A stretch of DNA of 64,000 bases from Pyrinomonadaceae bacterium. GTDB taxonomy: Bacteria > Acidobacteriota > Blastocatellia > Pyrinomonadales > Pyrinomonadaceae. Below are positions 1 through 64,000 of this stretch, piece by piece. A program made the translations under genes and the position numbers. Under the pieces are notes generated by a model that was given only the letters and a program-made list of their open reading frames with translations, had not been told where the DNA came from and made no database searches. Every line of letters starts with the position of its first letter. The stretch's first letter is position 1. The DNA lies in contig JAVEDP010000022.1 of the NCBI GenBank assembly GCA_030841085.1, positions 62,001-126,000 of the forward strand, read 5' to 3'.

Positions 1-1
1 A

Positions 2-133
2 GCACCGAAGCGCAGCTTGCCGAAGTGTATTGCTCAGGTAGAGTCTGGAGAGGTAGCTCTCCTTCCGGGCGACGAGGTAATCGCGCGAGTACGACGTTTG
101 TTCTGCTCTGACGATTGCGGCTGTGCCGTCTGA
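2..133 (+). CDS. Addiction-module component (antitoxin-like), C-terminal fragment cut by window start
   Basis: Open frame from the left edge to a TGA at 131-133, giving the last 43 residues of a protein that starts outside the window. The stretch ESGEVALLPGDEVIARVR resembles the C-terminus of the short 'putative addiction module component' antitoxins (PF09720-like), which usually end in a glycine-then-acidic segment followed by a basic RVR tail. That assignment rests on one short motif. The tail after RVRRLF is cysteine-rich (CSDDCGCAV) and unusual for the family, so the true C-terminus may have been altered by read-through into the palindromic repeats just downstream. The protein could also be unrelated. 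Confidence 0.35.
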   Translation, partial: APKRSLPKCIAQVESGEVALLPGDEVIARVRRLFCSDDCGCAV

Positions 134-611
134 TGTGCGGTGGCGGCTGTGCCCCACCGGAAAGTCCCTTCAAAATCTCCGGGGCTGCGCCCCAAACCTC
201 GGGGCGTAGCCCCAAAATGTAAAGCAGCACCCGGAAGGTCATAGACCTTCCGCACATCGGACGGCGGAGCCGTACTGCGGAACCCGGATGTTGGCGTACA
301 CGGGACAGCCGAAAATACCCATTCGCGGGAACGCTGCTCCAGTCCGTGTGTTTTGCTCTTATCTGTTCGAGAGTCACTCAGCAGAATTTACCCGCCAATA
401 TTGATGATGATTAAGCCCAGGCTTTATCTGGTTTTCCCTTCTCGCCCTGATTGTTTCGGGAATTGTTTTGGTCAAGATCGCGAGAAGATTCTCACTGCGA
501 AAAGCCTTTAAGAACGCACAAGGGCGAATCCTTACTTACCGGTTGTTCGTTCCTAACAATTGAGGGGCTGAGATTAACGCAAGCGTTCAGAATTGAAATA
601 AACTGTGGCCC
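134..611. other. Intergenic region with short palindromes and a degenerate membrane-peptide frame
   Basis: No convincing gene. Positions 181-193 (GGGGCTGCGCCCC), 200-213 and 232-252 are compact palindromes of REP-like character. A frame at 411-563 is open for 50 codons and would encode a single hydrophobic helix followed by a basic tail (WFSLLALIVSGIVLV then KIARRF), but it has no ATG, GTG or TTG start after the preceding TGA triplets; it could be a gene remnant. The segment 564-611 must hold the promoter and leader of the TPR-CHAT gene, but I see no strong promoter. Confidence 0.4.
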
Positions 612-3600
612 ATGAATACGAGTGCCATAATCACAGTCGACCCTGAAATTCCACACGGCGGGCCGGTCTGCAAAATCAGTCGTCTAATGCAACTATCAAG
701 CGTTCTGATTCTCCTGCTCTCGTTCCCTCTTGTAAGCGCATCTCTTCACGCCCAAACGACCCAGCCAAATCTTACTGATCCCGTCGAAATTCTGGCGCAG
801 CAGTTAGCTTCCGCCAAATCGGACGAGGAGCGGACGGCCCTGCTCAACGCGAATAAAGAGTTGGTGACGATCACCCTTCGCAGGAGGCTGATCCAAAAAG
901 GCAACGTACTGATCACGACGGGGCAATACGCGAGCGCATTTGCTGTTTATGGGATTGCCAAAAGTATTGCCGAACAGCTCGGCGACCAGGAAGGTATTGC
1001 CACCGCATCCCTGGACATCGGGACCGTCTATTACCTTCAAGCCAACTACAGCGCGGCTTTGGACCAGTACAAACAGGCGCGCGAACTCTTTGCCCGCATC
1101 CCGAACAACTACGAGGCAGCGAAGGCGCTTTCCGGCGTGGCGCTCATCTACCAGGAACAAAACCACGAGGCGGAAGCACTGAAATCCTTTGCCCAGGTTT
1201 TCAAGGAGTTTGAGGCACTTAACGATAGAGAAGAGATGGGCAATGCGATGAGCAGCATCGGGACCATCTATTACAGCCAGCACAAGTATGCCGAGGCGGC
1301 GGACGCGTTTTTGAAAAGTGCTGAACTAAACCGCAGCTCGGACAATACCGTTCGCATCGCCGACGCATTTTATATGCAAGGCGATTACAGCGAGGCTGCT
1401 AATTACTACAAGAAATCCCTCGCCGGCTTTTACGAGCAAAATGATGTCGCCGGTATCATTAGTGCTTTGGGCGGCGCGGCAAACTCCGCTTACTACCAGG
1501 GCAACTATGACGAGGCGCTGGAATATTTTCAGAAAAACTTAGCCGTTCAGGAGAAGGAACACGACGAGTTGGGAGCCGCCACGTCTCTCAGAGGAATAGG
1601 AAATGTTCATAGCTCACGCGGCGACTTTGGAGCAGCGCTTGAAAATTATCAAAAGGGTCTTGACCTTTCTGAACAAATAAAAGCGCCGAGGGGGACACTG
1701 CTCGGAAGTATCGGGCTGGTTCGGGCTCTCCAGGGCGAAAACGATCAGGCTCTCGATTATTACCACGAGAGTCTGGCGGAGTTTGAAGCGACTGATAACA
1801 AGATCGATCAGGCGCGGGCTCTGAACCTCATAGGCAACGTCTATTACGCGAAGCAAAATTATAAATTGGCGCTCGAATCCTTTCGCCGCAGTCTCGTCCT
1901 GCGTGGAGCGATGGACGATAAACCGGGCCAGGCTGATTTGCTGATTGGCATCGGCACGGTCAACTTGCGACAGCAGGCCTACGCGGAAGGTTTGGATAAT
2001 TACAAGCGCGCGCTGACGCTATTCGAGTCGATCGATCACAAAACGGGCATTGCAAACGTGCTCTCGAAAATCGCGGACACGTATCTGTTGCAGGGCAACT
2101 ATACCGAAGCCCTAAATTTCGCTGACCGTGCGGCCACGTTGGCAAAGCAAGTCGAGAGTGACGATGTCTTGTGGTACGCCCGCTTGATATCAGGCAAAGC
2201 GCAGCGCGGATTGAACCAGCAGGCACAGGCGCTTCAGTCTTTCACGGAAGCAATCGCGATCGTCGAATCGTTGCGCTCTCGTCCTGCGGCCAGCGAAGCA
2301 GGCGCGGCACGAAGCGGTGCGCTTCCCTACCTGGCCGCGGTGGATCTGCTGGTCGAGAAGAACCGGGCAGCTGAAGCCTTCGACTACGCCGAGCGCGCCA
2401 AGGTGCAATCACTCTTCGAACTTCTAAGACGAGGCAATGCGCAGAGCGTTAAAGGAATGTCAGCCGCCGAACAGGCCGACGAAAGGAAGCTGGCTGGTGA
2501 TGCTCTTTCGCTCGAGCTTCAACTCGATCGCGAAACCCTCTCGCGCACATCGAATGAAGTCCGCCGCGCCAGCCTAAGAAATCGGCTACGCCAAGCTCGC
2601 ACCGACTATGCAAAGTTTCGACAAAATCTGTACCTCGGACATCCATTGTTGAAGATTACAAGAGGCGAGCTGGCGCCGTTGAAAGTCGAGCGCTTACGGT
2701 CCTTGATAAACGATGGCCGAACTGCATTGCTGGAATACGTGATCACTGAGAACAACGTTTATCTGTTTGTAATGTCCTTCGAGCAAACGAACAAAAACAC
2801 TGGCGGGAAAAAGTCGCGTGCTGGGCAGGCCGTTTCGTTAACGGCTTATCCGCTGGGAATCAATCGCGAGCGACTACGGCAACGGGTATCATCGCTCTAT
2901 CAGTCGCTAGCAAACCGCGACGAGTCGTTTCACACGGAAGCGCGTGAGTTGTATGACTTGTTGATAAAACCTGCAGCGGACCAACTCGCGAGCAAGGCAA
3001 AACTGGTGATAGTCCCCGATGGGGTTCTTTGGAACTTGCCCTTCGAGACATTGCAGCCGGCCGACGATCGCTACCTGCTTGATCAAGCTTCGATCTCCTA
3101 CGCTCCTTCGCTTTCGGCGTTGCGCGAAATGAACCGACAATCCCGTCCGGCTAAACCAACTAAGAGTTCAGGACTGTTGGCGTTCACCAACCCGCAACTA
3201 TCCAAAGAGCTCGTTCAGCGAGTCGATCTGGTTTATAAGAACCAAAAGATCGAGCCTACGGCGGAACGGGAGCTTGAGGTCCAACGAGTGAAAACTCTCT
3301 TCGGCGACACTCAAAGCCGAACCTTTACTGGCGCTGGCGCCAGCGAGGAGCGCGTGAGGGCGGAGGCAGTTCGGGCGCGTGTCGTTCATTTTGCCGCCCC
3401 CGCAATACTCGACGATACCAGTCCGATGTATTCGTTCATTGCCTTGTCGGCCTCGGGCCAAAACAGCCAGAACGATGGTCTTTTGCAGCCCCGGGAAATC
3501 ATGAATCTTGAAACGCAAGCACAGTTGGTCGTGCTATCCGCCGCTGAAGTCAGATCAGATCGAACTGTAAACGGGGAGGCGGCGATGGCACTGGCGTGGT

Positions 3601-3830
3601 CGTGGTTCGTGGCTGGCAGTCCCTCGACAGGGTTGAGTCGTTGGCAGGTTAAGTCGCCCAGTACCACGCAACTGATGATCGACTTTTATTCCAGGCTTAG
3701 AGCAGTATCTCGAAATTCAAGTTCCAAAGCAGACGCGCTGCAACAGAGCGCTCTCGCGCTCAGAAATTCCACCGCTTATCAACACCCGTATTACTGGGCG
3801 ACCTTTTCGCTAATTGGAGATGCGAGATAG
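612..3830 (+). CDS. Secreted TPR-repeat protein with a CHAT domain lacking the catalytic Cys and His
   Basis: 1072 residues. A hydrophobic signal segment lies at about residues 26-48, so the start may be the ATG at 687 rather than 612; neither has a clear Shine-Dalgarno. About residues 80-560 are tetratricopeptide repeats (recurrent Y..A...Y..AL..F), followed by a helical linker and a C-terminal CHAT domain (about 690-1072) with the usual LLEYVITENNVYLFV and VIPDG-like (VIVPDGVLWNLPFE) strands. CHAT proteins are caspase-like cysteine peptidases with His in HFATHG and Cys in LSACETG. Here these read HFAAPA (residues 926-931) and LSAAEV (975-980), so catalytic His is Pro930 and catalytic Cys is Ala978. 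The fold looks intact, which suggests a non-proteolytic scaffold. The downstream VOC gene has its own ribosome site. Confidence 0.88.
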   Translation: MNTSAIITVDPEIPHGGPVCKISRLMQLSSVLILLLSFPLVSASLHAQTTQPNLTDPVEILAQQLASAKSDEERTALLNANKELVTITLRRRLIQKGNVLITTGQYASAFAVYGIAKSIAEQLGDQEGIATASLDIGTVYYLQANYSAALDQYKQARELFARIPNNYEAAKALSGVALIYQEQNHEAEALKSFAQVFKEFEALNDREEMGNAMSSIGTIYYSQHKYAEAADAFLKSAELNRSSDNTVRIADAFYMQGDYSEAANYYKKSLAGFYEQNDVAGIISALGGAANSAYYQGNYDEALEYFQKNLAVQEKEHDELGAATSLRGIGNVHSSRGDFGAALENYQKGLDLSEQIKAPRGTLLGSIGLVRALQGENDQALDYYHESLAEFEATDNKIDQARALNLIGNVYYAKQNYKLALESFRRSLVLRGAMDDKPGQADLLIGIGTVNLRQQAYAEGLDNYKRALTLFESIDHKTGIANVLSKIADTYLLQGNYTEALNFADRAATLAKQVESDDVLWYARLISGKAQRGLNQQAQALQSFTEAIAIVESLRSRPAASEAGAARSGALPYLAAVDLLVEKNRAAEAFDYAERAKVQSLFELLRRGNAQSVKGMSAAEQADERKLAGDALSLELQLDRETLSRTSNEVRRASLRNRLRQARTDYAKFRQNLYLGHPLLKITRGELAPLKVERLRSLINDGRTALLEYVITENNVYLFVMSFEQTNKNTGGKKSRAGQAVSLTAYPLGINRERLRQRVSSLYQSLANRDESFHTEARELYDLLIKPAADQLASKAKLVIVPDGVLWNLPFETLQPADDRYLLDQASISYAPSLSALREMNRQSRPAKPTKSSGLLAFTNPQLSKELVQRVDLVYKNQKIEPTAERELEVQRVKTLFGDTQSRTFTGAGASEERVRAEAVRARVVHFAAPAILDDTSPMYSFIALSASGQNSQNDGLLQPREIMNLETQAQLVVLSAAEVRSDRTVNGEAAMALAWSWFVAGSPSTGLSRWQVKSPSTTQLMIDFYSRLRAVSRNSSSKADALQQSALALRNSTAYQHPYYWATFSLIGDAR

Positions 3831-3892
3831 ACTATGCTCCTAAGAAACACCCACGCATCCCTTCCGGCAACGATTCCTAACAGGAGGTAAGC

Positions 3893-4354
3893 ATGCAGCG
3901 AGACGATCAGTTCATTCCCCACGTGATTGTCAGCGACGGCCAAGCCGCGCTCAAATTCTACAAAGAAGTTTTTGGCGCTGAAGACGGCGACAACATGATG
4001 GCGCCCGACGGCAAGCGATTGCTGCACGGCGAAATCATTCTCGATGGGCACAAACTTTTCGTCAGCGATGAATTCTCGGAAGTAGAAGGCGGCAGTTGCA
4101 AGATGCCGACGACACTCGGCGGGACCTGCGTGCGTATCACGTTGCAAGTAGATGACCCTGACGCGCTCGTCGAACGCGCGGTTGCGCGCGGTGCGCGGGT
4201 GCTGATGCCAGTACAGGATATGTTTTGGGGAGCGCGCTACGGTAAAATCGTCGATCCGTTTGGCCACGAATGGGGCATCAACCAACAGCTAAAAGAACTT
4301 AGTAAGGAAGAAGCCGACGCGGCCGCGAAGGAATTTCTGACAAGCAGGAAGTGA
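3893..4354 (+). CDS. VOC-superfamily protein (PhnB/glyoxalase-like)
   Basis: 153 residues. The start is fixed by a strong AGGAGG at 3882-3887, five bases before the ATG. The N-terminal half reads IPHVIVSDGQAALKFYKEVFGAE, the classic opening of the vicinal-oxygen-chelate/PhnB group, and the C-terminal half has MPVQDMFWGARYGKIVDPFGHEWGI, the second beta-alpha-beta-beta-beta module with the DPFGH motif. Members bind a metal and are often annotated as glyoxalase or bleomycin-resistance-like, or are of unknown substrate; nothing here shows the substrate. It is a stand-alone gene between the TPR-CHAT gene and the repeat-bracketed GxxExxY gene. Confidence 0.85.
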   Translation: MQRDDQFIPHVIVSDGQAALKFYKEVFGAEDGDNMMAPDGKRLLHGEIILDGHKLFVSDEFSEVEGGSCKMPTTLGGTCVRITLQVDDPDALVERAVARGARVLMPVQDMFWGARYGKIVDPFGHEWGINQQLKELSKEEADAAAKEFLTSRK

Positions 4355-4387
4355 CACATTTCATCGAACCACCTGGAAACATATACG

Positions 4388-4506
4388 AATTAGACAGGAT
4401 TAACATGATTTACAAGAATGCTTGCAATATCTTAAAAGTGACGCCACTCGGCGACAATTCCAAAAATGGAGGCGGATCTTGTAAATTATTTAAATCCTGT
4501 CAAACA
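4388..4506. repeat. Inverted repeat upstream of the GxxExxY gene
   Basis: Left arm 4388-4419 (core GACAGGATTAACATGATTTA) is repeated in inverse orientation at 4476-4506 (core TCTTGTAAATTATTTAAATC). A third, shorter copy of the right-arm type follows the GxxExxY gene at 4918-4950. The arms are imperfect; the roughly 56-base centre holds nothing recognisable. Repeats of this GACAGGATTTACAAGAT type, from memory, often lie beside GxxExxY genes. Confidence 0.6.
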
Positions 4507-4522
4507 TTTTGGTTTCTTGAAT

Positions 4523-4927
4523 ATGACTATGAACGCGGACGACCTAACGCAGAAGATCATTGGTTGTGCCTATAAGGTTCACAACACTCTGGGTCCCGGC
4601 TTCCTGGAGAAGGTTTATGAAAACGCACTTCGAATTGAACTAGAAAAACTAGGATTGAGAGTTAAACAACAGGAACCAATTAATGTCAGCTATGAAGGTC
4701 AGGTTATCGGGGAATACTATGCCGATCTCTGGATTAATGAGTGCGTGATGGTGGAACTTAAAGCTCTTCAAACGATAGTCAAGCAGCATGAGGTTCAACT
4801 TGTAAACTACCTGGCCGCCACAAATATTGACACCGGCCTCCTGCTAAATTTCGGACCCTCCGTGCAAGTGAAACGCAAGTTCCGCGAATACAAGCCTAAG
4901 ACGCCGCTCTTGAATTCTATTTTGTAA
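4523..4927 (+). CDS. GxxExxY protein (PD-(D/E)XK nuclease-fold family)
   Basis: 134 residues from the ATG at 4523; an ATG two codons later (4529) is equally possible, and an upstream start at 4466 would read through the repeat and is not favoured. The family signature GPGFLEKVYENAL (GxxExxY) is present, as are a Y-E-G-…-GEYYADLWI strand and MVELKALQTI, which supply the D...E-x-K residues of the PD-(D/E)XK fold. The biochemical role of this family is not established. Both sides carry related GACAGGATTTACAAGAT-type repeats (4388-4506 and 4918-4950), which suggests the gene and its repeats moved as a cassette. Confidence 0.85.
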   Translation: MTMNADDLTQKIIGCAYKVHNTLGPGFLEKVYENALRIELEKLGLRVKQQEPINVSYEGQVIGEYYADLWINECVMVELKALQTIVKQHEVQLVNYLAATNIDTGLLLNFGPSVQVKRKFREYKPKTPLLNSIL

Positions 4928-4950
4928 ATCTTGTAAATTCTGTCAAGCAT
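4918..4950. repeat. Repeat downstream of the GxxExxY gene
   Basis: TTGTAAATCTTGTAAATTCT followed by GTCAAGCAT, in the same orientation as the right arm at 4476-4506. It overlaps the last codons of the GxxExxY gene and ends 16 bases before the GTG of the acetyltransferase. Confidence 0.55.
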
Positions 4951-4966
4951 CCTTTACTCTCAGCAG

Positions 4967-5530
4967 GTGACGCATACTCCGAAAGCTATAAGTCGATCAC
5001 CCGACTTTATTATTCGCCGCGGCAACGCGGGTGATGCCGCATTGCTGGCAGAGCTCGGCGCGCGCACTTTTTCGGAAACGTTTGCGCCTGACAATTCGCC
5101 TGCGGACATGGCCGCGTATCTTGCGACTGCCTTCAGTCCATCTCAACAGACGAGCGAACTAGCCGACCGCGAAACGTTATTCCTAATTGCGGAAAGTGAT
5201 GGCATCGCGATTGGGTATGCCATGCTTCGTTCCGGAAACGTGCTGGAAAATGTGACTGGGAAAAATCCGATCGAGTTAGTGCGCTTGTACGTTTCGCAGG
5301 ACCGTCTCGGCAGTGGCGTAGGCGCGGCTTTGATGCAAGCTTGCATTCGTGAAGCCAGCCGGCGCGGTCACAAAACGTTGTGGCTCGGCGTCTGGGAACA
5401 CAACGCTCGCGCTCAGGCATTTTATCGAAAGTGGAATTTCACTGAAATCGGCACTCACGTTTTTCACCTGGGCGACGATCCACAGACTGACATCCTGATG
5501 CAACGCACGATTTCTGATGCAACCGGATGA
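4967..5530 (+). CDS. GNAT-family N-acetyltransferase
   Basis: 187 residues from a GTG start preceded by CAGCAG. It shows the GNAT layout: N-terminal IRRGNAGDAALLAELGARTF, central beta strand LFLIAESDGIAIGYAMLR, motif A ELVRLYVSQDRLGSGVGAAL (acetyl-CoA pyrophosphate loop, RxxGxG/A type) and motif B LWLGVWEHNARAQAFYRKWNF. Substrate unknown. Its stop overlaps the start of the membrane protein downstream by four bases (ATGA at 5527-5530), so the two are probably translationally coupled. Confidence 0.88.
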   Translation: MTHTPKAISRSPDFIIRRGNAGDAALLAELGARTFSETFAPDNSPADMAAYLATAFSPSQQTSELADRETLFLIAESDGIAIGYAMLRSGNVLENVTGKNPIELVRLYVSQDRLGSGVGAALMQACIREASRRGHKTLWLGVWEHNARAQAFYRKWNFTEIGTHVFHLGDDPQTDILMQRTISDATG

Positions 5531-6213
5531 CTAACCTCGACGCGATCAAACTGATTCTCACTCTTGTCAGCGGAATTTCCTGGACTATCGTTTACATCGA
5601 TGGCATTCGCATCGGTTTCAAACATCGTTCCTATGCGATTCCCTTTTACGCTCTCGCCTTAAACTTCGCCTTGGAGTCGCTCTACACCTATTACGGATTT
5701 CAATCGACCGTCAGTGTGCAGGCAGTTGTTAATGCAGTCTGGCTTTTGTTTGATGCCGGCATCCTGATTACCTACTTCAAGTATGGATGGAAATACTTCC
5801 CGGCGCGCGTGCCGGGTTTTGCTTCCGCCGCGGCAAATGACAACAGCGCTCCTTTTATTATTTGGAGTGCGCTCGCCTTGATCGCGGCGTTCTTCGTCGA
5901 GTACGCGTTTCGCAAAGAGTTTGGCGTGCGCGTCGGCGCGGGTTATTCCGCGTTTCTGCAGAACCTGATGATGTCGGTCTTGTTCATCGCTATGCTGGTT
6001 AAACGCGGGAGCCGCGAAGGACAAAGCCTTACGATCGCCGTTAGCAAGTGGTTGGGGACGTTGGCGCCGACGATATTATTTGGAATCGTCGGCGACGGTG
6101 GCTTTCCGAATGGCAGCTTTTTGATCGTTATGGTGGGAACGCTGTGCTCGGTTTTTGATTTGATCTACATCGGGCTGCTGCTGAACACGAGGCCTGCAAG
6201 CGTTGCACTGTAG
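5527..6213 (+). CDS. Seven-helix membrane protein, candidate transmembrane terpene cyclase (Pyr4-like)
   Basis: 228 residues, almost entirely hydrophobic, about seven predicted membrane helices. The helix-2 segment FYALALNFALESLYTYYGF and the segment WLLFDAGILITYFKYGW resemble the small integral-membrane terpene cyclases known from fungal meroterpenoid pathways (Pyr4/PaxB type), in which a Glu in helix 2 and an Asp in the last helix are essential. Candidate equivalents here are Glu50 (in NFALESLY) and Asp211 (in CSVFDLIY). This is pattern recall, not an alignment. No prenyltransferase or epoxidase gene lies beside it; its neighbour is the overlapping acetyltransferase. Otherwise it is an integral membrane protein of unknown function. 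Confidence 0.5.
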   Translation: MTNLDAIKLILTLVSGISWTIVYIDGIRIGFKHRSYAIPFYALALNFALESLYTYYGFQSTVSVQAVVNAVWLLFDAGILITYFKYGWKYFPARVPGFASAAANDNSAPFIIWSALALIAAFFVEYAFRKEFGVRVGAGYSAFLQNLMMSVLFIAMLVKRGSREGQSLTIAVSKWLGTLAPTILFGIVGDGGFPNGSFLIVMVGTLCSVFDLIYIGLLLNTRPASVAL

Positions 6214-6296
6214 AGCAAACTGTTAGTTTGCGCTGGTTGGCAAACACTCAAGTTGGAGGATAACGAACCACCGCAAACTAACAGTTTGCTTTACGA
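6214..6296. repeat. 83-bp element with terminal inverted repeats (copy 1 of 2)
   Basis: Begins directly after the stop codon of the membrane protein. The ends are AGCAAACTGTTAGTTTGCG and its reverse complement CGCAAACTAACAGTTTGCT, followed by TTACGA. The same ends and overall length recur at 58465-58548 with a diverged centre. The hairpin may also end transcription between the convergent flanking genes. Confidence 0.8.
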
Positions 6297-6298
6297 CA

Positions 6299-6790
6299 TT
6301 ACTTCATCAGGGTTTGCTGTTCCGATTTAACCAGCCATCGTCCATCGCGTTTGACGAAGGTGTCGGTGACGCGAGCGCTGTAAGTTCGACCGTTTCTCAG
6401 CGTCTGACTCTGAACGTAAGTCAACACGGCTGAATCGTCACTGAAACTGCTCAACTGGCCGCCAGTAATCTTCCACGACTTAGTCGTTTTGTCCGGCTTC
6501 GTCGCCGCCAACACCTGGTTCTTGTTTTGAGTTTTACCGTCCGCGCCGGTGCCGGAATAGTCATCGGCGATGTACGAAGCCAGGGTCGAAATGTCTCCCT
6601 TAAAACTGGCGCTGGTTATCTCGCCCTCGATCTTCATCAGTTCGACCGTCAATGCTTCGCGATCGCCGGCAGTATTTGTGTTGGCGGTTTGGCGCTGGGT
6701 GTTTGAGTCGCCGCCGGACTTCATCTTCTCGGTAAGATTGCACAACGACAGCGCTGCGAGAAAAATCATACTGGCCAGGAGAGCTTTCAT
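6299..6790 (-). CDS. Secreted NTF2-like/SnoaL-type (DUF4440-like) protein
   Basis: 163 residues from the ATG at 6790, chosen because AAGGTGA lies just upstream; a GTG at 6799 is possible. The N-terminus (KALLASMIFLAALSLC) is a signal segment with a cysteine near the end, but the lipobox is weak. The mature part begins ALTVELMKIEGEITSASFKG and includes IADDYSGTGADGK, then TDTFVKRDGRWLVKSEQQT, the typical order of the NTF2-like DUF4440 fold, in which the C-terminal strand reads VFVKRDGRWK. Such proteins have no single known function. It converges on the membrane protein through the palindromic element at 6214-6296. Confidence 0.75.
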   Translation of the reverse strand: MKALLASMIFLAALSLCNLTEKMKSGGDSNTQRQTANTNTAGDREALTVELMKIEGEITSASFKGDISTLASYIADDYSGTGADGKTQNKNQVLAATKPDKTTKSWKITGGQLSSFSDDSAVLTYVQSQTLRNGRTYSARVTDTFVKRDGRWLVKSEQQTLMK

Positions 6791-6799
6791 GAATGTCAC

Positions 6800-7126
6800 C
6801 TTTTCTCAGGGGGGTTAATCAACGGCTGCTTTGTATGCGAAACACGATGCCAAGTCAACGTTATCTTGAGTGTGTTTCAGTTTGAAGTGTCAAGAAGATG
6901 GCTGTGATTGAATGCTCTTAACGAGATCGCGGAAAGTGACGCGAAGCGATCTCATTAGCACCGCGGCTTCAGCCCGGTGGTAGCAAACCGGAATGGACAA
7001 GGAACCGTTTCTAACGGTTTTAGTTGGCCGTAGATCACGAGAAACCGTTGGAAACGGTTCAAGGAATCATTTTGTAAAACTTAACACCGGGCTGAAGCCA
7101 CGGTGCTAATGAGATCGCTTCGCGTT
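6800..7126. repeat. Intergenic region dominated by a large inverted repeat
   Basis: Arms of 39 bases at 6941-6979 and 7085-7123 match at 38 positions in inverse orientation (core GCGAAGCGATCTCATTAGCA). The 105-base centre carries a second, smaller pair of sequences around AACCGTTT and AAACGGTT. No reading frame in the centre looks coding. The right arm ends four bases before the last codon of the PEP-mutase-family gene, so the foldback could serve as that gene's terminator. The rest of the gap shows nothing. Confidence 0.75.
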
Positions 7127-7957
7127 TCAGCGCTCGAAAAGATCATTGAGTTCATTGAAGGAAGCTGCGTTGGCAAACGTCTTGAACGAGCCTTCCTCTT
7201 TAATGCTTCTCGCCGATTGGATAAAGGCGGCCCAGCCTACGCGCGCTAGTGCCGAGCCAACTGAAATGCGGCGCACGCCGAGATCTGCGAGTTGCGAAAC
7301 GGTGAAGTCGCAGTTGTTAGTGGATACCAAAACATTAACGGGCTTGGGCGCCACCGCATTCACGATAGCCATTATCTCATTCGGCTTTGTGACGCCGGGC
7401 GCATAGAGACAGTCGGCGCCGGCATCGGCGAAAGCAACGAGCCGCTCAAGTGACGTGCGCAGCGGATCAGTATCGCCCACCAGCCACGCTTCACAACGCG
7501 CCGTCAGCATAACCGGAATTCCCGAAGTATCGATGGCCGCGCGTGCTGCCTTGACGCGATCAAGAGCCAAAACAAAATCGTAAAGAGGTTTGGAGTTGTC
7601 TCCGGTGGCATCTTCAATCGACAACCCCGCGACGCCGGTCGCAATGCAACGCTCGACGTTTGCCGCGACGCCATCCGGATCATGCGAATAGCAATTCTGG
7701 AAGTCTGCATTCACCGGCAACGTTGTGGCCTCGACAATTTGGCGGACGTGCGCCAGTACGAGATCAACCGGCATTGCCGAAACTGAATCGGGCAAAGCTC
7801 GCGAGAACGCAAAACCCGCAGAGGTAGTTGCGACAGCGTCAAAACCAAGGTGTTGGAGATATTGCGCCGTTCCAGCATCCCACGGATTGGGAAGGACAAA
7901 ACATCCTGATTCATGCAAGGCGTGAAACTTTTCGATGGCGACTGATTGATTGGTCAT
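7127..7957 (-). CDS. Isocitrate lyase/PEP mutase family protein
   Basis: 276 residues, the normal length for the short isocitrate-lyase/PEP-mutase superfamily proteins. Visible family segments: LPNPWDAGTAQYLQHLGFDAVATTS near the N-terminus, LPVNADFQNCY (metal-site strand), VAGLSIED and ARCEAWLVG. The lyase loop KKCGH is absent, so it is not isocitrate lyase itself. Members of this subgroup act as C-C or P-C bond enzymes (oxaloacetate decarboxylase, carboxyphosphonoenolpyruvate or methylisocitrate lyase-like); the substrate cannot be told from here. The canonical acidic metal motif is altered to ADFQNC. It is transcribed away from the orphan antitoxin gene. Confidence 0.82.
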   Translation of the reverse strand: MTNQSVAIEKFHALHESGCFVLPNPWDAGTAQYLQHLGFDAVATTSAGFAFSRALPDSVSAMPVDLVLAHVRQIVEATTLPVNADFQNCYSHDPDGVAANVERCIATGVAGLSIEDATGDNSKPLYDFVLALDRVKAARAAIDTSGIPVMLTARCEAWLVGDTDPLRTSLERLVAFADAGADCLYAPGVTKPNEIMAIVNAVAPKPVNVLVSTNNCDFTVSQLADLGVRRISVGSALARVGWAAFIQSARSIKEEGSFKTFANAASFNELNDLFER

Positions 7958-8054
7958 GGCGAAATCTTATCGCGCAGAAGGCGCCTGGGCCAATCCTCAG
8001 GTTCAACCTCGATTCGGCGTTGGAAGGAAGAGGTCTTTGCGCTATCCTTGAGTC

Positions 8055-8267
8055 ATGATTGATCAATCTCTTTTGGCGAAAGTCGCTAGTTTGAGCCCGG
8101 CCGATCGTTTGGAACTTATTGGCGCCGTTTGGGACACTCTGTCGCTTGATGATCTTCCGGTGACAGACGCTGAAAAAGCGTTGCTCGATGCCCGATTAGA
8201 TGACCTGCAAACCAACCCAGACGATCAGAGCCCCTGGCCCGACGTTAAGGCACACACGCAAGATTAA
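8055..8267 (+). CDS. Addiction-module component protein (antitoxin-like), no partner toxin visible
   Basis: 70 residues, the usual size of PF09720-type antitoxins. LSPADRLELIGAVWDTLSLD is the family's N-terminal helix pair, followed by EKALLDARLDDLQTNPDDQSPWPDVKA, the usual helix and acidic tail with the W-x-x-V motif. Such genes normally sit directly upstream of a ParE/RelE-type toxin. Here the next 107 bases hold no reading frame and the next gene is DUF1697, so it appears to be an orphan. Confidence 0.8.
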   Translation: MIDQSLLAKVASLSPADRLELIGAVWDTLSLDDLPVTDAEKALLDARLDDLQTNPDDQSPWPDVKAHTQD

Positions 8268-8374
8268 GTCCCGACAAAGTATTTGAGCGCCTTCGGTGAT
8301 AACTCCGGGAAGTTTTTCCCAACGATGAGATTTACAAGATTCTGCCGACAGGCTGAGTCAGAATAAAAACAACC

Positions 8375-8914
8375 ATGCCAAAGTTCATAGCCTTTTTACG
8401 CGCCATCAACGTCGGCGGCCACGTCGTGAAGATGGACCAGCTGCGTCAGTTTTTCGAGGCGTTGGGTTTTGCTAACATCGAAACCTTTATTGCCAGCGGC
8501 AACGTAATATTCGAAGCGAAATCCAAAGATACGAACGCGTTGCAGCTCAGGATTGAAAAACATTTGCACAAAGCCCTGGGGTATGAAGTAGTAACTTTGG
8601 TAAGAACGCTGGAAGAACTTGATCAGATCGCCAATCACCGGCCGTTTGCTGAAAGTGAAATGAATCGACCGGGCAACACTCTTTACGTCGGCTTCATCGC
8701 AGACAATCCCGCCAAAGCCGTTTCGCAAAAAGTGGAGGCGCTGGCAACCGAGGTTGACGATCTAAAGGTGGCTGGCCGCGAAGTTTATTGGTTGTTGCGC
8801 ACAAACTTTAGCGACTCAAAACTCTCCGGCGCAATTGTCGAGAGAACTTTAGGAATGAAAGCCACCTTTAGAAATATTAATACGGTGCGGCGCATTTTGA
8901 AAAAGTATTCATGA
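8375..8914 (+). CDS. DUF1697 domain protein
   Basis: 179 residues spanning a complete DUF1697 protein: FIAFLRAINVGGHVVKMDQL at the N-terminus, then NIETFIASGNVIFEAK and GMKATFRNINTVRRI near the end, all hallmark strings of the family. The function of DUF1697 is unknown. The gene stands alone between the orphan antitoxin and the DUF885 gene. Confidence 0.88.
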   Translation: MPKFIAFLRAINVGGHVVKMDQLRQFFEALGFANIETFIASGNVIFEAKSKDTNALQLRIEKHLHKALGYEVVTLVRTLEELDQIANHRPFAESEMNRPGNTLYVGFIADNPAKAVSQKVEALATEVDDLKVAGREVYWLLRTNFSDSKLSGAIVERTLGMKATFRNINTVRRILKKYS

Positions 8915-9036
8915 GTGGCATAGACTTTGAGACTGTGCCCTTGCATCAGCAGATATTTAAGATTTGATTTTTGACCCCGCGCCACTCGATCCGCGTGCAA
9001 AACTTGCAGCAGGAACCGGGAATTTGGAGGCTTTAC

Positions 9037-10842
9037 ATGTTCACTGTCTTACGTCTTTTTATGATGTCCATTATTCTCTGCGCCATCGCGGGCGCAGTCG
9101 TTGCTCAACCAAAGTCCAGAGGCACAATGCGCAAACTATCCGTCGAGCAGCGTGTGAAGAAGTTGCATGACCTGCTGAACGAGCAGTGGGAATACACGCT
9201 GCGCACGAGTCCCGAGCTTGCCTCCATCATTGGTGACAAGCGCTACAACGATAAGCTGAGCGATTTTTCGCAGGCGGCGATCGACAAAGACCTGAGACAG
9301 GCTCGGGTTTTTCTAAAACAATTCGCCGCCATAGACGCCAGCGGCTTTCCCGAGCAGGAACAACTCAATCGCGACCTGATGGTGCGCGATCTGCGCGAAC
9401 GTCTCGAGGCCGCGAAGTTTAAAGATTGGGAAATGCCGGTAACCCAGTTTGGCGGCCTCCACATTGACACTCCGCAATTCGTCACTTCGTTGTCGTTTGC
9501 AACCGTCAAAGATTATGAAGACTACATTGCGCGGTTGAAACAATTACCACGCGCCTTCAACGAGACCATGGTCCAAATGCGCAAAGGTATGCGGGACGGC
9601 TTGATGCCTCCCAAAATTTTGCTCGTACAAGTGGCGGAACAGGCTGAGGAGATTGCCAAACAAAAAGCCGAGGACAGTCCGTTCGCGCAACCGACAACCA
9701 ACTTTCCCAAAGAATTTTCCGAAGCCGATCGCGTTCGCCTGCGCGCCGAAGTCCTCGCTGCTATTCGGGACCAGGCGCTGCCGGCCTACGTAGCTTTTGC
9801 TAAGTTTGTACGCGACGAATATGCGCCGAAAGGGCGCACCGACATTGGGATTTGGGCATTACCCCAAGGGGCTGAGCGTTACGCGTTCGACGTTCGTCGT
9901 CAGACAACAACGAACATGACGCCGGAAGAGATCCATCAACTAGGCCTGCGCGAGGTGGCGCGCATTGAAGCCGAACAACTGGCGATAGCAAAGCAGCTTG
10001 GCTTCGGTGATTTGAAAACGTTCAAAGAATCGCTGCGCAAAAACCCGGACGTGCATGCGAAATCGCGCCAGCAGATTCTTGACGAGTACCGCACCTACAC
10101 GGATCAAATGTGGAAGCGACTGCCGGAGTATTTTGGCCGGCTCCCCAAAGCCAAACTCGAAATACTGCCAGTCGAAAGTTTTCGCGAGAAGACTGCGTCC
10201 ACTTCATACAACCAGGGCACGCCTGATGGTTCGCGCCCGGGCCACGTCTTCGTTAACACTTATGACTTTGAAAACCAGTTGACCATCAATAACGAAGACA
10301 CTGCATACCATGAAGGTGTGCCGGGTCATCACATGCAGATCTCGATTGCGCAGGAGCAAACGGATTTACCGCCGTTTCGGCAACAAGCTTTTTACACCGC
10401 CTACGTAGAAGGTTGGGCGCTCTACTGCGAACGTCTCGGCAAAGAAATGGGTTTTTATCAGAATCCGTACAACAACTACGGGCGCCTCGATGATGAGATG
10501 TGGCGCGCGGCGCGGCTGGTGGTCGATACCGGCATTCATTATAAAAAGTGGAACCGCGATCAGGTGGTCCAATACCTGCGCGATCATTCCAGTCAAAACG
10601 AAGCGTACTTCCAGGCAGAAACGGATCGCTACATCGCCTGGCCCGGTCAGGCACTGGCGTACAAGATTGGCCAACTAACAATTTTGCGTTTGCGCGAAAA
10701 GGCGCGGGCTGAACTGGGTCCTAAATTCGACATTCGCGGCTTTCACGATGAGGTGCTCGGTGGCGGCGCGCTGCCGTTAGATGTGTTGGAGCAACGCATC
10801 GATAGATGGATCGCGCGCGTGAAATCACAACCGGCGGATTAG
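9037..10842 (+). CDS. Secreted DUF885-family metallopeptidase-like protein
   Basis: 601 residues from the ATG at 9037, chosen because TTGGAGG precedes it and a clean signal peptide follows (LRLFMMSIILCAIAGAVVAQ); a TTG 66 bases upstream is less likely. It is a full-length DUF885 protein with EVARIEAEQLAIAKQLGF in mid-protein and the metal-site motif YHEGVPGHHMQ at roughly residue 422, which contains the HExxx-HH arrangement of the family, and a later EGWALYCERLGKEMG helix supplying a third ligand candidate. Members are presumed zinc-dependent hydrolases of unknown substrate. It is expected to be exported. Confidence 0.88.
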   Translation: MFTVLRLFMMSIILCAIAGAVVAQPKSRGTMRKLSVEQRVKKLHDLLNEQWEYTLRTSPELASIIGDKRYNDKLSDFSQAAIDKDLRQARVFLKQFAAIDASGFPEQEQLNRDLMVRDLRERLEAAKFKDWEMPVTQFGGLHIDTPQFVTSLSFATVKDYEDYIARLKQLPRAFNETMVQMRKGMRDGLMPPKILLVQVAEQAEEIAKQKAEDSPFAQPTTNFPKEFSEADRVRLRAEVLAAIRDQALPAYVAFAKFVRDEYAPKGRTDIGIWALPQGAERYAFDVRRQTTTNMTPEEIHQLGLREVARIEAEQLAIAKQLGFGDLKTFKESLRKNPDVHAKSRQQILDEYRTYTDQMWKRLPEYFGRLPKAKLEILPVESFREKTASTSYNQGTPDGSRPGHVFVNTYDFENQLTINNEDTAYHEGVPGHHMQISIAQEQTDLPPFRQQAFYTAYVEGWALYCERLGKEMGFYQNPYNNYGRLDDEMWRAARLVVDTGIHYKKWNRDQVVQYLRDHSSQNEAYFQAETDRYIAWPGQALAYKIGQLTILRLREKARAELGPKFDIRGFHDEVLGGGALPLDVLEQRIDRWIARVKSQPAD

Positions 10843-10942
10843 CAATTTTCAGCCGTCAACCTAGTTGAAACAAAGCACTCTTCTGTTTTTCGTAACTCTC
10901 GCGATAGATCATTTTTCAAACTAGACTGTAGGAGACAACTGT

Positions 10943-11383
10943 ATGCGAATGAAAATAGCGATGCCTTTAGTTGTATGTTTGCTGCTGGCCGGTATGATTT
11001 CGGCCGTTTCGACGGCGCCGTTACACGAAAAAGTGGACAGCGATCCACTTTCCGGCGAGTGGGATGTTTCGTTCTACGTCCAGGGCAAAACCTATCCGGC
11101 AAAATTCAAACTAGAATTGGACGGCAATAAGATTACCGGCACGGCCTATTCGGAACACACTGGGGCGGGCAAGCTTCGTGACGGGTCATGGGCGGAAAAT
11201 AAATTCAGTTTCACGCTGGATTTTGCGAAACATGAATCGATTGCCATTACCGGTCATTTGGAAGGCGACAAACTAGTAGGCGAATTTACTACCGAAGGTT
11301 TTACGGCCAAATGGGACGCGAAGAAAAAAGCGATTGCTAAACCGGCCGGCGCCACCGTGGTATCAGACACCCTCGGATATTGA
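10943..11383 (+). CDS. Small secreted protein of unknown function
   Basis: 146 residues: signal peptide (IAMPLVVCLLLAGMISAVST), then a beta-rich domain with SGEWDVSFYVQGKTYPAKFK and GNKITGTAYSE, resembling the short lipocalin-like domains of secreted acidobacterial proteins that read 'GxWdxxvxgqgxxxpxxlxlxxdGxkltG'. No catalytic motif. The start has GTAGGAGAC upstream. It follows the DUF885 gene after 100 bases. Confidence 0.6.
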   Translation: MRMKIAMPLVVCLLLAGMISAVSTAPLHEKVDSDPLSGEWDVSFYVQGKTYPAKFKLELDGNKITGTAYSEHTGAGKLRDGSWAENKFSFTLDFAKHESIAITGHLEGDKLVGEFTTEGFTAKWDAKKKAIAKPAGATVVSDTLGY

Positions 11384-11624
11384 TGAACTTGATAGCTCAT
11401 CGGGTACTTTCAATCAAGGCCAGATCAGCACTTCACTTTCGATTTTTCCTAAGCAAACAAATTTGGACGTCGGTTTTCTCTGATTCGAGTACGGCAATTC
11501 AGCTCGCGGTCGCAATGCAAACCATTTACGATTCACGATTTACTTGTACAGCGTTAGCGCGCGCCGGCGTTTTCGAGTAGCTTATTGTCGAAACAAGAAT
11601 CCAGGATAGTTCATGGGAGTGATA

Positions 11625-12050
11625 ATGAAACGTAACGCATCGGCCGTCTGGCAAGGCGGCCTTAAGGATGGCAAGGGAACCATTTCAACCGACAGCGGTG
11701 CGCTCGCGAACACGCAATACTCTTTCAGCACGCGTTTTGAAGACGGCGCCGGCACCAATCCCGAAGAGTTGATCGCGGCCGCGCATGCAGGCTGCTTTTC
11801 GATGGCTTTGTCAGGACAGTTAGGCGCGGCTGGATTGACGGCTGAAAGCATCAACACCACGGCAAGCGTGAGTCTGGAAAAAACGGACGCCGGCTTTGCA
11901 ATCACGAAAGTGCATCTCGAAGTCAAAGCCAAAGTACCAGGCGCAGATCAAGCAGCATTTGAAAAAGCAACCGGCAATGCCAAGTCCGGCTGTCCGGTGT
12001 CTAAAGTACTGAATGCAGAAATAACGATGAATGCGACGCTTGAGCAGTAG
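11625..12050 (+). CDS. OsmC-family peroxiredoxin-like protein
   Basis: 141 residues. The ATG at 11625 has GGGAGTG upstream; an ATG 12 bases earlier is alternative. The two family cysteines are present: [13 protein letters not shown] and [10 protein letters not shown], which in OsmC/Ohr proteins form the peroxide-reducing pair. [16 protein letters not shown] is the diagnostic string of the OsmC branch. Likely reduces organic hydroperoxides with a thiol donor. It stands alone; about 230 bases upstream show no gene, only a heptamer-like GATTCACGATTTAC stretch near 11530-11543. Confidence 0.88.
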
Positions 12051-12230
12051 GCGGCCAATGAACGGAAGCTCTGAGCAAATGTGTTCGGCGCGTAGCGTCG
12101 GTGTGAATTTAGCCCGGTCCTTTTAAGGCCGGAAAAGAAAAGTCAAAAAAAGTCCTCGCGTCGCGTAGCGTCGCCTGAACCTGCACCTGGTCGATAGTCG
12201 CTAGGCGACGACAATCACACTACCCGATCG

Positions 12231-12761
12231 CTAATCTCTCTTCTTCACGTAAATTTCGCCACGCGGCACCAGTCCGGATTTTCGCGCCAGCGCATATAAA
12301 GCAGAATCAACCACGGCCTGGTTCTCCAGCCGAAAGCTGGTGGTGCCGCTAACCTGCGTGTCGGGATCGCTGTACTGCACCGTCAGGTAGCGCACTTTGG
12401 TTTTGATCAGGCCAAGCGGAAATCCAAGATAAGGAACATTGCTGGCCACGCTGGCTGCGGCGGGTCTCTTCTTTTGAGTGTCGGCAAACGCCGAAGTGAC
12501 CGCTTTGTAAGGAATGAAGAAAACTTCTTTTCCTTCTTTGCGAAACAACAAACGCGCATTAGTGTCGTCAAAGCTGAGCGTGCCGTCCAGCGCGTGGCTG
12601 TGACCGAAGACGCCGCCCTCGTATTTAGCCTTCATAGTTTGCGGCGGAGGTGCAGGCGTCGCCTTTGACGCGTCTGTTGTGATGTCGACGGCGCGCGGAC
12701 GTTGCGCAGAAATGCTTACGCTTGCCAGTGCCGTCAGAAATAGAATAGCCGCTAACTTCAT
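12231..12761 (-). CDS. Secreted protein of unknown function
   Basis: 176 residues with a signal peptide (KLAAILFLTALASVSISAQ). The mature part contains KAKYEGGVFGHSHALDGTLS and RLLFRKEGKEVFFIPYKAVT, a strand pattern like a small pleckstrin-like beta domain in which a protein-surface value is compared and 'FIPY' follows; I recall similar secreted proteins in Acidobacteriota but no named family. No catalytic motif. Ends beside a cluster of GTAGCGTCG/CGACG palindromic bits at about 12085-12215. Confidence 0.55.
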   Translation of the reverse strand: MKLAAILFLTALASVSISAQRPRAVDITTDASKATPAPPPQTMKAKYEGGVFGHSHALDGTLSFDDTNARLLFRKEGKEVFFIPYKAVTSAFADTQKKRPAAASVASNVPYLGFPLGLIKTKVRYLTVQYSDPDTQVSGTTSFRLENQAVVDSALYALARKSGLVPRGEIYVKKRD

Positions 12762-12811
12762 TCACTTACCTCCAACCAAACTTCAGGTATACGTCAGTTC
12801 GTTTCATCGTT

Positions 12812-12859
12812 CGATAAACTTTAAGTTTTCGGCGTTACGACAAGCTAAAGCTTATCGGA
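12812..12859. repeat. Palindromic element, GATAAACTTTA/TAAAGCTTATC type (copy 1 of 2)
   Basis: TCGATAAACTTTAAGTTTTC and CAAGCTAAAGCTTATCGG form inverse arms around GGCGTTACGA. A second copy with the same arm sequences lies at 20502-20553. It lies between the small secreted protein and the TPR protein genes. Confidence 0.65.
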
Positions 12860-12891
12860 CATCAAACTGAATCGCTACACAAACTTCAAAA

Positions 12892-14136
12892 CTATTTGGC
12901 AAAGGGGCGTACGCGCTCGGCAGATTCCTTAAAGTCAGAATCATTTGGAGCCAGGCTCAAGCCTTTTTCGTAAGCCGCCAAAGCTTTTGCATACTGCTTT
13001 GTCACTTCGTAAGCGTAACCGAGCTCGCGATAAACGTTGATATCGTCTGGCGACTTTTGACTTGCGGTTTGCAACGCGGCGATTGCCTTGGGAAAATTCT
13101 TCGCGCGCGATTGTGCTATTCCCAACAGATAAAAGGTGACACCCTTGGCGTCGCTTCCCAACGATGCGCGTTCCAGCGCCGCCGCGGCCCGCGGATATTG
13201 TTCCGAACCGATCAAGGCCTGCCCAAACAACGTCACCGCGTCGGCGTCGGTGCGCACCTTTATTAATCCTTCACCCGCTCGCACCGCATTCAAATAGTCG
13301 GCAGCGGATTTTGTCGTATCCGTAGCCAACGCTGCGCGGCGTAAATAAGCGGAAGTCAACAGCGTCCAGGCCGCCGCGAAACGCGAATCGATCACCGTCA
13401 CGCGGTTGAGTGAAGCAATCGCGCTATCGAGATCGTTTTTGCCGACGGCGATTTGCGCCAGATAAAAAAGCGATGCTGAGTCTTTTGGATTTGCCTTGAC
13501 GACCGTGTTGAAAGTTTTTTCTGCGGCAGCAAGTTTGCCGGTTTTGTATTCCGCCAGCCCGCGGTAATAAAGCATCGCCGGATCGGGTGGCGCGCCCGGT
13601 CGCGTGGTTGCAGTCACCAGCAAGGGCAACGCGCGATCGAATTTTTCGGACAGCACATAAGCCTGGGCCAACGCGTCCGCGGTGTTCACGTCTTCGCGTT
13701 TGGAAACTTCCTGAAGGTTCATGGCCTTCTCGAGATCGTCAACCGCCTGGCTGTACTGCTTCAGGTTCAACTCCGCAAAGCCGGCAATCTTCCACACTTC
13801 GGGATCGTTGGGAAACTGCGCTGCGAGCGCCTTCGCTTCTTTGGCGGCTTCCGCAAACTGTTTCTGTTGCAGCAACTGGTAAGCGTGTGAGGTGTCACCG
13901 GAGCCGACCGTATTCACCACCGGCTTGACGGGTTGCACGTCAATCAACGGGCGCTCGGCGTTGTTACGCGCGGTCGGACTCGGCTTGGGCTCCGGCCGCA
14001 ATAAAGGTTCCTCGGCAGGCTTTAGCGGTTGCCTGGTCACGCGCCGCGGCCGGCTGGATTGAGCGACAGCGGTGCTCAAAATCAAAAGCGAAGAAACGAC
14101 CAGCAAAAGCGTCTGTTGAAAATATCGAGTAAGCAT
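12892..14136 (-). CDS. Tetratricopeptide-repeat protein, secreted or periplasmic
   Basis: 414 residues. N-terminal signal (LLLVVSSLLILSTAVAQ), a basic proline-rich stretch (SRPRRVTRQPLKPAEEP), then about eight TPR units from residue 80 to the end, e.g. GFAELNLKQYSQAVDDLEKA and ELGYAYEVTKQYAKALAAYEKGL. TPR arrays bind proteins or peptides; no enzymatic domain is visible. It lies just downstream (same strand) of the Oar-like receptor gene but is separated from it by 300 bases containing hairpins, so co-transcription is uncertain. Confidence 0.85.
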   Translation of the reverse strand: MLTRYFQQTLLLVVSSLLILSTAVAQSSRPRRVTRQPLKPAEEPLLRPEPKPSPTARNNAERPLIDVQPVKPVVNTVGSGDTSHAYQLLQQKQFAEAAKEAKALAAQFPNDPEVWKIAGFAELNLKQYSQAVDDLEKAMNLQEVSKREDVNTADALAQAYVLSEKFDRALPLLVTATTRPGAPPDPAMLYYRGLAEYKTGKLAAAEKTFNTVVKANPKDSASLFYLAQIAVGKNDLDSAIASLNRVTVIDSRFAAAWTLLTSAYLRRAALATDTTKSAADYLNAVRAGEGLIKVRTDADAVTLFGQALIGSEQYPRAAAALERASLGSDAKGVTFYLLGIAQSRAKNFPKAIAALQTASQKSPDDINVYRELGYAYEVTKQYAKALAAYEKGLSLAPNDSDFKESAERVRPFAK

Positions 14137-14436
14137 AAAAGAGTATTCGGGGAGTAGTTTTGAATTCCTGGACCGGTAAACTTTGCGGCCTGGTTTCGGA
14201 TGCCCGGGACCGCTTTTTAGTTCGCCCGGTACCGGCGAAAAGACTACCTGACAAGACTACTAACCAGGGCCGCAAAAGAAAAGCGACCGGCGTTCGAAAA
14301 CCCGCGGCCTGAGACTCGCCTTATGAGACATGAATCCGAGATCTGAAATCTGAGATCTGAAATTCAAAAGGGACAGGCACGGACGCCTGTCCCCTAATTT
14401 AAATAAAGGGACAGGCAGGAATGCCTGTCCTACTTT
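14137..14436. repeat. Intergenic gap with two GGACAGGCxxxxxGCCTGTCC hairpins
   Basis: 14370-14393 and 14408-14433 are two adjacent near-perfect palindromes built on GGGACAGGCA...TGCCTGTCC. The same unit appears at 31664-31690, 63264-63289 and 63485-63511. A direct repeat of ATCTGAAATCTGAGATCTGA precedes them (about 14340-14362). No reading frame is convincing. The pair lies just past the stop of the Oar-like gene and could act as terminator. Confidence 0.7.
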
Positions 14437-17400
14437 TCAGAAGCTCAGCTTGACTCCGAGTTGAAACTGTCGCGGGTCATAAACCGCGGTCGGCTGGCTG
14501 TAGTAACGACCGTTGCCCGCGCGCTGGGCGAATGCGTTGACAGCGCGGAAGTCTGGATTCGCCGCCGCTTCGTTGAAACGGTTGAAGAGGTTAAAGCCCT
14601 CGGCAATTAAATCCAGCCGCACGTTTTCGCTAAAGCGAATGCCACGCATAACGCGTAGGTCCAGCGACATGTAACCATGCGTGATGCCACTGTTACGCGG
14701 CAGGTTTCCGGCGGTGAACGCCGTGGTGGGGGCGAATAAGACGCCGTTGGCATCAAAGCTTGGACGATCAGTTGAGCCTTGCAAATCGCCGTTGGTATCT
14801 GATCCGGTCAGGATGTTGAACGGCCGGCCGGATGAGATCTCAAGGATCGGTGCGAGTGTAAAGTCCGCCAAAAAGCGGTGCATCGTGCTGTCGGAGTTGC
14901 GCCAGGCAAGCGGTGAAGTGAGCGCGCCGCTGAATACGAACCTATGCCGCTGATCGAAAAGTGAATCAGCGCGTTCGGCGCGGAAGTTACGATTGTCCTG
15001 CGGCTTGAGCAGCGTTTGCAGATCGCTTGAATCATCGATTGAATGCGACCAGGTATACGAAGCAAGGAACGTGAAGTTGTTTGCGAAGCGTCGTTTCAAC
15101 TCCAAATTCATCGCATTGTAGTTTGAGTTACCATCCGACAACTGCGCGTCAACTTCACCGAAAGGCGAAAACAGTCCGGGCGAGCGCACCGTATTCGCCG
15201 CCGCTAAGGCTGCGTCAAACGCTGCCTTGGTTACGGCGCCTCCAGTTGCAGAGTTTATGAAGAAATAGTTTGGGCCATTGGGACGGAAGAAGTTAGCGGC
15301 GATCGGACTGACCACGCCCTGACCGGCCGCATTGACACCAACCAAACCGGGGATGATGACTGTGAATCCTGGCACGGACGCGGTCGGCAATGAAAAGAAC
15401 TGGGCCGCGCCGCTACTCGGCGGATTGACTCCCGCAAAGCGCCGGAAGTTTTCAATTAACAAATCGGCACGCGGTGCGTTGACATCTTCGGGATGCGGTA
15501 GATGATGCGCGCCGACGAAAATCCACCCGGCCGAAAATGACATGTTCTTCGTCACTTCACGTTCAATCGTCAGATTCGCCTGATTGGCGTAGGCATATTC
15601 GAAATTCCTGGCCACACCGAGAGTGAAGGGTAACAAGGGACCAAAGCCGGCGAACGTTTGGTCATTAAAGCGCACGCGTCCCGGCAGATATTGTGACGAT
15701 GTGGCTACACCAGGCGTTGTCAGTCCGGGCGGGCAGAGGGCGTTGGTGGTCGCCGCCGAGCAAACAGTGCCCTGAAAAATTTGCAGCAGGTTGATTGTTT
15801 GATTCGACGCCGGGCTACCAGGTAGAACGCTAAAGTATTGTTGTTGCTGCGACGCGTCGGCAATGTCGGAGTTGAAAGCCACAGCCAGCAGCGGGTGATC
15901 GTAGAACAAGCCGTAAGCACCTCGCAGCACTGTCTTGCCTTTTCCGCCGATGTCCCAGGCAAAGCCTACCCGCGGCGCAATGTTGTTCGTATCGCGCGGA
16001 AATCCCTGCTGCACACCCAACGCATTTTGAGCAGCCAAAAGCTGTGCCCCTGAAAGAGAGACGTGAGTTAAAGGATCCGTTAGGGGTGTCGCCGCAATCG
16101 TATCGGTCATTTCAACGTCATAACGCACGCCATAGTTAAACGTTAGGTTTGTACGGACCTTCCATGAATCCTGTGCAAAGAATGCCAGCGGCCGGTTCCT
16201 AAGCGTGCTGTTCGGATTGCCGAAGCCCTCGATGAAGGCGCTGGGAAATCCTAAACCGTAGGATTGAACCGGCGTGATCGCGGGCGCGCTTGTCGACAAG
16301 CCGGGTATAAAGCCGGCCAGGGTGCTTTGCGGCACGCCGCCAAAGTTAAAGAGCCCGGGGAAATTCAATTCAAAACGCGCAGCTACATCGATGCGGTTGA
16401 TGTCATAGCCAAATTTGAAATTGTGAGTGCCATGAATCCAATTAAAATTGTCAGTAAACTGATAACGCTTCTCGGTGCGGTTAACTGGCGAGAACGGGTT
16501 TGAGCCCAGGAAAGCCGAGCCAATAATTTGGATAGCTGTTCCGGGAATCGCGGAATCGAAAGTAGCCTTGCGACGTCCAAAACTGAAGCGTGCCTCACTG
16601 ACCAAATTGCTTGACAAAGTGGATGCCAGCGACACAACGAAAGAAAGATCGCGCAGTTTTTGAATGCCAGTGCGGGAAAAATCATTTTGTCCCACTGTTT
16701 GGTTCTGAGATTCGTCTTGAATTCCAGTCAAGTTGCTTGGGTTGTAACTAAAGCGCGCCGTCATCAACTGGTTATGAGTGAATGCGTGGTCGATGCGTCC
16801 AGAGAAGAAAGTAGTTGCTTCCGAAATCGGGAAGACGCGCGACAAACTATTTAACCCTCGAAAAGCGATGGGCTGTCCGTTGGCATTTATTGTTGTAAAC
16901 CCGGGGACGACGCCGTTGTTGGCAAGCGTCGGAACCGGAGCTCCGGAAATAAAGAAGCGTCCGCCGATAACCTGGCCGGCTGGGATCGCGCCGCCGGGAC
17001 TGATTAGCGTGCTGACGCCGTTGAGTCCGATTTGGCCGCCCGACGATGCGAACGTCGCATATGTAATCGCGCGACTGATACGCGCCGCATCCAGGCTCGC
17101 GAGTTCGCCGCCAATGAAAGCGACTTGCCCCGGTGTCAGGTTGTTATAAACGTTGGTGAACGGCAGAAACGGAGCACCGATGGAGATGCTGCTATTCAAT
17201 CCCGCGCTGACGTTGCTCGTGAAAAATCCCGACTCCTGTCGTCTTCGTTGTTCGAAACTGGTGAAGAAGAAAGTCCGATCCTTGACTATTGGACCACCGA
17301 GCGTGGCGCCGTATTGCACGCGCGTAAATCCTGGTTTCTTGTTCGGGTCGTTATCGATAAGTGGCGCCAGACCGTTGCGCGCTTGAATCGATTTGTGACG

Positions 17401-18216
17401 CAGGAAACCAAATACGTTGCCGCGAAAATCGTTGCTGCCGCTCTTGGTAACTACGTTGACGATGCCGCCGGTGGCTCGTCCAAACTCAGGCGCGTATGAG
17501 TTCGTCGCCACCTGATACTCCTGCACCGCTTCCTGACTAACCGTGGATCGCGCTGCGTTGACTGAATTGTCGGTGAAGTCCGCTCCGTCAACCTGGACGA
17601 GCGTCGAACGGCCGCGCTGGCCGCCAATATTCAATCCCGACGTCGGCGCTGGTCCAATCGGACGGCCGTTGTCACGTCCAACGGTTGAAAGCGTCAACGC
17701 GAATCCGGTGGCGCTGCGTTCGTTAATCGGCAAATCGTTGATGCGTCTTTGATCGATGGTGTTCGATACTGTGGTGCTTGACGATTCGACTAAAGCAACT
17801 TCGGCGGTGGAGATGTCAACGGTGGCTCCCACCGCACCCACCGTCAGCGGAATGTCGAGATCCGCGCGCTGCCCCACCGTCAAGGTAACGCTGGGAATTC
17901 TACCTCTTGAAAATCCAGTGGCCTCCACCGTTACTTCATAACTTCCCGGCGGCACATTCGTGATCTGGTAATAACCTTCGTCATTGGTGGTTACGTCGCG
18001 CGAAAAATTCGTCGCCGGATTTCGCACCGTCACCGTCGCACCGGTGACCGCAGCTCCGGATGGGTCGCGTACGTATCCCTGAACATCGGCAGCATTGGAT
18101 TGCGACTGGCCAAACGCCGCACTCGCGCCGAGGAGAGCGAAAATGATTGTGACGATCAAGAACGTGGTAAAGCGAAGGGTAATCTTCAGCGAGTGCGCAG
18201 GGGACGCAGACATCAT
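14437..18216 (-). CDS. Oar-like TonB-dependent transporter with N-terminal carboxypeptidase-regulatory domain
   Basis: 1259 residues from the ATG at 18216, supported by AAGGAGA six bases upstream (a second ATG follows directly). Signal peptide (FLIVTIIFALLGASAAFGQ), then DVQGYVRDPSGAAVTGATVT, the carboxypeptidase-regulatory-like domain (about 45-125), then a plug-like segment with TISTAEVALVES-like region and GFALTLSTVG, VQVDGADFTDNS and EYQVATNSYAPEFGRATGGI, then a long outer-membrane barrel ending in FQLGVKLSF with terminal Phe. Members of this large acidobacterial family are thought to be outer-membrane uptake or adhesion proteins; ligand unknown. The strand order and terminal aromatic residue support an intact protein. 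Confidence 0.88.
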   Translation of the reverse strand: MMSASPAHSLKITLRFTTFLIVTIIFALLGASAAFGQSQSNAADVQGYVRDPSGAAVTGATVTVRNPATNFSRDVTTNDEGYYQITNVPPGSYEVTVEATGFSRGRIPSVTLTVGQRADLDIPLTVGAVGATVDISTAEVALVESSSTTVSNTIDQRRINDLPINERSATGFALTLSTVGRDNGRPIGPAPTSGLNIGGQRGRSTLVQVDGADFTDNSVNAARSTVSQEAVQEYQVATNSYAPEFGRATGGIVNVVTKSGSNDFRGNVFGFLRHKSIQARNGLAPLIDNDPNKKPGFTRVQYGATLGGPIVKDRTFFFTSFEQRRRQESGFFTSNVSAGLNSSISIGAPFLPFTNVYNNLTPGQVAFIGGELASLDAARISRAITYATFASSGGQIGLNGVSTLISPGGAIPAGQVIGGRFFISGAPVPTLANNGVVPGFTTINANGQPIAFRGLNSLSRVFPISEATTFFSGRIDHAFTHNQLMTARFSYNPSNLTGIQDESQNQTVGQNDFSRTGIQKLRDLSFVVSLASTLSSNLVSEARFSFGRRKATFDSAIPGTAIQIIGSAFLGSNPFSPVNRTEKRYQFTDNFNWIHGTHNFKFGYDINRIDVAARFELNFPGLFNFGGVPQSTLAGFIPGLSTSAPAITPVQSYGLGFPSAFIEGFGNPNSTLRNRPLAFFAQDSWKVRTNLTFNYGVRYDVEMTDTIAATPLTDPLTHVSLSGAQLLAAQNALGVQQGFPRDTNNIAPRVGFAWDIGGKGKTVLRGAYGLFYDHPLLAVAFNSDIADASQQQQYFSVLPGSPASNQTINLLQIFQGTVCSAATTNALCPPGLTTPGVATSSQYLPGRVRFNDQTFAGFGPLLPFTLGVARNFEYAYANQANLTIEREVTKNMSFSAGWIFVGAHHLPHPEDVNAPRADLLIENFRRFAGVNPPSSGAAQFFSLPTASVPGFTVIIPGLVGVNAAGQGVVSPIAANFFRPNGPNYFFINSATGGAVTKAAFDAALAAANTVRSPGLFSPFGEVDAQLSDGNSNYNAMNLELKRRFANNFTFLASYTWSHSIDDSSDLQTLLKPQDNRNFRAERADSLFDQRHRFVFSGALTSPLAWRNSDSTMHRFLADFTLAPILEISSGRPFNILTGSDTNGDLQGSTDRPSFDANGVLFAPTTAFTAGNLPRNSGITHGYMSLDLRVMRGIRFSENVRLDLIAEGFNLFNRFNEAAANPDFRAVNAFAQRAGNGRYYSQPTAVYDPRQFQLGVKLSF

Positions 18217-18490
18217 TTCATTCTCCTTAAGGTAAAAGCGGGTTCGGTTTAATGAGTGAACTTTAATCAAACTAGCTCGTGCTACACCAACGAATCGTGA
18301 ACAACTATGCCTGGGCGCTAAGTCTGGGGAGCGATCCGGCCGTCGAAGTCACGACCTTTGAGAAAGGCGCCGGAGCGAACGTAGACGAAAATGCTCAGCC
18401 CTTTTACTCCAAAAACTCTCTTTTTGGCAAGCTTTTCCTGTTTAGTTGAGGAAGTGCGAGAGAGACTGCGAACTTCCGAGCCTACAGTGC

Positions 18491-19702
18491 TCAACTGATT
18501 GAGGCCGTCGATTGACTGTCATTCGCGCGACGAGTGGCGCGCGCAAGTTTGCGACGCAGGTGGGCACTCGCGCCGAAAATAAGTATGGCGGCTTCAGCCA
18601 GGTGCGGAACGAAGGCCGCGCGACGAAGTAATCCTGAAACGCGCAAGCGGGAATCAAACCTGCGGATGTATTCGCGCTCGTATTGCTTCGCAATCAACTC
18701 AACTGTGGGCGCGTCGCCCACGGATCCGAGCTGCGACGCAATCGTATCGGCAACAACCTGACCACTCTCCAACGCCATCAACATTCCACTGCCCGTAAAG
18801 GGATCAATGAAACTTGCGGCGTCGCCGATGGTCAACAAGCCATTTGCGGGCGTTAACATCCTGCGCCCAAAGCTGTCGAGCGAGACGCTCAGCCAGGCAG
18901 AAGACAGGCGCGCCTGCTCGAGCGTTTCAGCGGCGCGCGAATTCTTCATCACAACTTCGCGCAGTACTCGATCGGGATCTGAGCCCAGACGGCGCACGTC
19001 GTTGGCGGAAACAATGAAGCACAGATTGCTGAGCCCGTGTTCGATTTCGCTGAGACCGCCATAGCCGCCGCCATAGAAATAGATCTCGCAAGCGCCCGAT
19101 GCGACGCGTGTGTTTTCCAGATGCGCTTTGAAAGCGACCAGGCCGCGCCGGCGCTTGCTGGATTGTCGTTGCGACTCCGGATCAAAGTGGCGGGCCAGGG
19201 CGCGTGTGCGGCCGGTCGCATCAATCGTTAGACCCGCTCGATATTCAGTTGCGCCGGCGGAAGTTTTCACCTTCACGCCGCGGACAAAATCATTTTCAAT
19301 AATCGGCCCCGCTGCATGCGCGCCTTCAAGGACGGTGACGCCAACCGCTCTGGCGCGTTCGAGCAGGCGCTGGTCCATTTCACTGCGACTGAGGCCGAGG
19401 GCAGTCGCGCCGCTAGTGAACCATTCGCTCGGCACCGCAACCTGATGGCCGCGGGCTGAATAGAAGACGGTTTCGCGAAGCGAATTGGCGCCTGCCGAAA
19501 GCATCTGGCCCATAACTCCAAGCTGTTGGAAATGACCGATGCATTCAGGAGAAATGAATTCGCCGCAGAGTTTAGCGCGCGGAAACTTCTTTTCTTCCAA
19601 CAGCAAAACGCGCGCGCCATTTTGCGCCAGCCGAATAGCTGCGCTCGTGCCTGCGGGACCAGCGCCCACGACTGCTACATCAAATGGTTTTGCAGAAGAC
19701 AT
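18491..19702 (-). CDS. NAD(P)/FAD-dependent oxidoreductase, geranylgeranyl-reductase-like
   Basis: 403 residues. N-terminal dinucleotide-binding motif VAVVGAGPAGTSAAIRLAQ (GxGxxG), KLCGEFISPE, and later GLLTIGDAASFIDPFTGSGM, the second FAD motif (GDAA-x-F-x-DP) of the FixC/geranylgeranyl-reductase and halogenase-like group. The stop of the methyltransferase upstream lies two bases before this start, so the two form an operon. Such MT-plus-flavin-reductase pairs often accompany a type III polyketide synthase, which is absent here. Substrate not deducible. Confidence 0.82.
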   Translation of the reverse strand: MSSAKPFDVAVVGAGPAGTSAAIRLAQNGARVLLLEEKKFPRAKLCGEFISPECIGHFQQLGVMGQMLSAGANSLRETVFYSARGHQVAVPSEWFTSGATALGLSRSEMDQRLLERARAVGVTVLEGAHAAGPIIENDFVRGVKVKTSAGATEYRAGLTIDATGRTRALARHFDPESQRQSSKRRRGLVAFKAHLENTRVASGACEIYFYGGGYGGLSEIEHGLSNLCFIVSANDVRRLGSDPDRVLREVVMKNSRAAETLEQARLSSAWLSVSLDSFGRRMLTPANGLLTIGDAASFIDPFTGSGMLMALESGQVVADTIASQLGSVGDAPTVELIAKQYEREYIRRFDSRLRVSGLLRRAAFVPHLAEAAILIFGASAHLRRKLARATRRANDSQSTASIS

Positions 19703-19704
19703 CG

Positions 19705-20430
19705 TCAGTTTTCAGCAATCATACGAGCAGACGCCGAAAGCACAAGGCGATAGGGAAAGTGCCGCTCGACTAAAGAACTCTTGAGACCGGCACGTTGGGC
19801 CAGCCGCTGTAACTCTTTCGGCTTGAAACTTCGCAGGATCGAAAGCGCACCGTCCTCGCGTATCAAGCGATTATGCAAAAACAGCCGGCCAATCGTGGTG
19901 TAGAAATAATAGGCGACCGGGTGACGATGAAGGTCGATAACAAATATTCGACGCGCGGCCACGCGGCTCAATTCACGCAAAAGCTTTTCGACACTGTCGT
20001 CTTTGAAATGATGTGTAAACAGCGAGCAGATCGCGTAGTCGAATGTGTTGTCAGCAAAGGGCAGTTGAAACGCATCGCCGCGCACTGCGGAAATTTCAGC
20101 AAAACCATCGGACTCATCAGCAATCGCCTCAGCGGAACGGGCGTTTAGTTCCACACCTGTCAATAACGCCGTTCGTTTCGTCTGACGGGCCCAGCCTGCG
20201 ATGGTGCGCAACAACTCGCCTGAGCCCGCGCCGACGTCAATCACGGAAAAGCTTGGCAAATTCACGCGCGCGATTTCCTTGAGCAACGAATCTTTCAGCG
20301 CCTGCGCATCGCCAAGCCAGCGATTGACCCTTTGGAGTTCGACGATGCAGCCCTCGTATTCCTCGCCGGTATAGTCACCTTTATCGAGGTGCTCGAGCTC
20401 TAAACTGCGTTCACGAAACTGATCGAACAT
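19705..20430 (-). CDS. Class I SAM-dependent methyltransferase
   Basis: 241 residues. Motif I reads FSVIDVGAGSGELLRTIA, motif II LLTGVELNARSAE, and later DYAICSLFTHHFKD and ELSRVAARRIFVIDLHRH, the usual order of a UbiE/COQ5-type Rossmann methyltransferase. The C-terminal third with HNRLIREDGALSILRSFKPKEL is typical of the branch that travels with flavin oxidoreductases. It starts the two-gene operon with the FAD reductase downstream. No small palindromic operator is seen; upstream (20431-20593) carries a palindromic repeat. Confidence 0.85.
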   Translation of the reverse strand: MFDQFRERSLELEHLDKGDYTGEEYEGCIVELQRVNRWLGDAQALKDSLLKEIARVNLPSFSVIDVGAGSGELLRTIAGWARQTKRTALLTGVELNARSAEAIADESDGFAEISAVRGDAFQLPFADNTFDYAICSLFTHHFKDDSVEKLLRELSRVAARRIFVIDLHRHPVAYYFYTTIGRLFLHNRLIREDGALSILRSFKPKELQRLAQRAGLKSSLVERHFPYRLVLSASARMIAEN

Positions 20431-20501
20431 GGCGCCTATGATAGTGCGTTACCGCGTGGATAACCATCATGATACATTTTGTGTGTGGTTCAGTTTATTG
20501 T

Positions 20502-20553
20502 TCGATAAGCTTTAGCTTGTCGGAACGCTGCGACAAACTAAAGTTTATCGGAC
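20502..20553. repeat. Palindromic element, GATAAGCTTTA/TAAAGTTTATC type (copy 2 of 2)
   Basis: TCGATAAGCTTTAGCTTGTC and GACAAACTAAAGTTTATCGG are inverse arms around GGAACGCTGC, matching the element at 12812-12859. It lies between two divergent genes, and so could carry or affect a promoter. Confidence 0.65.
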
Positions 20554-20593
20554 ACGGGCAACGAAACTGGCCCACCACGTTTTGGTGATTGTT

Positions 20594-21169
20594 ATGCGTG
20601 TTGATGCCGGCCTTGCGGCCGAACAATTCTCGAACCCAGGAAATGTCGGGGAAGCGGAGTTACCAAATTTTATTGGCCGCTCGGCGTCGTTCGCTTGTGG
20701 CGCAGTCGCAAGGGTTTCGCTACACGTCGACGATGCGCAACGGATCGTTGACGCGAGATTCAAAGTTGCCGGCTGCACAGTATTGGTATCGGCACTGTCC
20801 GTTCTAACTGAGCGGGTCAAGAACAAGACTACGGCTGAAGCCGCTGCGCTCGCCGAAGATTTGGAAACCATTGAGCGCGACCTCGGTCCAGAGACTGCCG
20901 ACCGCGGCGACTGTGTGCTGCTCGCGTCGGAAGCTTTGCTTGAGGCGATTCGCGCCTACAGCGATTCAGCGCGCGATCATTGGGACGGCGACGATGCGCT
21001 TATCTGTACCTGCTTCGGCGTCTCGGAACGAACGATTGAAAACGAGATTCAAACTAAAAATCTCGACACGATTGCGGCAGTCACGCGCGCGTGCAACGCC
21101 GGCGCCGGCTGTCGTTCGTGTTATCCGTTAATCGAAGACATTTTGGAAGCAGTGAATCGTAAATGGTGA
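20594..21169 (+). CDS. NifU-like scaffold domain fused to a BFD-like (2Fe-2S) domain
   Basis: 191 residues from the ATG at 20594 (GGTGA just upstream; a TTG 12 bases earlier is possible). The N-terminal part carries three cysteines in NifU/IscU context: SFACGAV (Cys35), FKVAGCTVLVSALS (Cys61) and DCVLLASEALLEAI (Cys107). About residues 135-180 form a bacterioferritin-associated-ferredoxin-like domain, LICTCFGVSERTI then AGAGCRSCYPLIEDIL, giving C138, C140, C173 and C176 for a 2Fe-2S cluster. This is the N-terminal plus central layout of NifU without its C-terminal NFU domain. Its partner is the cysteine desulfurase downstream. Gene product likely assembles Fe-S clusters, plausibly for the KorAB enzyme nearby. 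Confidence 0.82.
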   Translation: MRVDAGLAAEQFSNPGNVGEAELPNFIGRSASFACGAVARVSLHVDDAQRIVDARFKVAGCTVLVSALSVLTERVKNKTTAEAAALAEDLETIERDLGPETADRGDCVLLASEALLEAIRAYSDSARDHWDGDDALICTCFGVSERTIENEIQTKNLDTIAAVTRACNAGAGCRSCYPLIEDILEAVNRKW

Positions 21170-21501
21170 ATGGTAAATGGAACGCGGACAGTGAAAAAGG
21201 GTAGTCTTTATGGCGGTGCTGGTTCTCATGGTTTTAATGGCCGCGGGATGCTGGTTTTTGGTTTTCAGTAAATCTACTCGCCGAAGAATGCCCAGGTCTT
21301 GTGGTCAAAATCGCTTTCGAGCAATAAGGAAGAACAGCGAGAGCTAACAGATGCGGTTATTCTGGTCTCGGCTTTGCTGATGGCAATGGTATTTACGATA
21401 GCCTTAGTAGCAGCCTTAATATTGCTATTCAAAAACCGATAGACGAAACATCTGCTCGTTAGGCTACTATTCACGATTTACGATTCACGATTCACGAACC
21501 C
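21170..21501. other. Gap with two tiny membrane-peptide frames and a repeat
   Basis: Two short plus-strand frames overlap. 21210-21347 (ATG, 45 codons) begins VLVLMVLMAAGCWFLVF, a hydrophobic helix followed by a basic tail. 21299-21442 (TTG, 47 codons) ends DAVILVSALLMAMVFTIALV and then AALILLFKNR, a second helix. Neither has a clear Shine-Dalgarno; together they may be a two-helix small protein broken by a frameshift. 21472-21498 is the ACGATTTACGATTCACGATT-type repeat just before nifS. Confidence 0.35.
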
Positions 21502-22686
21502 ATGATCTATCTCGACAACAACGCAACCACGCGCGTCGCGCCGGAAGTCTTCGCGGCGATGCAGCCTTACCTTACTGAGGCATACGGCAATCCGTCTTCC
21601 GCGCACTCGCTGGGCCAACGAATGAAAGCCGCAGTCGAAAACGCGCGCGAACAAGTCGCTGAATTGATTGGCGCTGCACAGGCAAGCGAAATCGTGTTCA
21701 CCTCATGCGGTTCAGAATCAGACAACTGGGCCATCGGCGGTTTTCTCGAACAAAATCCTACGCGCCGTCACATCATCACTACCCGCGTCGAACACGAAGC
21801 CGTGCGCAATCTTTGCGCGCATCTCGAGCAGATCGGCTGCGAAGTTACCTGGCTCGAGGTCAATGAAAATGGCGAACTCAATCTTGATGACTTGCGCCAG
21901 ACTCTGCGCCGCGATACGGGAATTGTTTCGGTGATGTTGGCCAACAACGAAACCGGCGTGCTGTTTCCGATAAACGAGATCGGAAAAATCGTTCGCGAAA
22001 ATTCAGATGCAGTGTTTCACGTTGATGGCGTGCAAGCGGTTGGGAAAATCCCGATCGATCTGAAGCAGAGCGATGTCGATCTGTTTGCACTTTCCGGGCA
22101 CAAACTGCACGCGCCGCAGGGAGTAGGCGCGCTGTACATTCGTAAAGGACTTACGCTGCCGCCGTTCATCATCGGCGGTGGCCAGGAATCCGGTCGACGC
22201 GCGGGGACTTCGGCCGTTCCAAACATCGTTGGCCTTGGTGCAGCTTGCGAGTTGGCGAAAAATTCTGACGATCACGATCGCATAGAACACTTGCGCAACA
22301 AACTCGAAGACGAAATATTGCGTGCGATTCCCAACGCGCGCTTGAACGGCACGGCGGATCGCGCGAAGCGCTTGCCTAACACGGCGAACATTTCCTTTGA
22401 ATACGTTGAAGGCGAAAACATTCTGGTGCAACTTGATGAAGCAGGCATTTGCGTTTCTACCGGTTCGGCTTGTCATTCCGCCACGCGTGAATCGTCGCCG
22501 ACGTTGCGCGCGATGAATGTGCCCTACACAGCGGCGCAGGGCTCGGTCAGATTTTCGCTCGGGCGCTACAACACTGAAGATGAGATCGATCACACATTGA
22601 AATTGCTTCCGGAGATCATCGGCAAGCTGGTAGAGATGTCGCCGTATGACAAGGAGTTGAAAGCGCTCTATGCCGCTCACGATTAG
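21502..22686 (+). CDS. nifS: Cysteine desulfurase, NifS/IscS family
   Basis: 394 residues, the full family length. MIYLDNNATT at the N-terminus, HVDGVQAVGK, the PLP lysine in LSGHKLHAPQG (Lys201) and the persulfide cysteine in STGSACHSA (Cys324) are all present. The enzyme releases sulfur from L-cysteine for Fe-S assembly. A NifU-like/BFD fusion gene lies 332 bases upstream on the same strand and an oxidoreductase needing Fe-S clusters lies downstream, so this looks like a dedicated Fe-S module. The PLP and cysteine motifs fit the group I (NifS/IscS-like) desulfurases rather than SufS. Confidence 0.93.
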   Translation: MIYLDNNATTRVAPEVFAAMQPYLTEAYGNPSSAHSLGQRMKAAVENAREQVAELIGAAQASEIVFTSCGSESDNWAIGGFLEQNPTRRHIITTRVEHEAVRNLCAHLEQIGCEVTWLEVNENGELNLDDLRQTLRRDTGIVSVMLANNETGVLFPINEIGKIVRENSDAVFHVDGVQAVGKIPIDLKQSDVDLFALSGHKLHAPQGVGALYIRKGLTLPPFIIGGGQESGRRAGTSAVPNIVGLGAACELAKNSDDHDRIEHLRNKLEDEILRAIPNARLNGTADRAKRLPNTANISFEYVEGENILVQLDEAGICVSTGSACHSATRESSPTLRAMNVPYTAAQGSVRFSLGRYNTEDEIDHTLKLLPEIIGKLVEMSPYDKELKALYAAHD

Positions 22687-22847
22687 TAACCCGTTTGAGA
22701 CCGTTGGAGCATGGCATACTATGTGCCTAGAAACATGAGTGCGTAATAAAGGCTTCCCGCTTTAGTCGTCTCTGCTTTACTGCTAGAATCTTTTCAGGCT
22801 TTAAAGACATATTCGCTACTTCCGGTAATTTTCGAAGTAATTTTTTG

Positions 22848-23366
22848 ATGTCAGGTGAATCAGCCATCCCCTCAAACCATCCCATAGCAATCGCCAAAAC
22901 CGATGCGTCTCACAAAGCGCGCGCCGACAGCGTGAGCCTGATGGAGACTGACGATTACGTTTGCGTCGAGCCTTCCACGCCGCTGTTCAAAGCTATGCAG
23001 GTAATGAAACAGGATGAAGGCGGTTGTGCGATAGTTTGCGCAGCAGATCGCTCGGTGGTGGGGATTTTTACGGAACGTGATCTGCTAATGAAGGTGGTGG
23101 GACAAGCGGTGGACGAGACCGCGCCAGTGAGCAATTGGATGTCACCGGTAGTCGCGACGCTAACGCCGGAGGCCACTATCGGGGATGCGGTGGCGATCAT
23201 GAATGACAAGGGTTATCGCAATATTCCGCTGGTGAAAGATGGCAAGCTGGTCGGCTCGATCTCGGTCTTCGATGTAATTCGTTACCTCGCCGAGAGCTAC
23301 CCGAAAACGACGATGAACCTGCCGCCGAATCCTAATCAGGTGATGGATAGTACTGACGGTGGGTGA
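22848..23366 (+). CDS. Tandem CBS-domain protein (copy 1 beside kor genes)
   Basis: 172 residues from the ATG at 22848 (TTG at 22845 is alternative). Two CBS domains: VCVEPSTPLFKAMQVMKQDE ... VVGIFTERDLLMKVVG, then NWMSPVVATLTPEATIGDAV ... LVGSISVFDVIRYLAES. CBS pairs bind adenine nucleotides and act as energy sensors, often on attached enzymes. No catalytic domain is fused. It lies directly upstream of korA, with only a palindromic repeat (23371-23451) between, which suggests co-regulation with the oxidoreductase. A related CBS protein follows korB at 27895. Confidence 0.85.
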   Translation: MSGESAIPSNHPIAIAKTDASHKARADSVSLMETDDYVCVEPSTPLFKAMQVMKQDEGGCAIVCAADRSVVGIFTERDLLMKVVGQAVDETAPVSNWMSPVVATLTPEATIGDAVAIMNDKGYRNIPLVKDGKLVGSISVFDVIRYLAESYPKTTMNLPPNPNQVMDSTDGG

Positions 23367-23370
23367 ACCA

Positions 23371-23451
23371 TTTCCGATTTTCGATTTCCAATTGCCGATT
23401 TGAAACCAGCCTGAGCAAAATCGGCAATCGGCAGTGGGCAATCGGCAATCC
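23371..23451. repeat. GCCGATT-type palindromic repeat (copy 1 of 3)
   Basis: TTTCCGATTTTCGATTTCCA on one side and CGGCAATCGGCAGTGGGCAA on the other form imperfect inverse arms. Similar elements fill the gaps at 27769-27889 and 54481-54598. Confidence 0.7.
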
Positions 23452-23478
23452 TAAAAAAGAGGGCATGATCAAAAACAT

Positions 23479-25341
23479 ATGAGCACTGTTATCGAACCCC
23501 CGGTAGAACAACCTGAAAAGAATCTCGAGGAAGTCGAAGCCGTAACCATCCGCTTTGCCGGCGACTCTGGCGACGGCATGCAGTTAACGGGCACGCAATT
23601 TACAAACACGTCCGCGGTTGTCGGTAACGACATCTCGACGCTGCCCGATTTCCCTGCCGAGATTCGCGCGCCCGCGGGCAGCTTGCCCGGCGTCAGCGGT
23701 TTTCAGTTGAACTTCTCGAGCCAGGACATCAAAACCCCGGGCGACCAGCCGAGCGTTTTGGTGGCCATGAACCCGGCGGCATTGAAAGTGAACCTGCCCG
23801 ACCTCGAAGAAGGCGGCACGCTGATTATTAATACTGACGGCTTTACGCCCGAGAACCTGAAGTATGCAAACTATGCTTCCAATCCCCTGGAAGATGGTTC
23901 GCTCGCCGGCTATCGCGTACACAAGTTGCCGGTGACCACGCTGAACATGAATGCGCTGAAAGGCAACGTTACGCTTTCGCGCAAAGAGATCGATCGGTCT
24001 AAGAACTTTTTCGCGCTCGGCGTGCTCTATTGGCTTTACGATCGGCCGATGGAAAATACGCTGCACTGGATTACGAGCAAGTTTGGCAAGAATCCGGAAC
24101 TCGCAAAAGCAAACGAAATCGCGTTGCGCACCGGCTACAACTTTGCCGACACGACCGAAATCTTTACCACGCATTACACGATCAAGAAAGCAAAGATTAC
24201 GCCGGGCAAGTACCGGAAAATTACCGGCAACGAAGCGACTGCTATCGGTTTTGTTGCGGCGTCACAACTCGCGAATCGCCCGCTGTTCTACGGCTCGTAT
24301 CCGATCACGCCGGCTTCCGACATTCTGCATGAGTTGGCTCGCCACAAAAGTTTTGGTGTGAAGACTTTTCAGGCCGAAGATGAAATCGCCGCCGTGTGCG
24401 CAGCCATCGGCGCCAGCTTTGCCGGGCAGATTGGCTTGACCGGAACCTCCGGTCCCGGTGTCGCACTCAAACAGGAAGCGATTGGATTGGCAGTGATGAC
24501 TGAGTTGCCATTGGTGATTATCAATGTGCAGCGCGGTGGTCCATCAACCGGCTTGCCCACAAAAACTGAACAGGCGGATTTGTTCCAGGCGGTCTGGGGA
24601 CGCAACGGCGAATGCCCCGCTATTGTGATTGCGCCGTCGACGCCGGCCGACTGCTTCGCAATGGCAATTGAAGCCGTCCGTTTGGCGTTCAAATACATGA
24701 GCCCGGTCTTTTACCTGTCTGATGGTTATCTTGCGAATGGCGCCGAGCCGTGGGCCATTCCGGAAATCAGCGACCTGCCGAAGATCGAAGTTAAGTTTGC
24801 GTCCGATCCGGCGAACTTCATGCCCTACTCGCGCGATCCGGAAACGCTGGCGCGCCCATACGCAATTCCCGGAACGCCGGGACTCGAGCACCGCATCGGC
24901 GGCATTGAAAAGCAGCACATCACCGGCAACGTCAACTACGATCCGGAAAATCATCATCTGATGGTCAAGCTGCGCCAGGAAAAAATCGATCGGGTGGCCA
25001 ATGACATTCCGGCCGTCGAAGTGTTTGGCGAAAACACTGGCAAGGTGCTGGTGCTGGGCTGGGGTTCAACTTATGGCTCGATCAGCACTGCCGTCGAGAA
25101 ACTTCAGAGCGAAGGTAAGAGCGTTTCAGCGGCACACTTGCGCTATTTGAATCCATTCCCAAAGAATCTGGGCGAGGTGCTTGCTGGTTTTGAAACGGTG
25201 ATCGTGCCGGAGATGAACCTCGGCCAATTGTGCACGATGATTCGCGCGAAGTACTTGGTCGATGCCATTGCCTTCTCGAAAGTCAAAGGGCGCCCATTCC
25301 AGATTCGCGAGATCGTTCGTAAGGTTGAAGAGTATTTGTAG
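23479..25341 (+). CDS. korA: 2-oxoacid:acceptor oxidoreductase, fused gamma-alpha subunit (KorA)
   Basis: 620 residues: an N-terminal gamma domain of about 190 residues ([20 protein letters not shown]), then the alpha pyruvate-ferredoxin-oxidoreductase core with [50 protein letters not shown] and a C-terminal transketolase-like domain. This gamma-alpha fusion pairs with KorB to decarboxylate 2-oxoglutarate (or another 2-oxoacid) to the acyl-CoA with ferredoxin as acceptor. The start ATG follows AAAAACAT at 23479 without a strong ribosome site. korB lies 1.3 kb downstream because two unrelated genes intervene. Confidence 0.92.
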
Positions 25342-25388
25342 TGTTCCGACAATTGAGTTTATCGAAACTAAGGTCGCCCTAACGCCTT

Positions 25389-26012
25389 ATGACCACAGCC
25401 GCTAACATTGATGCTCGATCCGTTTCTGACACCTACGAAGAAGGGCTTCGATACTTTATGGGTAGCGGCAGTGTCAACGAGACGCTCAAACGCCTGGCGT
25501 CGGATTTGAAGAGTCACAATATCGACTACGTCGTAATCGGCGCGGTTGCGTTGTTGGCCCATGGTTATCCTCGGTTCACGGAAGACATCGACTTAGTCAT
25601 GACGCGCGACGGTTTGGAAAAATTTCATCGTGAGTTGGTTGGCTTGGGGTATGTACCGGCATTTCCGCAGGCAAAAAAAAGACTGCGCGCAACCGCAGAG
25701 GGCGTAAGTATCGACGTCATGCTTGCGGGTGAATATCCCGGGGATGGCAAACCAAAACCTGTTAGCGTGCCTGACCCAGCGGCTGCCGCTATCGATATTA
25801 ACGGAATCAAATTCGTCACCCTCGAAAAACTTGTTGAGTTAAAGCTGGCGTCGGGCATGACCGCTCCCGATCGATTGAAAGATTTGGCTGACGTGCAGGA
25901 ATTGATAAAGGTTCGCGCTTTGCCGGCTGAATTCGCCGAACAACTTGACCCCTACGTGAGAGCAAAGTTCTTGGAGTTGTACGACACAGTCAAGCAAAGT
26001 CCGAAAGATTAG
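25389..26012 (+). CDS. Nucleotidyltransferase-fold protein (AbiEii-like)
   Basis: 207 residues. The nucleotidyltransferase core reads VVIGAVALLAHGYPRFTEDI and then DLVM, i.e. GxxAxxxHG...T-x-DID, with the metal-binding DxD; a C-terminal KLVELKLASGMTAPDRLKDL follows, as in the AbiEii/DUF6036-type toxins. Such proteins act as toxins in abortive-infection or toxin-antitoxin pairs, or as stand-alone proteins of unknown role. No antitoxin is obvious. Together with the next gene it interrupts the korA-korB pair. Confidence 0.78.
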   Translation: MTTAANIDARSVSDTYEEGLRYFMGSGSVNETLKRLASDLKSHNIDYVVIGAVALLAHGYPRFTEDIDLVMTRDGLEKFHRELVGLGYVPAFPQAKKRLRATAEGVSIDVMLAGEYPGDGKPKPVSVPDPAAAAIDINGIKFVTLEKLVELKLASGMTAPDRLKDLADVQELIKVRALPAEFAEQLDPYVRAKFLELYDTVKQSPKD

Positions 26013-26069
26013 GTTTATTGAATTTGATTTGCGGGCTCACCCTACCCGCGAGGATTACGTTTAAGAAAT

Positions 26070-26624
26070 ATGAGCACCGAAGTACAACTCATGACCGCTG
26101 ATGAGCTGTTGGCAAAGCCGCCTGACGGATTTGTTTACGAACTCATTAAAGGAGAATTGATCAAAGTGTCTCCTCCTCCCGGTCACGAACACGGACTAGT
26201 GGCGATGAACATTGCTGGTCCTCTTTACGAATATGTGAAGAAACATCAGCTGGGCAATGTCTATGCAGCCGAAACCGGGTATCTACTCGAACAGAACCCA
26301 GACACCGTCCGAGCTGCAGACGTTTCCTTTGTTAGCCGGGAACGAATTGAAAAAGCGCAACCGGTTAAGGGTTACTGGAAAGGCGCTCCGGACTTGGCGG
26401 TCGAGGTGATCAGTCCAAGTGATACCGTGGGACGGATTGAGGGCAAAGTAGCTGAATGGCTGGAAAGCGGCGTGCGCATGCTTTGGATCGTAAGCCCGAA
26501 AATGCGCAACGTTACTATTTACCGTTCGCTCGCCGAAGTCGTGGTCCTAACGGAAAAAGATACACTCGATGGCGACGATGTGGTCCCGGGTTTTCAGATT
26601 TCATTGTCTGAGATTTTTGGCTAG
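26070..26624 (+). CDS. Uma2-family PD-(D/E)XK nuclease-fold protein
   Basis: 184 residues, complete for the Uma2 family. The N-terminal MTADELLAKPPDGFVYELIK GELIK strand order and the catalytic candidates VRAADVSFVSRERI and LAVEVISPSDT (D...E-x-I rather than E-x-K) fit. Function is unestablished; the family is often expanded in Cyanobacteria and Acidobacteriota. It lies between korA and korB and ends 22 bases before the korB start, with its 3' end forming part of the korB ribosome site region. Confidence 0.85.
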   Translation: MSTEVQLMTADELLAKPPDGFVYELIKGELIKVSPPPGHEHGLVAMNIAGPLYEYVKKHQLGNVYAAETGYLLEQNPDTVRAADVSFVSRERIEKAQPVKGYWKGAPDLAVEVISPSDTVGRIEGKVAEWLESGVRMLWIVSPKMRNVTIYRSLAEVVVLTEKDTLDGDDVVPGFQISLSEIFG

Positions 26625-26646
26625 TAGATATTTTCAAGGAGCATTC

Positions 26647-27768
<1,122 letters not shown>

Positions 27769-27889
27769 CATTGCCAATTTCCAATTGCCGATTGCCGATT
27801 GCTCTTCATCTGACGTAGCAATTGCTTGCCCAGGTACAAGTGGCGATAACAACGGAGATTTTGGAAATCGGCAATTGGCAATCGGAAAT
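27769..27889. repeat. GCCGATT-type palindromic repeat (copy 2 of 3)
   Basis: CCAATTTCCAATTGCCGATT followed by GCCGATTGC on the left and TTGGAAATCGGCAATTGGCA on the right, inverse arms around a 60-base centre. It occupies the whole gap between korB and the second CBS gene. Confidence 0.7.
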
Positions 27890-27894
27890 AAAAA

Positions 27895-28617
27895 ATGAAC
27901 TGTCCTTCCTGTGGCCACGAAAACATTGACGGCATTGACCGTTGCGAGAATTGTTTGGCGCCGTTTCGGCAACTCGACATTCCCAGCATCGGGGCCGCGG
28001 AAAGTTTTGCGCAATCCGTAATGGAAGATAATTTGGGCCGGCTGGAATACGAGCCGCCCGTCTGTGTCGCGCCAAATACGCCGGCTGGCGATGTTACGCG
28101 CCAAATGAAGAATGCCAACACCGGCTGCGCGCTGATAGTCGATGCCGGCAAGCTCGTCGGCATCTTTACCGAACATGACGTGCTAATGCGTCTGACCTCT
28201 GGTACTGGGACCGCGGGCGTCCCGCGGTCCCCGGCGGGGCAGCCCCGCTGGGGTGCTGTACCGCCCGCCAATGAGCGCAACGCGCGAACATCGTTTCCCG
28301 ATGAACTACCCGCGAATCAAATCCCCGCGACCGAAATTCCCCTCGAAGAGTTACGCGCCGACGAACTGGAATTTGCCGAAATTAAAGAAACTAATGAGGC
28401 CGCCGGCGTTCCGGTCCCTCCCGGCTTTGACGTGCCCATCTCAGAACTAATGAGCGGCAACCCTGAGACGCTTCACGAAAACGACTCCGTCGCCGAGGCC
28501 CTAAACAGAATGTCAGTAGGCCGCTACCGTCATCTGCCCGTAAGAAAAAGCGACGGCAGCTACGCCGTCGCCTCAATCAAATCCGTCCTCAACTACATCG
28601 CCAAAGAAGACTGGTAG
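27895..28617 (+). CDS. Zinc-ribbon plus CBS-domain protein with an in-frame repeat insertion
   Basis: 240 residues. An N-terminal zinc ribbon MNCPSCGHENIDGIDRCENC (Cys3, 6, 17, 20) precedes two CBS domains (about 53-101 and 178-240): VCVAPNTPAGDVTRQMKNAN, VGIFTEHDVLMRL, then ISELMSGNPETLHENDSVAE and YRHLPVRKSDGSYAVAS. Between the CBS domains lies a roughly 27-residue stretch of low complexity (about 102-128) encoded by a palindrome, GGGACCGCGGGCGTCCCGCG at 28207-28226. The reading frame stays open. It follows korB and probably acts with the other CBS protein as an adenylate sensor. Confidence 0.82.
   Translation: MNCPSCGHENIDGIDRCENCLAPFRQLDIPSIGAAESFAQSVMEDNLGRLEYEPPVCVAPNTPAGDVTRQMKNANTGCALIVDAGKLVGIFTEHDVLMRLTSGTGTAGVPRSPAGQPRWGAVPPANERNARTSFPDELPANQIPATEIPLEELRADELEFAEIKETNEAAGVPVPPGFDVPISELMSGNPETLHENDSVAEALNRMSVGRYRHLPVRKSDGSYAVASIKSVLNYIAKEDW
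28200..28262. repeat. Palindromic GC-rich insertion inside a CBS gene
   Basis: GGGACCGCGGGCGTCCCGCG is followed by a second smaller palindrome CCCCGGCGGGGCAGCCCCGC. The stretch is 63 bases, a multiple of three, and translated in the second CBS gene. Confidence 0.65.
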
Positions 28618-28679
28618 GTGGCATAGACTTTAGTCTGTGGTTGTTACCCCACTAGATATTCTGCCAGGACACCATTTGC

Positions 28680-29252
28680 TTACGCTCTTCCAGCCACCTC
28701 GCCCGTTTGCGTATTCACGCGCACCAGTTCGCCTTCTTTAATAAACAACGGCACCCGTCCCACCAACCCTGTTTCCAGCGTCGCCTGCTTGGTCGCACCA
28801 CCGGCGGCCGTATCACCGCGCATTCCCAACTCTGTCGAAACGACTGCGAGCTCGACGTATTGCGGCAAGCGCAACGACACCGCGGCGCCATTATATTTCA
28901 GCACCTGCAACGACACGCCTTCCTTCAGATAATCGCGATCGCTGCCCACATCTTCCGCGGTAAAAGCAAACTGCTCGTAACTCTTCTCATCCATGAAGTG
29001 GTAACCGTGCGCATCGCTGTAAAGAAAAGACGCGGGCGCAAATTCTACGTCCGGCTCGTCAAATTTTTCGCTCGAACGAAAATTCTTTTCCATCACCGCG
29101 CCGGTCAACAGGTGGCGCAACCTCGTGCGCACCATCGTGGCCGCGCCGCGCGCAGTCGGCGAAGCAAAAAATACTTCCAGCACCACGTACGGTTGTCCTT
29201 CGACCGCGATCAGCAGTTTACGTTTTAGTTCGTTAGCACCAATCAACGCCAT
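28680..29252 (-). CDS. efpL: Elongation factor P-like protein of the EfpL/YeiP type
   Basis: 190 residues with all three EF-P domains. The domain-I loop reads SPTARGAATMVRT (residues 31-43), matching the SPTARGAAT loop of YeiP/EfpL rather than the PGKGQ loop of canonical EF-P, so the tip residue is Arg35, not Lys. The rest, ANELKRKLLI, YVELAVVSTELGM and ATLETGLVGRVPLFI, fits the same family. EF-P proteins relieve ribosome stalling at polyproline; YeiP/EfpL acts on overlapping motifs. Whether a canonical EF-P also exists lies outside the window. Confidence 0.83.
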   Translation of the reverse strand: MALIGANELKRKLLIAVEGQPYVVLEVFFASPTARGAATMVRTRLRHLLTGAVMEKNFRSSEKFDEPDVEFAPASFLYSDAHGYHFMDEKSYEQFAFTAEDVGSDRDYLKEGVSLQVLKYNGAAVSLRLPQYVELAVVSTELGMRGDTAAGGATKQATLETGLVGRVPLFIKEGELVRVNTQTGEVAGRA

Positions 29253-29342
29253 CGCAATTCATTTCCTTGTTATTATTGGGAGCGCGGGCGTCTCGCCCGC
29301 ATCGTGGAATACGACCCGCGCACACTTAGTCGCACGCAATTT

Positions 29343-29933
29343 TTACCTGCCGGGCTTCAACTCAAATGACGCGAAAAACTTTTTACCCAAGTCCGCGGCG
29401 ACCGTTGCATCCATGCTCTTCAGGTGCAGAAACGTAAGACTATACAAGCGTTTGTCGACGAGATAAATTCGAGTCACGCCGGTTATCTCGGTCGTTTCAT
29501 TTACCTTCAGTGCCAACTGCAGTTCGCGCCCGGGATAACTGTTCAGGCTAATCTTTTCTTCTGCAACTTTCGTGGCGCTGGCGCCGCTGACGATGCCGTC
29601 GCGCGTTACGTCAAGAAAATGTTGCACGTCAGCGCCCGGGGATTCGACATCAAAATATTCGCAGATAAAACCGTAGCCGTTTTCAATGTCGGAATAGCGA
29701 TAGTTGGTGATCCCGCTCGTATCTGAGGCAGCCACACTCTCAAACTTCGGCTCACGCGGTAAGAGAACGGAAAAACGACCTGCGGGCGAATTGAACCTAA
29801 TCCACGCCGTCTCGGTTTGCCCCGCGGCATCGTCGTTTCGATTTAGCTGACCACTAACAAAGGGCACCACCTTTGCATATCCAATCGGCGCGCATATCAA
29901 AAGCAGACATAGCGCCAGTATTTTATTGCGCAT
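29343..29933 (-). CDS. Secreted protein of unknown function
   Basis: 196 residues from the ATG at 29933, chosen because GGAGGTT lies just upstream; an ATG 21 bases earlier has no such site. Signal peptide (KILALCLLLICAPIGYA), then a soluble part with WIRFNSPAGRFSVLLPREP and FEVS-like strands and a repeated YxLxFL segment near the end. The start resembles the 'PAGRFSVxxP' secreted family seen in Acidobacteriota, of unknown function. Confidence 0.65.
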   Translation of the reverse strand: MRNKILALCLLLICAPIGYAKVVPFVSGQLNRNDDAAGQTETAWIRFNSPAGRFSVLLPREPKFESVAASDTSGITNYRYSDIENGYGFICEYFDVESPGADVQHFLDVTRDGIVSGASATKVAEEKISLNSYPGRELQLALKVNETTEITGVTRIYLVDKRLYSLTFLHLKSMDATVAADLGKKFFASFELKPGR

Positions 29934-29954
29934 TAGAACCTCCGGAAAAGTCAT

Positions 29955-30382
29955 TGAGAAGTGCGAAAGACTTCTAGTTGATCAGCTGCGTCCAAGTCAA
30001 TCTCGGGCACCGGCCGGTTTAAGCTCAATCAGAATTCGGCCGCGGATTAACGCGAATGAACGCGAATCTGAAAAGAGACCAGACCAAACGATAACAACTA
30101 CAGTGGGGCTTTTCAGGATTGGACTCTACTTTGGTTCCGAAGGCCTAATTAGTATTCTGATCCGCGTTCATTCGCGTTAATCCGCGGCTAAGTCTTTGGT
30201 GCGCTACCAATCTCTTCAAGGACCCACCAACCGTTAACCGTCACAAATCTCAGGTGCGCAGAATTTTTCTTGCCACAACCATCCGCCGCGCGGTGTCTTC
30301 AGTTTGTAAGGCCAACAAATGTTCGGCTAATTCGGCAAACCCAGCTTTGTCGAACAATTTTTTTCTTCTAAGCGAGGTTCCC
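29955..30382. repeat. Intergenic region with a perfect 25-bp inverted repeat
   Basis: 30040-30064 and 30163-30187 are perfect inverse arms of 25 bases (core CCGCGGATTAACGCGAATGA). The 98 bases between hold nothing recognisable. After 30188, the frame that opens at 30254 is not supported as coding. No promoter is evident. Confidence 0.75.
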
Positions 30383-31375
30383 ATGTCCAGGAATATGAAT
30401 TTACTAATGCGCTCAATTCTTAGTCTTGCCTTTTTGGTTTTGACCGTCGGTTGCAATGCCGTCTCTGCTCAGACGGAAGTGACGGGCGACTGGTCTGCCT
30501 CGCTCGGCGGAGAAAAATCCAATTCAATGCGCCGGCACAAATCGGATGAACCGGATACGTTTGAAGACGAGCAGGAGTCGGCGGCACAAGCAAAGGGCGA
30601 CCGTCTTTACCTCAATTTCGAGCGGCCAACGAAGAACGGCCATCACAGCCAAATGGGCCAGACCTATTCGTTTTCTGAGCTGCAAGGTCTGACACGTGAG
30701 CAAGTCGAGCGCGGCGGCGCCGTCAAATTCAGTCTGGTGCGCGAAGCCGGCACGATCGCTTGCGAGGGAGTTTTTCAAAACGCGAAGGGCGTGGGCACTT
30801 TTAGTTTTACCGCGAACCAAAGTTTTATCTCGGGAATGAAGAGCCGCGGCTTTGATTTTGAACGAGCCGACAAAACCTGGGGCGACGAACACGATTCCGA
30901 AAACAAATTGTTCTCGGCTGCAGTCCTGAACGTGACTACCGCTCAAGCCGACGATCTGCTGTCAGTAGGTTTAGGCAAACTGGACATCGACGATCTGTTC
31001 AAAGCGGCCATCTTTAAAATCGATTCAAAGTTTGCGCGTGAGATGAAGGCGAGTGGTTTTCCCAACCTGGGCATGGAGGAGTTGGTGAAAGCACGCATCT
31101 TTAAAATCGATGCCAACTTCGTCACTCAGGTGATGCAGATGGGCTTTGCAAACCAATCGTTCGAAGACCTGGTGCAGATGCGCATTTTCAAAGTAACGCC
31201 GGAATTCATCGCCGCGGTGCGCAGCGAAGGAGTTGCGAACCCTTCGGTTGAGGAGTTGGTGAAGATGAAAATCTTCAAGATTGACAGCGACTTTATTCGC
31301 AAGGCAAAAGCGGACGGCGTGCCTCTTAACGTCGAGAGCCTGGTGGAGAGACGCATCGGCGCGCACAGGAATTAA
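30383..31375 (+). CDS. Secreted repeat protein with 28-30 residue tandem units
   Basis: 330 residues from the ATG at 30383 (an upstream frame start at 30254 lacks support). N-terminal signal (ILSLAFLVLTVGCNAVSA), possibly a lipoprotein at Cys24 although the lipobox is weak. Residues about 40-180 form a domain of unknown type (LYLNFERPTKNGHHSQMG). From about residue 201 there are four tandem units of roughly 30 residues, each with a core like LVKARIFKIDANFV or LVQMRIFKVTPEFI, then M...GF/GV, plus a partial fifth. Similar repeats occur at the C-terminus of M56-family peptidases in Acidobacteriota. No enzyme domain visible. Confidence 0.7.
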   Translation: MSRNMNLLMRSILSLAFLVLTVGCNAVSAQTEVTGDWSASLGGEKSNSMRRHKSDEPDTFEDEQESAAQAKGDRLYLNFERPTKNGHHSQMGQTYSFSELQGLTREQVERGGAVKFSLVREAGTIACEGVFQNAKGVGTFSFTANQSFISGMKSRGFDFERADKTWGDEHDSENKLFSAAVLNVTTAQADDLLSVGLGKLDIDDLFKAAIFKIDSKFAREMKASGFPNLGMEELVKARIFKIDANFVTQVMQMGFANQSFEDLVQMRIFKVTPEFIAAVRSEGVANPSVEELVKMKIFKIDSDFIRKAKADGVPLNVESLVERRIGAHRN

Positions 31376-31379
31376 TTGG

Positions 31380-31560
31380 ACTGCGGTGGCTTGACACCGC
31401 TTTCAGCACGGCGGCTTGACGCCGCTTTGGACTGGGGTGGCTTGACGCCCCTTTCAGCACGGCGGCTTGACGCCGCATACCGCTCCACAAATAACGTTGA
31501 TTCTATATCTTTAAGAAATCTCTACCGTAGCCAAAAGCGGCGTCAAGCCGCCTCAGTCCA
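31380..31560. repeat. GGCTTGACGCCGC repeat cluster
   Basis: Four direct copies of a unit around GGCTTGACGCCGC at about 31388-31476, with a fifth in inverse orientation (GCGGCGTCAAGCCGCC) at about 31538-31554. They lie in the gap before the convergent BNR gene. A further GGACAGGCAGGAATGCCTGT element follows at 31664-31690 and overlaps the 3' end of that gene. Nothing else is seen in 31376-31685. Confidence 0.7.
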
Positions 31561-31685
31561 AAGTCTCGGTTCAGTGAGCGGTGAGGAGGTCGGCAAGCGC
31601 GCAGTGGGCAGCACGCTTCTTTCCATTTCACCGCTCACTGCTGTTTTTATCTCCCTCTCAAATCGGACAGGCAGGAATGCCTGTC

Positions 31686-34600
31686 CTACTGGTCCCGCCA
31701 CTCCGGAACGCGCCCCGGCGTCCACGGCGCGCCGGCAGCCTCCATCTCTTTCTCCAATCGCGCCAGGTCCACCTCAATCAATTGCCGCAGTTGCGCGAGC
31801 GTCTGCTCAAACTCCTGCGCCGCCGCGTTGTATTGATTGATTTGTGTCTGTGTCGGCCGCGCAGTTGACGTGCGTTGCGACCCAACGATGTCGCCTACAC
31901 GATCCGCAATTGACGGCGGCACATTCATATTGCGCGCGCGCAGCGCATTGTCGCCGCGCAGTGAACGCAGAATATCATTGGTGCGTTTATCCAACGCTGC
32001 AGCCTGGTCCAACAACCGGTCGCCCGCCGACGGCGTATCGAGCAACGCGCGTTTTATCAAAGCCAGCCGCGGCTTCAGCGCATTCGCAGCATCAAGCGCG
32101 CCACTAACTGCGCGCTGCAATCGCGCCGCCTTTCGTTGAAACTCAACCAGCGCCGCGCGATCGGCCGGCGTCATGTTTTCCTGGCCCTCAACCACGATGC
32201 GAAAATCCTGCGGCGTCGCCAGTGGCGTCATCACGCCGGCAACGCGTCGCGCAAACGAAACTTTGTAGCTGCCCGGCATCACCAATGGACCACCCGGGGG
32301 ATCGTCGAAAGGATTTTCAGTTTCCGGATTTGGCGGCGGCGGCAAAGACGCGGGTGGATAACGCAGGTCCCACGCGACGCGTTGCATGCCCGCCGTAACC
32401 GGACCAGTCAGCCGCCGCACCACCTGGCCGTCAGCATCGCTGATTGTAATGATCACTGCCGGCGCTTCCTCTTCTTCTTCAGCGCTTAGCTGCGCTGCGT
32501 TCGGCAATACGACGAGCGCGCCTTTTTTCTCCGCCTCTTTCTCAGCCGCCTGGCGCCGCGCCTTGCTCGTTTTCAATTCTTCTTTCAAGTAGTAAGTAAA
32601 GGTCGCGCCGAACGGCGGATTCTCAGCCGTGTAAAAAGATTCGCCCTGGAAACTTTTGCCGCGTCCGCCCAGCGGCTGCGACGGGATGTACATCAGTGCG
32701 TCTTCAACGGGAAAAGTGAGCGCGTCCTGCTTCAACATTTCGGGCGTCAGCGAACGCAGCGGCGTGTAGTTGTCGAGAATGTAAATGCCGCGTCCAAATG
32801 TCCCGAGCACCAGATCGTTTTCACGTTTCTGAATGTTGATGTCGCGCACGGCGATCGTCGGCAGGCCGCCCTTGAGTTGAATCCATTTCTGTCCACCGTC
32901 AACCGAGAAATACAAACCAAACTCGGTGCCCGCAAACAGCAGGTTTGGGTTCACGTGATCTTCGGCGATGGCCCACACTGGTCCATTCTTGGGCAGGTTG
33001 CCGGCAATGGAAATCCAGCTGCGCCCGGCGTCCGTGCTCTTCAAAAGATACGGTTTGAAATCTGCGTTCTGATGATTGTCGAAAGCGGCATACACCGTGT
33101 TGACCGCCGTGTTCGAAGCGGCAATGCGGCTGACGTATGACATGTCGGCCACGCCGGGAAATTTTTCCAGCCGCCGCCAATTCTTGCCGCCGTCTTCGGT
33201 AACCTGAATCAAACCGTCGTCGGTGCCGACGTAGATTAACCCATCTTTCTTTGGTGATTCGGCCAGCGCCGAAGCATTGCCGAAGAACGCCGTTGATGCA
33301 TTCTTCGCGACTGCATCCACACCCCAGATTTTTCCCATCACCGGCAGCTTGTCGCGATCCAGCCCGCGCGAAAGTTGTCCGCTGACTACAGTCCAGCTAT
33401 CGCCGCGATCGTCGCTGCGGAAAAGTTTGTCGGCGGCAAAATAAATACGCGTGTGCAGATGCGGACTGAGAATGAAAGGTGAATCCCAGTTCCAGCGCAA
33501 CGGATCTTCGCCGCGGCCGAGCGCAGGTTGAATCGCGAGCCGCTCGCCAGTGCGCTTATCAAAACGCGACAGGCCGCCATTCTGATATTCCGAATAGATT
33601 GTGTTCGGGTCTTCCTGATCGACTTGCGTGCGAAAGCCATCGCCGCCCAACGTTACAAACCAATCCGAGTTGGTAATGCCCGACGCGCTGCGTGTGCGCG
33701 ATGGACCACCAACGTTGAAGTTGTCCTGCGCGCCGCCAAAGACATTGTAAAAAGGTTTATCGTTGTCGGTGGCTACATCGTAAAACTGCGTGATCGGCAG
33801 GTTGCGTTTGAATTCCCAGTTCGCGCCGCGATCGTGACTTTCATAGACGCCGCCATCGCAGCCAACCAGATAATGATCGTTGTTGTTCGGATCGATCCAG
33901 ATGTCGTGGTTGTCGACGTGCTTGGATTTCTCGCCCAGCCGTCGCAAAGTCTTGCCGCCATCATCGGAGACCATCAGAAAAACATTCATTACGTAAATGC
34001 GGTCCACGTTTTTCGGATCGGCGACGACGCGCGCGTAGTACATGGCGGTCGCGTCAAATTCGTTACGGCGTTCCCAACTGCCGCCGCGATCGCTTGAACG
34101 AAAGATGCCGCCTTTTTTGTCTGCCGCTTCCACCGTCGCGTAAATGATGTTTGAATCCGCGGGTGATATCGCCAGGCCCACGCGTCCCAAATCAGTCGTT
34201 GGCAAACCGGCTTTTAACTTGTTCCAGGTCGCGCCGCCGTCCGTTGATTTGTAGATAGCGCTTTCCGGCCCGCCATTAATCAAGGTCCACATGTGCCGCC
34301 GGCGTTGATAGGCGGCCGCGTAAAGCGTGTCCGGATTTTGCTGATCGATAACAATTTCAGTGACGCCGGTGTTGTCGCTGATCGAAAGAATTTTTTTCCA
34401 GCTCTTGCCACCGTCAGTTGTCTTGTAGAGTCCGCGATCGCCGCCCGGTCCCCACAGCGGTCCCTGCGCCGCAACATAAACAGTTTCTGAATCTCGCGGA
34501 TCGATCGCAATACGGCCGATGTGCTCCGAAGTCTTCAGCCCCATGTTCTTCCAGCTTTTGCCGCCGTCGTCGGAACGATAGACGCCATTGCCGTATGAGA

Positions 34601-35216
34601 CGCTACGCTGGCTGTTGTTCTCGCCCGTGCCCACCCAAACGGTCAGCGGGTTTTTCGGATCGAGCGCGATGGCGCCGATGGAATAAGAACTCTCTTTCTC
34701 GAACACCGGCGACCAGGTGGCGCCGTTGTTGATGGTCTTCCACACGCCGCCCGACGCCGACGCCACGAAGTAACGCGCGGCATTGTTTGGATCAATTGCG
34801 AAACCAATCACACGACCGGAAGTGAATGCTGGTCCAATAGAGCGAAACTTCAAACCATTGAAGGTCGCCGAGGCCATCGGGTCCTTAGGTTTGTTGTCGT
34901 CTTCTTCGCCTGGTTTCTTTTCGTCCTTCGCTGTTCCGGCTGCTGGCGGGCTCGCTTCCGGCGACGCTTCCGGCGATGCCTGTTGCTTGGCTGCAGCTTC
35001 GGCCTTCGCGCGCTGCGCCGCCTCGCGCTCGGCGCGCTTCTCCTCCTGCGCGAACGCAGAATTCGGCGCCGTAATGAATAACACCGACGCGAAGCAAATT
35101 GCCGCAGTCAGAAAAAGCGCTAGATGAAATGGAGTTTGAAGCCGAGCCGGCCTAAAAGAAACCAATTGAAAAAAGAACCGGCGCGATTTCGAAGTTACGT
35201 TTACGAAGGAAGGCAT
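31686..35216 (-). CDS. Large secreted sortilin/BNR-repeat (beta-propeller) protein
   Basis: 1176 residues. Signal peptide (LALFLTAAICFASVLFI ... AFAQ), then a charged low-complexity stretch (EKRAEREAAQRAKAEAAAKQ and a Glu/Ser/Pro-rich tail). The body is a beta-propeller with many Asp-box repeats: VYRSDDGGKSWKNMG, YKTTDGGKSWKKI, IFRSSDRGGSWERR, LLKSTDAGRSWISI. The C-terminal 300 residues contain a fibronectin-like domain (VVRRLTGPVTAGMQRVAWDLR) and a helical tail. This is the VPS10/sortilin-like 'glycosyl hydrolase' family typical of Acidobacteriota and Bacteroidota; the true activity is unknown. Length is normal. Confidence 0.88.
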   Translation of the reverse strand: MPSFVNVTSKSRRFFFQLVSFRPARLQTPFHLALFLTAAICFASVLFITAPNSAFAQEEKRAEREAAQRAKAEAAAKQQASPEASPEASPPAAGTAKDEKKPGEEDDNKPKDPMASATFNGLKFRSIGPAFTSGRVIGFAIDPNNAARYFVASASGGVWKTINNGATWSPVFEKESSYSIGAIALDPKNPLTVWVGTGENNSQRSVSYGNGVYRSDDGGKSWKNMGLKTSEHIGRIAIDPRDSETVYVAAQGPLWGPGGDRGLYKTTDGGKSWKKILSISDNTGVTEIVIDQQNPDTLYAAAYQRRRHMWTLINGGPESAIYKSTDGGATWNKLKAGLPTTDLGRVGLAISPADSNIIYATVEAADKKGGIFRSSDRGGSWERRNEFDATAMYYARVVADPKNVDRIYVMNVFLMVSDDGGKTLRRLGEKSKHVDNHDIWIDPNNNDHYLVGCDGGVYESHDRGANWEFKRNLPITQFYDVATDNDKPFYNVFGGAQDNFNVGGPSRTRSASGITNSDWFVTLGGDGFRTQVDQEDPNTIYSEYQNGGLSRFDKRTGERLAIQPALGRGEDPLRWNWDSPFILSPHLHTRIYFAADKLFRSDDRGDSWTVVSGQLSRGLDRDKLPVMGKIWGVDAVAKNASTAFFGNASALAESPKKDGLIYVGTDDGLIQVTEDGGKNWRRLEKFPGVADMSYVSRIAASNTAVNTVYAAFDNHQNADFKPYLLKSTDAGRSWISIAGNLPKNGPVWAIAEDHVNPNLLFAGTEFGLYFSVDGGQKWIQLKGGLPTIAVRDINIQKRENDLVLGTFGRGIYILDNYTPLRSLTPEMLKQDALTFPVEDALMYIPSQPLGGRGKSFQGESFYTAENPPFGATFTYYLKEELKTSKARRQAAEKEAEKKGALVVLPNAAQLSAEEEEEAPAVIITISDADGQVVRRLTGPVTAGMQRVAWDLRYPPASLPPPPNPETENPFDDPPGGPLVMPGSYKVSFARRVAGVMTPLATPQDFRIVVEGQENMTPADRAALVEFQRKAARLQRAVSGALDAANALKPRLALIKRALLDTPSAGDRLLDQAAALDKRTNDILRSLRGDNALRARNMNVPPSIADRVGDIVGSQRTSTARPTQTQINQYNAAAQEFEQTLAQLRQLIEVDLARLEKEMEAAGAPWTPGRVPEWRDQ

Positions 35217-35440
35217 AAGAACGCTTATCTCCTCACAATGGATCTGAGTAGTGCTGGTTTTTGGGATTGTAGCTGATTATGACCCGCTGGTCGCTACTGT
35301 TTGCTGTTTACTGTTTGCTGTTTACTTGTTTCTTGAATCTGTGTAATCGGCGTAATCTGTGGATGTTTCCTGCTGTTAACTGTTTGCTGTTTGCTGTTCA
35401 CTCCGATTCACGATTCACGATTCACGATTTACGATTCACG
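35217..35440. repeat. Low-complexity repeats: CTGTTTG(C/A)TGTTTA and GATTCACGATT
   Basis: About 35297-35330 repeats CTGTTTGCTGTTTACTGTTT and 35401-35440 repeats the nonamer ATTCACG/ATTTACG. The end of the second repeat overlaps the stop-codon end of the small membrane protein. No gene seen. Confidence 0.7.
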
Positions 35441-35860
35441 CTCTTTATATATCCACGCCCCGAGTATCGCGCCAACCACCATCGGCAAAATTTCCAGCGC
35501 GATCACTTTCACCCAAAAGCTCTTCTCGTAAAACGGAAACGGCATCCACTCGATAGACGGCAGCACTGCAATTGCCAGCCACGCTATCAACCCGGCGACC
35601 ACCGCAGTCTTCGGCCCGGGCTTACAAGGCACCCGCGCGGCCACATAAATGAGCATCACGACCAGCCCCTTACCCAAATCGAAAAGCCCGAAGTAAATAA
35701 ACGAAGTGTTGTCAGCGGTAAGCGGGTACCCCGCTCGCGAGATCGCCTCCATATGATAGTGCCCCAGCAGCGCGCCATGAATAAACCCATCAGCAATAAA
35801 GTAAAACACCGCCGCCAGCAGCGCCCCGGCAATCAACCGTCCGTAATTAACGTTTCCCAT
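35429..35860 (-). CDS. Small membrane protein, about four helices, unknown function
   Basis: 143 residues with four predicted hydrophobic helices: YGRLIAGALLAAVFYFIADG, LFDLGKGLVVMLIYVAARV, TAVVAGLIAWLAIAVLPSIEW and VIALEILPMVVGAILGAW. The first helix continues FIHGALLGHYHMEAISRAG. Family not recognised. It lies just before the AT-richer island and is transcribed away from it. Confidence 0.6.
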   Translation of the reverse strand: MGNVNYGRLIAGALLAAVFYFIADGFIHGALLGHYHMEAISRAGYPLTADNTSFIYFGLFDLGKGLVVMLIYVAARVPCKPGPKTAVVAGLIAWLAIAVLPSIEWMPFPFYEKSFWVKVIALEILPMVVGAILGAWIYKERES

Positions 35861-36067
35861 CCTTCAGCTCCTTTCGTTGACATCGAATGAACTTCCTAAG
35901 TCTGCCTCCGTTGTCAAAAAAGCGCACCGAGCTAGCCTTAAGAACGCATGCTTGAGCCTCCCAGCTTTCCCTCCATGCAAGACTTCTTGTATTCTTCTGT
36001 CACACTTCTTACCAGAAGTTTTGCATTTCGGCTAATAAAACCCAGGGCGCCTCAAATTAGAGAAGAA

Positions 36068-36811
36068 ATGGCGGTTACTCAGGGACACGGCAACCCGGAT
36101 TGGTCACGTGATGAGACAATTCTCGCGCTCGATTTGTATTTCAATTGCAATGGAGCAATGCCGAAAACTTCGGACCGGCTGGTACTCGAACTTTCAAGTC
36201 TCTTGAGGAGTCTGCCGTACCACAGCAAAGCAAGCCGCAAGGAAACTTTTCGAAACGCCGCCGGCGTCGTTTTTAAGCTCAAGAATCTACACAAAGTTGC
36301 TACGGGTGAGGGATTCACTACCAATGTTTCGAAAACCGATCGACTAGTGTGGGCGGAGCTTGGGGCGCAGCGCAATGAAGTCGCTCAATTGGCTGACCTT
36401 ATTAAACGATCCCTGAGCATCGATGAATTACAGGACGATACGAGCGAACCTGACGGGGAAGAGGAATTCTTTGAGGGACGGCTCCTAACCGCATTCCATA
36501 AGAAAAAGGAGCGCAATCGGAACATCCGAAACAAATTGATTGCTGCTAGACACAATCGCGGGCCGTTAGCCTGCGATATGTGTGGGCTTAAGCCTCAATC
36601 TAGTAACGCCAGATTTGAAGATGCCCCCTTCGAAGCGCATCACTTGCTGCCAATGTCGATGGCAATGGAGAGAAAAACCCAACTCAAGGACATGGCGTTG
36701 CTATGCGCGAATTGTCACCGACTTCTTCACCGAGCAATAGCACTTAAGAGGCGCTGGCTAACAGTCGTTGAAGCGCGCAAAGAGGTGGGTGTGGTTATGT
36801 CACCATCATAG
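36068..36811 (+). CDS. HNH endonuclease, first gene of the rightward arm of the island
   Basis: 247 residues from the ATG at 36068 (the frame opens at 35948, but the conserved start WSRDETILALDLYF lies just after 36068). The N-terminal half is the conserved restriction-linked domain (WxxdExilAldlYf) and the C-terminal half is an HNH nuclease: LACDMCGLKP (C169, C172), FEAHHLLPMS (H191, H192), LLCANCHRLLH (C213, C216, H217, H221). The four zinc cysteines and the HH catalytic pair are present. The next gene is a cytosine methyltransferase 173 bases downstream. Expected role: double-strand DNA cutting, possibly modification-controlled. Confidence 0.85.
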   Translation: MAVTQGHGNPDWSRDETILALDLYFNCNGAMPKTSDRLVLELSSLLRSLPYHSKASRKETFRNAAGVVFKLKNLHKVATGEGFTTNVSKTDRLVWAELGAQRNEVAQLADLIKRSLSIDELQDDTSEPDGEEEFFEGRLLTAFHKKKERNRNIRNKLIAARHNRGPLACDMCGLKPQSSNARFEDAPFEAHHLLPMSMAMERKTQLKDMALLCANCHRLLHRAIALKRRWLTVVEARKEVGVVMSPS

Positions 36812-36975
36812 CTGTCGGAAATCTGAACCGAAAAGGAATTAAGCTCCCGAGAAATGCATGAATGCAAGAACGCTTTCTATTCCCGCGCCAGACCTTGAGC
36901 CCTCGAGCAAAAATGCATCGGGCAAAATCATTATTAGGACAGCCGTGGTGGACCCTGTAAATAAACTTTTGGTAG

Positions 36976-36981
36976 TATAAT
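36976..36981 (+). promoter_or_regulatory. TATAAT -10 element of the methyltransferase gene (leaderless transcript)
   Basis: A perfect TATAAT hexamer ends three bases before the ATG at 36985. If used, transcription would start at or within the first codons, so the message would be essentially leaderless. No good -35 is visible at 17 bp spacing, so an activator or alternative factor may help. Confidence 0.45.
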
Positions 36982-36984
36982 GGT

Positions 36985-38280
36985 ATGCCCTCGAAGAGAA
37001 CCGTCATATCCCTTTTTTCGGGAGCCATGGGGCTAGACTTGGGATTGGAAGCGGCAGGATTCAAAACTGCCGTTACGGTTGAGACTAATAGCTATGCTGT
37101 AAAGACGATCAAGTTGAACCGCCCTAAGCTTCCAGTTATTCCTTACACCATTGAAGACGTCACAGCGAAGCAATTGCTAGAGAAGGCCCGGCTGAAGAAA
37201 GGCGAAGTATGCCTCGTAAGCGGAGGACCGTGTTGTCAAAGCTTCAGTACTGCTGGCAAGAGAGGCTCACTGGCAGACACGCGTGGCGGTTTATTTCGGG
37301 AGTTCACCAGAATCGTTGCGGAGACGAAGCCTCGGTTTTTCGTAATGGAAAACGTCAAGGGAATCCTATCTGCCGCAGTCAAGCACCGCACACTCAACGA
37401 TCGGGGACCTGGAACCCCTCCGTTGGAGCCGAACGAGGAACTGGGATCTGCTCTTCGCGTGATATTGCAGGAACTTAGCGAGTTAGGTTACTACGTCATC
37501 TTCGGGCTACTTAACTGCGCGGACTATGGGGTACCGCAGATTCGGCGCCGAGTGATCTTCATCGGAAGCCGCGACGGCGAAGAAATTTATCTTCCCAAAC
37601 CAACTCACGTGCAAAACCCGACAAACGGAGAGCTACCGTGGGTGACGCTTCGCGAAGCCATCGGTGATCTGAAAGGCCCGAATCCGGAAGCGATTAGGTT
37701 TTCTGACAGAGATCGAAAACTTCTCAAAATGGTCAAAGAGGGTGAGAACTGGTCCCATCTGCCGTCTCAATTTCAAGAGGAGGCCCTGGGTGCCGCGTTC
37801 AAATCATGGGGTGGCCGAAGCGGGTTTTGCCGTCGGTTAAGATGGGATAAGCCCGCGCCGACCTTGACGACGTCTCCAGTGGGTAGAGCAACCACGCTTT
37901 GCCATCCAACTCGTCTTCGGCCTCTAACAACGCGCGAGTATGCAGTCTTGCAACAATTCCCGCCGAATTGGAAATTCGAAGGAAGTGCGACTCAAAAGTA
38001 CATTCAAATTGGGAATGCAGTACCTACCGGATTGGGAAAAGTAATTGGGAATATGCTAAACGACGTGATAAAGAACACTAAGCGGAACGGTTTACCGGTC
38101 AAGGCATCGAAGCGAAAGGGGTTGGTCGTGTGCGCAGATCCGGTTCTTGAAAAAAGCCTCAAGAAGCAACCTCGAACGCAGCTCCATCCTCCCCGCCTGT
38201 TAAAGAGTTCCGACCCTGCAAAAATTCGTCAGTGGCTCAACGCAGTTCCCCGTCAAAAACAACAGTTTGAAAAGGATTGA
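36985..38280 (+). CDS. DNA (cytosine-5) methyltransferase
   Basis: 431 residues. Motifs: I VISLFSGAMGLDLGLEAAG, IV LVSGGPCCQSFSTAG, VI FVMENVKGI, VIII QIRRRVIFIGSR, IX RPLTTREYAVLQQFPPNW, X QIGNAVPTGLGKVIG. Motif IV normally reads PPCQ; here the residue before the catalytic cysteine is also Cys (GPCCQS, Cys84 catalytic, Cys83 in place of Pro). The target-recognition region is present between VIII and IX; target not deducible. No 5mC restriction nuclease of the usual Type II kind is adjacent; the neighbours are an HNH and a Vsr-like nuclease. The start follows a -10-like TATAAT. Confidence 0.92.
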   Translation: MPSKRTVISLFSGAMGLDLGLEAAGFKTAVTVETNSYAVKTIKLNRPKLPVIPYTIEDVTAKQLLEKARLKKGEVCLVSGGPCCQSFSTAGKRGSLADTRGGLFREFTRIVAETKPRFFVMENVKGILSAAVKHRTLNDRGPGTPPLEPNEELGSALRVILQELSELGYYVIFGLLNCADYGVPQIRRRVIFIGSRDGEEIYLPKPTHVQNPTNGELPWVTLREAIGDLKGPNPEAIRFSDRDRKLLKMVKEGENWSHLPSQFQEEALGAAFKSWGGRSGFCRRLRWDKPAPTLTTSPVGRATTLCHPTRLRPLTTREYAVLQQFPPNWKFEGSATQKYIQIGNAVPTGLGKVIGNMLNDVIKNTKRNGLPVKASKRKGLVVCADPVLEKSLKKQPRTQLHPPRLLKSSDPAKIRQWLNAVPRQKQQFEKD

Positions 38281-38283
38281 GTA

Positions 38284-38817
38284 GTGGAGCGCAGCCTACG
38301 AGAGAAGTTGCCCGGTGGAAAATTCCTGAATGTTAGCGCCGTACGGTCGAAGACGATGGCGTCCATTAAGGGCAAGCATGGCAAGTCCACTGAACGCAAG
38401 CTTCGAATGGCGTTAATGAGGGCAGGGATTCGAGGCTGGAAGTTACATCCGCAAGGCATTCAGGGCAACCCAGACGTACATTTTCCGAAAACCAAGGTAG
38501 TGGTATTCGTCGATGGCTGTTTCTGGCATGGCTGCCCAAGGTGTGGCCACGTTCCGCATACAAACAGCACGTTCTGGCACGCAAAGTTCAGTCGAAATCA
38601 CGAGCGCGACCTCATGAATACTCGTGCGCTTAAGAAGCTAGGCATGAAGGTGATTCGGATTTGGGAGCACTCATTAAAGAATCACTCGTCGACAGCAGCG
38701 GCAATTGATAGAATTAGGTTGGCCTTAGAAGCAAATAGACGTATTGATCAAAAAAAGAAGGGGTTCCCCCTAAGTCCCGGAAGCGGATCAAGAGTTCAGA
38801 TTGATTCACGAAGGTAG
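38284..38817 (+). CDS. Very-short-patch-repair (Vsr) type endonuclease
   Basis: 177 residues from a GTG at 38284, just after the methyltransferase stop, so the two are an operon; an in-frame ATG lies 72 bases on. Family motifs: RSKTMASIKGKHGKSTERKL, GNPDVHFPKTKVVVFVDGCF with catalytic Asp64, FVDGCFWHGC, TNSTFWHAKFSRNHERDL and VIRIWEH. Vsr cuts T:G mismatches that arise by deamination of 5-methylcytosine; the pair with a C5 methyltransferase is classical. A C-terminal basic extension is unusual. Its last 22 bases overlap the 3' end of the convergent helicase gene (38796-38817). Confidence 0.9.
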   Translation: MERSLREKLPGGKFLNVSAVRSKTMASIKGKHGKSTERKLRMALMRAGIRGWKLHPQGIQGNPDVHFPKTKVVVFVDGCFWHGCPRCGHVPHTNSTFWHAKFSRNHERDLMNTRALKKLGMKVIRIWEHSLKNHSSTAAAIDRIRLALEANRRIDQKKKGFPLSPGSGSRVQIDSRR

Positions 38818-40565
38818 CGGCTAGTAGCGAGGACTTCTGCCAGCATTATCTGTCTCGTCAACGGTTCGTCAGCATTATCTTTGAACAGTTCTTGAGCTTC
38901 GAATTCTTTCTCGGTTAAGCGTTTGTACGCACCAATTTCGATCGTTCCATCGCAAAGCAAAATCAAATACTCCACACCTTTCGATTGTCCTCTTCTGTGA
39001 ATGCGATCAAGACTCTGCAGATAGTGGGCAGTCTGATTCGACATTGATTCATAGATTGCACAGCGAGATCTGTGTAAAGTGAGCCCCGCTCCTGCCGCCG
39101 CAGGGTTCCCAACAAACAACATAGTATCTTCATCCTCTTGAAATTTCCGCACGGCTTCTCGTCGTTCGCGAACGTCAGTGACGCTACCGTCGTACCTCAC
39201 TGGGTTGAAGCGATCGTAACGTGACACGATTGCGCTAAGTGATGCTGTATAGAACGACCAGACGACTACCTTTTCTCCCTTTCGCTCGATGAGATTATCT
39301 AAGAGTTCATCGAGAGCGTGGAGCTTCGCAGCTGTTTCGTCATAGTGACTAAACAATGCAATGGGATTTGAGCAAATTTGAAAAAGGGCCGTTCGCTTAG
39401 CTAGAAATGAAGCATATTTTTTTCGAAAGCCGTCATCATCAACACTCTCCAAATCGAGCATTAGATCCTTCAAAACGCCTCCGTAAAGCTTTTCTTGCTG
39501 GGGTTGCAATTGCACCAAGACACTACTAAATCTTTTCGCCGGGAGGTTAGGTAATACCTGGGACTTGAGGCTTCTGACGTAAAGACCGTGGTTCTCCACT
39601 CGATGTTGTACGATCTGGCGTGCTTTTACCTTATCTTCCGGGATCGCAATGCCACCGAATACGACGCCGCAGTCCACGATGTTGAATTGTTCGATCACAT
39701 CGTTCGCTGAATTGGGCGCTGGTGTTCCGCACAGCACAAATGCTCGGCCGCACCATTCTCGTAGGCGGCGGAGGGCTCGCGTCCGCTTAGCATCAAGGTT
39801 TTTTATGTAAAAGGATTCATCTACCGCGAGAATTGCCCTCCCTTTATGTCGAAGGAGCAATGTTCTAAGTTCTGGCTCCATGCTAACTGCCGTTTCGTAA
39901 TTCGTAACCAGCACATCTGCCCCGGATCGAATCGCTTTCCGCTTTTGATACTGGTCGCCGACTAGGAGCTCAACCTTGTAAAGGTCATGCTTAAACCTCA
40001 CAAAATCTCGTTGCCACTCCGGTATCATGCTTTTCGGCGCGACGATTAGTGCAAAGTCGGCTTGATCTCTACTAACGAGAACATCAAATGCAAATATCAG
40101 AGTTATCGTCTTACCGGTACCTTGTTCGTCGAATACGCACAGGCCGTAGCCAGCAGGAAGAGTCATAGCTGCCACATTCTTCAATTGGTGATCGTCTAAG
40201 ACTCCTAGGCCATCAACATCTTCCAGATAGCATTTTGATAACGCCCGATTACCAGAAGTAATTCTCCTTATCTCTTCTTGAAGTCGCGGATGGCTGGTCT
40301 TAATGACGTGTCGATTCTTGACAAAGACCTCTGCCTCAGACGTCCATCGAAGGTCAGCCGCTAGATTAATATCGAAAAGCTGGTGACAGAGTTCTGCCGG
40401 AACCGCGATGCCGTCTGCTGAGCGGCTCACCCTTCCGTTTGAAATGCATTTCGCGACGATTTCACTGAGGGCCCGCGCTTCACTCCTGTCCCTTGGTCGG
40501 AACACAATACGATCAAGAGCTTCAGAAGGCATTACGTCGGCAGTTACCTTATGAAGAGACTTCAT
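38796..40565 (-). CDS. SNF2-type DNA helicase/ATPase
   Basis: 589 residues. Motifs: GLCVFDEQGTGKTITLI (Walker A, residues 149-153), FALIVAPKSMIPEWQRDF (motif Ia), VLVTNYETAV, LAVDESFYIKN (motif II, DESF in place of DEAH, then I-K-N), LCGTPAPNSANDV (motif III), and YLQSLDRIHRRGQSKGVEYL (motif VI, about 516-535). This is a SNF2/Swi2 translocase without obvious nuclease domain; the unassigned first 110 residues may bind DNA. The start overlaps the 3' end of the ParB-like gene upstream by 17 bases. DExx variant DESF is uncommon but compatible with ATPase activity. Confidence 0.87.
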   Translation of the reverse strand: MKSLHKVTADVMPSEALDRIVFRPRDRSEARALSEIVAKCISNGRVSRSADGIAVPAELCHQLFDINLAADLRWTSEAEVFVKNRHVIKTSHPRLQEEIRRITSGNRALSKCYLEDVDGLGVLDDHQLKNVAAMTLPAGYGLCVFDEQGTGKTITLIFAFDVLVSRDQADFALIVAPKSMIPEWQRDFVRFKHDLYKVELLVGDQYQKRKAIRSGADVLVTNYETAVSMEPELRTLLLRHKGRAILAVDESFYIKNLDAKRTRALRRLREWCGRAFVLCGTPAPNSANDVIEQFNIVDCGVVFGGIAIPEDKVKARQIVQHRVENHGLYVRSLKSQVLPNLPAKRFSSVLVQLQPQQEKLYGGVLKDLMLDLESVDDDGFRKKYASFLAKRTALFQICSNPIALFSHYDETAAKLHALDELLDNLIERKGEKVVVWSFYTASLSAIVSRYDRFNPVRYDGSVTDVRERREAVRKFQEDEDTMLFVGNPAAAGAGLTLHRSRCAIYESMSNQTAHYLQSLDRIHRRGQSKGVEYLILLCDGTIEIGAYKRLTEKEFEAQELFKDNADEPLTRQIMLAEVLATSRYLRESI

Positions 40566-42126
40566 TGCGTTGTTCCAGGATTGTCGAAGCGTGCTTCTCT
40601 ACTAGCTTCAAAGCTTTCAACAATCTCTTAAGGTTTTCAGGTCGTAAATCATCTCGAAATGCTTTAACCGGAAGCTCTTCTAACCATTTCACAAACGATT
40701 CGATACGGGTATTTGCTCCAAGCGTCCGCGTTTTGGGGAGGTTACTCTTCGCAATGAGAATGGCGGCTTCAACATCTACTTGGGCCGTCTTTGGCTCTAC
40801 CTCTTTTCTTGCATTTTCCAACTCTTGACGTGCTTCCGCATTCTCATAAATAACTTTCAATTCGCGGATTTGGCGCCAATTCTTGAACTTTCCACCATAT
40901 AGAAGATCAAACACCAAGTGTTTGAACTCATCATCGCGTCCCAGAGTGTATGCCACACCACTTGTTATTCCGCTTGAGAGTTCATCGAAGTACTGAAAAT
41001 ATCTGGCGACCCTGTGCTTAACTTCAAATTCATCTCGACCTTTCTCATTTATTTGATAATCTTCAAAATCGATTGCCCATGCCATCATCTTTAGGTACCT
41101 GTTGACCGTGGACGTATCCGGGCCGAGCGCAAACTTTCTTGAGAGCTCCTTCTTCAATTGAGCTTGTTTCTGAGGACTTGGTGAACGAGTTTCGAGTTGT
41201 AAGAGGCCTTCCCATTCCTCGTATACCTTTCGAGCTCGGACATAGTCAGGCCAAGGCTCTTTGCAGTCATCCTCAAAATTGAGCGAAACCACAACCGCTT
41301 CACGTTGCTCGTCTGTAGTATGCTCAGTGAGCTGCCAAGCAAAAATGTACTCGGCGCGCAGCTTTTGTTTTAAATCAAATTCATCACTGTTCAAAACGTA
41401 CCAACTCGCGGTGACCCGGCGATTTCCGTCGAGCAATGTGCCATCAATGTCGATGATGGGAGGTTTCCGCACGCCATTATTGGCAATGCTCCGCGCAAGT
41501 TTCACAATCTCAAATTGATCAGTCTTCTTGTTGGACGACACTTCGGGAACTTCTAGAAGTCCTGGTAGATCCATTCTACTCAACATCAAGTCGAGCAGTT
41601 CCTCGTGACTGGGGCCGCGTCCGTTCCTGTGTTGGAATTGCTTAAGATGTAGATCCAAGCGCTCGTTTTTCGGCCACAGCTTTATATCGCTTGTTTTGAT
41701 AAAGCCTGCCCGCATCGGCACTTCGGTTTCGTTAAAGCACGGAGTAGGAAAGACCGGCCCCGGTTGAATGCCATTGCGCTCTGCTAGCTCGACTGTCGCC
41801 CCAGCCCCATTGTTATCAGCGATTTTAGAAGGTGATTCGACTTTCATTGTGATTGAATCGCGAGACATCAAGACACGATCCATTATCTCCGCTAGCTTAG
41901 AAGTCAGAGACTCTATTGCGGCTTTGTCTTTCCTGCGCACCACAAGCTCTTTCAAGACGTTGAATGTTCTCGTGAGGAGGCGGCTCGTCTCCTCCCTGCT
42001 AAGGGAGTGATCCAAGCCGTCTTGCAGCAATTCCTCTAGTTTAGTCCCTATCTCAGCAGATATACTGCGTCCTTCTTTAATGATTTCCACAAATTCTTTC
42101 CGCAGATCATCAGTTAGCTTTATCAT
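40549..42126 (-). CDS. ParB/sulfiredoxin-fold protein with GNRR motif
   Basis: 525 residues from the ATG at 42126 (GGAAGGTGG six bases upstream; a TTG at 42147 overlapping the sigma-like gene stop is less likely). An N-terminal helical region (about 1-95) is followed by a ParB-like domain (about 140-290): FIKTSDIKLWPKNERLDLHL, LARSIANNGVRKPPIIDIDG, TLLDGNRRVTASWYVL with GNRR at 234-237, the signature of the ParB N-terminal domain that binds CTP or acts as nuclease in defence-linked relatives. The C-terminal half is helical and unassigned. It lies between the sigma-like and helicase genes in a tight operon. Substrate unknown. Confidence 0.82.
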   Translation of the reverse strand: MIKLTDDLRKEFVEIIKEGRSISAEIGTKLEELLQDGLDHSLSREETSRLLTRTFNVLKELVVRRKDKAAIESLTSKLAEIMDRVLMSRDSITMKVESPSKIADNNGAGATVELAERNGIQPGPVFPTPCFNETEVPMRAGFIKTSDIKLWPKNERLDLHLKQFQHRNGRGPSHEELLDLMLSRMDLPGLLEVPEVSSNKKTDQFEIVKLARSIANNGVRKPPIIDIDGTLLDGNRRVTASWYVLNSDEFDLKQKLRAEYIFAWQLTEHTTDEQREAVVVSLNFEDDCKEPWPDYVRARKVYEEWEGLLQLETRSPSPQKQAQLKKELSRKFALGPDTSTVNRYLKMMAWAIDFEDYQINEKGRDEFEVKHRVARYFQYFDELSSGITSGVAYTLGRDDEFKHLVFDLLYGGKFKNWRQIRELKVIYENAEARQELENARKEVEPKTAQVDVEAAILIAKSNLPKTRTLGANTRIESFVKWLEELPVKAFRDDLRPENLKRLLKALKLVEKHASTILEQRNEVSS

Positions 42127-42143
42127 CTTTGCCACCTTCCTTT

Positions 42144-42860
42144 TCAAAACGGATTCTCCTGATCCAAAATGAGAACATCCGAGATATCTAACCAGAGCCC
42201 ATCCTTTTTAGCTTGCCGTTCTAAACGCTCAAAACCCCGCGACCTGAGTCTCCGCACTGTGTCCGGCGTTAGGTCTACCATATCGCTGATTTCCTCGGGC
42301 GAAAGATCCATCAAATTCTGCTCAATCGCATCCAGTACAACCGACATGACCTTCTGAATGTTGTCTTCGCCGATCCTCGGCAGCAGAGTACGTGCGAGTT
42401 TGATTGCGTCGATACGTCTCTTCGCGGACCGTTCTTCGGCTTCGGCTTGTTCGGCTCGCGTAATTGGCGGCGCGAGTTGCGCCCGGTCGAGTTTGGATCG
42501 ACGCTCTACGTCCAAAGGGTCTTCGGTTACTGTGTTCTTCCGCATGGCGTAGCGGGCGCGGGCCTTGTTGTAGCAAGTTTTTGACAGCCACGCGGCGAGA
42601 TCAATCTTGGCCCCATGAGTCTGGAGTGCCTCGTACGTGCTGCCAATCCCTTCAGCCACGATGGCGTCGACGTCGTCGTCTGGTAGCTGCTTGCGGAGTC
42701 TCCAAGTTAGAGCGTCAGGCAATCGGCTATTGAAGAGCGCTTCCGCAAACGTCGCAACATCACCCGAGATCGCCGCTTGTTTGGCCCGGTTGAGTTGAGC
42801 TAGCTGACTTGCTTTGGCTGCTGCAATTTTTTGCGCGGTGAAATCATCGGTTTCTGCCAT
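42144..42860 (-). CDS. Sigma-factor-like protein, first gene of the leftward operon
   Basis: 238 residues from the ATG at 42860, with AGAGGACAAA upstream; longer frame starts (43055) are unsupported. About residues 50-110 look like sigma region 2: DDDVDAIVAEGIGSTYEALQ ... IDLAAWLSKTCYNKARARYA, and 185-216 looks like region 4 helix-turn-helix: LSPEEISDMVDLTPDTVRRL and RSRGFERL. The spacing and the weak region 2 suggest a diverged ECF-type sigma factor or a sigma-like DNA-binding protein. It heads the operon with the ParB-like and SNF2 genes. It may drive the methyltransferase arm, whose -10 element lacks a good -35. Confidence 0.68.
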   Translation of the reverse strand: MAETDDFTAQKIAAAKASQLAQLNRAKQAAISGDVATFAEALFNSRLPDALTWRLRKQLPDDDVDAIVAEGIGSTYEALQTHGAKIDLAAWLSKTCYNKARARYAMRKNTVTEDPLDVERRSKLDRAQLAPPITRAEQAEAEERSAKRRIDAIKLARTLLPRIGEDNIQKVMSVVLDAIEQNLMDLSPEEISDMVDLTPDTVRRLRSRGFERLERQAKKDGLWLDISDVLILDQENPF

Positions 42861-43077
42861 TTTGTCCTCTAATTCATATAATCTTCGCCTCGGACAGGCA
42901 TTGTCGCCATGGCTCGCCGGAATACGATTCGAACGCGGCAGGCGGCGGATCCCTACACTTTTTCTCTGCAAGCAATGGTGATGCTTACCGATCGATCGGA
43001 AATGGCGCCTAGATTCAAGTTGGAAGGATCGGCTCGCAGATATACGGTAGTTCAAGAACGCTGGCCCTTATTTTGGG

Positions 43078-43905
43078 TCAGCCAATGTTGCCATTGGGTT
43101 TGCGCCAGACGATTGAGTAGCGCCAGAGGAGATGCTTTTTGATTTTCGCGCCGGGGATGAGGTCGGCGCAGATGGCCCGGACTTCGCTCATCGTTGGGTA
43201 GCGGTCGTGGGCTTCGTGGGCGGCCCAGGCGGCGCGCACCTCGCGACGTGGCCGCAAGCGCCGGTGATGAAACAATCTCAGCGAGACGCTTACCGGCAGC
43301 GCCACAAAATTCGAAAAGTAATCGAACCAGCTTCGCGGATTCAAGACGTTGGCGAACGAACGGCGCCTGAATAAATCATTGAGCGGGCGTTGTGGTTCGA
43401 AAAGATCGAGGATCAGCAATACGCCGCCAGGCTTGAGCGCTGCTTTCATCTTCAACAACACCTCGCGAAACGGCAGATGATGAAGGGTGGCGATGCTGGC
43501 AATGCAGTCGAAGTGTTCCGACGGTAGATCGAACTGAAGAATATCGCCCACCTGAAATTCAAGGTTAGAAAACCAAAGCGGGGGCGTGCCCCCTTCCTGA
43601 CCCCGCGCCTCCTGAACTCCCTCCTGCTGACCTCGATCCTCCTGACCTCGAGCCTTCCTTAATTGAGTTGTGCGTTCGCGCGCGAGGCGAATCATCTCTG
43701 GCGAGAGATCGATGCCGAGCACGTGGTTGGAACGCGCGGCCAGCGCGCACGCGAAAGTTCCGGTACCGCAGCCAATCTCCAGGACCTGGTCGCAGCGCGA
43801 AGGGAGTTGCTTGAGAAGAAAGTTGTGGTAGTGCTCGTTTTGAGTCCCGCCTTCGGGTGAAGCGAGTGCGATGCGATCAAAGTCTGCTTGAAAGGTGGAA
43901 CACAT
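43078..43905 (-). CDS. Class I SAM methyltransferase with an in-frame repeat insertion
   Basis: 275 residues. DQVLEIGCGTGTFACALA is motif I and HVLGIDLSPEMIRLARERTT motif II. Right after it, residues about 83-110 are a low-complexity insert (RGQEDRGQQEGVQEARGQEG) encoded by repeats around CCTCCTGACCTCGA (43576-43659); the family then resumes with LEFQVGDILQFDLPSEHFDC, IASIATLHHLPFREV and PGGVLLILDLF. The frame stays open. Function of the methyltransferase unknown. It lies at the right edge of the AT-richer island but has neighbour-like codon use, so it marks the boundary. Confidence 0.82.
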   Translation of the reverse strand: MCSTFQADFDRIALASPEGGTQNEHYHNFLLKQLPSRCDQVLEIGCGTGTFACALAARSNHVLGIDLSPEMIRLARERTTQLRKARGQEDRGQQEGVQEARGQEGGTPPLWFSNLEFQVGDILQFDLPSEHFDCIASIATLHHLPFREVLLKMKAALKPGGVLLILDLFEPQRPLNDLFRRRSFANVLNPRSWFDYFSNFVALPVSVSLRLFHHRRLRPRREVRAAWAAHEAHDRYPTMSEVRAICADLIPGAKIKKHLLWRYSIVWRKPNGNIG

Positions 43906-44517
43906 TTTCGTGAATCGTAAATCGTGAATCGTAAATGGACCAGGAGAATCCGCAGATTACTCAGATTACACGGATGATAAGGCTAGGAATCGCCAGTCGT
44001 GAATGGTAAATCGATTGTCAGTACCGCCTCCGATAGCGCATGGGTGATCTCATTCGAAGGACCAAAGCGGCGTCCAGTGCACCCCAGCGCGGCTGCCGCG
44101 CCGGGGACCCCGCTCGCCGCCGCAGTCCAAACGAAATCCTGAATGGTGAATCGTTGGGGAGTAAACAGCAAACGGCAAACAGTTAACAGCCGGAAGAGTA
44201 AATCGTGAATAGTTAAGACTAATCCGCAGATTACGCAGATTACACAGATGATAGAGCCGTGAATCGTGAATGCTTGGGCGCTTTTGCTCGAGAGTTAGGG
44301 CTTGGCGAAAAAGGATAATACATCCACCCGCTACCGCAGGCGGTGCTGACCTCATCGCCCGCTAGCGGAATGGCTGCGAACGCAAGACCTACTTCGTGCC
44401 TCAGCACTCAGCACTCAGTACTCAGTACTCAGTACTCGGTACTCATCACTCATCACTCATCACTCATCACCCATCACTCATCACTCATCACTCGCTGCCC
44501 TGCCCACTGCCCACTGC
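43906..44517. repeat. Long gap of low-complexity repeats
   Basis: 43911-43935 and 44250-44270 are GTGAATCGTAAATCGTGAAT-type nonamers; 43951-43981 and 44221-44252 repeat CGCAGATTACGCAGATTACA; and 44400-44521 is a run of 7-base units ACTCAGT, ACTCATC and CACTCAT that changes gradually along the run. No CRISPR-like spacers and no plausible gene. Confidence 0.75.
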
Positions 44518-45843
44518 TCACTCAATCTTCTTGCCAACTTCGTCGACGTTGGAGAGCAGATGTGTAACCTGACCCTGCGCGTTGCGCTCGAAGGTGATCA
44601 CGTCGGGAATGTCGGCGGCTGTGAATTCGGTTGCCGAGATGGGAACCAATTCGATCTTGTGCGGGTCGCTGGCAAACTGAATGAAGAGTTTGTTGCCGCC
44701 GTTGAGATTGTTGCCGCCGTTGGAATCTCCTTCGGTGCTAATCGTAATCATGAAGCCATCGTCGAAGCGGTAGCGACCGACATAGTCAGCGTAAGCATTG
44801 GTATCGATGCTGACGGCGACGACCGTTTTCTTGCTGTTGCGATCGCCGTAGCCGTGCTTCTGCCCACACGCGGGACATTCGGTGGGCGGTTCGGTGTTAT
44901 CGACCACATGATGAATCGGGCGGCGCGCGCGCAGGTATGCAAACAAATCCTTGAGATCGTCATCATTCAAATTACGAAAGACGATCCAGGGCATGAGCGA
45001 ACTCAACTTACGCGCCTTAACGTGTCCGGTGCGAATGGTGCTCCGGAAAAGCGCATCGTCGTAATAGCCGATGCCCGAAGAGTCAGGCGTGAGGTTGGCG
45101 CTGAAAACTTTTTCCTTGCCGCGCTCAATTAGATTGCCGCCTGCATAGAAGCCGGGAACGATGGGCGCTTCCCAGGCAGTGTGACAACCGGCACAGTCGG
45201 CGATGCGCGCGAGGTAGGCGCCGCGCTTGACTGCGTCCGACAGGTCAGGTTGCGGAACAGGATCGATAAGTGGCTCGAGGGTGGGAAGAGTCTTCTTCCG
45301 TTCTTCGGGAATATTTGTTTTCGGCAAAGGATTGTGCACGGGCGGCAGCGCGCGCAGGTAGACGATAACTGAAGCGAGGTCTTCATCAGACAAACTGCGG
45401 AATGAGCCGGACCACATTTGCGGATAGAGCAAGCGCCCGTCGTGACCAACACCTTCGCGAATGGCGCGCGCAAACATGTCATCGGTCCAGTCGCCGGCGC
45501 CGGTTTCTTTGTCGGGCGTGAGGTTAGGGGCAACCAGCCAGGGCCGATCTTCCCAGATGTGGCCGGCGCCTTTTTTGTTGGCGACTGGCGGCGCGCCGGG
45601 CTTGGTCCAATCACGATCCGAATGACAGATGAAGCATTGAAGCAAACTTTCGGTCAAATATTTGCCGCGCTCGAGCCGCGCCCGTGTGCGCTCGAAAACA
45701 ACATCACGCAGCGCGCGCGGTTGAAAAGTTTTGGACTGTTCGGGCGTAGGTGTCACTGGGGCGGGAACGGTTCGGTGACAGGCAGTAACCGTAGTGAGAA
45801 TAATGAAGACAGTCAGTAGCCTGCATGAGTTTACGTCAATCAT
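44518..45843 (-). CDS. Dihaem cytochrome c lipoprotein
   Basis: 441 residues. Lipoprotein signal ending in TVTAC (Cys21), then a first c-haem motif CFICH (70-74) and a second CAGCH (around residue 221), each in a cytochrome c fold with GHDGRLLYPQMWSGSFRSLS and DDLKDLFAYLRARRP between and after. A later CPACG pair is probably a zinc or disulfide motif. The C-terminal part (GRYRFDDGFMITISTEGD) is a separate beta domain. Such proteins act in electron transfer or as subunits of periplasmic oxidoreductases; the partner is not visible. The tail end lies in the low-complexity repeat edge at 44518. Confidence 0.87.
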   Translation of the reverse strand: MIDVNSCRLLTVFIILTTVTACHRTVPAPVTPTPEQSKTFQPRALRDVVFERTRARLERGKYLTESLLQCFICHSDRDWTKPGAPPVANKKGAGHIWEDRPWLVAPNLTPDKETGAGDWTDDMFARAIREGVGHDGRLLYPQMWSGSFRSLSDEDLASVIVYLRALPPVHNPLPKTNIPEERKKTLPTLEPLIDPVPQPDLSDAVKRGAYLARIADCAGCHTAWEAPIVPGFYAGGNLIERGKEKVFSANLTPDSSGIGYYDDALFRSTIRTGHVKARKLSSLMPWIVFRNLNDDDLKDLFAYLRARRPIHHVVDNTEPPTECPACGQKHGYGDRNSKKTVVAVSIDTNAYADYVGRYRFDDGFMITISTEGDSNGGNNLNGGNKLFIQFASDPHKIELVPISATEFTAADIPDVITFERNAQGQVTHLLSNVDEVGKKIE

Positions 45844-45867
45844 TCGATTTTGTTGTTAATCGCTCAG

Positions 45868-46215
45868 CTAATGAATATCCAGCGCGGCTTTGAGCCCATC
45901 TTCCAACTGTCTTAGTTCTATCGGATTCAACTCGCCGATTCGTTGGGTGAGCTTTGATCGATCCAAAGTGGTCACCTGATGACAGAGCGCAACGCTGGCT
46001 TTGCCCAGACCGGCTGTACCTTCCGGAAAGCGTACGGCAGAAGGTCCACGCCCCGCTTGTGCGGCGGAAGTCGAAAGCAGAATGACGATAATCGAGCGCC
46101 ACGCTTGGGTTTGATTAAAAGCGTTGTGTGAGATCACAATCACTGGACGTCGGCCCTGCTGCTCAGATCCTGAACGAGGAATAAGATCAGCCCAGTAGAC
46201 ATCGCCACGCTTCAT
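45868..46215 (-). CDS. mazF: MazF/PemK-family toxin (mRNA endonuclease)
   Basis: 115 residues, the family length. MKRGDVYWADLIPRSGSEQQ followed by GRRPVIVIS at the N-terminus and GRGPSAVRFPEGTAGLGKAS then LDRSKLTQRIG are the PemK/MazF hallmarks; the conserved basic and Ser/Thr residues of the mRNA-cutting site appear intact. The antitoxin gene lies directly upstream (five bases apart), as in typical operons. It is separated from the cytochrome gene by only 24 bases. Confidence 0.9.
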   Translation of the reverse strand: MKRGDVYWADLIPRSGSEQQGRRPVIVISHNAFNQTQAWRSIIVILLSTSAAQAGRGPSAVRFPEGTAGLGKASVALCHQVTTLDRSKLTQRIGELNPIELRQLEDGLKAALDIH

Positions 46216-46220
46216 GATCG

Positions 46221-46445
46221 TCAGTTTTGTTGTAATAGATGATCGTTCGCAGCAGCCTCGAAATCCGGATCAAGATCGGCAGTAGTTCCGGCGTATTGAG
46301 TGGCGTAGTCAGTGAGCGCTTGATGGAGATTTGTTCCCTTGAGGTTAGCTTGGCGTAGTGCCAATGAGTCCACAAAATCCTCGACTTCGGCCACGCGTTC
46401 AGGTGGCAGTTTCTTGATTTTTTCGATCAGTTCCTGTTGCTCCAT
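46221..46445 (-). CDS. Antitoxin of the MazF pair (DUF2281-like)
   Basis: 74 residues. The start IEKIKKLPPERVAEVEDFVD is typical of DUF2281-type and related antitoxins that dimerise through the first helix; the C-terminal acidic tail (TADLDPDFEAAANDHLLQ) would contact the toxin. An extended -10 promoter element (46453-46461) lies just upstream, so it is probably transcribed from there, with both genes co-regulated by the antitoxin. Confidence 0.82.
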   Translation of the reverse strand: MEQQELIEKIKKLPPERVAEVEDFVDSLALRQANLKGTNLHQALTDYATQYAGTTADLDPDFEAAANDHLLQQN

Positions 46446-46452
46446 GAGCAGA

Positions 46453-46461
46453 ATTATAGCA
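46453..46461 (-). promoter_or_regulatory. Extended -10 element of the toxin-antitoxin operon
   Basis: On the minus strand reads TGCTATAAT, a perfect extended -10. It ends seven bases before the antitoxin ATG, so the transcript is near-leaderless. No strong -35. Confidence 0.55.
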
Positions 46462-46649
46462 CGACACTATTGCTCACCCGAGACTCCAATAAGGCCCATC
46501 GCACGACGCGGCTGGGGGCTATTACACTTCGGCCTACTACACTTCATTACATGAGTGCTTCGATCGATCATTGAAGACTCTGAATCTTTGCAATTGGTTG
46601 GTGGAGCTAACGTGGGCCATGACATTTGAAGACGGAGATCCAATTAGCA

Positions 46650-47357
46650 CTACTCTTCGAGGCCTGCCGAGACTTCACTTTCTATTTGCCTCGCGAGCAG
46701 CTCCGCGGCTTTGTCCGGCAGCAGCCGAACAATTGTCTGCAGGCGCTCAAACGCAGATCTCATTTCTTTCGCGTTGCTGCGATACTGCGTCAACATTTCG
46801 GCGCGCGACTCGCCGGTCCATGAATCGAGCGTGGGCGCGCGTGGTCCAGGCAGTGATCTTCGCGCACGATCGATTGCCCGGTTCGCGCGTCGCCTCGCGG
46901 CCGGCAAGCGACTCGGTTGAGACCCCGCAGATTTAATAAGAGCGGCTACAAACCGGCTCATGAAGTCTTCACGCTCGGCATAGGCGCCAACGCTGGCAAG
47001 ACCATACAAGGTTCCGCCGCCGGCAATTATGTAGGCATTGCTCCAACTCGCATTGCCAATGTTGCTCAGTTTATCTCGCACTTCGTCTACTTGTTTGCGC
47101 CCAGCAACGGACAACCCTCTCGCCTGTAAGTCGTTGTCCGGACGACGGCAGTCGACGTAATAGTTAAACGCCTGCTTCATCCCATAGGTCGAGTAGTCCT
47201 TTGTCTTCTCGCCGTAAAGATCCGCAACCTTGTCGAGGCCCAGTTGCAAAACTTGCGGGCACGGCAGATCGAACTCCGGCTCCTGGGCAGCCCGAGCGCT
47301 GTGAACAAACCCGAGTAAGAGAAGCGCCAGAATGATGTGGCTGGTAAGTTTGTGCAC
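46650..47357 (-). CDS. Secreted protein of unknown function
   Basis: 235 residues: signal peptide (ILALLLLGFVHSARAAQ), then a helical domain with LPCPQVLQLGLDKVADLYGE and a later basic stretch RRRANRAIDRARRSLPGPRA. No family recognised. It starts six bases after the stop of the basic protein gene upstream (47364-47672), so the two are an operon. Upstream 46446-46649 holds nothing recognisable except the toxin-antitoxin promoter. Confidence 0.55.
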   Translation of the reverse strand: MHKLTSHIILALLLLGFVHSARAAQEPEFDLPCPQVLQLGLDKVADLYGEKTKDYSTYGMKQAFNYYVDCRRPDNDLQARGLSVAGRKQVDEVRDKLSNIGNASWSNAYIIAGGGTLYGLASVGAYAEREDFMSRFVAALIKSAGSQPSRLPAARRRANRAIDRARRSLPGPRAPTLDSWTGESRAEMLTQYRSNAKEMRSAFERLQTIVRLLPDKAAELLARQIESEVSAGLEE

Positions 47358-47363
47358 GAAGTT

Positions 47364-47672
47364 TCAGCGGGCAGAGCGTTTCTGTTTTAAGCGCTTTTTG
47401 AAAACGGACTCGGCGTGCGCTTCGCCTTTGCGTTTGCCCGTGGTCATCGCCGGAGTTGATGGCGAAGTGGTGCGTGGTGTGACGGCGTCGCCGCCTATGT
47501 TCTGTTGGGATCTGTCCGCAGCCATTTTGTTGGCACCGACGCGGCGGCCAAGGCGCGCGGGTGTGTCGTCCATCTCAGCGCGATTTTGATCGCGCGCGCC
47601 CGCGGTGCCCATTTGCTGGCCGCGCGGCTTGGTGCGTATGCCGGTTTTGTGCTGATCTTTTTTTGGCTTCAC
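47364..47672 (-). CDS. Small basic, probably disordered protein
   Basis: 102 residues from a GTG at 47672 with AGGAGGAG just upstream, the best ribosome site in the area, which argues the frame is real. The composition is rich in Lys, Arg, Gln, Gly and Thr (KPKKDQHKTGIRTKPRGQQM, KKRLKQKRSAR at the end), so it is likely disordered and may bind nucleic acid. No family recognised. It is the first gene of a two-gene operon with the secreted protein. Confidence 0.5.
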   Translation of the reverse strand: MKPKKDQHKTGIRTKPRGQQMGTAGARDQNRAEMDDTPARLGRRVGANKMAADRSQQNIGGDAVTPRTTSPSTPAMTTGKRKGEAHAESVFKKRLKQKRSAR

Positions 47673-47697
47673 CTACTCCTCCTCGTATTTGATCGCT

Positions 47698-47787
47698 CTT
47701 CTGTGCGTTCTCTGTGAACTCTGTGTCTCTGTGGTGGGCTGCGTGTGTCCACCACAGAGACACAAAGAACACAAAGGACGCATAGAG
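47698..47787. repeat. Inverted repeat between the basic-protein and DUF4388 genes
   Basis: GAACTCTGTGTCTCTGTGGT on one side, ACCACAGAGACACAAAGAAC on the other. It could act as terminator of the DUF4388 gene, whose stop lies at 47798 and which is transcribed towards the repeat. Confidence 0.7.
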
Positions 47788-47797
47788 AAATCCGTCG

Positions 47798-48517
47798 CTA
47801 GCGTTTCTCTTCGTCCAGTTGGCGCAGACTGTCGAGGATCAGGTTTGTGTTGCTGGCTGCCTCGATGCGAATAGGAAACATTTCCGCTGACTTTTGTAAT
47901 TCGAAACTGCCGCTGGTGATTTCAACGATGCGCCGGAAACCTGCTTCCGCCCTTTCGCCACTTGATTCAGCATCGACGATTCGTCCTTCGTTGAAGAACA
48001 CTTGACCGTTCTGTGTGTCATTCTCGAGAGTGAGCGTTCCCGTCAATTTTGCATTTTCAATAACCTGAATGGCGTCGAACACGTTGATCGCCGACAGGTC
48101 GCCCGCGAGTGTCGCGCCGCGCGTGCTCGTTGTTTGCGGCGCACCGCCTGTTTGTGGTCCCAGATCCGGCCGGCGCGTGCGGCGAATCGCTTCCAAACCG
48201 GTGGCGATGTTGATGCGCTTATCAAGTTGCTTCGCTTCGAGCAGGCGCTCGTAAGCGTTTTCAAAATCATCCCGCTCAACGTAAAGACTGGCCAGCGCCA
48301 GACATTGCCGCGCCGCCTCTTCGGATTGCTTTTGCAAGATGCAGACTTCGCGAATCCGCTCACGCAACGGAATCGAACGCGAGTTGCGCTCCAGCGCCGT
48401 GCGCAATCGCTTGAATGCTCGCTCGGGAGCTTTGTACTTAAGGAAGAGCTCCGCATCGAGCAAGGCCGTGTCGACTTCGCTGACATGCTCTGATGACGAT
48501 GATGAATGCTCGACCAT
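47798..48517 (-). CDS. TPR-like plus DUF4388 domain protein
   Basis: 239 residues. The first 110 residues are helical (LLDAELFLKYKAPERAFKRL, ALASLYVERDDFENAYERLL), TPR-like. The C-terminal half is DUF4388/PATAN-like: GDLSAINVFDAIQVIENAKL TGTLTLEND, GQVFFNEGRIVDAESSGERA. DUF4388 occurs in signalling proteins that influence gene expression or motility. The gene is divergent from the PilZ gene upstream across a 367-base repeat-rich gap. The function here is open. Confidence 0.82.
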   Translation of the reverse strand: MVEHSSSSSEHVSEVDTALLDAELFLKYKAPERAFKRLRTALERNSRSIPLRERIREVCILQKQSEEAARQCLALASLYVERDDFENAYERLLEAKQLDKRINIATGLEAIRRTRRPDLGPQTGGAPQTTSTRGATLAGDLSAINVFDAIQVIENAKLTGTLTLENDTQNGQVFFNEGRIVDAESSGERAEAGFRRIVEITSGSFELQKSAEMFPIRIEAASNTNLILDSLRQLDEEKR

Positions 48518-48884
48518 TCGAATTTATAGTTGCGGTTGCGATCGGTTTGAAATCAGGCGCGAGTTTATCACAGCACTCCTGGCTGGTTTGTGCGCTCAGG
48601 GAGGGCGAAAACGAGCGTATTGCAGCCAATCCTCGCGGCTTTGCCGCCATCCGTGCGGAAAGCCTATGGCTTACCGCACCGCACACCGTTCACCACCAGA
48701 GGCTATGCCTCGGCGTGGGGTTTCGATATTTGATAGCGACCGAGTAGGCGTAGCCTTAGACAACCCTCCAGCTACCGGTAAGCCATAGGCTTACCGCACG
48801 GAAAGCGGCAAAGCCGCAAGAGAGTGTGTTAGATTCTGCGCGTTGCGTCACAGCCCAGAGCAGCAGAACCGCAGGTCGCCCCGT
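48518..48884. repeat. Intergenic composite palindromic repeat
   Basis: The element spans 48631-48817: CGCGGCTTTGCCGCC at the left, CGGTAAGCCATAGGCTTACC and GCGGCAAAGCCGC at the right, plus two direct or inverse copies of AGCCTATGGCTTACCGCAC. No gene seen. It lies between two divergent genes. Confidence 0.75.
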
Positions 48885-49277
48885 ATGAAACAGTCGGAAA
48901 CCACTCGCCGCGTTTTTCGCCGGCGCGCTGCCCAGTTGGAAGTTAAGATTCGCTTCAAACCCGCGGCGTCGTTTACCAAAAGCGGCGACACCGAAAGGCT
49001 GGTGATGGGCCGCACGCGCGACATCAGCGAAACGGGAATGGCATTACTCGTCTCGGCAAGAAATATCGATCGCTACCTGACCCAAAAAGAGAATGGCTTT
49101 GACGTCGAACTAGGTTTGCCGGACGGCCTGGTGGTATTGCAGGCCTCGCCGGTCTACTTCAAAAAAGCTTCAGCCGGCGGCGTGGCGACTTACTTGATTG
49201 GCTGCCGCTTCACCGACGTGCCTGAGATGCAGCTCAATCGCCTCATCACATTTCTTCGCTCGCTGCCGGTTAGATAA
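48885..49277 (+). CDS. PilZ-domain protein
   Basis: 130 residues from the ATG at 48885 (a TTG at 48843 is possible). The cyclic-di-GMP motifs appear: RRVFRRRAAQLEVKIRF at the N-terminus (Arg-rich RxxxR) and TRDISETGMALLVS (D/N-x-S-x-x-G). The rest fits a single PilZ barrel (VVLQASPVYFKKASAGGVAT). No partner domain. It is divergent from the DUF4388 gene and convergent with the Oar-like gene. Confidence 0.83.
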   Translation: MKQSETTRRVFRRRAAQLEVKIRFKPAASFTKSGDTERLVMGRTRDISETGMALLVSARNIDRYLTQKENGFDVELGLPDGLVVLQASPVYFKKASAGGVATYLIGCRFTDVPEMQLNRLITFLRSLPVR

Positions 49278-49293
49278 AGAGTCCCGAAAAGTT

Positions 49294-52200
49294 TCAGAAG
49301 TCGAAGCGAATGCCGAGCCGGATTTGCCTGGGCCGCAGTGTGCGCGTGGTGACCAGGAATGAATCGAGGAACGCCTGGCGCTGTTCAGCGGTGGCGGTGG
49401 GCGCAAAGGAATTGAAATTGATGAACTCGCTGCCAAAACTAAAGACTGTTTTGTTCAGCACGTTATCGACTTCGATTACCGGTCGCAGGCGCATCTTTTC
49501 GTTGATACGAAATTCGCGCGTTATGTTCAGATCGAAAAAGAACTGGCCCGGTCCCTGGCCGGCATTGCGCGGCAAGTTTCCTGTCTGGCCAATGGTCGGC
49601 AACGCGAATTGAGTAAGAATCGCCGGGTCAATCGGATCGCCGGGCGCGCGCCAACGAAGCTGGTTTACGTCGCCGGTGAAAATCGGCCGATCGTTTCCCA
49701 CGTCGTCGAGATTGCGATCGACGCCGCCAACGGAAATGTTGAATGGCGCGCCTGAAGCCAAACGCACGATAGGCGCAAAACTCAACTTGCCAAGCTTACG
49801 CGGCGTTTCAAACGTTCCCGAGAAAACAAAGCGATGCCGGCGATCGAGCAAACTGTGAGCTCGTTCCGCAAAAAAGTTGCCGGGCGTCAGCGCGTCGGAA
49901 GTGTTCACAATGCCGTCGTCGGTCAAATGAGAAAAAGTGTAAGCAGCGCGGAAGGACAAACCAAAACCTGCCGTGCGCTTGAGGCGCTTGCGAATCTCAA
50001 ATGTCAAACCATGATAGAAACTGTTGCCGGAAGAGATGAGCTGCTCGATCTCTCCACGCGTCGGATCCGGCCGGAAGCGCGTCAGCGCCGCGAGCGCAAC
50101 CTCTACTTGCGTCGTCGAAGTAAAACTATTGAGATTGATTACCGAGATTGGAACGCCAAACTCGTTGACGCGAATAACGGCATTGGGGTTGGCGGGATCG
50201 AGTGGGCCAAGCACAAAGCGGACCAACTCGCCGGCCGTTGATGCGTTGTAGAGCGGGCGTGCACCGTTAGGGCCGGCGTGAAAGTTTGCAAAATCGCGCG
50301 ACGCCAGGTAATCGGAAAAACTCTTGAAACCCGCCGGCACACGCGGCGCGTTGACATTGAATTCGCGCCAAAGGTGCAGGCCGCGATTGCAGGTGTAGTT
50401 GGATTCGAAAACAAAGCCCTTGCCCAAATCTCTTTCGAAGCCGACGTTCGCCTGATAGCTTTCAGGAATGCGCAATCCCGGATCGAGACGGCGCGAGAAG
50501 CCCGCATTCAGAGTGCCGAATTGTTTTACCAGCGGTGAATCGGCAGTCAGCACCTGTGGAAATTTAAGATTTTTGGCAATGAAGTCGCGACGAAAAGCGG
50601 CGCTGCCCAGCAGACCGGTCGCCGGATCGATCAGATCGTTCGTGTCAAAAAAGAGTTGTTGAGCGCCGAGCGTAAAATCGTCGATGGTTCGCAGCAGCGC
50701 GCGATTGTAAAAAATTCCCGCCCCTAACCTGATCACTGTCTTGCCCGACTTAAACGGATCGTAAGCGAGGGAAACCCGCGGTCCAAAGTTATTCAAGTCG
50801 CGAATGATCGTTTCTTCTTCCCAACGCAAGCCATAACTAATGGTCAGATTTGGCCGCAGACGCCATTCATCCTGAATAAAGAAACCGAGATAATTGTTTT
50901 GTTGGGTTGATTCCGACTGAAAGTTTTGCCGAAAACGGCTGGGCGCCTTGGCCAAAAAATCCGCCGGGTTAGAAAAACTGAAAGTGCCCGAAATGTCTGA
51001 AAGATCAATGAAGGTCGAATTGATGCGTTGCACGTCGGCGCCGAATTTGAGCGAGTGCGCGCCCAGAACCCAGGAGACGATGTCCTGTGCCTGCATGCGA
51101 GACTCGCGGCGGTCGGTCGCTCCCGAAGTTGAGGAACCGGCGACGAGTGTACCTGAACGTTGATCCGGATCAGTGGCAGGCAGCGGATCGTCGAGCGTAA
51201 TTAGCACGACGGGACTGCGTCCGCCGCTCGCTGCGACTGCGGGCGTCAGCCGCGAATATTGAACCCGTGTTTGGTTGACGAGCGTCGGCGAAAGAACGAG
51301 GTTGTCGGTGTAAGAGATTGCGTCAGTTTTCCTGGTCTTGCCCAACAAGGCTTCGGCCAGCCGATTGCCACCGCCAAACTGCCGCAAGTTATTCAATCGT
51401 CCCAACTGATAAAGGATCGAGCCGTTGTGCACATCCGAGAACCTGTGATCCACACGCGTTGTGAAGATGTGATTTTTGGAAGGTGTCGAGACGGTTGAGA
51501 CAAATGGCGCGATTCCGGCATTTAAACGCAACGTGCCGATCAGGGCCGGATCGGTGACCGTCGGCGGCGGCAACGGAAAAAGCGGGTTCTGCTGAATCGG
51601 CACTAACGTGTCTATCGTTGCTGAGTCCACAACCGTGTCGTATTCGTAGGCGCTAAAAAAGAATGTGCGTTTCCGGCCGTCATACAACGGCAGCCTGAGC
51701 GGACCGCTCAACGTGAAACCGGGGTTGTGCTCTTCAAACGGCAAGCGGCTAAGACCTCTCGATTTATTGTTCGAAGTGTTCGCATTGAAAATGTCGTTGC
51801 GGAAAAAGTAGAACAGCCGACCACGATAACGATTTGAGCCACCGCGCGTGCGGATGTTGATGCGGCCGCCCGAGGCGCGTCCGTACTCAGACGAGAACTG
51901 GTTCGTGATGATCTGTACTTCTTCAACTGCCTCGATCGACGGTTGAAAGCGTTCACGCGCCGCGCGATCGTCGTTGTTATCAAGACCATCAATCGTGATG
52001 TTGTTGGAATACGCAGGACCACCCGAAAGTGAGAACGTGCCTGATTCTTCAGGAGTGTTCGCGGGACTGGTGTTGCGATCCTCGGCAAGGTCGCGCGTAG
52101 AAAGCGCTTCTTCGGAAACGCCAGGCAAGGTGAAGATCAGATCGAGCGGCGAGCGATTGGCGACAGGAAGCGATTCAACTTCAAGCGTGGTTACGGTGCC

Positions 52201-52629
52201 GCCGACGACAGTGCGCGTCGTGTCGACGGCCGGGGCGTCGGCTTCGGTTATGACCATCGCGCCGGCCTGGAGTTCCGGCGGTCGCAAGGTGAAATCTAGT
52301 TGCACGTTCTGGCCGGCTATCGTTTTCAGCGCCAGCAGTTCTTCCGGAGCAAAATTGGTAAATGAAACTTTTAGGTTGTAGACACCGGGCTCCAATTGAA
52401 TCAGACGATAGCGGCCCTCGCCATCGGTGACGACACTGCGTTCGTTACCGGTGCTGACCAACGTCGCGCTTACGGTCGCGCCGGGAATGATTGCGCCGTT
52501 TTGATCGGTGACGCGCCCCGTCATAGTTACGTTGTCGAGATCCTGGGCGGCAGTCGTCAATGGGTGCGCGAGCGTCGCCACTACGACCGCGAAAACAACG
52601 ACGCAAAAAAAGCGCGGACCGACATTCAT
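49294..52629 (-). CDS. Second Oar-like TonB-dependent transporter
   Basis: 1111 residues. Signal peptide (VVVFAVVVATLAHPLTTAAQ), then a carboxypeptidase-regulatory-like domain TMTGRVTDQNGAIIPGATVS (about 37-115), a plug-like region with LVFTLPG-like and NITIDGLDNNDDRAARERFQ, EVQIITNQFSSEYGRASGGR, then a barrel ending RQIRLGIRFDF with terminal Phe. It is the same family as the 14437-18216 gene but with different extracellular loops. Ligand unknown. Confidence 0.88.
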   Translation of the reverse strand: MNVGPRFFCVVVFAVVVATLAHPLTTAAQDLDNVTMTGRVTDQNGAIIPGATVSATLVSTGNERSVVTDGEGRYRLIQLEPGVYNLKVSFTNFAPEELLALKTIAGQNVQLDFTLRPPELQAGAMVITEADAPAVDTTRTVVGGTVTTLEVESLPVANRSPLDLIFTLPGVSEEALSTRDLAEDRNTSPANTPEESGTFSLSGGPAYSNNITIDGLDNNDDRAARERFQPSIEAVEEVQIITNQFSSEYGRASGGRINIRTRGGSNRYRGRLFYFFRNDIFNANTSNNKSRGLSRLPFEEHNPGFTLSGPLRLPLYDGRKRTFFFSAYEYDTVVDSATIDTLVPIQQNPLFPLPPPTVTDPALIGTLRLNAGIAPFVSTVSTPSKNHIFTTRVDHRFSDVHNGSILYQLGRLNNLRQFGGGNRLAEALLGKTRKTDAISYTDNLVLSPTLVNQTRVQYSRLTPAVAASGGRSPVVLITLDDPLPATDPDQRSGTLVAGSSTSGATDRRESRMQAQDIVSWVLGAHSLKFGADVQRINSTFIDLSDISGTFSFSNPADFLAKAPSRFRQNFQSESTQQNNYLGFFIQDEWRLRPNLTISYGLRWEEETIIRDLNNFGPRVSLAYDPFKSGKTVIRLGAGIFYNRALLRTIDDFTLGAQQLFFDTNDLIDPATGLLGSAAFRRDFIAKNLKFPQVLTADSPLVKQFGTLNAGFSRRLDPGLRIPESYQANVGFERDLGKGFVFESNYTCNRGLHLWREFNVNAPRVPAGFKSFSDYLASRDFANFHAGPNGARPLYNASTAGELVRFVLGPLDPANPNAVIRVNEFGVPISVINLNSFTSTTQVEVALAALTRFRPDPTRGEIEQLISSGNSFYHGLTFEIRKRLKRTAGFGLSFRAAYTFSHLTDDGIVNTSDALTPGNFFAERAHSLLDRRHRFVFSGTFETPRKLGKLSFAPIVRLASGAPFNISVGGVDRNLDDVGNDRPIFTGDVNQLRWRAPGDPIDPAILTQFALPTIGQTGNLPRNAGQGPGQFFFDLNITREFRINEKMRLRPVIEVDNVLNKTVFSFGSEFINFNSFAPTATAEQRQAFLDSFLVTTRTLRPRQIRLGIRFDF

Positions 52630-52824
52630 CAGGTGCCAGTTCAGACGAGCGGCGGTGAGTTACAGAAATCTGCGAACAAACGCGAATGCAGCGTTCGTGG
52701 ATCTAAAACTTTCTGCGTGGGTGATGTTAATGCTTTTTGGAAGCGCTCAGCGGCGGGCGAAATCTACCACGCCAGGTTAGGCATCACAAGAAGATTTATT
52801 TTTATGCCGAGAATCTTGTAACGA

Positions 52825-53223
52825 CTAACCGCGGAACGCGCGGCGGCGCAGGGCGGCGGTGCGGGTGAGTGGCACGAGCGCATCGCTGGTGCCTTCGGCG
52901 GGTGGTTCGCCAAAGTTGGTTAACTCTTCGGCGTGTGACTGGAGGTATTGAAAGAAGCGTTCAAACTCCTGCTGCATGGCATCCATCTTTTCGCGCATGT
53001 TTAGAATGATTTCCACGCCGGCGAGATTTACGCCAAGGTCGCGGGTTAGCGCGAGGATTAACTCAAGCCGTTCGAGATCGGGATCGGTGTAAAGACGCGT
53101 GTTGCCTTCAGAGCGCGATGGCTTGAGCAGCCCTTCGCGTTCATACATTCTGAGCGTCTGCGGATGCAAACTATATTGATCCGCGACCGCGCTGATGGTG
53201 TATGTCTTGGCTTTGCGTTTCAT
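52825..53223 (-). CDS. hspR: MerR-family heat-shock repressor HspR
   Basis: 132 residues from the ATG at 53223 (a frame start at 53307 reads upstream of the conserved part). N-terminal MerR helix-turn-helix: TYTISAVADQYSLHPQTLRM followed by YEREGLLKPSRSEGNTRLY, as in HspR, then a helical dimerisation region and a C-terminal tail. HspR represses dnaK operons and uses DnaK as a co-repressor. It is the last gene of the dnaK-dnaJ-hspR operon here. No clear HAIR motif was found upstream of dnaK. Confidence 0.88.
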   Translation of the reverse strand: MKRKAKTYTISAVADQYSLHPQTLRMYEREGLLKPSRSEGNTRLYTDPDLERLELILALTRDLGVNLAGVEIILNMREKMDAMQQEFERFFQYLQSHAEELTNFGEPPAEGTSDALVPLTRTAALRRRAFRG

Positions 53224-53322
53224 GTCGATTGGCCTTGGGTCTTTGGACTTTGGTCTTTGCACCGCACCACTCAAGCGTGCCTTCTTCTCACAAAGGCCAA
53301 AGACCAAAAACCAAAGACCGCT

Positions 53323-54477
53323 TTACTCCAATCCCATCTCTACCCGCGGGTTTTCCTCATTCAGCTTTGAATAGTTCCGCAGCACTTCCTTCGTCTCTTC
53401 CGAAATCACTTTCGGCACCGTGATCTGCACTTCTACAAACTGATCGCCGCGCGCACCGGGATTGCGCAACGACGGCGCGCCGCGCTGCTTGAGGCGAAAT
53501 TTTTGACCTGACTGTGTCGAGGGTGGAATACGCAATTGAGCTTTCCCTTCAACCGTCGGCACTTCAATTTTTGCTCCCAGCGCTGCTTCCGGTACGGTGA
53601 TGGGAACGGTCACATAAATGTTATCGCCCTTGCGCGTAAAATATTTGTGCGAGCCAACGTTAGTGATGATGTGCAAATCTCCCGGCGGCGCACCGAGCCG
53701 GCCACCCTGGCCTTTGCCGGGAATACGCACCCGCGATCCGGTTTCGACGCCGGCGGGAATACGAACCTTGACTGTTTCGGTCTTTGGCACCACGCCCTTG
53801 CCGTGACACAACGAACACGGCGATCGTCTACGGCCGGTGCCACCGCAATCCGGACACTCCTGCGCGAAACGCAATCGTCCGCCGGCGCGTTGCACTTGTC
53901 CGCTGCCCTTACAAGTCGCACAGACCATCACTGGTCCACCAATGTCGCCGGCGCCGTTGCAGCGCGAACATTGTTCCGAACGATGAACTGTCAGATTGGT
54001 GGTTAGTCCCTGGATCGCCTCTTCAAAAGTAAGCGACAGCGGCATTTCGATGTCAGCGCCGCGCTTGGGTTGCGGCCGCGGCGGTTCCTGTTCTTTCGCA
54101 CTCCCGCTAAAGAGATCGGCAAAGATGTCGCGGAAACTCGAGCCACCACCCGATGGTGTGGCCTCCCCCCAATCAAAGCCGCTGAAGTCAAAACCCTGAG
54201 TGGCGCGTCCGGCGCCTCCGGGCGTAGCGCCGCGTGCAGCAGCATCCGCGAGGTTGTCGGAGTACTGCCCAAACTGATCATAAACTTTTCTTTTCTTGGG
54301 ATCGGAAAGAACGTCGTGCGCTTCAGTCGTTAACTTGAAACGATCCTCGGAAGCTTTGTCTCCAGGATTCACGTCGGGGTGATACTTGCGCGCGAGTCGG
54401 CGATACGCCTTCTTGATCTCTTCAGGCTTGGCGTCGCGCTTGATACCGAGTATTTCGTAGTAGTCTTGTTTCGCCAT
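53323..54477 (-). CDS. dnaJ: Chaperone protein DnaJ
   Basis: 384 residues from the ATG at 54477 (residue 10 of the longer frame). J domain with KQDYYEILGIKRDAKPEEIK and the HPD in RRLARKYHPDVNPG, a Gly-rich linker, then the zinc region with four CxxCxGxG repeats (CSRCNGAG, CATCKGSG, CPDCGGTG, CSLCHGKG), and the C-terminal substrate-binding domains. It sits between dnaK and hspR; grpE is absent from the cluster. A GCCGATT-type repeat fills the gap to dnaK. Confidence 0.94.
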   Translation of the reverse strand: MAKQDYYEILGIKRDAKPEEIKKAYRRLARKYHPDVNPGDKASEDRFKLTTEAHDVLSDPKKRKVYDQFGQYSDNLADAAARGATPGGAGRATQGFDFSGFDWGEATPSGGGSSFRDIFADLFSGSAKEQEPPRPQPKRGADIEMPLSLTFEEAIQGLTTNLTVHRSEQCSRCNGAGDIGGPVMVCATCKGSGQVQRAGGRLRFAQECPDCGGTGRRRSPCSLCHGKGVVPKTETVKVRIPAGVETGSRVRIPGKGQGGRLGAPPGDLHIITNVGSHKYFTRKGDNIYVTVPITVPEAALGAKIEVPTVEGKAQLRIPPSTQSGQKFRLKQRGAPSLRNPGARGDQFVEVQITVPKVISEETKEVLRNYSKLNEENPRVEMGLE

Positions 54478-54480
54478 GTT

Positions 54481-54598
54481 CGATTGCCGATTTCCAATTG
54501 CCAATTGCCGATTGGCGTGTGACCTAAGATATCGTGCGCATCCAGGCTCGACTCAGTTCACCCGACCAATCGGCAATCGGCAATCGGCAATCGGAAAT
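54481..54598. repeat. GCCGATT-type palindromic repeat (copy 3 of 3) in the dnaK-dnaJ gap
   Basis: CGATTGCCGATTTCCAATTG on one side, AATCGGCAATCGGCAATCGG on the other. It fills the whole gap between dnaK and dnaJ, so it is transcribed in the operon and forms a large foldback. Confidence 0.72.
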
Positions 54599-54602
54599 GC
54601 CG

Positions 54603-56525
54603 TTACTTATTCTCATCAACGTCGACATATTCCGCGTCTATGACGTTGTCGTCGCCGGCATTACCCGAAGACGATGCTCCCGCAGCCGAAGCCTGATCTT
54701 CCGTTGGCGACCCGCCCTCCGGCGTCCCGGTCTGCTGATAGAGCGCCTCGGCCATTTTGTGTGAAACGGTTTGCAGTTGATTGAACGCTTCGTTTAGTTT
54801 TTCCACGCCACCTTCCGCTAACGCTTTTTTAGCTTCAGCGATCGCTGTTTCCACTTCACCGGCTACAGCGCCGACCTTTTCGCGGTTGTCGTTGAGCGTC
54901 TTCTCCATCTGGTAGGTAAGTCCATCCAAACGATTGCGCGCCTCGATCTCTTCCTTCTTCTTCACGTCGTCGGCGGCGTGCGATTCAGCATCGCGCATCA
55001 TCTTGTCGATCTCTTCTTTCGACAGACCAGACGACGCGGTGATGGTTATCTTCTGCTCGCGACCGGTGCCCATGTCTTTGGCAGACACGTTCACGATGCC
55101 GTTGGCGTCGATGTCAAAAGCGACCTCGACCTGCGGCATGCCGCGCGGCGCAGGTGGAATACCGATCAAATGAAACTTGCCGAGCGTGCGATTGTCGCCG
55201 GCCATCGGGCGTTCGCCCTGAAGCACGTGGACCTCGACCGACGTTTGATTGTCGGAAGCGGTCGAGAAAATCTCAGACTTGCGCGTGGGAATCGTGGTGT
55301 TCCGTTCGATCAGCTTGGTAAAGACTCCGCCAAGCGTTTCGATACCCAAACTGAGCGGCGTCACGTCAAGCAACAGGATGTCGGTCTTTTCGCCAGACAA
55401 GACTCCGGCCTGCACGGCTGCGCCGATCGCGACCACTTCGTCGGGATTTACGCTCTTGTTTGGTTCTTTGCCAAAAAGACCGCGAACCATTTCCTGAACT
55501 TTCGGAATACGCGTCGAGCCACCGACCAGAACAACCTCGTCAATCTTCTTCGCGTCGATGCCGGCATCTTTGATGGCCTGCTCGACCGGCGATTTCAGAC
55601 GGCTGAGAATCGGCTCAGCCAATTGCTCAAACTTCGCGCGCGTCAGCTTCATCGCCAGGTGCTTTGGACCGGACTGATCCGCGGTGACGAAGGGCAGGTT
55701 GATCTCTGTCTCCATCGTGCTCGAGAGTTCGATCTTTGCTTTCTCCGATGCTTCCTTCAAACGTTGCAAGGCCATCTTGTCGTTCGAAAGATCGATGCCC
55801 TGGTCCTTTTTAAACTCTTCAATGATCCATTCAGTCAGTCGTTCGTCGATGTCGTCGCCGCCCAGGTGCGTATCGCCATTGGTCGATTTCACTTCAACGA
55901 CGCCTTCGCCAACTTCGAGGATCGAGATATCAAATGTGCCGCCGCCAAAGTCGAACACCGCGATCGTTTCGTCCTTTTTCTTATCGAGACCATAAGCGAG
56001 CGCGGCTGCTGTCGGCTCGTTGACGATGCGCATCACCTCCAGACCGGCAATCTTTCCGGCATCCTTGGTGGCCTGACGTTGCGCGTCGTTAAAATACGCC
56101 GGCACGGTGATGACCGCTTTGTCGACTTTCTGCCCAAGGTAATCCTCAGCTGACTGCTTCATCTTTTGCAGGATGATTGCCGAGATCTCCGGCGGGCTCC
56201 ATTCCTTGCCACCAGTCAGAATGCGCACGTCGCCACTTCCGCTCGCCGCCTGGACCTTATAAGGGACCTGCTTGATTTCTTCGGTCACTTCGTCGAAGCG
56301 CCGGCCCATAAATCTCTTGATTGAATAGACAGTGTTTTCGGGGTTGGTCACGGCTTGCCGCTTCGCCACCTGACCCACCAGCCGGCTGCCGTCTTTTGTA
56401 AACGCCACCACCGACGGAGTGGTGCGGCCACCCTCAGAATTCGTGATGACCGTGGGCTCGCCGCCTTCCATCACTGCCACAACGGAGTTGGTTGTTCCCA
56501 GGTCGATTCCTATAATCTTGCTCAT
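54603..56525 (-). CDS. dnaK: Chaperone protein DnaK
   Basis: 640 residues from the ATG at 56525 (an upstream frame start at 56600 is rejected). N-terminal [20 protein letters not shown], then [33 protein letters not shown] and the C-terminal EEEN-like tail [19 protein letters not shown]. All actin-fold motifs are present. A near-consensus promoter lies at 56628-56656. It starts the operon with dnaJ and hspR. A 391-codon antisense frame (54978-56153) is an artefact. Confidence 0.96.
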
Positions 56526-56627
56526 CTCTTTTGTTCTCCAAACGATATTTGGCCCGATTTGAAAGCCTACCGGGCCGTTTAACCTTAATGTAGTGCCCAC
56601 CCATAAACTCTAGTTGAATGGGACGCT

Positions 56628-56656
56628 AATATAATACCTGAGTGTCCTCTTGTCAA
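56628..56656 (-). promoter_or_regulatory. Sigma-70-type promoter of the dnaK operon
   Basis: On the minus strand TTGACA (56651-56656), a 17-base spacer, and TATATT (56628-56633), about 100 bases upstream of the dnaK start. The two hexamers are close to consensus. No good HAIR or CIRCE operator overlaps. Confidence 0.72.
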
Positions 56657-56719
56657 CTTTTCGACAGGGGTAGGGGCCCACCTTTGGCTTTGATTTGGAA
56701 GTTTTACTGGGAAGATCGA

Positions 56720-57304
56720 CTACTGGCGATCCTCGTTCATTAATCTTGAGGCGAAGAAGATGTAATGAAGGCCGGAAAGGATGGCAAGAATGAATACGGT
56801 TGCATAGACCGTCGGCAGGTAATAGCCGGTGTAGTAAGGAAAGCTGGCCGCGAACATTATCGCCGCGATGGCGGCGATTTGAACCGTTGTATTCACCTTG
56901 CCCAGCCAGGACGGACGGAAGCCACGGAACCCGGTCATGATGTTTATCGCGGCCGCGCCAACGATTATGAAAACGTCCCGGCTGATGACCGTGACAGTTA
57001 CCCAGAACGGCACGGGCAAGTGGCTCGGCACCGGCGGCGGGAAAATGCCGCGCATCGACAGCACGATGAAAGCCGTCACCATCATTAGCTTGTCAGCGAT
57101 CGGATCGAGCACAGTGCCAAGCTGCGAGCGCTGATCAAATCGCCGCGCCAATAACCCATCCAGTCCGTCCGTAAGACCCGCACATACGAAGACAGCCAAC
57201 GCCACGATGAAGCGTTGATAAAAGAGCATCGTGACGAAAACCGGAATCAGCACCATCCGAAAGACGGTGAGCATATTTGGTACAGTAACAATTCGGGAGG
57301 ACAT
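56720..57304 (-). CDS. pgsA: CDP-diacylglycerol-glycerol-3-phosphate 3-phosphatidyltransferase
   Basis: 194 residues with the family signature TDGLDGLLARRFDQRSQLGT followed by VLDPIADK, i.e. D-x2-D-G-x2-A-R-x8-G-x3-D-x3-D, the catalytic acidic cluster of CDP-alcohol phosphatidyltransferases. About five membrane helices, N-terminal RIVTVPNMLTVFRMVLIPVF typical of PgsA. It makes phosphatidylglycerophosphate from CDP-diacylglycerol and glycerol-3-phosphate. The assignment to PgsA rather than another family member (such as cardiolipin synthase of this class) rests on the N-terminus and size. Confidence 0.87.
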   Translation of the reverse strand: MSSRIVTVPNMLTVFRMVLIPVFVTMLFYQRFIVALAVFVCAGLTDGLDGLLARRFDQRSQLGTVLDPIADKLMMVTAFIVLSMRGIFPPPVPSHLPVPFWVTVTVISRDVFIIVGAAAINIMTGFRGFRPSWLGKVNTTVQIAAIAAIMFAASFPYYTGYYLPTVYATVFILAILSGLHYIFFASRLMNEDRQ

Positions 57305-57389
57305 CGGTTAGTAAATCGTGAATCGTAAATCGTGAATAGATGAAAACCGGAAGAAAGTACCATTCACGAGCTGGGATACCATTCACTTC

Positions 57390-58325
57390 TCAAGCGCAGC
57401 GCAGTTCAAGTAGAGAAACTTCCGGAGGGCAGCCAAAACGGACCGGGAGCACGACAGTTCCCAGGCCGCGAGTAATGTAGATTTGCGTTTCGTCCTGGCG
57501 CGCCAGACCTTTCACATGCCGGCGACGGGGTCGGCCCGACTCCCTTTGTTCCGATCGCAAATTAACTTGCCCGCCATGCGTGTGGCCGCTCAGCACCAGA
57601 TCAACACCCGCGCGCGCGGCTTTTCGCAAAATCACAGGGTTATGGGCCAACAGTAATTTCATTTCATCTGCGCTCGCGCCCGCCAAGGCGAGCGACAAGT
57701 CTTCGAGTCCGACCATTGTGTCGTCCACGCCGGCGAGCCAAAAAGCGGCATCGTCTTTTTCAAAGCGCATCCCCTGGTTGACCAGCATGGTGATGCCTTC
57801 GGCGCGAAACAGGTCAGTAATCAAGGCCGCGTCGGTCCAATGATCGTGATTGCCCAGGACGGCAAAGACACCATGGCGAGCTTTTAAAGTTCCCAACAAT
57901 TCGGCGCAGGGCGCAGCGTAACGGCGCTCCTTGGAAACGTAGTCGCCTGTTAAGGCAATCATGTCGGGCTGCAAGCCGTTCGCAGTTTCAACGGCGCGTT
58001 CAATTTGTTTGATGCTGGTGAAGGGACTGTGATGAATATCGGAAAGTTGCACAATCCGAAAGCCATCGAACGCCCGCGGCAAGCGCTGCAGATAAATTGG
58101 TTGATGTTCGATGGTCAGCCGAAACGGCTCGGAAAGCGCCGAACGCGCTGCCTCACTCAAGTTCAGCGCAAGCGTACGCAGCGGGGTTTCGGCTTGGCGG
58201 CGAGCAAAAGGCGAAATACGGCCGCGTGGTTTCCATCTAAGAGGGGTTGACATTGAAAATGTGTTTTCTCGATGAAGCGCCGGCTGCTCCCACCCAACTT
58301 CAAGCGTCCTCAAGTTTTCGCGCAT
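57390..58325 (-). CDS. Calcineurin-like metallophosphoesterase
   Basis: 311 residues from the ATG at 58325; a later ATG at 58256 is also plausible, and the 58352 frame start is rejected. Motifs: FRIVQLSDIHHSPFTS (DxH), MIALTGDYVSK (GDxV), FAVLGNHDHWTD (GNHD), LLLAHNP, LVLSGHTHGGQVNL (GHTH). This is the ykuE-like group that often acts on lipid-linked or UDP-sugar phosphate at the membrane; no TM helix is evident here. The substrate is not deducible. Confidence 0.85.
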   Translation of the reverse strand: MRENLRTLEVGWEQPALHRENTFSMSTPLRWKPRGRISPFARRQAETPLRTLALNLSEAARSALSEPFRLTIEHQPIYLQRLPRAFDGFRIVQLSDIHHSPFTSIKQIERAVETANGLQPDMIALTGDYVSKERRYAAPCAELLGTLKARHGVFAVLGNHDHWTDAALITDLFRAEGITMLVNQGMRFEKDDAAFWLAGVDDTMVGLEDLSLALAGASADEMKLLLAHNPVILRKAARAGVDLVLSGHTHGGQVNLRSEQRESGRPRRRHVKGLARQDETQIYITRGLGTVVLPVRFGCPPEVSLLELRCA

Positions 58326-58464
58326 TATAGTGACCTGAGTCGCGGCAGGCAAACAAGCGGCGCAATAAAACAGGTTTCAGCCTCAACATAGTCGGCCTTT
58401 CCTGCACCGCCTGTCCTTGCAGGTGTGTAATAATCCGGCGTTAATTCCGGCAAACTACTGGTAC

Positions 58465-58548
58465 AGCAAACTGTTAGTTTGCGGTTGTTGGTCAGCACTC
58501 AACTTGATGGGCCGCGAGACCACCGCAAACTAACAGTTTGCTTTACGA
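58465..58548. repeat. 84-bp element with terminal inverted repeats (copy 2 of 2)
   Basis: Same ends as the element at 6214-6296: AGCAAACTGTTAGTTTGCG and CGCAAACTAACAGTTTGCT, then TTACGA. It lies 10 bases before the antiporter ATG, so its foldback lies in that gene's leader. Confidence 0.8.
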
Positions 58549-58558
58549 TCTGGAAACA

Positions 58559-59920
58559 ATGAAAAATCCCCTGCCAGCAGCCATCGCGGCCCTATCGATC
58601 TTCTTTGCCGCCGAATCGGTATGGGCCGAACCGCAAGCGCCGATTGCGCACGCGAGCGGCGGGTCCGACTTTAGTCCCATGATCCTCGCTGGCCTCGCGG
58701 CGATAATGTTAACCGCCAAAATCGCCGGCGAATTTTTCGAACGTGTGGGCCAGCCGGCGGTGCTCGGTGAGCTGTTAGCCGGAATCATTCTCGGCAACCT
58801 GATGCTGGTTGGTTTTCACCAGGCAGATTGGATCAAAACCGATGGCGTCATCGCGGCGCTGGCCCAACTCGGTGTGATTCTTTTGCTGTTTGAAGTGGGA
58901 CTGGAATCGAAACTTAGCGAGATGTTGGCGGTCGGTTGGTCGTCGTTGCTGGTGGCGCTTGCGGGTGTGACGGCGCCGTTCTTTTTGGGTTGGGGAGTCT
59001 CTGCATACTTTTTGCCAGGCGAATCAAGGCTGGTCCATATTTTCATCGGCGCGGTGTTGTGCGCAACCAGCGTGGGCATCACCGCTCGGGTTCTAAAGGA
59101 TTTGGGTAAACTGGAACTTCGCGAGTCGCGCATCATTCTGGGCGCGGCGGTGATCGACGATGTAATTGGTTTACTTATACTCGCAACTGTAGTCGGCGCC
59201 GTGGCGGCGGCAACGGCCGGTACTTCGCTGGACTTCATTTACATTATTTGGCTGGCGGCGAAGACAGTTATCTTTTTTGTCGCCACATTTGCCATCGGTC
59301 GTTACGTCATGCCGCCGCTCTTTCGCGCCGCAGTCAAACTTAAAAGTCTCGGCGTGTTGCTGATCCTCTCGATCGCGTTATGTTTTGGGCTTTCGTGGCT
59401 GGCGGCAAAAGTTGAGTTAGCAACTATTGTCGGCGCCTTCGCGGCCGGCTTGGTTCTGGATGATGTTCACTTCAAACCGTTTCTGGAACGGGGCGAGCGT
59501 GACTTGAGCCAGTTGCTCGAGCCCGTGACGACGTTTCTCGTGCCGATATTTTTTGTGCTGATGGGAATGAAAGTGGATCTGCGCGTGTTTGGCCATTTCG
59601 ATCTGCTTGGTTTTGCTGTCGTGCTTACGATTGCCGCGATCATCGGCAAGCAGGTTTGTTCGCTCGCATTGGCCGGGCGCGGGCTGAACCGTTTAGCGGT
59701 CGGAGTCGGCATGATTCCGCGCGGCGAAGTTGGCTTGATCGTGGCCGGTATCGGCGCAGGCCTGATGCTGCCGAATGCAGCAGGCACGATGGTGCCCGTG
59801 GTTAGCCCGGCGACGTTTGGCGCCGTCGTAATCATGGTGATGGTCACCACTTTGGTGACGCCGCCGTTACTGAAAATGACGCTGGAGCGAAAGCGATCAA
59901 AGACGCACCGGCGAACGTAA
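58559..59920 (+). CDS. Cation:proton antiporter (CPA2/KefB-like, membrane domain)
   Basis: 453 residues from the ATG at 58559. The N-terminus carries a signal-like segment (AAIAALSIFFAAESVWAEP) before the first helix. The body has about 12 membrane helices with GQPAVLGELLAGIILGNLML, LLLFEVGLESKL, VLKDLGKLELRESRIILGAA and then VIDDVIGLLIL, and GMIPRGEVGLIVAGIGAGL, all family hallmarks including the conserved Asp pair. It lacks a TrkA/RCK domain at the C-terminus. Exchanges Na+ or K+ for protons. Confidence 0.88.
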   Translation: MKNPLPAAIAALSIFFAAESVWAEPQAPIAHASGGSDFSPMILAGLAAIMLTAKIAGEFFERVGQPAVLGELLAGIILGNLMLVGFHQADWIKTDGVIAALAQLGVILLLFEVGLESKLSEMLAVGWSSLLVALAGVTAPFFLGWGVSAYFLPGESRLVHIFIGAVLCATSVGITARVLKDLGKLELRESRIILGAAVIDDVIGLLILATVVGAVAAATAGTSLDFIYIIWLAAKTVIFFVATFAIGRYVMPPLFRAAVKLKSLGVLLILSIALCFGLSWLAAKVELATIVGAFAAGLVLDDVHFKPFLERGERDLSQLLEPVTTFLVPIFFVLMGMKVDLRVFGHFDLLGFAVVLTIAAIIGKQVCSLALAGRGLNRLAVGVGMIPRGEVGLIVAGIGAGLMLPNAAGTMVPVVSPATFGAVVIMVMVTTLVTPPLLKMTLERKRSKTHRRT

Positions 59921-59942
59921 GCGCGGATCTTTTCGTGGCCAA

Positions 59943-60365
59943 TCAGTCAGATAAAGTTTGGCTCAGGCGCGCCAACGCCAGTGCACCGAGTGCAAGACCA
60001 AAATCCCGCAAGGCAACGTCAAAGTACCCCGGAATCAAAAGCAGATTGACGATGATTAGCAGAAGCCAGGCGCTGACGACATATGCGAACGCCTTCGGCT
60101 TGAACCAAACTCCGAGACCGGCAATGATCTCAATCACGCCGGCAACCAGCATCAATTGATGTCCGCGCCCTGCGGTCAGACTATTGACGACGCCGGGTAC
60201 GTATTGGTCCCAGTTGACCAGGAAGTGGAAAAACTTGTCGAGCCCGGCGACAATCGGCGCCACCGTAAAACCGAGATGCAGGATCTGATAAGCCTGCCGG
60301 CTCGCTGAGCTTGTGTCCGCGTCAGTCGTTTCTGTTAGCTTCGTGTCAAAAATTGCTTGTGCCAT
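59943..60365 (-). CDS. DoxX-like small membrane protein
   Basis: 140 residues with four helices: QILHLGFTVAPIVAGLDKFF, LMLVAGVIEIIAGLGVWFKP, AYVVSAWLLLIIVNLLLIPG, LALGALALARLSQ. The HLGFTVAPIVAGLDKFFHFL start resembles small DoxX/MauE-type proteins. Function unknown. It is divergent from the SufR-like regulator gene; their common promoter region has a perfect palindrome at 60447-60472, suggesting it is the regulator's target. Confidence 0.7.
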   Translation of the reverse strand: MAQAIFDTKLTETTDADTSSASRQAYQILHLGFTVAPIVAGLDKFFHFLVNWDQYVPGVVNSLTAGRGHQLMLVAGVIEIIAGLGVWFKPKAFAYVVSAWLLLIIVNLLLIPGYFDVALRDFGLALGALALARLSQTLSD

Positions 60366-60446
60366 TGTTTCTCCTCAACTTATTTGAAAATGTCGGCCGG
60401 CGTTTCGGCCGGATGTTGGATGACGAGATTACGGCGACTTACCATG

Positions 60447-60472
60447 ATAAGTCAAGTGATATCTTGACTTAT
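60447..60472. promoter_or_regulatory. Perfect palindrome, putative operator of the SufR-like regulator
   Basis: ATAAGTCAAG, six bases, CTTGACTTAT: two perfect 10-base arms in the divergent intergenic region. A TTGTAA (60472-60477) with TATATT (60495-60500), 17 bases apart, gives a plausible promoter for the regulator, and the opposite strand has TTGACT in the left arm for the DoxX-like gene. The palindrome overlaps both -35 regions, so binding would repress both. Confidence 0.68.
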
Positions 60473-60518
60473 TGTAAAGCTGGGCGGGAAATGCTATATT
60501 TCTTTGGGACGGGGGCTG

Positions 60519-61151
60519 ATGGACAAGACAAAACCAGCGGAAAGATTTTTCGAGAGCACGCGCGGGCGCATCGTTGGTTTGCTGCGCGGCGAGAGTCTTA
60601 CGGTTAACGAGTTGGCGGAAAAGCTGCAGCTTACGGACAACGCTGTAAGGGCTCATCTGCTGACGCTCGAGCGCGACGGACTGATAAAGCAAAGCGGCGT
60701 GCGGCGCGGATTTCGTAAACCGCATTTCGCTTACAAGCTAACGCACGACGCTGAGGCGCTCTTTCCCAAGGCATATGACCTTCTGCTTAATGCCCTCATC
60801 AGCGTTCTAAAAGAGAAGTTTGATCCACAGGCTATCACGGATGTTTTGCGGGAAGTTGGTCGCACACTTGCGGCCCGTCAATCTTCAGCCAAAGGAAGTT
60901 TAGAGAATCGTGCGCGTGGCGCGGTGAAAGCACTGGAAGTGTTGGGTGGAGCAGCCAGGATTGAAAAAGAAGAAACCAAATTAATTATTCGTAGTGGTAG
61001 TTGTCCGCTGGCCGCCGCGGTTAGTGAGCATCCGCAAGTCTGTCAACTTGCCGAAGCGCTGATGACAGAGATCGTTGGCGCGCCGGTACAGGAGCGTTGC
61101 GATCGAGACGGCCCCCCGCAATGTCGTTTTGAAATCAAGAAAGCTGTTTAG
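60519..61151 (+). CDS. SufR-like Fe-S-sensing transcriptional regulator
   Basis: 210 residues from the ATG at 60519 (a TTG at 60504 is alternative). N-terminal DeoR/ArsR-like winged helix (GRIVGLLRGESLTVNELAEK followed by LQLTDNAVRAHLLTLERDGL), a helical middle and a C-terminal region with cysteines at 162, 175, 194 and 202 in the order SCPLAAAVSEHPQVCQLAEA ... QERCDRDGPPQCRF. The same layout binds a 4Fe-4S cluster in SufR, where cysteines near 164, 177 and 205 matter. It probably senses Fe-S or redox state and controls the divergent DoxX-like gene; no suf genes are in view. Confidence 0.8.
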   Translation: MDKTKPAERFFESTRGRIVGLLRGESLTVNELAEKLQLTDNAVRAHLLTLERDGLIKQSGVRRGFRKPHFAYKLTHDAEALFPKAYDLLLNALISVLKEKFDPQAITDVLREVGRTLAARQSSAKGSLENRARGAVKALEVLGGAARIEKEETKLIIRSGSCPLAAAVSEHPQVCQLAEALMTEIVGAPVQERCDRDGPPQCRFEIKKAV

Positions 61152-61161
61152 GTTGTGCTAT

Positions 61162-62451
61162 CTAATCGTTGCGCGGCAGTTCGATTATGAACGTGCTGCC
61201 TTTGCCTACTTCTGAAGTAACGCTCGCTTCGCCGCCGTGCGCGCGGGCCAGGTGTTTGACGATAGCCAAACCTAGGCCGGTGCCGCCAACCTCGCGCGAG
61301 CGAGCGCGGTCTACGCGATAGAACCTTTCAAATAAACGGTCAAGGTACTGCGCTGGAATTCCTTCGCCAGTGTCCTCAATCATTATTTGATCGCGGCTGC
61401 TGCGTTCAAATTTAACCGTTACCTTGCCACCTTCACGATTGAACTTAATAGCATTGTCGATCAAGTTAGTCAGCATTTGTTCCAACCGGCGCGCGTCGGC
61501 AAACACAACGATATCGGCCGTTACTTCATTAACAACCGTAACCGGCCGCGCCTCGGCCTGCGCAGCCAGGAACGAGATAACTTCAGTGACGAGCGGCGAC
61601 AATGCAACCTGTTCCGCCCTTACCTTTACGTTGCCCGATTCAATTGCGCTCAACTCAATTATGTCGCTAATCAAAGTATTCATGCGCACCGCGTTTTTGC
61701 GAATGATGGTCAGAAAGTGTTTTGCGCTTTCCTGATCCTCCAACGCGCTCGTTTCCAGAGTTTCTACAAAAGCGAGAATCGAAGTCAGCGGCGTGCGCAA
61801 CTCGTGCGAAATATTTGAAAGAAATTCCTGCCGCACTCGCTCGAGACGTTCAATGCGCGTCACATCAATGAAAACTCCCAGCGCGCCTTGCGGTGCTGCC
61901 GGCTCCGTTCCGCCTGGCCGATTCGCAGACCTGCCGTTCGAACTATTCAACGGCACAACATGAAGATCGAAAATCAAACGCTCAGGTCCATGGGTTTCCA
62001 CTTTCACGCCGCTGCGTTCTTTTCCCTGCAGCGCATCGAGAAACGCGCTGTACATCGCCGGATTCCGAGTTAGTTGGGTGAGCCGCTGCGAGTTGAGTTG
62101 ACCGCCGGAAAGATTGAACAGCCGATGCGCAGCAGGATTTGAAGCGACCACGCGCATTTCCTGGTCCACCACCAACAACCCCTCACGCATGCCGGTCATG
62201 GTTGCTTCGAACAACTTTCCGAGCGCAAAAATTTCATTTGGTGACCCCTCGCCATTTGTTGCCTCGCGGGCGCCGCTTGCGGAGAGATTCTTATCGCCAC
62301 TTCTTGTTGAGAATGTTTTGGCAAGCAGGAAAACGGCGCCCAGCAGCGTGAAAGCGGCCGCGGACGCGCGCGCAGCGAACGAAGGCAACAGGAACAGCGC
62401 GGCAAACAAAACCGCGGCCGCTGCGATCAAGATGGCATTGCGCTTGGACAC
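61162..62451 (-). CDS. phoR: Phosphate-regulon sensor histidine kinase PhoR-like
   Basis: 429 residues from a GTG at 62451. Two N-terminal membrane helices (AILIAAAAVLFAALFLLPSF, AAAFTLLGAVFLLA), a PAS-like domain (GMREGLLVVDQEMRVVASNP), then HisKA with FLSNISHELRTPLTSI (His216), and HATPase with NLIDNAIKFN, IEDTGEGIP and GTGLGLAIVKHLARAHGG. The response regulator lies upstream in the same operon. No ribosome site is obvious, and the palindrome 62482-62539 lies in the gap. Naming as PhoR follows from the linkage with phoB and phoU. Confidence 0.88.
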   Translation of the reverse strand: MSKRNAILIAAAAVLFAALFLLPSFAARASAAAFTLLGAVFLLAKTFSTRSGDKNLSASGAREATNGEGSPNEIFALGKLFEATMTGMREGLLVVDQEMRVVASNPAAHRLFNLSGGQLNSQRLTQLTRNPAMYSAFLDALQGKERSGVKVETHGPERLIFDLHVVPLNSSNGRSANRPGGTEPAAPQGALGVFIDVTRIERLERVRQEFLSNISHELRTPLTSILAFVETLETSALEDQESAKHFLTIIRKNAVRMNTLISDIIELSAIESGNVKVRAEQVALSPLVTEVISFLAAQAEARPVTVVNEVTADIVVFADARRLEQMLTNLIDNAIKFNREGGKVTVKFERSSRDQIMIEDTGEGIPAQYLDRLFERFYRVDRARSREVGGTGLGLAIVKHLARAHGGEASVTSEVGKGSTFIIELPRND

Positions 62452-62481
62452 GGTTTTTACTTTACCAATTTGCGCAAGGAA

Positions 62482-62539
62482 GTGGCACAGGCTTTAGTCT
62501 GTGTTCTTTGCCGACGCCACAGACTGAAGTCTGTGCCAC
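62482..62539. repeat. GTGGCACAG.CTTTAGTCTGTG inverted repeat between phoB and phoR
   Basis: GTGGCACAGGCTTTAGTCTG on the left and CAGACTGAAGTCTGTGCCAC on the right. Related half-copies occur at about 8915-8945 and 28618-28640. It lies in the phoB-phoR gap within the operon. Confidence 0.68.
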
Positions 62540-62560
62540 TGCCTTAAGCGCTGGACTTTG

Positions 62561-63256
62561 CTAAACCTTAGCGGGGCAGCCGACAAAACGATAGCCAACG
62601 CCCACGACAGTTTCAATGCAGTCGCCGCATTCGCCCAGCTTTTGCCGCAGCCGTCTGATGTGAACATCGAGCGTGCGCGCGTCTCCGTAATAGCTGTAGC
62701 CCCAAACATTGTCCAGCAACTGCTGGCGTGTGATCACGCGATCGGCGCTGCGCGCCAGCGCGGAAAGCAAAGTGAACTCTTTGTTCGTCAGCTTGATCTT
62801 TTGGCCGTGACAGACAACGCGAATGTCATCAAAGTCGATCTGCAAATGATCGTCTTCGTAAGTCTTGCCGGCCGTCTCGTCCATCCGTCGCATGACTGCG
62901 CGCACCCGCGCCAGGAGTTCGCGCACCGAAAACGGCTTGGTAATGTAGTCGTCCGCGCCCAGATCGAGTCCAGTCACGCGATCTGATTCAGACGCTTTCG
63001 CGGTCAGCATAATGATCGGCGTGCGCCTGGTCGCGGGTTCTCTTCTAAGCCGGCGGCACAATTCAGTGCCGCTCATGCCGGGCAACATTAGATCGAGAAT
63101 GATAAGAGCGGGCGGCTCGCGTTCGTTTAAGGCTGCAGCCAGGCCGGCTTCACCGGTGGCGGCGCTGACCGTCGGCAATCCTTCGCGCTCGAGGTTGTAT
63201 TTCAAACTCTCAGCGATGTCCGGATCGTCTTCAATAATCAGTACTGGTCGCGCCAT
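62561..63256 (-). CDS. phoB: OmpR/PhoB-family response regulator
   Basis: 231 residues. Receiver domain with acidic pair VLIIEDDPDI, phospho-acceptor in ALIILDLMLPGMSG (Asp55) and PIIMLTAKASESD (Lys87), then a winged-helix OmpR-type domain VITRQQLLDNVWGYSYYGDA followed by RTLDVHIRRLRQKLGE. With the kinase and phoU neighbours it is the PhoB of a phosphate system. There is no Shine-Dalgarno in front of the ATG; a GGACAGGC-type hairpin ends just before it (63264-63289). Confidence 0.9.
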   Translation of the reverse strand: MARPVLIIEDDPDIAESLKYNLEREGLPTVSAATGEAGLAAALNEREPPALIILDLMLPGMSGTELCRRLRREPATRRTPIIMLTAKASESDRVTGLDLGADDYITKPFSVRELLARVRAVMRRMDETAGKTYEDDHLQIDFDDIRVVCHGQKIKLTNKEFTLLSALARSADRVITRQQLLDNVWGYSYYGDARTLDVHIRRLRQKLGECGDCIETVVGVGYRFVGCPAKV

Positions 63257-63263
63257 GTTTTTT

Positions 63264-63289
63264 GTAGGACAGGCATTCCTGCCTGTCCC
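63264..63289. repeat. GGACAGGCATTCCTGCCTGTCC palindrome in the phoB leader
   Basis: A near-perfect hairpin whose inner part reads GGACAGGCAGGAATGCCTGT; it ends eight bases before the phoB ATG, where a ribosome site is expected. The 63290-63507 remainder of the gap has AT-rich repeats (AAATGACAATTGAAAAATGA) and nothing else. Confidence 0.68.
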
Positions 63290-63484
63290 GGATTTTCTTA
63301 CGCTCCCTTATAACCCTCGTAGGAAAAGAAAAGTTTTCCATTTTTCATTTGTCATTGGCTGGCGCAGTCGTGTACGAATGTTTCGTGTCTCGCTTCTTCT
63401 GGTTTTCTTCAATGAAAAATGACAATTGAAAAATGATAAATGGAAAATCTCTTCTATATGCCGCGCGTGAAAACTCTGTCGCAC

Positions 63485-63511
63485 AAGGACAGTCAGCAAT
63501 GTCTGTCCTAC
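63485..63511. repeat. GGACAGTC..GTCTGTCC palindrome at the phoU 3' end
   Basis: AGGACAGTCAGCAATGTCTG then TCCTAC, overlapping the phoU stop (63508-63510). It may be the phoU terminator or an mRNA end. Confidence 0.6.
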
Positions 63512-64000
63512 TTAAAGTGCTTGATGAATGCGGCTTCGGCCATGTAAACCGTCAACTCACAGATGTCGGTCACGTAGTCGCCGATGCGTTCCAGGTGTTT
63601 CGCAACGAACAGCAGGCGCGCGTCGCGTGTGGCAGTAGCTGGTTCGGTGACCATCATTTCAATCAACTGATGAAAGATGTGGTTATAAAGCTCATTGATT
63701 TCCGAATCGCTTTTGATGATCTCGCGCGCGGCGACGGCATCGCCCGAGGTGAAAGCATCCAGCGCTTCGTGCAACATGCGCAATGCATGGCCGGCCATGG
63801 AACTCAATTCTGTTACCGACTTCAACTCCGGTTCGTTGTTGAGATCGAGCGCTACCCGGGCAATGTTAGCGGCGTGGTCCGCGATGCGTTCCAGCACGGG
63901 CGCCATTTTCGCGACCGAGATCACAAAACGGAGGTCGCGCGCCGCGGGTTGGCGCAAAGCAATTATTTCAATGCATTGCCGGTCGATCTCAACCTCAAGC
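63508..64000 (-). CDS. phoU: Phosphate-signalling protein PhoU (5' end beyond the window)
   Basis: The frame stays open from 63508 to the window end with no start; translation from the right edge reads LEVEIDRQCIEIIALRQPAA, and the visible part ends with VTDICELTVYMAEAAFIKHF. PhoU motifs are present: ALRQPAARDLRFVISVAKMA, LERIADHAANIARV, LLFVAKHLERIGDYVTDI (the two helical repeats with E/D metal ligands). It inhibits PhoR signalling through the Pst transporter. The 63957 frame start is an internal TTG, not the true start. Confidence 0.9.
   Translation of the reverse strand, partial: LEVEIDRQCIEIIALRQPAARDLRFVISVAKMAPVLERIADHAANIARVALDLNNEPELKSVTELSSMAGHALRMLHEALDAFTSGDAVAAREIIKSDSEINELYNHIFHQLIEMMVTEPATATRDARLLFVAKHLERIGDYVTDICELTVYMAEAAFIKHFK

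Follow-up and report, generated by a model that had tools for sequence, protein, structure and literature searches.

Is the AT-rich gene block in this part of a Pyrinomonadaceae genome a single, acquired defence system based on DNA modification, and does it correspond to any system that already has a name? The stretch analysed, hereafter the window, comprises 64,000 nucleotides of contig JAVEDP010000022.1 (assembly GCA_030841085.1). An earlier note, made from the letters alone, had read the block as a candidate for an undescribed defence island in which HNH, Dcm and Vsr genes, in that order rightward, face a leftward sigma, ParB-like and SNF2 series. Open reading frames and domain calls place all six genes at the positions and on the strands given there, as follows:

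35882-42979, no strand: acquired island, delimited by the ends of homology to congener G902; lowest-GC 7.1 kb
35948-36811, plus strand: HNH endonuclease, 287 aa, accessory (PF01844, 1.2e-5)
36985-38280, plus strand: C5-cytosine DNA methyltransferase (Dcm), 431 aa, of the module's subfamily (PF00145, 4.7e-61)
38284-38817, plus strand: Vsr-type T:G mismatch endonuclease, 177 aa, GTG start (TIGR00632, above cut-off)
38796-40565, minus strand: short SNF2-family ATPase, 589 aa (PF00176/PF00271)
40549-42147, minus strand: ParB-like protein, 532 aa (AlphaFold2 fold; LLDGNRR motif)
42144-42860, minus strand: ECF-type sigma factor, 238 aa (AlphaFold2 fold; weak sequence match)

Homology to the congener G902 (locus L066) stops at 35881 and restarts at 42980 by blastn, and we therefore place the boundaries of the six-gene island at about 35882 and 42979 (~7.1 kb); the block stands as proposed, while the limits first given for it do not. 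Its AT-richness is confirmed, with a GC content of 0.496 versus 0.542, the lowest of all the 7.1-kb stretches in the window (0.512-0.559 for the others), and a GC3 of 0.48-0.59 in the island genes versus 0.61-0.67 in eight other genes. Both flanking genes described earlier are present, one for a small membrane protein and one for a methyltransferase carrying a repetitive insert. The genes are tightly packed: the Vsr gene lies 3 bp downstream of the Dcm gene and overlaps the convergent SNF2 gene by 22 bp, and SNF2/ParB and ParB/sigma overlap by 17 bp and 4 bp, respectively. The sigma reading frame is open to 43055, and the ATG at 42860 is preceded by a Shine-Dalgarno-like AGAGGA. The insertion site is a mobile one; in the congener it is occupied by a Dcm gene and the PADLOC candidate PDC-S41 (956 bits). 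A second congener (L067), tried for comparison of the flanks, was not syntenic.

Evidence on whether the two arms belong together comes from other genomes. We retained 12 strong loci, which come from two bacterial groups and IMG/VR contigs; 8 belong to the window's type and 4 are more distant. Weak ParB matches (E >1e-10) in further genomes are general ParB relatives and were left uncounted. In all 12, SNF2 comes immediately after the ParB gene, and a C5 methyltransferase is close by. The genomes with strong matches to ParB are exactly those with strong matches to SNF2, namely 2 of 297 in the host phylum set and 4 of 294 in the phylum of a Pirellulales MAG (probability by chance 3e-9 for the second); in the latter phylum the Dcm subfamily exceeds 650 bits in 3 of the 4 module genomes. 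Divergence of ParB is closely correlated with that of SNF2 (Mantel r 0.94), and less so with that of Dcm (0.67-0.69). The window and L003 are sisters by Dcm, but not by ParB. As the Dcm tree thus departs in part from the ParB tree, the methyltransferase arm is sometimes exchanged. Distant SNF2 matches of 88-116 bits (L085-L090) lack any partner and were placed outside the family. Separately, the lone Dcm relative in genome G465 is interrupted by an in-frame stop, and none of the partner genes lies within 12 kb of it.

These data bear directly on the possibility that two independent systems, one the Dcm-Vsr-HNH remnant of a restriction system and the other sigma-ParB-SNF2, merely came to adjoin in a defence island. 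The arms do lie on opposite strands in the window, L007, L009, L041 and L042, the Dcm and ParB trees disagree for L003, and HNH homologues elsewhere, on plasmids, stand alone or adjoin other restriction systems. However, all genes form a single co-directional run in L005 and L006, a C5 methyltransferase accompanies ParB and SNF2 at every strong locus, and strong matches to the Dcm subfamily occur almost only in module genomes; the co-occurrence counts largely refute such a chance adjacency, which we regard as very unlikely. When the co-localisation suggested by the earlier note was examined, independence of the arms in most genomes was not what emerged: Dcm with the sigma-ParB-SNF2 genes recurs in unrelated genomes. 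All six genes do not recur as a unit, since HNH has no match at the other seven loci of the window's type, for which reason we rejected it as a core member, and Vsr is exchangeable.

The methyltransferase is canonical and apparently intact. It carries motifs I, IV, VI, VIII and X, and reading of the sequence shows that motif I (FSGAMGLDLG), the catalytic CQ, ENV, QxRxR and GNAV are all kept; PF00145 (5e-61) and TIGR00675 both score above cut-off, and it is 49-57% identical to the enzymes of sister loci. The Vsr domain is equally clear (PF03852, 5e-16; TIGR00632, 2e-28), aligns with E. coli Vsr (1cw0) across the GxPD and GCFWH motifs, and is 54% identical to the Vsr adjoining ParB in L012. Vsr is the repair partner in the window and also in L012, where it adjoins ParB; in L003, L005, L006, L009 and L043 this partner is an Nth-like enzyme, which in L041 is fused to Dcm, and PADLOC labels both kinds 'Type II nicking endonuclease'. 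Vsr and the EndoIII-like glycosylase are thus interchangeable as repair partners. The swap amounts to a natural replacement experiment, and as both enzymes fill one slot beside the C5 methyltransferase it supports a role for each as a guard against mutation. In the sister loci an EndoIII-like enzyme fills the place of Vsr, as with the Mig-type T:G glycosylases. When compared with PDB structures, the Nth-like enzyme resembles D. radiodurans EndoIII and ROS1 more closely than Mig, and its substrate may therefore differ from T:G.

The same resemblance raises the possibility that the EndoIII-like enzyme itself restricts, by cutting 5mC, or some other modified base, out of the DNA of an invader; Vsr would then be its nicking counterpart. 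Base-excision restriction does exist (R.PabI, PMC4357717), the plant 5mC glycosylase ROS1 is a better match to the Nth-like profile (1.7e-23) than Mig is, and the catalytic Lys/Asp are retained in 5 of 6 enzymes. The enzyme is nevertheless encoded beside, or fused to, the very enzyme that makes 5mC, so that 5mC excision would harm the host, and it is exchanged for a T:G nickase; we thus consider this reading most improbable.

A methyltransferase with canonical motifs adjoining a full Vsr recalls Dcm-Vsr, or a Type II C5 methyltransferase with its V enzyme, except that here the pair is tied to an ECF sigma, a ParB-like protein and SNF2, and not to a Type II restriction enzyme. The MORC/paraMORC restriction operons described by Iyer, Abhiman and Aravind in 2008 (PMC2292703) join SNF2 helicases, C5 methyltransferases, Vsr and HNH or EcoRII-like nucleases in one neighbourhood, and the island could be such an operon that has shed its GHKL ATPase. 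No GHKL ATPase was found among the open reading frames between 35 and 44 kb of the window or the Pfam matches of eight proteins, nor was one seen in the lists of reading frames for the sister loci, and the ParB and sigma partners are foreign to that description, so that this derivation seems scarcely credible.

The SNF2 protein (PF00176, 6e-23) has intact Walker A, DESF, GTPAPN and QSLDRIHRRGQ motifs, which are invariant across the eight loci checked. A small PD-(D/E)XK-like gene directly follows it in 9 of the 12 loci; a five-sequence profile did not find it in the window, L003 or L007, and L003 has no notable open reading frame downstream of Dcm. Of the parts of a Type I/III-like ATP-dependent restriction system, in which motor, nuclease and methyltransferase would act on one target, the motor and the methyltransferase have intact motifs and the candidate nuclease is present at most loci, the window being one of those without it.

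The remaining two proteins were recognised mainly by fold. The ParB-like protein reaches the gathering cut-off of no Pfam or NCBIfam family, yet bears LARSIANNGVRKPPIIDxDGTLLDGNRR, in which LLDGNRR is conserved; NFxxD...WPxY is conserved as well. Its AlphaFold2 model (pLDDT 77) consists of N-terminal helices, a ParB NTPase fold (~145-300), an HTH region (~300-437) and C-terminal helices, and matches KorB 8qa9 (Z 9.5, 198 aligned, rmsd 4.5), Noc 7nfu (Z 8.6) and ParB. The model thus predicts a ParB NTPase fold with the box II arginines (GNRR) followed by an HTH domain, as in the KorB/ParB/Noc CTPase clamps; it differs from these in lacking a ParA partner, in its setting within a methylation module and in the replacement of the arginine of ParB's third motif, ENxxR. 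No ParA partner occurs within the module at any strong locus (in L005, a ParA-like reading frame lies >7 kb off, outside the module), and a search of the regions upstream of sigma and Dcm for a palindrome in common or a parS-like site gave nothing. By sequence, the sigma-like protein has a weak match to the ECF superfamily (2e-5); by fold the assignment is clear: its model (pLDDT 76.5) places sigma2 at 17-112 (sigmaE region 2, Z 10.1, rmsd 2.4 over 92) and sigma4 at 151-221 (SigR region 4, Z 7.9, rmsd 2.0 over 64). Both domains of an ECF sigma factor are thus there. At the distant-type loci an unrelated protein takes the place of the sigma factor.

ParB-fold/Sigma70 fusions (Kaljevic et al. 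2025, PMC12704722) likewise bring a sigma domain together with a ParB NTPase fold; in the island the two are overlapping genes within a methyltransferase-SNF2 module. They invite a regulatory reading, in which the remodelling or binding of DNA by SNF2 and ParB would let Dcm maintain a methylation pattern, and the ECF sigma and ParB switch would read that pattern out as gene expression, as the transcription switch of a mobile element. The genuine ECF sigma architecture, the ATP binding of the fused proteins in that survey and the three loci with no identified nuclease beside SNF2 would all fit. Against it stand the PD-(D/E)XK-like gene at the other nine, the replacement of sigma in the distant type and the defence candidate at the same site in the congener, and we consider it unlikely.

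Named defence systems share only parts of the set. Like the 7-deazaguanine system Dpd, with its ParB-like ATPase DpdB (PMC12839542) and SNF2 protein DpdE, the island combines these two kinds of protein in DNA modification, and its SNF2 matches the PADLOC DpdE model (E 1e-31); however, the PADLOC scan of the block gave only DpdE-like matches for SNF2, there is no TGT-like DpdA or other Dpd gene, and the modification is C5 methylation. Regarding DISARM class 2 and Zorya, the methyltransferase matches DrmMII models and SNF2 matches ZorD/DrmD models, but the scan returned only DrmMII and DrmD-like matches for the former and only ZorD-like matches of SNF2 for the latter. DrmA/B/C and ZorA/B/C, including the ZorA/ZorB motor pair, are absent, and the island SNF2 is short (589 aa) with no fused nuclease. 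PADLOC holds no system with this gene combination and none was found described in the literature searched, in agreement with the earlier note; the cassette looks like an undescribed system.

It is thus probable that the island is a member of a mobile, C5-methylation-linked, ATP-dependent restriction-type defence module. Recurrence, and the other defence cassette at the site in the congener, support the earlier reading of an acquired, modification-linked, probable defence island. We infer the defence role, and each biochemical step, along the following lines. Dcm would methylate target cytosines of the host genome as a self mark, and Vsr or, in sister loci, the EndoIII-like glycosylase would mend T:G mismatches arising from 5mC deamination, so that the mark is not mutagenic. 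The ParB-like protein, as a nucleotide-switched DNA clamp or recognition subunit, could load or activate the SNF2 motor on unmethylated incoming DNA, which would be cut by the PD-(D/E)XK-like protein at most loci and perhaps by the HNH protein in the window. The ECF sigma may drive or tune expression of the module, or couple the ParB switch to transcription. Several points count against this reading: three loci, the window among them, have no PD-(D/E)XK-like gene for the cutting step; the search for a parS-like site was negative; the methyltransferase arm does not always follow ParB; the Nth-like enzyme may act on something other than T:G; and a use outside host defence would also account for the module's occurrence in phages. 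One might speculate, with low confidence, that the DNA sensor is the ParB-fold switch itself and not a specificity subunit borne by the helicase: the clamp would load on unmethylated foreign DNA, recruit SNF2 and nuclease and, via the ECF sigma, turn on transcription as a methylation-gated alarm. The module would add to the modification-based defences a family employing a ParB-type clamp and a dedicated sigma factor, and since it is small (~7 kb) and recurrent in bacteria and phages it is directly testable.

As to its spread, tblastn of the window's ParB-like protein against plasmids and phages gave no match, nor did a single-sequence scan of viral contigs, where matches required alignments. 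By that means, related versions were found on IMG/VR contigs, part of which also carry genes for phage structure or packaging; these, and the serine recombinases that adjoin the module in L009 and L043, we count as part of its defence setting.

The six genes of the island (35,882-42,979) are real and lie where the earlier note had placed them, an HNH nuclease, a C5 methyltransferase (Dcm) and Vsr facing a leftward sigma-ParB-SNF2 operon, and the AT-rich block that it described is the lowest-GC 7.1 kb in the window. Pfam and NCBIfam families cover HNH, the methyltransferase, Vsr and SNF2; the sigma-like protein shows a weak match to the ECF superfamily, and the window's ParB-like protein matches no named family in either library. 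The leftward genes overlap by 4 and 17 bp, an arrangement typical of translational coupling. The AlphaFold2 model of the ParB-like protein (mean pLDDT 77) shows similarity to KorB across 198 residues (Z 9.5) and to ParB and Noc as well; Z values of 8-10 are moderate, yet ParB chains top the list and the sequence motifs concur. In the sigma model (pLDDT 76.5) the sigma2 and sigma4 domains follow each other as in ECF factors; each fits singly at 2.0-2.4 A, and the overall rmsd is large because the two domains are freely placed. Fusions of ParB-fold proteins to Sigma70 domains are reported in a survey, as is the ability of members of the fold to bind ATP, CTP or GTP (PMC12704722). With such folds in the operon, a regulatory or maintenance module has to be weighed, and we consider it unlikely.

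Judging by its TonB-dependent carboxypeptidase-regulatory receptors and the style of its genes, the host is probably an acidobacterium. A distant relative of the window ParB protein occurs in G036, from another family of the same phylum, and alignment-based searches gave the loci beyond it.

Gene order at loci of the window's type (Nth, EndoIII-like glycosylase)
L003, G036: SNF2 < ParB < sigma < Nth; Dcm divergent
L005, Pirellulales MAG: Dcm > Nth > sigma > ParB > SNF2 > PD-(D/E)XK-like
L006, IMG/VR contig: order as L005
L007, IMG/VR contig: sigma > ParB > SNF2 facing Dcm
L009, IMG/VR contig: sigma > ParB > SNF2 > nuclease facing Nth and Dcm
L041, L042: in genomes G463 and G453, respectively

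Every one of the 12 loci whose SNF2 match is strong (>500 bits) has ParB immediately upstream of SNF2, in the same orientation, and a C5 methyltransferase nearby. The joint recurrence raised in the earlier note thus holds for Dcm with ParB-SNF2 and fails for HNH, which is found at none of the seven other window-type loci. The sigma gene is present in 8/8 loci of this type, and Vsr or Nth in 7 of the 12. As the loci were located mainly through ParB, SNF2-led searches are the fair test, and they returned no strong SNF2 without ParB. Strong ParB and strong SNF2 fall in the identical 4 of 294 genomes from the phylum of the Pirellulales MAG (ParB matches there being 4 strong, E <1e-88, and 11 weak, >1e-6), and in the identical 2 of 297 from the host's phylum. 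The Dcm subfamily (>650 bits) occurs in 3 of those 4 genomes; a fourth match, in G465 (380 bits), is a broken gene standing alone. Pairwise divergences of ParB and SNF2 correlate at r 0.94, those of Dcm with either at 0.67-0.69, and the window and G036 pair as sisters for Dcm but not for ParB, which means that the methyltransferase arm is exchanged at times. Two systems lying side by side would be an improbable account of the 12 loci. The best-supported reading, and probably the right one, is an ATP-dependent restriction-type module, in which self-marking would proceed through C5 methylation.

A PD-(D/E)XK-like gene follows SNF2 at 5/8 window-type loci and at all four distant-type loci, a label that comes from inspecting the proteins for motifs by eye (RPDV...GEAK, or E-I-K in the larger proteins), no library family being matched. 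The relatives of HNH are found on plasmids, alone or near other restriction systems, as in Psychrobacter, where the neighbours are a C5 methyltransferase and a SinI-type enzyme; our guess is that HNH is a stand-in nuclease for an island without one. The distant type (L043 and the IMG/VR contigs L010, L011 and L084) comprises Dcm, a 270-320-aa protein replacing sigma, a shorter ParB, SNF2 and a protein of 395-407 aa whose C-terminus is PD-(D/E)XK-like; L043 ends in an Nth-like gene, and L084 also encodes a large-terminase-like protein. The sigma-replacing family, with no Pfam, PHROGs or PADLOC match among the members scanned, lies upstream of ParB at:

L010:7137-7958
L011:7140-7967
L043:8009-8851
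L084:6843-7796

On L012, an IMG/VR contig with a terminase-like gene, Vsr adjoins ParB, with a HerA-type ATPase following.

The window Vsr is canonical, an enzyme that nicks T:G mismatches, and most relatives instead carry an EndoIII-like glycosylase with 4Fe-4S cysteines. Mig of Methanobacterium, an EndoIII relative, takes T out of T:G arising from 5mC (PMC2714593). That Vsr and the glycosylase swap beside the methyltransferase points to a putative mutation guard, with the caveat that the glycosylase profile is nearer D. radiodurans EndoIII-1 and ROS1 than Mig. Base-excision restriction, which the glycosylase also brings to mind, is very improbable. In G463 (L041:11236-13515) a single open frame of 760 codons holds the methyltransferase fused to the glycosylase, which has lost its catalytic lysine (GIGSTTA).

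The earlier note recognised no named system here, and in PADLOC-DB 2.0.0 the parts are covered by nothing more specific than general models for methyltransferases, Vsr and SNF2-like proteins. Among published neighbourhoods, the MORC/paraMORC restriction operons (PMC2292703) and Dpd (PMC12839542) come nearest; a MORC-type operon without its ATPase is, to our mind, a very remote prospect. No description of the gene set was found in open-access papers, and since the search covered mainly these and PADLOC-DB 2.0.0, the novelty of the set is provisional.

Both island flanks are present in the genus relative G902 (L066) at 80-89% nucleotide identity, namely the small membrane protein, the flanking methyltransferase and the cytochrome gene beyond the latter; homology ends at 35881 and starts again at 42980. 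The comparison indicates that the island is acquired and, because G902 has different genes between the conserved flanks, that the site is a hotspot of exchanged modification/defence cassettes. A search across the class, sampled genus members included, gave no further strong ParB match. The G902 genes (L066:9545-12527) encode a C5 methyltransferase of 309 aa and a PDC-S41/SLFN-g3 helicase protein of 658 aa (956 bits against PADLOC candidate PDC-S41), a candidate two-gene defence cassette with its own methyltransferase.

Beside the island, the SAM-dependent methyltransferase at 43078-43905 carries within its fold a repetitive insert (RKARGQEDRGQQEGVQEARGQEGG) missing from the congener's copy. 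Short imperfect intergenic repeats at 44079-44390 have several copies in the congener's syntenic stretch (scattered short blastn matches), and 3 kb past the island (45868-46445) two small genes would encode a MazF-type toxin-like protein and, upstream, its antitoxin. Just past the module on L006 (7837-10782) lies a large methyltransferase (981 aa) that resembles PglX or Type IIL enzymes, and the locus may therefore be a larger defence island. Rhizobium and Bradyrhizobium plasmids (L008:10013-20837 and L053:5295-18428) share one conserved cluster of ParB-like proteins, an SNF2-like helicase, and DGQHR-domain, radical SAM, ATP-binding and PIN-like proteins, which resembles a further system of DNA modification or defence, perhaps an undescribed one, apparently with distant kinship to the island through ParB and SNF2.
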